From the IMG/VR virus record IMGVR_UViG_3300044695_006617, positions 1-22,963 of that record: a stretch of DNA of 22,963 nt. The stretch is one strand, 5' to 3'. The position numbers and the translations under genes were made by a program. Source of the DNA: a virus. Below, piece by piece: positions 1-22,963 of the stretch. Numbering within the stretch: position 1 is the first letter of the stretch; every line of letters begins with the position of its first letter. The notes below the pieces were generated by a model. It was given only the letters and a program-made list of their open reading frames with translations, did not search any database and was not told the DNA's origin.

Positions 1-30
1 TCTAGGCCTTGAACTTTTTTCTTCTGCCAT
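1..30 (-). CDS. 5' end of a minus-strand gene cut by the window edge
   Basis: Only the first ten codons (MAEEKSSRPR) lie inside the window. The ATG at 30-28 is preceded six bases upstream by AAAGGA (40-35), a good Shine-Dalgarno. A TGGTATAAT extended -10 (TATAAT at 74-69) would give a leader of about 30 bases. Too little is visible to name a product. Confidence 0.6.
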   Translation of the reverse strand, partial: MAEEKSSRPR

Positions 31-88
31 GATTTCCTTTGATAGTGATTATAAATAATCAGATATTTATTATACCATAATTATAATA

Positions 89-262
89 TTAATCATTTTC
101 AAAGTAGTCGCCATGTTTTTCTGCCTGCCTTGAAAAAAAGGCAGCAAAAAGGCCACATAGATTACCCCAAAACCCCATAAGCCTATTTGGATTAACAAAG
201 AGTTTCATTTCTTGGTATGATTTATCTCTAACCCTTCGATCCTCATGAGAAGTATTAGTCAT
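89..262 (-). CDS. 57-aa small protein with one hydrophobic segment
   Basis: An ATG at 262 overlaps the stop of the upstream gene by eight bases (ATGACTAA), the usual coupling in this window. The protein begins with a charged stretch (MTNTSHEDRRVRDKSYQEMK). A hydrophobic stretch follows at about residues 28-43 (LMGFWGNLCGLFAAFF), and the tail is polar. It could be a small inner-membrane protein. I recognise no family. It is the last gene of a three-gene minus-strand unit (642 to 89). Confidence 0.6.
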   Translation of the reverse strand: MTNTSHEDRRVRDKSYQEMKLFVNPNRLMGFWGNLCGLFAAFFSRQAEKHGDYFEND

Positions 263-464
263 TTACTTTTTCCTTTGCAATAGACTCAAGTTCTCTTTGT
301 GCCAACAAAATGTTATTGTTTCTAATTTGAGTTGTAAGCCTATACCGTTCTGCTGCTTCTTGTCTTTGTTGTTTTGATAAATGTGGTTTATCTGCAAGTC
401 TAAGTTTGTTTTTGCTTGCCCGTTTTTGTTTATGTTGAGATGCTTTAGCATTACTTTTTTTCAT
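255..464 (-). CDS. 69-aa very basic small protein, unknown function
   Basis: I prefer the ATG at 464 (MKKSNAKASQHKQ) to an in-frame ATG eight codons upstream, because 464 gives the usual 14-base overlap with the preceding gene. The first half is rich in Lys/Arg/Gln and the second half looks helical (QRQEAAERYRLTTQIR). Such composition fits a nucleic-acid-associated or structural phage protein, but no family is recognised. It is translated between the genes at 642-451 and 262-89. Confidence 0.6.
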   Translation of the reverse strand: MKKSNAKASQHKQKRASKNKLRLADKPHLSKQQRQEAAERYRLTTQIRNNNILLAQRELESIAKEKVND

Positions 465-642
465 AATAGTGTGTACCCCATTTCTCATATACGGTTATAT
501 CATAATCGCTTCTTGATTCACTTTGTATCTTTTCCATAGTAATTAAATCTTGAATAGCACTTCTACCAGTATTCTCTTCATACTTTCTATGAAGGTCTTG
601 AATTTGGAATATTTTTTCAGCAGCATGATTACCAAAATACAT
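451..642 (-). CDS. 63-aa hypothetical protein, leaderless start
   Basis: The frame is open back to a GTG at 684, but the ATG at 642 is the better start. It is preceded by TGG-TATCAT with exactly six bases between the hexamer (654-649) and the ATG, the geometry seen for many genes here and expected of a leaderless mRNA. The protein (MYFGNHAAEKIFQIQDLHRK...) is mixed helical and charged and contains no recognised domain. It heads the 642-to-89 unit and is transcribed divergently from pstS. Confidence 0.6.
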   Translation of the reverse strand: MYFGNHAAEKIFQIQDLHRKYEENTGRSAIQDLITMEKIQSESRSDYDITVYEKWGTHYYEKK

Positions 643-750
643 AGTATAATGATACCATATAGACCAAATAAAAGCAACAAACACCTACTGTTAATTAGAT
701 ATTCTTTTTCTATTTACCCTAAATCAAAATACTCCTGATATTATTAAATT

Positions 751-1794
751 ATGAAATCCTCTAGATTTATCGTAGCAGCAATCGCTGCATCTTTAATCAT
801 CGCCCAACCAGCCCATGCAGATCAAATTACGGGCTCTGGTTCATCTTTCATTGCTAACTTTATCAATGAATGCCGTGTTCAATATGGAAAAGTCTCTGGA
901 CATAACATAGAATACACACCATTAGGATCAGGCGCAGGAATTAATATGTTTATGCAAAATACTGTTGATTTTGCAGCAAGCGATGTTGCTGCTTCACAAG
1001 TTAATAAAGCAAAAGATTTTGTATATGTTCCACTAGTCGCAGGCCCTATTGCAATTGCATATAGAATTGATGGGTACAAAGGTAAGATTCAATTAAAGAA
1101 AGAAACATTGGCTAAAATTTTTGCAGGGGATATAACAAAATGGAATGATCCTCAAATAATTAAAGATAATACTATAAAGAAAGTAAAGCCAAAACTACCA
1201 AACCTTCAAATCATGGTTTTCTATCGTGCAGATAGTTCAGGAACAACTCAAGTAGTAGCAGAATATCTTAGTGCTATTGCTCCATCAATCTGGACAAAGG
1301 CTCCAAACAAGTCTTTTACACAAGCATTTCCAAAAACTCAATTACCTTTAGGAACTTTTAGTTCTGTTGCTGGAACTAATCTTATGGCATCTCAGGTTGC
1401 AAGTACAAATGGCGCAATAGGATATATGGAATCTTCTTATGCTACAAATCAAAATCTTGCTAAGGCATCTATTGAAAATGGTGCTGGTGTATTTATGCAG
1501 CCTACATCTGAAGCAGCCTCTGCATTCCTAAGTGATTTTGAGCCTGAAGGAAATGGCATCATTGTTCCAAACTATAACAACAAGGATAAGAAGGCTTACA
1601 ACATATCCTCGTTCTCTTATGGCCTAGCACCAACACAAGCAAGCGATAAGGCAAATATAATCAAAGGATTCTTTAAGTATACTGCCACTTCATGCGCTAC
1701 TCTTTCAGCCAAAAAATTGGAATACTCTCCACTTACAGGATCAGCATTGGCTATAGCAAAAGCACAGATTGCATTAATTGGATCTAAGCCTTAA
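751..1794 (+). CDS. pstS: PstS-like periplasmic phosphate-binding protein
   Basis: A 347-residue protein of typical PstS length. It has a Sec signal peptide (residues 1-23, hydrophobic core IVAAIAASLIIA, AHA-DQ cleavage site). It has the family's phosphate-contact loops: TGSGSSF (27-33), LGSGAG (58-63), VDFAASD (72-78) and ADSSGTTQ (160-167). There is no lipobox cysteine, so it should be secreted or periplasmic rather than a lipoprotein. In cells PstS delivers phosphate to the PstCAB transporter; no pstC, pstA or pstB is present here, so it would have to serve the host's transporter. The start is leaderless-type: TGATATTAT with six bases between the hexamer (739-744) and the ATG. As a phage gene it would count as an auxiliary metabolic gene. 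Confidence 0.93.
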   Translation: MKSSRFIVAAIAASLIIAQPAHADQITGSGSSFIANFINECRVQYGKVSGHNIEYTPLGSGAGINMFMQNTVDFAASDVAASQVNKAKDFVYVPLVAGPIAIAYRIDGYKGKIQLKKETLAKIFAGDITKWNDPQIIKDNTIKKVKPKLPNLQIMVFYRADSSGTTQVVAEYLSAIAPSIWTKAPNKSFTQAFPKTQLPLGTFSSVAGTNLMASQVASTNGAIGYMESSYATNQNLAKASIENGAGVFMQPTSEAASAFLSDFEPEGNGIIVPNYNNKDKKAYNISSFSYGLAPTQASDKANIIKGFFKYTATSCATLSAKKLEYSPLTGSALAIAKAQIALIGSKP

Positions 1795-1795
1795 C

Positions 1796-1882
1796 TTATA
1801 AAAATAAATATACTAAAACATACGCTACAACCAGCATAGATGAAATAACTATTGCTGGTTTGTAGAATTTAAGCAGTGGCAT
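1796..1882 (-). CDS. 28-aa membrane micropeptide
   Basis: The ATG at 1882 is preceded by TAGGACAAT, a short Shine-Dalgarno formed partly by the stop codon of the upstream gene seven bases away. The product MPLLKFYKPA is followed by a hydrophobic helix that runs to the C-terminus (ending AYVLVYLFL). The gene ends two bases from the pstS stop, so the two are convergent. Function unknown; a small membrane-inserted peptide is likely if translated. Confidence 0.45.
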   Translation of the reverse strand: MPLLKFYKPAIVISSMLVVAYVLVYLFL

Positions 1883-1888
1883 ATTGTC

Positions 1889-2032
1889 CTAACTTGTGTG
1901 ATAGTTTAAATGGGTCTTACATACACTGATAAGTTTATAACCAGCCATATCGTTGTACAAGGCTTCTTGGTCACAGTAATGGCATTTCTCACCATAAACC
2001 TTGGCGACCATATCAGAGTAAAAAGCAATCAT
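1889..2032 (-). CDS. 47-aa treble-clef-like zinc-binding protein
   Basis: The protein has CHYC at residues 17-20 and CKTHL at 38-42, giving a C-x2-C plus C-x2-H pattern of four potential zinc ligands. The upstream sequence is TGG-TATAAT (2044-2039), then six bases (CGAAGT), then ATG, the leaderless arrangement. Followed seven bases later by the 28-aa membrane peptide gene, so probably one unit. Function unknown. Confidence 0.6.
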   Translation of the reverse strand: MIAFYSDMVAKVYGEKCHYCDQEALYNDMAGYKLISVCKTHLNYHTS

Positions 2033-2051
2033 ACTTCGATTATACCATATG

Positions 2052-2180
2052 CTAATTTTCCAGGGAATTTAGAGAAGCATTCGTAATCCCTATATAACAA
2101 TTAAGGCAATAAGCCCCTTTAATGGTTACTTGAGTGGCATTAGGTTCATTACAGAATTTACAGGATACGCCAGTTATCAT
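2052..2180 (-). CDS. 42-aa zinc-ribbon protein
   Basis: Two C-x2-C knuckles, CKFC (residues 7-10) and CLNC (25-28), are separated by 14 residues, the layout of a minimal zinc ribbon. The ATG overlaps the stop of the upstream 27-aa peptide as ATGA, so translation is probably coupled. One of several tiny cysteine-knuckle proteins in this window. Partner and function unknown. Confidence 0.6.
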   Translation of the reverse strand: MITGVSCKFCNEPNATQVTIKGAYCLNCYIGITNASLNSLEN

Positions 2181-2260
2181 TTAAACACCACTATCTGTAG
2201 AATGATGCCAATTATGGTTGTGAGCAAGGCTACGGCTGAAATGCTGATCATTAGTTTCAT
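2177..2260 (-). CDS. 27-aa membrane micropeptide, leaderless start
   Basis: The peptide is MKLMISISAVALLTTIIG plus a hydrophobic tail ending VVFK, essentially one membrane helix. The ATG at 2260 follows TGG-TATACT (2272-2267) by six bases, the same leaderless geometry as elsewhere. The ATGA overlap with the zinc-ribbon gene downstream supports both frames. Confidence 0.5.
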   Translation of the reverse strand: MKLMISISAVALLTTIIGIILQIVVFK

Positions 2261-2320
2261 GTATTAAGTATACCAATTTCTTTAAAGTTCGGCGCGAAGT
2301 AGAAGTAACAAACCTTTCTA

Positions 2321-2335
2321 TGCCCTAAAAGGGCA
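2321..2335 (-). terminator. Weak terminator-like hairpin after the methyltransferase gene
   Basis: TGCCCTTTTAGGGCA on the minus strand can form a six-base-pair stem with a three-base loop, about 20 bases after the stop at 2354. It has no U-run, so termination is uncertain. Confidence 0.35.
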
Positions 2336-2353
2336 CTATTGGTTAATATACTG

Positions 2354-2968
2354 TTATATCTTTTTAATCCAATATTGATGATTCATAGCCATTGTTTCTA
2401 GTTGGTCTGTATATTTCTTAACAAATGCTAAAATAGCAGTTTTGGGTCTTAAATAATCAGGCTTTTCATCACCCCAAGCATAGTCATCAAATGCCATAAT
2501 CCCGCCAGTTTTTAGTAATGGCCAAGACAGTTTGGCATCACTTAATACACTGCTGGCAACGTGGTCAGCATCAATATAGATAAAATCATATGTGTTGTTT
2601 TTTTCAGCATTTAAAAAATCAAAGGTTGTTCCTCTTTGGTTATGAACACGGGGAGAGAACTCTTCCATTCTTTTTAAATATAGTTGATAGACATCTTCAA
2701 AATCATAATTGTCATGTACATCACTTTCAGCAGATGATCCTAACCAAGTATCAACATCTGTTAAATGTGAGGTTTCATGAGTCAGTACATGATTTAATAG
2801 CCAATCGCTGGTATCTCCAGTAAATACTCCTAATTGAAGATAATTTAGATTAGGTTTGTCTTTATACTGGGATAAATGTTCTTCAAAGTTGTATTCACCT
2901 GTGTATGAAAACCAGTTGGGATAATGCCCTTTACCAAACTTTGTTCCTAGCCAACCAGTATTAGACAT
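2354..2968 (-). CDS. Class I SAM-dependent methyltransferase
   Basis: A 204-residue protein with the Rossmann methyltransferase signature: glycine motif I in YLQLGVFTGDTSDWLL (44-58), motif II-like YDFIYIDADH (127-136), and GGIMAFDDYAW (155-165). This resembles the small stand-alone Methyltransf_24-type family, whose members often act on sugars or small molecules. The substrate cannot be read from sequence. The start has the leaderless layout TGA-TATACT, six bases, ATG. Upstream lies the gene-free AT-rich region, so its promoter sits at the edge of the candidate origin. Confidence 0.8.
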   Translation of the reverse strand: MSNTGWLGTKFGKGHYPNWFSYTGEYNFEEHLSQYKDKPNLNYLQLGVFTGDTSDWLLNHVLTHETSHLTDVDTWLGSSAESDVHDNYDFEDVYQLYLKRMEEFSPRVHNQRGTTFDFLNAEKNNTYDFIYIDADHVASSVLSDAKLSWPLLKTGGIMAFDDYAWGDEKPDYLRPKTAILAFVKKYTDQLETMAMNHQYWIKKI

Positions 2969-2983
2969 AAAAATAGTATATCA

Positions 2984-3874
2984 GGTTTTTTCGGGGGAAG
3001 TAAAGAAAGACCCTTATTACCCCTATAAGAACATAGCCCCAATAGCCCCTATATCCCCAGTAGCAGATACTCTGGATACCGTCGAAAATAAAAGTTATAC
3101 ACAGGTTTGGTAATGGTTTTTATGGTTTGATATTATAGTTATCCACAGGTTTATCCACAATTAAATCTTACTAAGTGGGGAAATATGGTTTTGTAGTGGA
3201 GCAAAGTGGAGGATAATGGAGTATAGAACATTTTAATATAAGATCATAATATCTTTTACCAAACCTTCAAACCCCAAACCATCATATCCCAAACCATAAA
3301 ACCTTATATCCCAAACCCCATATCCCCCATATCACAGATATAAAGGTTTGTCAAGTTGCCAAATATGTATAACAATTTGGTAACAAATTTCAGGATATTT
3401 TAAAGTATTTCGTAATAAAATTATATAAAGGTTTGATAATCAGGGAAAAAGATTTATATTTCGTAATGTTTTATATAGGGGTATTTATGATAGGTGGTTT
3501 GATATATCCCGTGAAATATTTAGCCCCTTCGTAAACTTCGGGGAAAAATTTTGGTCCTTCGTAAAGAAAGTTATAGGATTATTTTTTGTTTGCCCGACGG
3601 GACTTAAAGAAAGAAATTATATAACCAATACCAGTATACTTCAAAACCTTACATATAAAGGTTTGACGGTTTGAGGGTTTTTTCAAGGGATCGTAATGCT
3701 TATCAGACATATAATAAGGACCAAAGGTAGCCTTGGTAAAATGTCTTGGACTCATAACTATATTATAACATGAGGTTTTATGGTTTGGGGAAATATAATG
3801 GTTCTTCGTAAAGAAGGTTTGATGGTTTTATGGTTTTGGATATAAGGTTTGATATGTGTTACATGTGAAAATGT
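2984..3874. other. Gene-free AT-rich repeat region, candidate replication origin
   Basis: About 890 bases with no convincing reading frame on either strand. It holds three DnaA-box matches near its left end. It also has many dispersed copies of GGTTTG(A), several as ATAAAGGTTTGA (about 3339, 3425, 3654), and the opposite-strand form CAAACC/AAACCTT around 3258-3320. TTCGTAA recurs about five times (3412, 3461, 3528, 3557, 3804). The combination of AT-richness, DnaA boxes and iterated short motifs is what a theta-type or host-DnaA-assisted origin looks like. No function is proven. Confidence 0.5.
3095..3159 (+). promoter_or_regulatory. Cluster of three DnaA-box-like sequences
   Basis: TTATACACA at 3095-3103 and TTATCCACA at 3139-3147 and 3151-3159 all match the bacterial DnaA box TTATNCACA. 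The last two are head to tail with a three-base gap (12-base pitch). All are in the same orientation. Confidence 0.6.
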
Positions 3875-3897
3875 TGCCCCCCGAAGGGGGCTATTTT
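3875..3897. terminator. TTCG-loop hairpin, likely terminator of the 4372-3898 unit
   Basis: A GCCCCC/GGGGGC stem (3875-3880 with 86-91) closed by a short CCGAA loop lies just after the stop of the gene ending at 3898. The T-run (CTATTTTTTA) is on the plus-strand side, so the element may also block rightward transcription out of the candidate origin. An ACATGTGA palindrome lies immediately beyond it at 3861-3868. Confidence 0.6.
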
Positions 3898-4173
3898 TTA
3901 TTCTTCTGTTGTTTCTATGAACTGCAGCATATCCTCTATGGTTTCATAGTTTCCTTCTGGATCTACACCCATAGCAGAAATTAATAGGTCATAGGTTTCT
4001 TCAATATATATTTCGCCTTCTTTATTCATTGTTACTAAACCCGTATGGACCAGGTGTGCAATAGGCAGCCCAATATCATTGTAGTCTGCAAACTCTTTAA
4101 ACTGATCTTCATCACGATAGTTTAAGTATAGGTCTGCTAGTACCGCAATCTTATTGTTTAGTTCGTTAATCAT
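3898..4173 (-). CDS. 91-aa conserved-type acidic phage protein
   Basis: The ATG at 4173 is preceded by AGGAGATCC, a strong Shine-Dalgarno, and overlaps the upstream stop by eight bases (ATGATTAA). The protein is helical and acidic (ending IEDMLQFIETTEE), with no cysteines or transmembrane segment. It resembles the many short uncharacterised early proteins of actinophages, but no domain name can be given. Followed by the hairpin at 3875-3897. Confidence 0.7.
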   Translation of the reverse strand: MINELNNKIAVLADLYLNYRDEDQFKEFADYNDIGLPIAHLVHTGLVTMNKEGEIYIEETYDLLISAMGVDPEGNYETIEDMLQFIETTEE

Positions 4174-4372
4174 GGATCTCCTCTTGATGTTCTGCTTGGT
4201 ATTCTGCTGAGTCTACTACCTCTACAATTCTGCGATAAACTGTAAATGGATTAACTCGATTAAGATAAAACCCTACTGCTTCTAAGTCTAGCCTAAAATC
4301 TGATAAAAGGTTTCCCATTTTTAAGGCTACCTTCTCTTCATTGCTTTGTGCTTGGCTAATAAATCTACTCAC
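4166..4372 (-). CDS. 68-aa hypothetical protein with GTG start
   Basis: The frame begins with GTG at 4372, supported by GGAGG six bases upstream (GACGGAGGCATA) and a TGGTACAAT -10 about 18 bases before that. The protein (GTG-initiated MSRFISQAQSNEEKVALKMG...) is helical and charged. Cotranscribed and translationally coupled with the gene ending at 3898. Function unknown. Confidence 0.7.
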   Translation of the reverse strand: MSRFISQAQSNEEKVALKMGNLLSDFRLDLEAVGFYLNRVNPFTVYRRIVEVVDSAEYQAEHQEEIHD

Positions 4373-4410
4373 TATGCCTCCGTCTATTTAATTGTACCAG
4401 AAAAAGATGA

Positions 4411-4470
4411 AGGGCACAAGTTAGATGATACCTGTGCCCTGTAGATAAGGGAGAACCCCTTCTCCTTATC
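4411..4470. terminator. Two hairpins ending the 52-aa gene unit
   Basis: An inverted repeat AGGGCACA...TGTGCCCT (4411-4440) is followed on the minus strand by TCATCTTTTTC, a plausible intrinsic terminator. Next to it GATAAGG-AGAA pairs with TTCTCCTTATC (4444-4470) around a CCCC loop with one bulged G. Both lie between the stop at 4477 and the next gene's promoter. Confidence 0.65.
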
Positions 4471-4476
4471 CTTATG

Positions 4477-4635
4477 TTAGCGAGAGGCTACCCGTTGCCC
4501 ACGCTTAAGTGCTGTTAGGGAGACGTTGTCGACGAACTTACCATTCTTACGAAGAACGACTCGCTCTGAGGTGCCGTAACGTGTGTCCCAAGACTCTAGG
4601 TACGGGTAGGTCTTTGCTTTAGTTGCTTTTGCCAT
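4477..4635 (-). CDS. 52-aa basic protein, more GC-rich than neighbours
   Basis: The start ATG at 4635 has GAAAGGCAAC just upstream. The sequence begins MAKATKAKTYPYLESWDTRYG, continues ERVVLRKNGKFVDNVS, and ends GQRVASR. It is basic with a probable short beta-hairpin, and reads like a small nucleic-acid-binding protein, though I recognise no family. Codon use is noticeably GC-richer (CGT, GTC, CTC, GGC) than neighbouring genes. Its promoter TGG-TATAAT (4679-4674) lies inside the last codons of the upstream gene, and two hairpins follow the stop. Confidence 0.7.
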   Translation of the reverse strand: MAKATKAKTYPYLESWDTRYGTSERVVLRKNGKFVDNVSLTALKRGQRVASR

Positions 4636-4666
4636 TTTGTTGCCTTTCGGTTAGGGTTAGGTCTGA

Positions 4667-5059
4667 CTATTCAATTATACCAGTGGCGGTCACTGATGTC
4701 AAGTATTTCTTTGGTAGTGTCAAGAAATCTGAATTGTATCTGATGAAGTGTTCGATTGATACAACATTACCATCATCGTTTACAGTCCAGGTGTCTAGAT
4801 TGATTTCAAGATAGCCGTATGATTCCTCTGCTCCTGCAGGGTCGTTTAGAAATAGGCCATAACCTGTTTCCTCGTCCCAAGAGGTCCCAATCAATTGCGA
4901 AACCATAATACGCAATGCATATGGCTTATCTCCTTTTCTTGGTAGTGCAGCATACATTGCACGAGCCAAGTCTTTCTTTCTTGAATCTCCACCCCAATGA
5001 CTGTATAAGGTTAAAGTATCCTCATTAGTCTTGAAGTGAAAGTTAGTCCGTGCTCCCAT
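4667..5059 (-). CDS. 130-aa actinophage-type conserved hypothetical protein
   Basis: The N-terminus MGARTNFHFKTNEDTLTLYSHWGGD resembles a recurrent actinophage family of unknown function. It is mostly beta, with aromatic-rich strands (TLTLYSHWGG, YGYLEINLDTW). The ATG shares one base with the stop of the upstream gene (TAATG). Its last codons (TGIIE) carry the TGGTATAAT promoter of the next gene, so coding and promoter sequence overlap. Third gene of the unit starting at 5747. Confidence 0.75.
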   Translation of the reverse strand: MGARTNFHFKTNEDTLTLYSHWGGDSRKKDLARAMYAALPRKGDKPYALRIMVSQLIGTSWDEETGYGLFLNDPAGAEESYGYLEINLDTWTVNDDGNVVSIEHFIRYNSDFLTLPKKYLTSVTATGIIE

Positions 5060-5217
5060 TATTCATCCCCTTCTTTATAATCTAAAACAACTACTGACAT
5101 ATCCGCCCAAATTGTTTCGGCCACATCAATGTCATCTTGTTCTAGTTCACTGAATAGAATGAAATTCATATAAGCACCGCTGGGCTCGTGTATTAATTCA
5201 ATCTCATATTGGTTCAT
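5059..5217 (-). CDS. 52-aa acidic hypothetical protein
   Basis: The start ATG at 5217 overlaps the preceding stop as ATGA, and its own stop overlaps the next start as TAATG, so this short frame is locked between two longer genes. It begins MNQYEIELIHEPSGAYMNFI and ends with an acidic helix and VVVLDYKEGDE. No motif recognised. Confidence 0.7.
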   Translation of the reverse strand: MNQYEIELIHEPSGAYMNFILFSELEQDDIDVAETIWADMSVVVLDYKEGDE

Positions 5218-5747
5218 GATTCCTCATCTACTAGGTATTCATTAGTAAAGTCAATAATTGCTAATGCAATTTTGCCGTGATCATTTTTCTTTACATATAC
5301 GGGATAGTTTCCGTCGCCATATCCAGCAGATAGTGCAACAGCAAACCCTAGATTTAATGTACCAAATCCGTCTTCTGATAACGTTGCCTCACAAGAACCT
5401 AAATAAGAATACTGTCCTTGTTGACCGTCAATAGAAAATGGTTCATTCTCATTGCCGTCCCATACTTTTAAATAGCAAGGGTCTCCAACAATAATCTGAC
5501 CACTATCTACTGTTATATGTCCTGCAAGTTGTAAACCAGTTAGTTCTTTAGGATTCTGATTGTCTATAGGGTATGGCTCATTATCTGCAAGTCTTTCTTG
5601 GTAATAATCCCAACAATCAAATCCACAATGACAGCATTTGATACATAGGGTTGCGGAATCTGTTTCTACACACTCTAGGAACCAACTATGACACCTATCG
5701 CAACGCACATCATCTTGGTAAACATCGCCGTTCTCATCTATAGCCAT
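5214..5747 (-). CDS. Zinc-finger protein fused to a beta-rich phage domain
   Basis: 177 residues in two parts. Residues 16-45 carry paired knuckles CDRCHSWFLEC and CIKCCHCGFDC, a zinc-ribbon-like region. Residues 75-177 form a glycine-rich beta domain with VDSGQIIVGDPCYL near its start and GYGDGNYPVYVKK near its end, a pattern seen in small uncharacterised phage proteins. The start is strongly supported: TTGACA (5782-5777), a 17-base spacer, TAAAAT (5759-5754), then six bases and ATG, an almost ideal sigma-70 promoter whose +1 is the start codon. It heads a three-gene unit. Confidence 0.78.
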   Translation of the reverse strand: MAIDENGDVYQDDVRCDRCHSWFLECVETDSATLCIKCCHCGFDCWDYYQERLADNEPYPIDNQNPKELTGLQLAGHITVDSGQIIVGDPCYLKVWDGNENEPFSIDGQQGQYSYLGSCEATLSEDGFGTLNLGFAVALSAGYGDGNYPVYVKKNDHGKIALAIIDFTNEYLVDEES

Positions 5748-5753
5748 AGTACT

Positions 5754-5782
5754 ATTTTACTCCTATTGGGGTTGATTGTCAA
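5754..5782 (-). promoter_or_regulatory. Near-consensus leaderless promoter
   Basis: TTGACA at 5782-5777 and TAAAAT at 5759-5754 are separated by 17 bases. The ATG at 5747 lies six bases after the -10, so +1 is predicted at the start codon. Confidence 0.75.
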
Positions 5783-5797
5783 ATCCTGGGATATTAA

Positions 5798-6046
5798 TTA
5801 TACCGTTCTTAATGGCTGTTTGTCAAGTGCTGCTCGCTCTATACTTAGATTATACGTCATGCAGTATAGGTTTGTCAAGGCCTCCATATATCCCTGCAAA
5901 AATGGGTCATCGTTATCTTTCATCATTTCTTCACAGTCCACCATTTCAACTTTGAGGTGGCCGTGCATAAGATCAATTAATGGAATAGTCTTATCTTCAA
6001 GTGCTTTGACTAAATGCGACGGGATAAGGGGATACTTATCAGTCAT
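5798..6046 (-). CDS. 82-aa hypothetical phage protein
   Basis: The ATG at 6046 overlaps the preceding stop by eight bases (ATGACTGA). The protein is helical, with an acidic centre (KVEMVDCEEMMKDNDDPFLQ) and an aromatic helix (GYMEALTNLYCMTYN). Last gene of the 6406-to-5798 unit, whose end is followed closely by the promoter of the next unit. Function unknown. Confidence 0.7.
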   Translation of the reverse strand: MTDKYPLIPSHLVKALEDKTIPLIDLMHGHLKVEMVDCEEMMKDNDDPFLQGYMEALTNLYCMTYNLSIERAALDKQPLRTV

Positions 6047-6233
6047 CGTAACCTTCCATTACTTCTAAGTAATGCTTAGAGACTTCAATAGCACCTTCCA
6101 GGTAAGGAACAATGCTATCAGCACCGTCCTCCATATCCAGGTCTTGCTCCAAAGAAATTATGTGAAGACGAACATACTCTCTTAATGCTTTTATACCCAT
6201 ATCTGGAATATGACTTCCGCATTCACAAGACAT
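6039..6233 (-). CDS. 64-aa hypothetical protein with N-terminal CxC
   Basis: The ATG at 6233 (MSCECGSHIPDMGIKAL) has GGGGAGAATA directly upstream and shares one base with the preceding stop. An upstream in-frame TTG at 6245 is less likely. CECGSH at residues 3-8 could form half a metal site; the rest is an acidic helix (SLEQDLDMEDGAD). Unknown function. Confidence 0.65.
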   Translation of the reverse strand: MSCECGSHIPDMGIKALREYVRLHIISLEQDLDMEDGADSIVPYLEGAIEVSKHYLEVMEGYDD

Positions 6234-6406
6234 TATTCTCCCCAATATTTAACGATAGTTTCCATAGTGGTATGAAGGTGGCAATCACACTCTGGTCCGC
6301 CCATATTTTCCTGGAATTCAAAGTGATAAAGATTATCCTCATATATTTCATTAACTAACTCTTGTACGGTAATAGGCCAACTTAGTCGATCTCTGTCTGG
6401 GTTCAT
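6233..6406 (-). CDS. 57-aa protein with CDCHLH motif, leaderless start
   Basis: The ATG at 6406 lies six bases after TATAAT (6418-6413). The protein (MNPDRDRLSWPITVQELVNE...) contains PECDCHLHTTM (39-49), a compact cluster of possible metal ligands. It starts the three-gene unit 6406-5798, joined by TAATG and an 8-base overlap. No family recognised. Confidence 0.65.
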   Translation of the reverse strand: MNPDRDRLSWPITVQELVNEIYEDNLYHFEFQENMGGPECDCHLHTTMETIVKYWGE

Positions 6407-6516
6407 ATATTAATTATACTCCTAGATCTAGGAAAAAGCAAATCATTTCTTAATAAGGTTTTAAAGATAAAATAAGATAAAGGTTTGATAGGATAAATCC
6501 GCCACATGTGAATTTG

Positions 6517-6590
6517 CGATTCCGATGGGACTTGAACCCACGATCTCTACCGTGACAGGGTAGCGCATTAACCAACTATGCTACGGAACC
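6517..6590 (-). tRNA. tRNA-Asp (anticodon GTC)
   Basis: The minus strand folds as a cloverleaf. The acceptor GGTTCCG pairs with CGGAATC. The anticodon stem is CTACC/GGTAG around the loop CTGTCAC, so the anticodon is GTC. The T arm is GTGGG-TTCAAGT-CCCAT. The discriminator is G, and CCA is not encoded. It lies just downstream of the DUF932 gene and its 3' hairpin, so it may be processed from that transcript. Confidence 0.93.
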
Positions 6591-6592
6591 AA

Positions 6593-6613
6593 GAGCAGTT
6601 TTAAATCTTGCTC
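6593..6613 (-). other. 3' hairpin element, copy 1
   Basis: On the minus strand GAGCA-AG...AAAAC-TGCTC forms a five-pair stem plus a G-C after a bulged A, 12 bases beyond the DUF932 gene stop and just before the tRNA. The same layout recurs at 7744-7766, 8589-8609 and 9117-9140. It lacks a U-run. Confidence 0.6.
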
Positions 6614-6625
6614 AGGATTATTTTG

Positions 6626-7600
6626 TTATGCTACTTGAAGCACACTATTAACAGTTTTAAGAATACGATTCTTTTCTGCGTTCATTGCAGAATCAAATCC
6701 ACTTGCTGCTGCCAACTTAGATTCACCAGTACCACGATACCAGTCTAGGCGTTCGGTGATTGCGTTAAACGCACCCCAAGCATTACCAGCGATCATATGA
6801 TTGTTGTCGCCAACATATAGATCATTGATAACATCAATTTTGTTTGTCCACATTGTCATAGCCTTTTTGGAATCATCATTAGGCTTAGGATAGACAGCGA
6901 GCAGAACATCATTGAATTGTTTAGCGTTGATTTCTTTTTCGATCATGGTGTTAGCCATTTTAGAAAAATCATCAAGGTACGCATTGGCTAATCCAAGAGC
7001 AGTACGGGCTGCTTGAACTTTACCATTAGCAGTTTGAGTGTGGCGAATCTTGAATGATTGCTTAGTAGAGCGCAACGCCATATTGAGAGTGTTAGCGCAT
7101 ACTACACGCACAGGCGTAACACTTGCTTGAATAGATACAGAACCATCGTGTGAGGTGTGAACCAAAAGATAGTTATCGATTTTATCTGCTACACCATTAG
7201 GGTCTAACACGATTGAGCGATTAAGTGCAATAGAACCAAATACTACACGACCACCTTTAATTGATCCAGCAGTTTCCCAACGACCACCATCAAGCATTGC
7301 ATCAGCGAATGAGAATAGATCCTCATTTTGTAGTGTGTGATAGCGTTCGCCAACTACGCCAAGCACATCATTTTGTCCTGCGATAAATGGATTCGTTCGG
7401 GTAACGAAAAAATAATTCTTATCGCATACTAGCGGTGTAGGCATAACAACTTCCTCTAAGCGGACATCCCACTTATGAAGGTTTGCTAATTCCAACATTT
7501 CTGTTGTAGTAACTTCCTCATTGAACACAGTACCTAAACCGTGCCAAGCAGGTTGTCTAAATGAAGCGAATGATTTATCGCTTTCTAACTCATGAGCCAT
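6626..7600 (-). CDS. DUF932 (phage/plasmid-like, TIGR03299-type) protein
   Basis: A 324-residue protein. I chose the ATG at 7600 (MAHELESDKSFASFRQPAWH) because GAAAGGACAAAA precedes it; a frame extension to 7651 would run through the promoter. Family hallmarks are the N-terminal FRQPAWHGLGTVF, the middle YHTLQNEDLFSFADAML, VRVVCANTLNMAL, and the C-terminal NAWGAFNAITERLDW. DUF932 proteins are widespread in actinophages and plasmids; their biochemical role is unknown. Promoter: TTGACT (7658-7653), 17 bases, TAAAAT (7635-7630), with a CRP-like site further upstream. Confidence 0.9.
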   Translation of the reverse strand: MAHELESDKSFASFRQPAWHGLGTVFNEEVTTTEMLELANLHKWDVRLEEVVMPTPLVCDKNYFFVTRTNPFIAGQNDVLGVVGERYHTLQNEDLFSFADAMLDGGRWETAGSIKGGRVVFGSIALNRSIVLDPNGVADKIDNYLLVHTSHDGSVSIQASVTPVRVVCANTLNMALRSTKQSFKIRHTQTANGKVQAARTALGLANAYLDDFSKMANTMIEKEINAKQFNDVLLAVYPKPNDDSKKAMTMWTNKIDVINDLYVGDNNHMIAGNAWGAFNAITERLDWYRGTGESKLAAASGFDSAMNAEKNRILKTVNSVLQVA

Positions 7601-7629
7601 TTTTGTCCTTTCGTTTTGTTGATATTCTA

Positions 7630-7739
7630 ATTTTACAGGATGGGGAACCAAAAGTCAAATCGTAAGACTAGGAGATTATTCTTAAAGTTCTTAAATGGTA
7701 CATATCAGACATTGTGACGTAGGTCACTCGCACATGTGA
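7630..7739 (-). promoter_or_regulatory. Composite control region of the DUF932 gene
   Basis: In minus-strand order: an ACATGTGA palindrome (7739-7732), a CRP/GlxR-like 16-mer TGTGACGTAGGTCACT (written on plus, 7713-7728), a box AATGTCTGATATGT (7713-7700), then TTGACT-17-TAAAAT. The leader TAGAATATCAAC leads to GAAAGG. The GTGAC/GTCAC arms of the 16-mer are perfectly symmetrical. Confidence 0.65.
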
Positions 7740-7743
7740 ATAT

Positions 7744-7766
7744 TAGCCAGTTTTAAGACTTGGCTA
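7744..7766 (-). other. 3' hairpin element, copy 2
   Basis: TAGCCA/TGGCTA form the outer stem, followed by a bulged A and GT/AC pairs. Compared with copy 1, both arms have changed together (GAGCA/TGCTC to AGCCA/TGGCT). It lies 20 bases after the stop at 7787. Confidence 0.6.
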
Positions 7767-7786
7767 GGTCTATTCCCCTATAGGAA

Positions 7787-8170
7787 TTATAGTGGTGTTA
7801 CAGCGTCAATGCTTAACTCGGAACTTGAAATTTCTATATCCCAAGATGACGCTTCAATGTTGCTACACATATCGCTTGCTTCCTCTGCTGATTCTGCTTC
7901 GACTTCTGCATACCCGTCGATAGTAAAATAAACAGCAAAAGTTTTTTTGATTGTTTCAATACTATTCTCTGCTAAGAAAGAATTAATTGAATCAAGACTG
8001 ACATACACATTGTCCTCGCCAGTGCCAACGTGTTCTCTAAAGAAAGATCTAACATTATCTTGCAACTTTACATATAACTGAAAGTTACTGTCTGATATTG
8101 TTTTACTATCTTTCAACAATACCTGTAGTCTTTCAATTTCAATGCGTAACTCTGTATCTGTTGCTTGCAT
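7787..8170 (-). CDS. 127-aa hypothetical protein, coiled-coil N-terminus
   Basis: I start at the ATG at 8170 (MQATDTELRIEIERLQVLL), one base after the upstream stop and preceded by GGAAGGACAG. Residues 5-25 look coiled-coil. The C-terminal half is a beta/alpha segment (FAVYFTIDGYAEVEAESAEEA) with an acidic end. The FxVYxxIDGYAEVEAESAEEA pattern resembles a small ferredoxin-like fold seen in short phage proteins, but no function is known. Confidence 0.7.
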   Translation of the reverse strand: MQATDTELRIEIERLQVLLKDSKTISDSNFQLYVKLQDNVRSFFREHVGTGEDNVYVSLDSINSFLAENSIETIKKTFAVYFTIDGYAEVEAESAEEASDMCSNIEASSWDIEISSSELSIDAVTPL

Positions 8171-8171
8171 A

Positions 8172-8471
8172 TTACTGTCCTTCCGATTGTAGGAATAATT
8201 CAATTTCATTTATTAACTGTGTTTCGTTGTGTTTGATTGCTTTGTCAATTTCATTGTTAATAGTTTTTTCATCAAGGAATAACGGCACAATTCTGCTTGC
8301 TGTCATAGCGGCAACACTTAGAGAATAATTATACAACTCTCGCATAATTGTTTCTAAATCTACACCTTCTCCAATACTTGCCATTAACGCACTTGCTTCA
8401 CTCGTGATTTCGTTTGAGTGTACACCTTCCATTGTTTCGTCTGCGATCTTGTCCATTAGGGGGTTTTCCAT
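8172..8471 (-). CDS. 99-aa hypothetical phage protein
   Basis: The ATG at 8471 (MENPLMDKIADETMEG) follows AAAGGAACCCCT. The frame continues to an ATG at 8492, but by comparison with sister leaders that ATG falls in the conserved leader (TTAGAATATGACAACGAAAGG), so 8471 is preferred. The protein is helical and acidic, with a hydrophobic run YNYSLSVAAMTASRIVPLFL. Cotranscribed with the gene ending at 7787. Confidence 0.7.
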   Translation of the reverse strand: MENPLMDKIADETMEGVHSNEITSEASALMASIGEGVDLETIMRELYNYSLSVAAMTASRIVPLFLDEKTINNEIDKAIKHNETQLINEIELFLQSEGQ

Positions 8472-8498
8472 AGGGGTTCCTTTCGTTGTCATATTCTA

Positions 8499-8579
8499 AT
8501 CTTAGCAGATAGGGCTGACAATAGCCAATCTTAAATGGTACAAATTGGACATTGTGAGCAAGATCACATTGACATGTGA
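8499..8579 (-). promoter_or_regulatory. Composite control region with a perfect CRP-type site
   Basis: The minus strand carries in order ACATGTGA (8579-8572), TGTGA-N6-TCACA (8568-8553, a perfect match to the classical CRP consensus), the box AATGTCCAATTTGT (8553-8540), TGTCAG (8520-8515), and TAAGAT (8504-8499) exactly 10 bases after it. Confidence 0.65.
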
Positions 8580-8588
8580 ATTTTTAGT

Positions 8589-8609
8589 GAGCAGTTTTAC
8601 ACCTTGCTC
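8589..8609 (-). other. 3' hairpin element, copy 3
   Basis: GAGCAAGGTGTAAAACTGCTC can form GAGCA/TGCTC plus GT/AC with bulged AG. It lies about 40 bases after the stop at 8650. Confidence 0.55.
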
Positions 8610-8649
8610 AGGGTGTTAGTAGTATCAGGGCGTTTGCTTGCCCGTCTAT

Positions 8650-9081
8650 TTACAGATAACGAGCAATAGCATTGTAAGTGCTAGTGCTAACAACTTCCTC
8701 GTCTGTCATTTTGAGAATACGAACAGCGTTTTCAATTTCATTTACTGTGTCAGCATATTCGCTTGCGTGAATAATTGTATAATTTCTTTCAGGTTCTTTT
8801 GGTAGTTTTGACTCATCAACTGTTATATCAAAGTCAATGTTTAAGCATTTGCTGTAATTGCGATAACTTGTTCTAAAGTTTTGTGCTAACTTAGCATTAG
8901 CAAGAGCGTACTCGATAAGTTCTTTTTTGTACGCTTCGTGTTCTTTATTATACTTTTTTTCTAGTGCTTCTTGTGCTAAGTAATCTTTCTTGAATTGTGT
9001 TAGTTTTTCCTCTAACGCTTTAATTACTTTTGCTGTTGCGATTTTTACTGAGATTGGTTTTGATTTTTGATACCTTGACAT
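8650..9081 (-). CDS. 143-aa coiled-coil hypothetical protein
   Basis: The ATG at 9081 (MSRYQKSKPISVKIATAK) is preceded by AAAGGAACCCAAAT. Residues 18-70 are strongly helical and Lys/Glu-rich (EEKLTQFKKDYLAQEALEKKYN), a likely coiled coil. The C-terminal part is mixed. No recognised domain. Second gene of the unit that starts at 9311; a 3' hairpin lies between the two genes and another follows this one. Confidence 0.7.
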   Translation of the reverse strand: MSRYQKSKPISVKIATAKVIKALEEKLTQFKKDYLAQEALEKKYNKEHEAYKKELIEYALANAKLAQNFRTSYRNYSKCLNIDFDITVDESKLPKEPERNYTIIHASEYADTVNEIENAVRILKMTDEEVVSTSTYNAIARYL

Positions 9082-9116
9082 ATTTGGGTTCCTTTACTTT
9101 TAGGGGTTTGGGTGGT

Positions 9117-9140
9117 GAGCAGTTTATCCTTCACTTGCTC
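9117..9140 (-). other. 3' hairpin element, copy 4
   Basis: GAGCAAGT...AAACTGCTC forms GAGCA/TGCTC, a bulged A and GT/AC, with a longer loop than the other copies. It lies 18 bases after the stop at 9159 and before the Shine-Dalgarno of the next gene. Confidence 0.55.
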
Positions 9141-9158
9141 AGGTGAGGTTTGATTTGC

Positions 9159-9311
9159 TTATTCAGCAGACCAAGTTGTCCAACGCTCATTACCGCTTAC
9201 ATCAAGCAGAACACGCACCGAGCCAGATGCTTGTGGGTGGATTTCCTTGATAACGCCAGTAACTCCAGATTTTAGAGTTGTGTAGTTATCTCCGATTTGA
9301 TAGTTTCCCAT
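9159..9311 (-). CDS. 50-aa small beta-barrel (KOW/SH3-like) phage protein
   Basis: The sequence MGNYQIGDNYTTLKSGVTGVI, then KEIHPQASGSVRVLLDV, ending ERWTTWSAE, has the alternating strand pattern of a minimal SH3/KOW-type barrel: a G-x-x-Y...SGVTGxI turn, then VRVLLDV and RWTTW strands. Similar short proteins occur in actinophages without known function. The ATG at 9311 is preceded by GAAAGGAAGC. The promoter is TTGAGT (9370-9365)-17-TATACT (9347-9342). Confidence 0.75.
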   Translation of the reverse strand: MGNYQIGDNYTTLKSGVTGVIKEIHPQASGSVRVLLDVSGNERWTTWSAE

Positions 9312-9341
9312 TTTTGCTTCCTTTCGTTTGTTGATAGTTCA

Positions 9342-9412
9342 AGTATAGCATTTTTAGGGCTATAACTCAAATCCTAGCGGTGTGAGATACACCACAGGAC
9401 AATTCGGACATT
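9342..9412 (-). promoter_or_regulatory. Control region of the 9311 unit
   Basis: Box AATGTCCGAATTGT (9412-9399), CRP/GlxR-like TGTGAGATACACCACA (plus 9381-9396), then TTGAGT-17-TATACT and a leader TTGAACTATCAACAAACGAAAGG-like in layout. The order of the CRP-like site and the AATGTCC box is reversed relative to the 8471 unit. Confidence 0.6.
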
Positions 9413-9475
9413 TTACCTATGACCCATACCATTTATTAGTAATATGGATATAAGTATGATAAATAGCCACTCCAT
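9413..9475 (-). CDS. 20-aa membrane micropeptide
   Basis: The peptide MEWLFIILISILLINGMGHR is one hydrophobic helix with a charged end. The start has CGAAAGGAATATAAT upstream and its own promoter TTGACT (9528-9523)-17-TAAAAT (9505-9500), so a strong promoter and ribosome site serve only this tiny frame before the next control region begins. That is the main reason to believe it is translated. Confidence 0.5.
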   Translation of the reverse strand: MEWLFIILISILLINGMGHR

Positions 9476-9499
9476 ATTATATTCCTTTCGGACAGTTCA

Positions 9500-9528
9500 A
9501 TTTTACCATTTTGGCAGGGGATAGTCAA
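9500..9528 (-). promoter_or_regulatory. Sigma-70-type promoter for the 20-aa peptide
   Basis: TTGACT and TAAAAT are spaced 17 bases apart. The -35 begins two bases after the stop codon of the GP88-like gene. Confidence 0.65.
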
Positions 9529-9529
9529 A

Positions 9530-10252
9530 TCATTTCTTACTAGCAGAGAATAGAATATCATTTCTCTCATATACGCATTGTCCGCAAGTAACGCAAGCAG
9601 ACCCTGCTTTAGAGATGAGAGGAATTTTCTTATTGTTCTCAGGACACTTAACGCCACTCTTGCCAATAAGGTTGAGCATATCTTCTTTACCTTGTGCAAA
9701 GGTTTGGGAAAGATAGGCTAGTTTTATTCCTTGAGTAGAGAGACCTTGTGCAACACTCTTGTTGTCGTCGTCTGTTGAGTAATATAAAGATAAGTTTGCA
9801 ATATCTTTTAACCATACGGTTGCAGAGGCGACACGTGTATAAACCCAGAATTGAACATCCTCGTTGTTTTCAATAACATCACGCCAAGCACGTGTATAAG
9901 TATCATTGAAAAAATCACCGTCCCAGTGAATGCGGAATAGTTTTTCTGCATTGCGTTTATCGCAATCTTTTTTAAAGTCTTCAATCATTTCTGAAAGTAA
10001 ATTAACCATAGTTTCATGATCAGCGTCTTTTAATAGGTCCCAATTATGGAGCAGGTTATCTCTTACTCCCTTGTAAATCTTTTCTAACTTTCCTGCGTAA
10101 CAGACTTTTTTGCAGGTAGGGGTTTCTCCTGGACAGGAATAGGCTTTACCAGCGGGGAGGCCAAAGGTGTTAGCAATTGTTGCAGTCTTACCATTAGGGC
10201 TGACAGCATTAGCGACCTTTCTATCGTTTGATCTTTTTAGTTTGGGGTTCAT
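9530..10252 (-). CDS. Gene-product-88 family actinophage protein
   Basis: 240 residues matching the actinophage GP88 family in its N-terminal half: NGKTATIANTFGLPAGKAYSC, then PGETPTCKKVCYAGKLEKIY (CxxxxxxCxxxC), and FRIHWDGDFFNDTYTRAWRDV. The C-terminal part has a cysteine group, VKCPENNKK...CVTCGQC (residues about 206-227). Cysteine spacing suggests a metal or Fe-S site; the function is not known. The ATG at 10252 overlaps the preceding stop as ATGA. It also lies six bases after a TATAAT (10264-10259) embedded in the end of the preceding gene, so it may have its own leaderless mRNA. Confidence 0.88.
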   Translation of the reverse strand: MNPKLKRSNDRKVANAVSPNGKTATIANTFGLPAGKAYSCPGETPTCKKVCYAGKLEKIYKGVRDNLLHNWDLLKDADHETMVNLLSEMIEDFKKDCDKRNAEKLFRIHWDGDFFNDTYTRAWRDVIENNEDVQFWVYTRVASATVWLKDIANLSLYYSTDDDNKSVAQGLSTQGIKLAYLSQTFAQGKEDMLNLIGKSGVKCPENNKKIPLISKAGSACVTCGQCVYERNDILFSASKK

Positions 10253-10395
10253 GGTTCTATTATACCTTCCTGCACTGACAATTTAGGGTGTTTTTTCTTG
10301 CGTACGTAAACTTTTTTTGACGGGACATAGGAAGCAGCATTAGATCTACGTAATTCCATTAGGATACGTAACTCCTCATCTGTCTTTTTTGTCAT
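10249..10395 (-). CDS. 48-aa basic protein, leaderless start
   Basis: The ATG at 10395 is six bases after TAAAAT (10407-10402), which lies 17 bases from TTGACT (10430-10425): a good promoter with +1 at the start codon. The product begins MTKKTDEELRILMELRRSNA and ends in a lysine-rich stretch (SKKVYVRKKKHPKLS). A small nucleic-acid-binding protein is possible. Overlaps the GP88-like gene by four bases. Confidence 0.65.
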   Translation of the reverse strand: MTKKTDEELRILMELRRSNAASYVPSKKVYVRKKKHPKLSVQEGIIEP

Positions 10396-10401
10396 AGGAT
10401 A

Positions 10402-10470
10402 ATTTTATCATTTGGTTAAGCCAAAGTCAATTCCTGGGAGATTCTAGACAAAACGGACATTCACATGTGA
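10402..10470 (-). promoter_or_regulatory. Promoter with adjacent ACATGTGA and AATGTCC boxes
   Basis: TCACATGTGA (10470-10461, a perfect 10-base palindrome) runs directly into the box AATGTCCGTTTTGT (10461-10448), followed by TTGACT-17-TAAAAT. No CRP-like 16-mer is seen here. The same fused pair (ACATGTGATGTCCGTTTTG) occurs on the plus strand at 12863-12881. Confidence 0.6.
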
Positions 10471-10486
10471 CCCCGAAGGGCTTTTA
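10471..10486. terminator. TTCG-loop hairpin after the 11621-10487 operon
   Basis: On the minus strand GCCC-TTCG-GGG follows the stop at 10487. The T-run is on the plus-strand side (CTTTTATTATTTT). It resembles the hairpin at 3875-3891, also next to an ACATGTGA palindrome. Confidence 0.5.
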
Positions 10487-10636
10487 TTATTTTCTATGCA
10501 TAAGTTTTTTGTTTAGAGTTTGCAAAATATAAATACTATCTTTTTGTTTTCTAATATAATTAAATTGCAAAATCATTACTAAGCAAGATCCTGCAAGTGC
10601 GATTGTTATAGCGATTATATCTAGGTTTGTTATCAT
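10487..10636 (-). CDS. 49-aa single-pass membrane protein
   Basis: The ATG at 10636 is one base beyond the preceding stop and has GAGGAAAATTAAA upstream. Residues 5-25 (LDIIAITIALAGSCLVMILQF) form a membrane helix, followed by a basic cytosolic-type tail (YIRKQKDSIYILQTLNKK). Last gene of the operon. Function unknown. Confidence 0.6.
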   Translation of the reverse strand: MITNLDIIAITIALAGSCLVMILQFNYIRKQKDSIYILQTLNKKLMHRK

Positions 10637-10637
10637 T

Positions 10638-10736
10638 TTAATTTTCCTCAATTTCTTTTAGTATTTCCCAAAGCACTGGCTCTAGTGCTAAGGATGCTTC
10701 ATCTAACTTTTCTTGTAGTGTTTTAGTCATTGTCAT
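10638..10736 (-). CDS. 32-aa acidic helical peptide
   Basis: Starts at ATG 10736 (MTMTKTLQEKLDEASLALEP), or at a second ATG two codons on; either overlaps the upstream stop (14 or 8 bases). The longer open frame reaches 10826 but would run through the preceding gene. The peptide is one amphipathic acidic helix (EPVLWEILKEIEEN). Its position within a tightly coupled operon is the chief support. Confidence 0.5.
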   Translation of the reverse strand: MTMTKTLQEKLDEASLALEPVLWEILKEIEEN

Positions 10737-11028
10737 ATATCCATTCCCATAAGTGGTGAGATTCAATAATTGCATCTGCTGGCGCAAATCGCTCACCTTT
10801 CCAAGTAATTTGGAATGGCTCGCCATTTCTATCTAATCCATCGCAAGGCAACTCAATTAGTTTTTGTGTTAGTCCGTCATTATATGCGGTAATTGCTTCA
10901 ACGCATACAGATACCATTGAATGAGGAATGGGCGGGTAGTGATTACTACGCAACTGAATAGTGATCGCAGTTTCTAGGGGGATATTGAAATCCCCGCTAG
11001 CCAACTCAGTAGATAAATTGTTACCCAT
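10723..11028 (-). CDS. 101-aa conserved actinophage protein
   Basis: The pattern of FNIPLETAITIQLRSNHYPP, followed by PHSMVSVCVEAITAYNDG and ending APADAIIESHHLWEWIYDND, resembles a protein conserved across mycobacteriophage-type phages and of unknown role. The start ATG at 11028 shares one base with the preceding stop (TAATG). No cysteine cluster or membrane segment. Confidence 0.75.
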   Translation of the reverse strand: MGNNLSTELASGDFNIPLETAITIQLRSNHYPPIPHSMVSVCVEAITAYNDGLTQKLIELPCDGLDRNGEPFQITWKGERFAPADAIIESHHLWEWIYDND

Positions 11029-11231
11029 TAAACAATCACCTCACAATAAGATCCATTGTTGTACTTATTCACTTTCTTTTCCATTTCTTTTAATTCAAAG
11101 ACAGCCACGACCATTCCAGTAAGAAAAGTTTTAATTACTTCCTCACTCATCTGGTTAAATTGTGGATAGTCGTTTAGGTTTAGTGTGTGTTTAAAGATGA
11201 TAGGGGTCTCTACTGTTAGAGTGTTATTCAT
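11028..11231 (-). CDS. 67-aa hypothetical protein
   Basis: I prefer the ATG at 11231 (MNNTLTVETPIIFKHTLNLN) because it overlaps the upstream stop by eight bases (ATGAATAA); the frame is open further upstream through the preceding gene. The C-terminal half contains a helix (IKTFLTGMVVAVFELKEMEK). Unknown function. Confidence 0.65.
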   Translation of the reverse strand: MNNTLTVETPIIFKHTLNLNDYPQFNQMSEEVIKTFLTGMVVAVFELKEMEKKVNKYNNGSYCEVIV

Positions 11232-11433
11232 TGTTGTTTCTCGCTTCCTGTTGTAGTTCCTCTGTTTCGTCATAGTGTTCCTCATAGTACGCCTCATATT
11301 CTGCTAAGTCCTCATCTGTCCAATCAGAATAAAGATCTGCAGGAATTGTGTCAACTTCTGGGGTATCAAAAATAGTATCTCCATACCCGTCAGTTTCTGG
11401 TGTAACTCTTTCGAATGAATAAGTGTAACTCAT
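11224..11433 (-). CDS. 69-aa very acidic protein
   Basis: MSYTYSFERVTPETDGYGD then an Asp/Glu/Tyr-rich stretch (YSDWTDEDLAEYEAYYEEHY). The strong negative charge and small size resemble DNA-mimic proteins, but this is compositional only. ATG shares one base with the upstream stop. Confidence 0.65.
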   Translation of the reverse strand: MSYTYSFERVTPETDGYGDTIFDTPEVDTIPADLYSDWTDEDLAEYEAYYEEHYDETEELQQEARNNNE

Positions 11434-11621
11434 TACGCACCAACTTTCATAGTAGAATTATAGCAAGCATTTTCAAATTTCTCTGGTGAAAAATTGTCGT
11501 TGTCTGCTTGAAAGAAATCTGCGAAATCCATTATTAAATCCTCGAATAAAGTTTGAGGTATTTCATCTTGGTATGCTCGCAAAATATCCGATACATTAAC
11601 ATAGTCTTTTCTTGTCATCAT
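11433..11621 (-). CDS. 62-aa protein, paralogue of the gene at 12108-12266
   Basis: It starts MMTRKDYVNVSDILRAYQDE. The segment TLFEDLIMDFADFFQADNDN, followed by KFENACYN, matches its paralogue (TLIMDFSDFFERDNSNFNSE then LFEKACK). GAAGGGAAAACCTATA precedes the paired ATGs. First gene of the 11621-to-10487 operon. Helical and acidic; function unknown. Confidence 0.75.
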   Translation of the reverse strand: MMTRKDYVNVSDILRAYQDEIPQTLFEDLIMDFADFFQADNDNFSPEKFENACYNSTMKVGA

Positions 11622-11654
11622 TATAGGTTTTCCCTTCGTTGTTGTTATATTCTA

Positions 11655-11776
11655 AGTCTAGCCTAAGCCACTGACAAACACCAATCCAAAATGGGGATAA
11701 ATCGGACATTTCTTAAATTAGTTTTGTGAGATAGCCCACATAAGTTATCCACAAGGTTATCCACAATCACATGTGT
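11655..11776 (-). promoter_or_regulatory. Control region of the 11621 operon, with two DnaA-type boxes
   Basis: On the plus strand: TGTGAGATAGCCCACA (11725-11740, CRP/GlxR-like), TTATCCACA twice (11745-11753 and 11757-11765, 12-base pitch), and ACATGTGT (11769-11776). On the minus strand: AATGTCCGATTTAT (11710-11697), TGTCAG (11676-11671), 10 bases, TAGACT (11660-11655), then a leader with AACAACAACGAAGGG. Confidence 0.6.
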
Positions 11777-11815
11777 GCGACACGCCCGAGTGCGTTACAT
11801 TGAAATATAAGGGTT

Positions 11816-12001
11816 TTATAACTCCAATATTTCTTGTGGTGGTGCGTCGCTATATACATACTTTAGATTTATTAAATCTATATAGCGAAAGCCACTCACT
11901 AGAGATTGTTCACCGCAAGAGATACAAGTCCTATCCCAAGAGTCCTGACCAAAATTACAATCAGGACAATACGCACACGCACTATCTAATTTATATTTCA
12001 T
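11816..12001 (-). CDS. 61-aa zinc-ribbon protein
   Basis: The N-terminal half has CAYCPDC (residues 9-15) and CISCGE (26-31), a four-cysteine zinc ribbon, followed by a tail (ending DAPPQEILEL). The ATG at 12001 overlaps the previous stop as ATGA. Last gene of the 12445-to-11816 operon. Confidence 0.7.
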   Translation of the reverse strand: MKYKLDSACAYCPDCNFGQDSWDRTCISCGEQSLVSGFRYIDLINLKYVYSDAPPQEILEL

Positions 12002-12108
12002 TCATCCCACCCATATTTCTCAGCCCTTAGCAATAAGCCAAAGGCTAGTACGCCAGCAAGCGCAACAAGTCCAGCAGATACGAAAGATATTAGAGCCCAA
12101 TAGTTCAT
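11998..12108 (-). CDS. 36-aa single-helix membrane protein
   Basis: MNYWALISFVSAGLVALAGV continues as a hydrophobic helix, then LLLRAEKYGWDE. It is locked between neighbours by a TAATG junction upstream and ATGA downstream, which supports translation. Function unknown. Confidence 0.6.
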   Translation of the reverse strand: MNYWALISFVSAGLVALAGVLAFGLLLRAEKYGWDE

Positions 12109-12266
12109 TATTTACACGCCTTTTCAAATAGTTCGGAATTAAAATTGGAATTATCTCTCTCAAAGAAATCAGAGAAATCCATTATCAAAGTTTCAAGTAC
12201 GCCAGCAGGCATATCAGTATTTTTTAGAATATCTGCTACCTCTTGGTAGTGTTTGCGTGTCATCAT
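12108..12266 (-). CDS. 52-aa paralogue of the protein at 11433-11621
   Basis: It begins MMTRKHYQEVADILKNTDMP; the shared core is LETLIMDFSDFFERDNSNFN. Both copies keep the MMTRK start and the (F/E)KAC-type end, but this one lacks the last ten residues. ATG shares a base with the preceding stop (TAATG). The two copies sit in neighbouring operons. Confidence 0.7.
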   Translation of the reverse strand: MMTRKHYQEVADILKNTDMPAGVLETLIMDFSDFFERDNSNFNSELFEKACK

Positions 12267-12445
12267 TATTTAGATACCTCCCATTTTGACCAACGACCTA
12301 AGCGGTCACTATCAAAGTCAATATAGAAGGACTCGATATTTTGTTCACACTCTATACAGAAAGTATAGGCAACCTCATCAACGATAGAGATAGCACTCTT
12401 GAAAGGAGTATGGGTATGGATTTTGTTTATTGTTAATGTAGTCAT
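12266..12445 (-). CDS. 59-aa hypothetical protein with CIEC knuckle
   Basis: The ATG at 12445 (MTTLTINKIHTHTPF) has AAAGGTGGTCA upstream; an ATG three codons earlier is worse placed. A CIEC pair near residue 30 plus histidines at 10 and 12 could bind metal. The first five codons and the leader are nearly identical to those of the gene at 12704, although the proteins differ afterwards. Confidence 0.7.
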   Translation of the reverse strand: MTTLTINKIHTHTPFKSAISIVDEVAYTFCIECEQNIESFYIDFDSDRLGRWSKWEVSK

Positions 12446-12479
12446 ATTGACCACCTTTCTTTTTTGTTGTTATGGTGTA

Positions 12480-12545
12480 AGTCTAGCAGAGGGGTCTGAC
12501 ATTTAAGCCCATTTTGGACTCGTGTCGGGTGTGTTACTGATCACA
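12480..12545 (-). promoter_or_regulatory. Promoter of the 12445 operon
   Basis: TGTCAG (12501-12496), 10 bases, TAGACT (12485-12480), leader with AACAACAA then GAAAGGTGG. A CRP-like TGTGT-N6-TCACA (plus 12530-12545) overlaps the 3' end of the upstream gene. Confidence 0.55.
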
Positions 12546-12704
12546 CTCGCAAGGCTCATAAGGGTCAAACTCGCAATAGTAGCAACCTTGCGCCTCGAAA
12601 TGCTTTTCGCAATAGTGGCGGTATTGAACCTCGTCGCAGTGGGTGAATTGGGTGTAATCGGTTAAATAGTACCGATTTAGGGGCATTAGGATTAATGTAG
12701 TCAT
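12534..12704 (-). CDS. 56-aa cysteine-rich zinc-binding protein
   Basis: It begins MTTLILMPLNRYYLTDYTQF, followed by HCDEVQYRHYCEKHFEAQG, then CYYC and CEC: six cysteines plus histidines, enough for one or two zinc sites. The start ATG at 12704 follows GAAAGGTGGTCAAA. The promoter is TGTCAG (12756-12751), 10 bases, TATAAT (12740-12735). The stop codon lies within a CRP-like site of the next operon. Function unknown. Confidence 0.7.
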   Translation of the reverse strand: MTTLILMPLNRYYLTDYTQFTHCDEVQYRHYCEKHFEAQGCYYCEFDPYEPCECDQ

Positions 12705-13024
12705 TTTGACCACCTTTCTTGTTGTTATAGTTTTATTATAACAGGCACCACTGACATTTGCAGTTGTTATGTCAAGTAATTATCAGACAAATCGGACAAC
12801 TCTCAATGTGTGTTACATCACATAGCACAAATCGGACATTTCGGGCGCCGACATGTGAATCGACATGTGATGTCCGTTTTGCCCTAGTTTGTTATGTGAG
12901 GTACATTACACTTTTGCAAAATGTCCGAAATCGCCCGATTCTCGATTTGAGAATGTCAGTCGGTTTGTGTATAATTCAGGGTATAAGGAAGTTAGGGAAA
13001 GTCCCTAAACTAGAAAGGCTTAAA
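12705..13024. promoter_or_regulatory. Bidirectional control region between leftward and rightward operons
   Basis: No gene seen. It holds promoters in both directions: minus TGTCAG-10-TATAAT at 12756-12735; plus TTGAGA (12947-12952)-17-TATAAT (12970-12975), with TGTCAG at 12954-12959, again 10 bases before the -10. It also holds two CRP/GlxR-like 16-mers (12807-12822, 12895-12910) and two ACATGTGA palindromes (12851-12858, 12863-12870). AATGTCC-type boxes point both ways (minus 12800-12787 and 12840-12827; plus 12869-12882 and 12920-12933). It looks like the central switch of this gene cluster. Confidence 0.65.
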
Positions 13025-13213
13025 ATGAAAATATACCAAGTGTTCGAGAACTACGAGGATGGCGCAATAGGCACCTTCTCAACAATAAAAAAAGCAGAAG
13101 CATTTATCAAAAAAGAAGATGCTAAGCGTTTAGAAAATATATTAAAAAACTTTGGAACTACAGAAGGTTTCAATTATAAAATTAACTATATCGAAGAATT
13201 CGAGGTAAAATAA
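13025..13213 (+). CDS. 62-aa hypothetical protein, first gene of rightward operon
   Basis: The ATG at 13025 is preceded by AGAAAGGCTTAAA. The protein MKIYQVFENYEDGAIGTFST, then KKAEAFIKKEDAKRLENILK, reads as a beta-strand pair followed by a helix. The longer upstream frame would cross the promoter and is rejected. Unknown function. Confidence 0.75.
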   Translation: MKIYQVFENYEDGAIGTFSTIKKAEAFIKKEDAKRLENILKNFGTTEGFNYKINYIEEFEVK

Positions 13214-13432
13214 ATGACTTACTTTACAAATCAAGATGAATGGCAACAAGTACCATTCGATAGAAAGTCCCCTAATTATAGAGGTGATTCGCTTCCAGAG
13301 TGGAAGAAAAAAGAGATACGAAATAGTATCGCTAAGGCTCAGTCAATACTCAACTCTATGAGTGAGATTGAGCGAACAGAGTTCGCATTACGCAACTCTA
13401 GATTGAATCCTAGTATAGATTGGAGTTTATAG
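13214..13432 (+). CDS. 72-aa hypothetical protein
   Basis: The ATG directly follows the preceding stop (TAAATG), with GAGGTAAAATAA as ribosome site. Charged protein (MTYFTNQDEWQQVPFDRKSP...) with a central helix (KKKEIRNSIAKAQSILNSMS). No family recognised. Confidence 0.7.
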   Translation: MTYFTNQDEWQQVPFDRKSPNYRGDSLPEWKKKEIRNSIAKAQSILNSMSEIERTEFALRNSRLNPSIDWSL

Positions 13433-13434
13433 AA

Positions 13435-13551
13435 ATGGGTAATTTATTAGATGTTATAGCGGTTGATTGCGTTGAGTGTAACAGCGCAGGATTTGTTTTT
13501 TACGGTACAGAAGGAACGCTAGTCATGCCATGCGAATGTGAAGGAGAATAA
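13435..13551 (+). CDS. 38-aa four-cysteine zinc-knuckle protein
   Basis: MGNLLDVIAVDCVECNSAGF with a later MPCECEGE. The pairs CVEC (12-15) and CEC (34-36) suggest a DnaJ-like zinc knuckle. Starts two bases after the preceding stop. Weak ribosome site, so coupling is likely. Confidence 0.6.
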   Translation: MGNLLDVIAVDCVECNSAGFVFYGTEGTLVMPCECEGE

Positions 13552-13554
13552 AAA

Positions 13555-13731
13555 ATGATAACGATTACATTAACAACAACACAAGGAACAGAAAAGAAAA
13601 TGTCCTTTGATGAGATTGCTAAGGCGCACGTCTTCGTTGATAACTTGCCTAAGCGATTAAATAAATCAACACGGGTAAGAGTTGATTGTGATTTATTAGG
13701 ATTGAATGGGTGGGTACAAGGTACACAGTAA
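13555..13731 (+). CDS. 58-aa hypothetical protein
   Basis: The ATG at 13555 is three bases beyond the previous stop with GAAGGAGAATAAA upstream, a good Shine-Dalgarno. The protein starts MITITLTTTQGTEKKMSFDE, then has a helix and strand (KRLNKSTRVRVDCDLLGLNG). Last gene of the rightward operon. Confidence 0.7.
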   Translation: MITITLTTTQGTEKKMSFDEIAKAHVFVDNLPKRLNKSTRVRVDCDLLGLNGWVQGTQ

Positions 13732-13745
13732 AGCAAATAGATATG

Positions 13746-13783
13746 GTGGGCACATCTCTATGGTGTGCTCACTAATTTTTTTT
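13746..13783 (+). terminator. Intrinsic terminator of the rightward operon
   Basis: GTGGGCACA pairs with TGTGCTCAC (13746-13754 and 13764-13772) with one mismatch and a nine-base loop, followed by TAATTTTTTTTG. Confidence 0.85.
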
Positions 13784-13904
13784 GTTTATTTTTTTTGTAT
13801 GTATGTATCGTACATCTGCAAAATATATTCAGATTTCTGTAAAACCACTTTTCCCAAATATAAAATTTTTCAGAAAATTAGAAAATCGGGTATATAATGA
13901 ATAT

Positions 13905-14033
13905 ATGGAAAACAATGGTTTTGCATTGAAGGTTTTTCAACAAGAGGTTTGTCAACATTGCGATTGCCAAACGGTATTAGATCCAAACCCTAATTGGCAC
14001 CAAGACGAACTATTTGCTAATCCTAACCAGTAA
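13905..14033 (+). CDS. 42-aa protein with CQHCDC knuckle, leaderless start
   Basis: TATAAT (13893-13898), six bases, then ATG at 13905. Product MENNGFALKVFQQEVCQHCD followed by CQTVLDPNPNWHQDE. CQHCDC plus a histidine could bind zinc. The end overlaps the convergent metallopeptidase gene by 11 bases. The frame is open further upstream, but that part is not needed. Confidence 0.55.
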   Translation: MENNGFALKVFQQEVCQHCDCQTVLDPNPNWHQDELFANPNQ

Positions 14034-15180
14034 TCCGATAACGCAAGTATGGTGCTAACTTCAAATAGAAATCCTCTGCTGATAATCCATAAGCCTTCTT
14101 AAATTCAGCCTTCCAATCTGAAGTATTTGAAAAAGTTGTCACAAAATCCATATAGGTTTTATATCCTTTGACTGCAATTAATGCTTCTGTTGCAATAGAA
14201 CCAACTGCGTAAGCCCCTAATGAAGTACAAGACGTATTTCCTAACTCGTTCATATTTTTATCTAATTGTATAAACAAATCCAAGAGTCCAACCTCACTTA
14301 CAATTTTTTCAATTAATCGTGTGTTGCTTTGATTTAAACTACCAGGATTGAATTGACCTTCAGGACCATATTGGTATGCAAGATTTTTTGTAAACTCAAA
14401 GGACATTTTTCCAGTCGGATCATTTTTATCAATCCCTAACGCTGCACCAAAATACGTAGCAGATCCTTCTAACATCCAACATGGCATTTTTTGCCATGAG
14501 TATTTTTGTTGTACAAAATGAAAATATTCATGAATTGGAATTGAAGCATTCATGATGCCCCGAGAGACTTTAGAATCTAGGCAAGAAAAATATGCAGGTG
14601 TTTGATCTTTACCTTTTGTTGCAAAAGCAAAATCACATCTATACGGCAATTTGTCAATTTCTGCTTGAAAAGTCGTATGGTATCCAGCGCCAATTTTAGT
14701 TTTGGTTTCTTCAGCCCAACTAGCATCCCGTTCTGAGAAATAAACCACCTGAAACTTTTTTGGAAGAAAATATTCTGAAAACATAGTAGTAGCAATATCT
14801 AAAAGTCTCTTCTCTTCGACAATATCTCCTGAAGCAACCGTTGGTCCAACAAAGAGTTCGTAAGCACCATCAGGCTTCTTTAACTTTGCAAATTCCGTGA
14901 GTATTTCAGTACGAGCAACCCTGCTTGTCCAAATAAAATCCAGATTCTCAAAAGTAATTGGTTGAGCAGGTGTCGTTGGAGTGGGAGTTGGGGTTGGCTC
15001 TACAACTTTAGGTGACTCTACAGTTGGAGATTTGGTTTGTATTGGCTTGACTACTATTTTTTTAACAACAGACTTTTTAACAACAGTCTTAGATGTTGGT
15101 TTTTTAACGGCAGAGTGGGATGGAACAGCAGAAACCAATAAAAATGAAATACATAGTAATAATACTCTTGATTTAAACAC
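14023..15180 (-). CDS. Secreted HExxH zinc-metallopeptidase-like protein
   Basis: 385 residues from a GTG start with GAAGGGTTACT upstream. Residues 1-23 are a Sec signal (MFKSRVLLLCISFLLVSAVP, AxA-type site near 22-24). Residues 26-73 form a Lys/Val- then Pro/Thr-rich linker. The domain carries HEYFH (217-221) with glutamate 238 in WMLEGSATYFG, the HExxH...E arrangement of gluzincin-type peptidases. The promoter is TTGACT-17-TATACT (15235-15207). It should act outside the membrane, perhaps on cell-surface proteins, but the substrate is unknown. Few phages carry such an enzyme; a host-derived gene is plausible. Confidence 0.75.
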   Translation of the reverse strand: MFKSRVLLLCISFLLVSAVPSHSAVKKPTSKTVVKKSVVKKIVVKPIQTKSPTVESPKVVEPTPTPTPTTPAQPITFENLDFIWTSRVARTEILTEFAKLKKPDGAYELFVGPTVASGDIVEEKRLLDIATTMFSEYFLPKKFQVVYFSERDASWAEETKTKIGAGYHTTFQAEIDKLPYRCDFAFATKGKDQTPAYFSCLDSKVSRGIMNASIPIHEYFHFVQQKYSWQKMPCWMLEGSATYFGAALGIDKNDPTGKMSFEFTKNLAYQYGPEGQFNPGSLNQSNTRLIEKIVSEVGLLDLFIQLDKNMNELGNTSCTSLGAYAVGSIATEALIAVKGYKTYMDFVTTFSNTSDWKAEFKKAYGLSAEDFYLKLAPYLRYRITG

Positions 15181-15206
15181 AGTAACCCTTCGTAGTTGTT
15201 ATATTA

Positions 15207-15235
15207 AGTATATCTAGGATATATGTGAAAGTCAA
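15207..15235 (-). promoter_or_regulatory. Promoter of the metallopeptidase-like gene
   Basis: TTGACT (15235-15230), 17 bases, TATACT (15212-15207). The leader TTAATATAACAACTACGAAGGG matches the layout of the leaders in the 7-12 kb region. Confidence 0.65.
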
Positions 15236-15239
15236 GTTG

Positions 15240-15312
15240 CTGGTTTGATAGGACTCGAACCTATAACCTGTCGGTTAACAGCCGACTGCACTGCCGATTG
15301 TGCTACAAACCA
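15240..15312 (-). tRNA. tRNA-Asn (anticodon GTT)
   Basis: On the minus strand: acceptor TGGTTTG with CAAACCA, anticodon stem GTCGG/CCGAC around CTGTTAA (anticodon GTT), T arm ATAGG-TTCGAGT-CCTAT, discriminator G. CCA is not encoded. Its 5' end overlaps the last ten bases of the preceding coding sequence. Confidence 0.93.
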
Positions 15313-15488
15313 ATATTTTCTGTTATTTTTAAAGATGCTCTTTCTGCAAAATTTTCTAATCCAGGCATCATTGTTTTCATTGACCTTTCAAACATTTTTG
15401 TAGGAACAGCAGTTTCTTTTGCTTGTTCTTTCCAAATATCAACCATCTCATTGATTAGAATTTCTTTAATCTGTTCTTTATTCATCAT
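15303..15488 (-). CDS. 61-aa helical protein whose stop codon lies inside a tRNA gene
   Basis: MMNKEQIKEILINEMVDIWK, then a basic helix and FAERASLKITENIGL. The TAG stop (15305-15303) is formed by the tRNA-Asn bases just after the acceptor stem. The start overlaps the upstream stop (ATGATG with TGA) and is preceded by GGAAGAGGT, so it may be coexpressed with the DHH-like gene. Function unknown. Confidence 0.65.
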   Translation of the reverse strand: MMNKEQIKEILINEMVDIWKEQAKETAVPTKMFERSMKTMMPGLENFAERASLKITENIGL

Positions 15489-16255
15489 ACCTCTTCCAAA
15501 TCCTTGTAGGTAACGCTGTATTCTCCACCATAAATTTCGGCATAGGAGATTATATCTTTATTGTACCGTATGACAGTATTTTTGTCAACTAATCCCGTTT
15601 TATATTTTTTAATTGTTGTTAATTCACCAGGAAATGCAAAGTTCCATGCAGATTGTTTCTTTAGTGCGGTATTCATCTCAACTAGATATTTTTCTAAGCC
15701 TAGTCTGCGAGATACCAAACCTTGTTTCTCTTCATACTCTTTTGCTACTTCGGAAACATCTACATCATCAGATAAAACATATCGGACATTCTCATCATCC
15801 ATCCTAGTAGACCAATTTCGCATATTCTCTGCATAGTCGACAGCATTTTTATATGTCGAATCTGCATATGCCATGCGTTGTTTGTCTAAAGTGGTGGTTT
15901 GTGCCTCTATTGCGAACGCGATTAAGTAACAGGTTGCGTAAGGGAACTTTTCGTTATACTTTTTGGTGGCGAAGTGAACATTTGGATTAAAGGATTCGAT
16001 ACAGATGTTATCTTCCATAAGTCGCATATGATTTCCAATTGACGCGAACTCTGAAGTATTCATATCGCAGTCGACGAACAGACATTCCGCCGGATTTATA
16101 CCTTCCGCCAAACATAAAATACTTTTGTCATATGTGCCGACGACTCGATGTCCCAAATTTCGAGAAAGAAGCGTGGCGCTCATTAAACCATCAACATCTG
16201 GAGATATAATTATATTTTTTGAGTATTCAAGCGTACTGAGTATTTCTTTTTTCAA
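15485..16255 (-). CDS. DHH-family phosphoesterase-like protein, motif-degenerate
   Basis: I place the start at TTG 16255, with AAGGAGAGTT just upstream; the longer frame to 16363 would run through the divergent gene. Of 256 residues, motif I is IISPDVDGLMSATLLSR (16-32), motif II FVDCDM (60-65), and IGNHM (73-77) sits where DHH proteins have their DHH triad. A later PYATCYLIAF resembles the following family helix. DHH proteins include RecJ-like nucleases and cyclic-di-nucleotide phosphodiesterases. The motif III change makes catalysis uncertain. No DHHA1 domain is evident. Confidence 0.55.
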   Translation of the reverse strand: MKKEILSTLEYSKNIIISPDVDGLMSATLLSRNLGHRVVGTYDKSILCLAEGINPAECLFVDCDMNTSEFASIGNHMRLMEDNICIESFNPNVHFATKKYNEKFPYATCYLIAFAIEAQTTTLDKQRMAYADSTYKNAVDYAENMRNWSTRMDDENVRYVLSDDVDVSEVAKEYEEKQGLVSRRLGLEKYLVEMNTALKKQSAWNFAFPGELTTIKKYKTGLVDKNTVIRYNKDIISYAEIYGGEYSVTYKDLEEV

Positions 16256-16289
16256 AACTCTCCTTAAATGATGATATAATAATCCTACA

Positions 16290-16502
16290 ATGAATGCACA
16301 AGACTGGTTAGGAATGATTCTTACATTGCTATCAATTCTAGCACTAGTTGCAGGCGGAGTCAAATGGCTTGTAAAACATTATTTATCCGAACTGCGCCCG
16401 AATGGTGGATCTAGTGTAAAAGACCAGGTCAATAGGCTTGAAATTAAAGTTGACAAATTGTATGACATTTTAATCGAAAATCGAATTTCAGATTCTAAGT
16501 AA
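16290..16502 (+). CDS. 70-aa holin-like membrane protein with coiled coil
   Basis: Residues 5-30 (DWLGMILTLLSILALVAGGV...) form a membrane helix. LSELRPNGGSSVKDQVNRLE follows and continues into a coiled coil. The ELRPNGGSSxKDQV pattern recurs in small actinophage membrane proteins near tail/lysis genes, so a holin or membrane-anchor role is an inference. TATAAT (16275-16280) lies nine bases before the ATG, so the leader would be at most a few bases. It is divergent from the DHH-like gene. Confidence 0.7.
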   Translation: MNAQDWLGMILTLLSILALVAGGVKWLVKHYLSELRPNGGSSVKDQVNRLEIKVDKLYDILIENRISDSK

Positions 16503-16528
16503 TATATACTATATATAATATATATAAG

Positions 16529-16574
16529 ATATCTTTTATATATTTAACTTAAAGATATATCTTTTTTCTTATAT
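16529..16574 (+). terminator. AT-rich terminator-like hairpin
   Basis: AAGATATCTTT and AAAGATATATCTT can pair across a short A/T loop, followed by a T-run (CTTTTTTCTT). It lies between the membrane protein gene and the first baseplate-type gene. Stems made only of A-T pairs make the fold weak. Confidence 0.5.
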
Positions 16575-16637
16575 ATTTTAAGTATACACGAACTTTCCTG
16601 ATCTGTCAAATGAAAAACCGTATGGTATAATAATTTT

Positions 16638-17051
16638 ATGAGTTATGTCACCGCTTCCATTGATCAAGTAGGTGCATCTCCAATAAATATCCAATGGAAA
16701 GTAGTTCGTGGAGATTCTGCAACTCTTAAAGTAGAATTTTTAGAAGACGATGAAGTTACTTCTGTAGATATTTCTGATTGGACATTTGTTTCTTCTTCCT
16801 ACGATGCCTCTGGTGATACTTTAGATGAATTGACCGTTGAAAAATATACTGGTTATGTTGTTATTACCGCTACCTCTGAGATTACAAAACTTTGGGGAAC
16901 TGGTTATAGAAATACCGTTTTAGAATTACCTTTTGACTTGGAAATTATTATTCCTAACGATGAGTCTGGTGCAGTTGAATCAGAAGTTACTTGGACACCA
17001 GTTATTGGAACTATTGTAGTGCTTAGCGATGTAACAGGTACTGGATTATGA
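16638..17051 (+). CDS. Baseplate/tail beta-domain protein (BppU-N-like), copy 1
   Basis: 137 residues with the layout of the N-terminal Ig-like domain of BppU-type baseplate proteins: NIQWKVVRGDSATLKVEFLE, then a D-x-S-D-W strand (VDISDWTFVSSSYD), ending in WTPVIGTIVVLSDVTGTG. Its RGD-x-x-T-x-K/F strand and the last strand plus DVTG match the genes at 17908 and 22346. Leaderless-type start: TGG-TATAAT, six bases, ATG. The last base of ATG of the next tiny gene overlaps its stop (ATGA). Confidence 0.7.
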   Translation: MSYVTASIDQVGASPINIQWKVVRGDSATLKVEFLEDDEVTSVDISDWTFVSSSYDASGDTLDELTVEKYTGYVVITATSEITKLWGTGYRNTVLELPFDLEIIIPNDESGAVESEVTWTPVIGTIVVLSDVTGTGL

Positions 17052-17131
17052 TTATTAAAGTTACATCACCTGCAGTTACACCCTCTAAGGTGATTAAGGT
17101 TAACTTAAAAACCTTTATAATTAATAAGTGA
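17048..17131 (+). CDS. 27-aa peptide overlapping two tail genes
   Basis: MIIKVTSPAVTPSKVIKVNL then a short tail. It is linked by ATGA to the gene before and GTGA to the collagen-type gene after, so it is very probably translated. Its KVT-x-P-x-K-V-x-KV pattern resembles the repeat in the partial gene at 22766, which occupies the same position after another copy of the baseplate-type gene. Confidence 0.55.
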   Translation: MIIKVTSPAVTPSKVIKVNLKTFIINK

Positions 17132-17892
17132 GTATAAGTAAAAAGTCTGAAATTCCAGGAATGCAATCAAAACCTAAATATGGCTATGCCGAAGCAGTAG
17201 CAGAAACAGTTATAGAAACAAATAATCCCTCAGTGCCCGATATAGACTACAGAATACTTGTAGGGCCACCAGGACCACAAGGAATTGCTGGTAGACAGGG
17301 AGAGATAGGACCAAAAGGCGATAAAGGTGATGCTGGTCCACAAGGTCCAAAAGGTGAAAGAGGACAAAAGGGAGAACCAGGAGAATCATCAATTGTTGCA
17401 AGCAACGGAGTAGTTTCTCAAAATAGAAAGTCTGGTTGGGCATATTATGAAAATTTAGATCAATCACAAATTCGTGTAGGACTATCTAGCGGAGATGAAG
17501 GATGGGTAAATTTATTAAATGATGCAAAATCTGAGGGGACAAACGAAGAATATTTGCCAAAAGGAAATGTAAGTCTATGGAGTGCAGCAAATCAACAATT
17601 AAACTTTAAAGGATTAGACATAGGCACTAGAGTTGAAATAACTTATTGTTTTGAACTAGAAACATATGGAAATAATACTGAGGTTTGGATAAGAGCCTTT
17701 TCTGAAAAAGCAACTTTAAATTCAACACAGTTCGTAGCAAACCTAAAGTATAAATATCTTTATGATTTTTCAGTTACTCAAACCTTGTACATAGTAAATG
17801 ACAGAATTAGAAAATATGGTATTAATCCACAAATTAGAGCAGATTTTGACGGGGATGTAAAAGTCAAATCTATCTTAGTCCACATTTCTTAG
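17128..17892 (+). CDS. Collagen-like tail-fibre protein
   Basis: 254 residues from GTG 17128 (GTGA overlap with the previous stop). Residues 46-87 are 14 uninterrupted Gly-X-Y triplets (GPPGPQGIAGRQGEI and on), a trimeric collagen-like stalk common in phage fibres. The N-terminal 45 residues probably attach to the virion. Residues 100-125 resemble a short fibre motif (SGWAYYENLDQSQIRVGLSS), and the C-terminal 110 residues are a beta-rich head domain ending VKSILVHIS. The head may bind the host. Confidence 0.8.
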   Translation: MSISKKSEIPGMQSKPKYGYAEAVAETVIETNNPSVPDIDYRILVGPPGPQGIAGRQGEIGPKGDKGDAGPQGPKGERGQKGEPGESSIVASNGVVSQNRKSGWAYYENLDQSQIRVGLSSGDEGWVNLLNDAKSEGTNEEYLPKGNVSLWSAANQQLNFKGLDIGTRVEITYCFELETYGNNTEVWIRAFSEKATLNSTQFVANLKYKYLYDFSVTQTLYIVNDRIRKYGINPQIRADFDGDVKVKSILVHIS

Positions 17893-17907
17893 TGGTATAA
17901 TAAGATC

Positions 17908-18285
17908 ATGGCATTTCCTGGAACATATGACTTTGACTATTATCGTGGAGACACATTTGTTTTTAAAATTACCCCGAAAACTTCTACTGGAGCAACATTT
18001 GCATTAGATGACTATGCTGCTGCGGGAGCAATCTTTTCAATCGCTTCAAGTAGAGGCGACAGCCCAACTACAGCAATTAATAGTGTTGCGGATACAACTA
18101 AACTTTCTGCAGTGATCGATACAGGTGCAGATATTATTACTTGTACAATTAAACCAAGTGCTAGAACCGATTTGGTTGGAGGATCAACATATTATTACGA
18201 TGTTGAAATTTTTAATAGCACTACATTAAGATATACGCTTCTAACTGGAGCAATTACAGTAACTGACGATGTAACTGGTGCATAA
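17908..18285 (+). CDS. Baseplate/tail beta-domain protein (BppU-N-like), copy 2
   Basis: 125 residues: FDYYRGDTFVFKITPKTS, DDYAAAGAIFSIASSRGDSP, and a closing YYYDVEIFNSTTLRYTLLTG with ITVTDDVTGA. This matches BppU-N-type domains of phage baseplates more closely than copy 1. TGG-TATAAT sits six bases before the ATG; stop and next start overlap as TAATG. Confidence 0.75.
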   Translation: MAFPGTYDFDYYRGDTFVFKITPKTSTGATFALDDYAAAGAIFSIASSRGDSPTTAINSVADTTKLSAVIDTGADIITCTIKPSARTDLVGGSTYYYDVEIFNSTTLRYTLLTGAITVTDDVTGA

Positions 18286-18431
18286 TGCCAGAAGTTTTTG
18301 TTTATGAAGACTCAGTTACTGTTTATGAATCACAGTTAAACATTGTTCTAAATACCGCTCCAAATTTGACGGGAATCGATCAAGAAATAGAAGTAATTGA
18401 AGCAAATAGCGCTATTACAGTAAATCAATAG
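18285..18431 (+). CDS. 48-aa small protein coupled to baseplate-type gene
   Basis: MPEVFVYEDSVTVYESQLNI continues with VLNTAPNLTGIDQEIEVIE. It is acidic, beta-like, with an internal alternation of VxV strands. TAATG overlap with copy 2. Occupies the same slot as the 27-aa peptide and the gene at 22766. Confidence 0.6.
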   Translation: MPEVFVYEDSVTVYESQLNIVLNTAPNLTGIDQEIEVIEANSAITVNQ

Positions 18432-18458
18432 TTTTTATTATTATGGTATAATCTTTGT

Positions 18459-19244
18459 ATGGCTGCCACAAATATTGGAACTGACGGAACTCATAAATAC
18501 CCCCTTGCAAAAATGCCAGAATTAACTGATGCTGCAGATATTCAGATTGCATTAAAAAATTATCATTATGGACAGGATACTCCACTTGCTGCCAATGCTG
18601 CACCAACTGGTGGTATTGCAAAATATTTATACGATATTGAAGCATCGATTGCTGCAATTTCTACAGAGACTAGTGCTGTTGTTTTAGAGTCTGTTATGGA
18701 TGCAAAGGGAGATCTTTTTGTTGGAACCGGAAATAATGCTGTTGATAATTTAACAGTTGGCAGCAATGGATATATTTTAACTGCAGACGATACACAAGGA
18801 ACATTTGGTCTTAAATGGGCAGCACCACAAGCAGCAACAACTTCACAGCCTGGAGTTTCTCAACTAAGTGATTCAACATCAGAAACTTCATCAGTTAAAG
18901 CAGCAACACCAACTGCTGTCTCAACATTAAAGCAAACAGTTGATTCATCAACAAAAACAGCAAATTATACATTAGATCCAGCAGACGCTGGAAAAATTAT
19001 TATTATGAACGTTTCTTCATCAACTTCAATTATTACAATTCCATTAGAAACCACATTTCCTGCGGGAGCAAGAGTCGACATTCTACAAATAGGATCTGTT
19101 CAAACATCAGTTGCACCAGTAAGTGGAAGCGTTACATTAAATAGCAAGAATAACAATAGAAAACTTTCTGGCCAATACTCAGCAGCAACACTTATTAAAA
19201 CAGGTACAAATAGTTGGGTTCTTCTAGGCGATCTGACGGCTTAA
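18459..19244 (+). CDS. Tail-fibre protein
   Basis: 261 residues. The central DAKGDLFVGTGNNAVDNLTV, GSNGYILTADDTQGTFGLKW and AAP pattern (81-124) is the common fibre repeat AKGDLxxGTxxNxVxxLxVGxNGxxLxAD. A T-S-x-P-G-V-S-Q-L-S-D-S segment (129-140) follows, typical of fibre shafts. The C-terminal domain (165-261) is a beta-sandwich starting TLDPADAGKIIIMN and ending SWVLLGDLTA. Probably an adsorption fibre. Start: TGG-TATAAT then six bases and ATG. Confidence 0.85.
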   Translation: MAATNIGTDGTHKYPLAKMPELTDAADIQIALKNYHYGQDTPLAANAAPTGGIAKYLYDIEASIAAISTETSAVVLESVMDAKGDLFVGTGNNAVDNLTVGSNGYILTADDTQGTFGLKWAAPQAATTSQPGVSQLSDSTSETSSVKAATPTAVSTLKQTVDSSTKTANYTLDPADAGKIIIMNVSSSTSIITIPLETTFPAGARVDILQIGSVQTSVAPVSGSVTLNSKNNNRKLSGQYSAATLIKTGTNSWVLLGDLTA

Positions 19245-19253
19245 GGATATTCC

Positions 19254-20360
19254 ATGCTAAATATACTTGGAATTATCACATCAATATTAAGTAAAATAAC
19301 TGATTCTTTTAATAGAGCAGATGGTTCTTTAGGGTCAACAGATACAGGACAAGCGTGGTCTGCAACAAGAGGAACATGGACAATATCTACAAACAAAGCA
19401 ACATCCTCTGATGCAGGAAGTACCTACCCATTGGCAGCAGTTGAAACAGGAGCACAGAATGTTACTGTTTCTGCTGATATTACTGATGGTGGTCCAGGAG
19501 TTGCTTTTTGGGTAACAGATGCAAACTCTTGGTGGGCAAGTTCTGTTAACTATTCTTCTTCAACCGCACAAGCATACTACACAGGCAGTACGGTAGCAAC
19601 TGGAAGTACATCAAGTTGTTCTGGCGGACCAGTATCTGGGGCTTGCACTGGTGGTTGTGGAACAACTATTGCTGGAACAGCATGTTCTTGGAGTCAAACT
19701 GGATCCGCATCAGGCAGTCCTGGCACTGTAACAAATCAATGCACAGGTGGAAGTGTTTCAAATGTTATTTCATCAACCCCAGGATCAAATATATATACTT
19801 GTCCTGGTGGGTGCTATTACAGTGCTTTTTTTGATACATGTTTTTCTAGTTTTGACGATAGTGGGTGTGGTGCACCTACCGTATCACAAGGATCAACAAC
19901 ATATACAATATATACTGGTTCAAGTTATAGTCCAGCGACTGGAGACTCTTGCAGTCAGTCAGTTGTAACTACTACAACCTATGGTTGCGCTGGACCAGGA
20001 GGAAACTCAACTAGTGGTGGTGGAGATTGTGGAACATATGTTGCTGCAGGTGGTACAACATATTTAACAGAATTAAAATTATATAAAAATGTTTCTGGAA
20101 CTATATCAACAGTTCAAACAACACAAATTAATTCTAATAGTAGTGCATTTGTAGAGGCAAACTCTATTAAAGCATCTACTTCCGGAGATGACATTACAAT
20201 TACAGCATATCAAAGTTCTGGATTAAGTTCTGCTTTTGCAACCACACTAACTAATACTCCTGCAAGTCCATTAAAAGGAACTAAGGCTGGTATTATAAAA
20301 ACACCATCTAGTACAAATGCTGGATCTTTAATAGATAATTTTTCTGCAGAGTCAGTTTAG
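19254..20360 (+). CDS. Lectin-like tail protein split by a 12-cysteine insert
   Basis: 368 residues. Residues 15-110 begin a concanavalin-like sandwich (DSFNRADGSLGSTDTGQAWS, VTVSADITDGGPGVAFWVTD). Residues 265-368 appear to complete it (YLTELKLYKNVSGTISTVQ, ITITAYQSSGLS, SLIDNFSAES). Between them is a Gly/Ser/Thr-rich insert with all 12 cysteines of the protein (122, 131, 135, 144, 163, 183, 187, 196, 205, 233, 245, 259). Probably a virion tail or adhesion protein. The ribosome site (AAGGATATTCC) is modest and the start follows the fibre gene by nine bases. Confidence 0.75.
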   Translation: MLNILGIITSILSKITDSFNRADGSLGSTDTGQAWSATRGTWTISTNKATSSDAGSTYPLAAVETGAQNVTVSADITDGGPGVAFWVTDANSWWASSVNYSSSTAQAYYTGSTVATGSTSSCSGGPVSGACTGGCGTTIAGTACSWSQTGSASGSPGTVTNQCTGGSVSNVISSTPGSNIYTCPGGCYYSAFFDTCFSSFDDSGCGAPTVSQGSTTYTIYTGSSYSPATGDSCSQSVVTTTTYGCAGPGGNSTSGGGDCGTYVAAGGTTYLTELKLYKNVSGTISTVQTTQINSNSSAFVEANSIKASTSGDDITITAYQSSGLSSAFATTLTNTPASPLKGTKAGIIKTPSSTNAGSLIDNFSAESV

Positions 20361-20395
20361 TTAAAATATGATAAAATATAATAAAGGAGACTTAC

Positions 20396-20632
20396 ATGTC
20401 AGAAACCACAACGCCTGAGCAACCAGCATTACCACTAGTAAAACTAGCATTAGTTATTGATAATGAGGTTGTTGATATTTTACATACAGACGAAAGATTG
20501 TCTGCAATACTTTTAAGTAATCCAATTATTATTGATGTTAGTGAAAATTTTTATAATGAAGAAAACAGACCAACGCTTTTTGTTGGTGCAACATATAATG
20601 AAACAACTAAAACATTTAACAATGTAGAGTAG
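20396..20632 (+). CDS. 78-aa tail-block protein of the ALVIDNEVVDxLHT type
   Basis: MSETTTPEQPALPLVKLALV then IDNEVVDILHTDERLSAILL, and a short ending FVGATYNETTKTF. The pattern recurs in phages next to tail fibres, function unknown. Unlike the upstream genes it has a strong Shine-Dalgarno (AAAGGAGACTTAC) with a TATAAT (20377-20382) further upstream, giving a true leader. Confidence 0.7.
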   Translation: MSETTTPEQPALPLVKLALVIDNEVVDILHTDERLSAILLSNPIIIDVSENFYNEENRPTLFVGATYNETTKTFNNVE

Positions 20633-20636
20633 TTAA

Positions 20637-20885
20637 ATGACAGAAAAAACTAAATGGCAAATTTGGAAAGAAGCACAGTCACAAGTAAAACCTTGGGATC
20701 TTCTTAATCCAAACAATCATACAACGGATGAAATACAAAAAGAAAGATATGATATTTGTTTGTCTTGTCCAGAATTAATTCAAGCAACCAAGACTTGCAA
20801 ACTCTGTGGATGTTTTATGAATCAAAAAACAAAACTAAAAGCAGCATCTTGTCCAATTAACAAATGGCCTGCTGTACAAGACTAA
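20637..20885 (+). CDS. 82-aa zinc-binding protein of phage CxxC/CKLCGCF type
   Basis: YDICLSCPELIQATKTCKLC with GCFMNQKTKLKAASCPINKW: cysteines in C-x2-C and C-x2-C-x-C plus CP, a metal site. A closely related short protein is common in tailed phages, including cyanophages. Its biochemical function is unknown. Four bases after the preceding stop, with no strong ribosome site, so probably coupled. Confidence 0.75.
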   Translation: MTEKTKWQIWKEAQSQVKPWDLLNPNNHTTDEIQKERYDICLSCPELIQATKTCKLCGCFMNQKTKLKAASCPINKWPAVQD

Positions 20886-20894
20886 TGGAGAAAA

Positions 20895-21101
20895 ATGCTT
20901 ACGGCAAGAAGTTTAGAAATAATTAAAAAAGAAGGCTATGATATTAATGATCATAGTTATAAAATAGCAATTGCAGTTAATGGGGTAGTAGAATGTATTA
21001 TGGACTGTAATGAATTATTGGCAAGAGTTATTGCAACACCACATCAAATGATTTTTATTGAAGATGGTCAGTTGTCAGTTGGCGATAGTTATCCCGTATA
21101 A
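20895..21101 (+). CDS. 68-aa hypothetical phage protein
   Basis: MLTARSLEIIKKEGYDINDH, then YKIAIAVNGVVECIMDCNEL and LARVIATPHQMIFIEDGQ. The VNGVVEC-x5-EL-x-ARV pattern is related in style to the protein at 20396. Small beta/alpha protein of unknown role. ATGGAGAAAA precedes the ATG. Confidence 0.7.
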   Translation: MLTARSLEIIKKEGYDINDHSYKIAIAVNGVVECIMDCNELLARVIATPHQMIFIEDGQLSVGDSYPV

Positions 21102-21103
21102 AA

Positions 21104-21691
21104 ATGACATTATCTAATTATACAGAACCAATTCCAGGATTTTTTATTTATGATGATGTTTTCCTAGATTCAAAAAATTTTATAGAAGAGTTAGAGTTAG
21201 AAACAAAAAAAAGAAATCTTAATTGGGGATTTGGTGGAACCCACAACTCTTATGGAGAAAAGGTTATTGACCTGTCTACAAGAAATGTTTTTTCTATTAG
21301 CATCCCATTTGAATCAGATCAAAATGATTTATTTTTACTTGAAACTTCAAATAAGTTAAAAAATTTGTTTACGCCATATGAAGAATACTACAAGGAAATG
21401 TTTCATCTAGAAACAAAAACTCACGAACCCTATTTAGTTTTAAAATATAGAAAGGGTCAATATTTTAATAATCATTTAGATGATCATATTGAAACACCAA
21501 GAAGGATGTCTTTAATTTATTATTGCAATGACGATTACGAAGGAGGAGAAATAGAATTTTCCAAGTTTAATTTAACGATTAGGCCAAAGGCTAATCAACT
21601 ATTTCTTTTCCCATCAAGTTATGTATATCAGCATAAGGTTTTGCCAATAACAGGTGGTGTTAGGTATGCAATTGTTAGTTTTGTTTACTAA
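21104..21691 (+). CDS. 2-oxoglutarate/Fe(II)-dependent oxygenase
   Basis: 195 residues with the family's iron triad: H124-x-D126 (FNNHLDDH) and H177 (VYQHKVLPITGG), plus R187 (GVRYAIVSFVY) to hold 2-oxoglutarate. The double-stranded beta-helix core spans roughly 105-195. It resembles the prolyl-4-hydroxylase-like enzymes common in phages. Substrate unknown. It starts two bases after the preceding stop. Its end overlaps the hydrolase stop by four bases. Confidence 0.85.
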   Translation: MTLSNYTEPIPGFFIYDDVFLDSKNFIEELELETKKRNLNWGFGGTHNSYGEKVIDLSTRNVFSISIPFESDQNDLFLLETSNKLKNLFTPYEEYYKEMFHLETKTHEPYLVLKYRKGQYFNNHLDDHIETPRRMSLIYYCNDDYEGGEIEFSKFNLTIRPKANQLFLFPSSYVYQHKVLPITGGVRYAIVSFVY

Positions 21692-22233
21692 TCAGGATAC
21701 CTTGCGAGCCACTCTTTAGTCTTCCAAGTAATGCCCTTCCAGGCAGACCAGTCTTTACCACCATCACTCATATGATAAGCAATCTCTGCATTTCTAACTG
21801 GATCAAATAAGTCTTCGTTAGACTTTAGGTTAAACTTATCCCGTCGATCTTGACCCATTGATCCTAACATATTGATTTGAAATAATCCATAAGAGTTGTC
21901 TCCAGTCTTTGCATTAGGATTCCAAGAATTAGGAGTACCCATAGATTCTTTCATTACTGTTGCCCAGGCAACTTTAAGAGAATAACCCTCAAACCCTACA
22001 GACTTTAATATTTTAATTAGTTCATCTTTTTCAAGAGGGGTTCCATATTTGTACTTTTTCTTAGTTTTATTATTTTCTTCCTTAGAAACTGAAAAAACCG
22101 CCTCAGCGGTTTGGGTTTCACTTTTTGACACGGTACTACTCAAGTTATTTTCAGCATTAGCACTAGAATTAGAGAACAAAGCAATTCCAGTTACTGCTGC
22201 GAGTATTCCAATCACTATCTTATTAGTTGTCAT
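21688..22233 (-). CDS. Secreted lysozyme/transglycosylase-like peptidoglycan hydrolase
   Basis: 181 residues. A Sec-type signal (residues 1-27, IVIGILAAVTGIALF, ANA-EN) and a charged linker precede a goose-lysozyme/SLT-type domain: probable catalytic E96 (ATVMKESMG), NPNAKTGDNSYGLFQINMLG (105-124) and DPVRNAEIAYHMSDGG (144-159). Cell-wall cleavage, either as endolysin or for host entry, is inferred. The start has CTAAGGAGGAACAGTC, the strongest ribosome site in the window. The leader begins with a perfect hairpin. Confidence 0.85.
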   Translation of the reverse strand: MTTNKIVIGILAAVTGIALFSNSSANAENNLSSTVSKSETQTAEAVFSVSKEENNKTKKKYKYGTPLEKDELIKILKSVGFEGYSLKVAWATVMKESMGTPNSWNPNAKTGDNSYGLFQINMLGSMGQDRRDKFNLKSNEDLFDPVRNAEIAYHMSDGGKDWSAWKGITWKTKEWLARYPD

Positions 22234-22256
22234 GACTGTTCCTCCTTAGAAACAAA

Positions 22257-22315
22257 AACACCATAAAGTTATGGTGTTACTCACTAGTATATCATGGATT
22301 TGGAGATTGAGTCAA
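22257..22315 (-). promoter_or_regulatory. Promoter and 5' hairpin of the hydrolase gene
   Basis: TTGACT (22315-22310), 18 bases, TGA-TATACT (22291-22286). The predicted +1 is near 22279. The transcript would then begin at once with AACACCATAA-CT-TTATGGTGTT (22278-22257), a ten-pair palindrome followed by TTTGTTT, which resembles a terminator or a stability hairpin. Confidence 0.6.
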
Positions 22316-22345
22316 CTTAAAGACTTAATGTGATATAATTTCTTT

Positions 22346-22762
22346 ATGGCTAAATACCGCAATCCAGACGAATCAGAGATGGATGTAAAGGCTCCTTCTA
22401 CCTACAATATTGGAAATAAGCCACCATTGGTTAACTGGACGGTTGTAATTGGCGATAGCGCCTCTTTTAGAATATATGTACAAGATGATGCAGGAGATCC
22501 AATTGTAGTCGATGATTGGGACATTGAGGTCGATTTTAGACGGTACTCTGATAACGTTGGAGATGACTTAATATTTAAATTAGTACCAGTACAATCAGTA
22601 ACTGATGGCGATGGAGAGTTTTTAGTTTCTTTGACCCCTGCTCAATCTAAACAACTAAGAACTGGTGATGTTTTTGATGTTCAACTTACAGATGCTACAA
22701 GGGTTTGGACTGTATGTCAAGGAGAAATGATCATGCTTGGCGAAGTTACAGATCAGTCATAA
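22346..22762 (+). CDS. Baseplate/tail beta-domain protein (BppU-N-like), copy 3
   Basis: 138 residues: VNWTVVIGDSASFRIYVQDD, VVDDWDIEVDFRRYSD, and ending VWTVCQGEMIMLGEVTDQS. It shares the GD-x-x-x-F/L-x-I strand, a D-D-W/Y strand and the final G-x-V/I-x-x-x-x-D/E-VT with copies 1 and 2. TGA-TATAAT precedes the ATG by six bases. It lies on the far side of the hydrolase gene from the others. Confidence 0.7.
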   Translation: MAKYRNPDESEMDVKAPSTYNIGNKPPLVNWTVVIGDSASFRIYVQDDAGDPIVVDDWDIEVDFRRYSDNVGDDLIFKLVPVQSVTDGDGEFLVSLTPAQSKQLRTGDVFDVQLTDATRVWTVCQGEMIMLGEVTDQS

Positions 22763-22765
22763 GAA

Positions 22766-22963
22766 ATGGCTAAAGCAACACTAACTGACGTTAAGGCAAA
22801 AACAAAAGTAACTGCAGTAAAAGACTTTAAGTCTTCTAAAATTAAAACTGTTAATTATTCAAAAACAACTTTAACTGATGTTAAAACAAAAACCAAAATA
22901 ACTCCAATAAAAGGTTTTAAATCTTCGGGTATAAAAACAGTTGACTATTCTAAAAAGGTATCA
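22766..22963 (+). CDS. Small basic repeat protein, cut by window end
   Basis: 66 codons visible, no stop. After MAK come two 30-residue tandem repeats (ATLTDVKAKTKVTAVKDFKS and on, then TTLTDVKTKTKITPIKGFKS and on; 22775-22864 and 22865-22954). It starts three bases after copy 3 of the baseplate-type gene, in the slot occupied by the tiny genes at 17048 and 18285. Function unknown; a repeat-built basic fibre or scaffold peptide is possible. Confidence 0.6.
   Translation, partial: MAKATLTDVKAKTKVTAVKDFKSSKIKTVNYSKTTLTDVKTKTKITPIKGFKSSGIKTVDYSKKVS
22775..22954 (+). repeat. Two 90-base in-frame tandem repeats
   Basis: The units code for ...TDVKAKTKVTAVKDFKSSKI... and ...TDVKTKTKITPIKGFKSSGI..., with 23 or so of 30 residues shared by eye. 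A further repeat may begin at the window edge (KVS). Confidence 0.75.

Follow-up and report, generated by a model that had tools for sequence, protein, structure and literature searches.

We describe a conserved viral module in which DnaA boxes are paired with an MraZ-type operator, identified in a linear virus record of 22,963 bp that represents a fragment (here, the window). The best single reading of this locus, to which we assign a probability of roughly 52%, is that it is a replication origin at which a clade of virulent, large freshwater actinophages would use the DnaA and MraZ proteins of their hosts. The putative DnaA and MraZ binding sites are well supported as sequence elements, and we put origin function of the module, considered by itself and judged from the DNA, at about even odds. 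A host-DnaA-assisted origin had been proposed here in the original prediction; a conserved module present in single copy, together with a phage-encoded DnaB and no phage-encoded DnaA, argues for that part of the proposal, while GC skew does not.

Sequence elements of the window

The original prediction placed DnaA boxes, iterated GGTTTGA with inverted copies, and recurring TTCGTAA in positions 2984 to 3874, and all of these elements were recovered. One TTATACACA box (3095 to 3103) and two TTATCCACA boxes (3139 to 3147 and 3151 to 3159) are all located on the plus strand, the latter as a tandem pair 12 bp apart from start to start; an upstream box at a similar distance is also present in loci L007 and L011. 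Exact TTATNCACA occurs six times in the whole 23-kb window versus 1.6 expected, and none of the shuffles gave six. Beginning 5 bp past the second box of the pair are three DnaA-trio-like triplets, ATC-TTA-CTA (3165 to 3173, plus strand), followed by a spacer (3174 to 3195, plus strand) that is AT rich in the family and more divergent in the window copy. The unwinding module from which the trio motif definition is taken consists of a DnaA-box pair, a spacer of 0 to 16 bp, and, on the other strand, three or more N-A-N trios (PMC8287927). The window has tandem DnaA boxes, one or two of which are required for basal unwinding, and within 0 to 16 bp it has three triplets when read as NTN on the top strand, which is the required minimum; the run in the family is mostly six to eight, with a median of six.

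Three MraZ boxes with a 10-bp period, GTGGAG-caaa-GTGGAG-gata-ATGGAG, are located at 3196 to 3221 (plus strand), separated from the DnaA pair by 36 bp, and the fourth-box position contains GAAC (3226 to 3229, plus strand). Shuffles gave a chance expectation of zero for the triple repeat RTGGAG-N4-RTGGAG-N4-RTGGAG; this 10-bp repeat, which the original prediction had missed, is what makes the locus unusual. MraZ sites consist of three or four 7-nt repeats with 3-nt spacers, to which MraZ binds as a ring-shaped oligomer (PMC7761207), and the repeats at 3196 to 3221 have the same form, with three direct 7-nt copies, a GTGG core, and 3-nt spacers. We scanned one genome per species from 84,980 species for GTGGAG-N3R-GTGGAG-N3R-GTGGAG; among the 151 matches listed, 78 immediately precede an ORF carrying the D-x-K-x-R signature of MraZ, and simple tandem repeats account for most of the remainder. 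In bacterial genomes the operator pattern is, among these listed matches, almost confined to the region upstream of mraZ. A similar pattern was present in 71 genomes of a class-wide sample of 297, nearly always as a single copy, and a profile derived from the phage boxes scored mraZ promoters far above shuffles. We consider it very likely that positions 3196 to 3221 represent an MraZ-type operator. An MraZ gene was found in none of 20 related records and none of the ORFs downstream is a dcw gene, so this operator is out of its usual place and is not a dcw control region. It resembles the dcw-operon operator in its three 7-nt repeats, 3-nt spacers, and AGTGGAG core, and it differs in lacking a downstream mraZ or dcw gene, in its location beside DnaA boxes, and in being carried by a phage. 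Separately, a DnaA-box-like sequence, TTAT[CT]AACA, abuts the MraZ boxes of four Bacteroidales/Flavobacteria mraZ promoters (L262, L280, L285, and L286), and DnaA-MraZ juxtaposition may thus occur outside phages.

The remainder of the region is an inverted-repeat field composed of a near arm of CAAACC (3257 to 3322, plus strand) and a far arm of GGTTTG(A) (3343 to 3852, plus strand). GGTTTGA occurs 13 times in the whole window versus 3.5 expected, with 8 copies in 2984 to 3874, and TTCGTAA occurs 9 times versus 2.9 expected, with 5 copies in 2984 to 3874 that are interspersed in the GGTTTG(A) array (at 3409, 3460, 3528, 3558, and 3805), all on the plus strand. The region is AT rich as originally described, but it is not free of genes: a 58-aa ORF lies within the repeat field on the minus strand (3579 to 3755) and has a leaderless-type start, TATAAT-N6-ATG. 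Sequence matches to this ORF were found in only 3 loci, and the small minus-strand ORFs at its place in other loci look different by eye. Just beyond the field, a terminator-like hairpin, GCCCCCCGAAGGGGGC, with a T run (3876 to 3899, plus strand) is present in the window and in L007 only; other loci lack it, and we rejected a conserved terminator at the right end.

Conservation and single-copy occurrence of the module

When we searched for TTACTGAT with two MraZ boxes after it, 97 distinct viral loci remained among the matches listed once duplicates were removed. The order of elements in the module is tandem DnaA boxes, 5 bp, triplets of the type ATC-TTA-CTG, AT-rich DNA, and two or three MraZ boxes, the right part being formed by some 800 bp of repeats, in which TCGTAAT is directional and CAAACC/GGTTTG is inverted. 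When the 97 loci among the matches listed are mapped with TTACT as zero, DnaA boxes are confined to -100 to 0 in a single orientation, NTN triplets begin at -3 and run to about +17, MraZ boxes are at about +25 to +60, TCGTAAT, always in the same orientation, spans about +60 to +850, CAAACC lies mostly in the first 200 bp, and GGTTTG extends from about +100 to +850, with the repeat field stopping abruptly at about +850 to +900. Each record of 95 to 119 kb contains a single site; where matches to the gapped pattern overlapped, they were counted as one. In one genome (G010, locus L457) all copies of the repeat, 18 in number, have changed to CAAACA/TGTTTG and CAAACC is absent, and this concerted switch fits sites that pair together or that coevolve with a binding factor.

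The scan required TTACTGAT and two boxes, and we therefore did not count the conservation of these letters as evidence. The independent test was an earlier scan in which the DnaA pair was the sole requirement and which gave 121 distinct pairs among the matches listed, of which 27 have TTACT at +5 together with MraZ boxes, 2 have TTACT only, 0 have MraZ boxes only, and 92 have neither. With at least 121 distinct pairs, DnaA-box pairs in phages are numerous, and the idea that DnaA-box clusters are uncommon in phages does not hold.

Among the matches listed, the NTN triplets start 5 nt past the second box in 56 loci and one triplet earlier in 21, and in 70% of loci the triplet run exceeds that in shuffles of the same locus at P < 0.05, although the loci are related to one another and the first positions belonged to the search pattern. 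The fraction of T at the middle position of successive triplets is 1.0, 1.0, 1.0, 0.95, 0.88, 0.78, and 0.73 and then falls to 0.23, a profile that is free of search bias only past +7, where first positions are also fairly T rich. The module is similar to the basal unwinding system of bacterial oriC in its tandem boxes, 5-bp spacing, and, in most members, 6 to 8 NTN triplets, but the phage triplets are conserved as ATC-TTA-CTG rather than as repeated CTA, and MraZ boxes and a long repeat field are added. A further difference is that 18 of the 97 modules among the matches listed have no DnaA boxes within 45 nt while retaining the triplets and MraZ boxes, and thus either DnaA is dispensable or the triplets serve another role; this retention is evidence against a purely DnaA-based reading. 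In two small actinobacterial genomes, TTATCCACA pairs are found 11 to 12 bp apart around dnaA, a phage-like spacing. We rejected the possibility that the module is a copy of a host oriC, since these two dnaA regions have the same box sequence and 11- to 12-bp spacing as the phages but lack ATCTTACTGAT.

The DnaA part alone is already known from phages: the terminal repeats of T5-like phages also have tandem DnaA boxes in noncoding DNA, but the match is limited to that part, and MraZ boxes are absent. By DNA comparison, the whole module had no relatives in 50,697 INPHARED phage records or 72,556 PLSDB plasmid records, and literature titles on MraZ with phage and operator contained no DnaA-MraZ pairing. 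What appears to be new is that DnaA boxes and an MraZ operator form a conserved pair, for which we found no match in the literature and the annotated phage and plasmid collections that we searched.

Gene content and probable hosts

The closest relative of the window (L007, in the 44-kb record G001) is 90 to 97% identical across most of the shared DNA. The window encodes DUF932 and GP88 proteins, and the cultured relatives of the DUF932 protein are mostly from Mycobacterium and Streptomyces phages (best identity, ∼52%); the predicted genes therefore point to an actinobacterial phage. An mraZ promoter form that is common among 26 small actinobacterial genomes (1.0 to 1.5 Mb), which from their size and GC content would be mostly Nanopelagicales, resembles AAAGTGGAGTAAAGTGGGGAATTAAGCG. 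The fourth-box position is RAGC in 60 of the 97 phage loci among the matches listed and in 14 of the 26 small actinobacterial mraZ promoters, versus 0 of 72 other mraZ promoters. This shared feature, a further likeness between the phage boxes and the dcw-operon operator, supports small freshwater-type actinobacteria as hosts.

DnaB is encoded in 12 of 19 related records, including all of those of at least 76 kb, and the Pfam matches of one large relative (G004) include a DnaB-type helicase, DnaG-type primase domains, and RecA. DnaA, integrase (PF00589), and the ParA-like ATPase family AAA_31 (PF13614) were each found in 0 of 19 related records; the records may be fragments, yet the size of the large ones gives meaning to these absences and to that of MraZ. 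No Rep protein was among the families listed for the G004 ORFs of at least 120 aa and for the ORFs near the module, with seven families unlisted.

A gene for a 91-aa protein (3898 to 4173, minus strand) has homologues beside the module in 84 loci among the matches listed, always on the same side and strand relative to the module. The protein conserves a YNDIGLP motif and has a confident all-helical model whose fold matches are insignificant and mostly to XRE-type HTH proteins; it is acidic, and thus we do not claim a DNA-binding role for it. The gene to the left of the module is variable, being a methyltransferase in the window (2354 to 2968, minus strand), a different ORF in L007, and others elsewhere. 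The window also contains a gene for a PBP_like_2 (PstS-type phosphate-binding) protein at 751 to 1794 (plus strand), which is likely an auxiliary metabolic gene.

Proposed origin function, alternatives, and implications

With a phage helicase and primase encoded and phage DnaA absent, a site opened by host DnaA is the simplest reading. Host DnaA would bind the tandem boxes and spread onto the DnaA-trio-like triplets 5 bp away, and the AT-rich stretch would then open. A ring oligomer of host MraZ would bind the three 10-bp boxes across this stretch, in the position occupied by Rep-bound iterons in plasmids, where it may shape or time opening, and the phage DnaB-type helicase and DnaG-type primase would then be loaded. 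The 800-bp CAAACC/GGTTTG field and the directional TCGTAAT may bind a phage factor that gives control or direction. The role of MraZ could be architectural or regulatory, or its boxes could be a mere result of titration. That it is a true phage replication factor, taking a Rep-like place beside DnaA-opened DNA and tying replication to the division state of the host, is a tentative suggestion that we think somewhat doubtful. Counting against the origin reading, large DNA phages mostly rely on their own initiators or on recombination.

GC skew does not mark the module. The cumulative minimum of the window, a check proposed in the original prediction, is near 12 kb rather than 3 kb, and we rejected GC skew as an origin signal since it tracks gene direction and has its minimum at a divergent region. 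In ten large relatives (G004 to G013), third-position coding-strand GC skew is positive to the left of the module and mostly negative 0 to 40 kb to its right; the sign changes on both coding strands, making it a regional rather than a replication signal. A GC-skew switch of the kind expected of a replication origin was therefore not seen at the module. A second tandem DnaA pair, TTATCCACAAGGTTATCCACA (11745 to 11765, plus strand), which the original prediction had also missed, has no MraZ boxes and lies in the region of divergent transcription close to the skew minimum; it may be a regulatory site or another origin. Nearby are TCGGACA/TGTCCG and ACATGTGA repeats (11700 to 12960) and, where the rightward gene block begins, a sigma-70-like promoter, TTGAGA-N17-TATAAT (12943 to 12972); a TTATACACA match at 12966 on the minus strand belongs to the -10 element of this promoter, and we rejected it as part of an origin.

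An alternative that is unlikely but deserves consideration is that multiplying phage copies of the locus act as a decoy, soaking up host DnaA and MraZ and thereby delaying host replication and freeing the dcw operon. Sites for two host cell-cycle regulators adjoin, the related records encode neither regulator, and a host genome has essentially one MraZ-type operator, such that phage copies would outnumber it. The datA locus titrates DnaA in Escherichia coli, and the module resembles it and other DnaA titration sites in having extra DnaA boxes outside the chromosome origin. Unlike such sites, however, the phage locus has few boxes (just 2 or 3 per genome at the module), a strict architecture, and a second regulator; titration needs no fixed order, spacing, orientation, or triplet motif, and it leaves the 800-bp repeat field unexplained.

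It is distinctly improbable that the locus is instead a captured host mraZ promoter, controlled by MraZ, that drives a rightward noncoding transcript through the repeat field, in which the CAAACC and GGTTTG arms would fold into a structured RNA, possibly also serving as a replication primer. The likeness to host mraZ promoters does extend past the boxes, TCGTAAT has only one orientation, the window gives a folding z score of about -3.7, and the hairpin at its right end is terminator-like. Against this, the terminator is missing from other loci, -35 and -10 elements are not conserved by inspection, a minus-strand ORF sits within the field, and the DnaA boxes would be unexplained. A structured RNA was rejected since both strands fold about equally and better than shuffles, as inverted repeats would, and an Rfam search of the window recovered only two tRNAs, with no match at the repeat field.

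The module can also be compared with the origins of iteron plasmids, which combine DnaA boxes, AT-rich DNA, and short direct repeats (PMC4980987), all of which the window contains. Like RK2 oriV, P1 oriR, and pSC101, it has these elements in a compact cis region, but the phage repeats are boxes for host MraZ rather than sites for an element-encoded Rep, and no Rep gene was recognized adjoining them. The phage-plasmid lifestyle raised in the original prediction is unsupported, with neither integrase nor a ParA-like ATPase in the 19 related records. A role in the partition or maintenance of a phage-plasmid, in which the repeats would act as a centromere, would fit directional iterated motifs at one copy per genome, but these absences, and the fact that none of 72,556 plasmids matched the module, make it very improbable. 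Chance DnaA boxes and drifting repeats in spacer DNA, as the AT-rich, repetitive character of the region might suggest, are refuted by the motif excess over shuffles and by the order, spacing, and orientation conserved in the 97 loci among the matches listed.

The locus has several implications. MraZ is very widespread in bacteria, and its role beyond regulation of its own operon is poorly understood; an MraZ-dependent phage locus, if true, would test that role directly. The locus is common to many lake viruses and could mark phages of small freshwater actinobacteria. Members of the order Nanopelagicales lack CRISPR-Cas, and their phages are hence hard to assign (PMC10202952). Finally, the module suggests that these phages may start DNA copying with borrowed host cell-cycle proteins, namely, DnaA and the division regulator MraZ.
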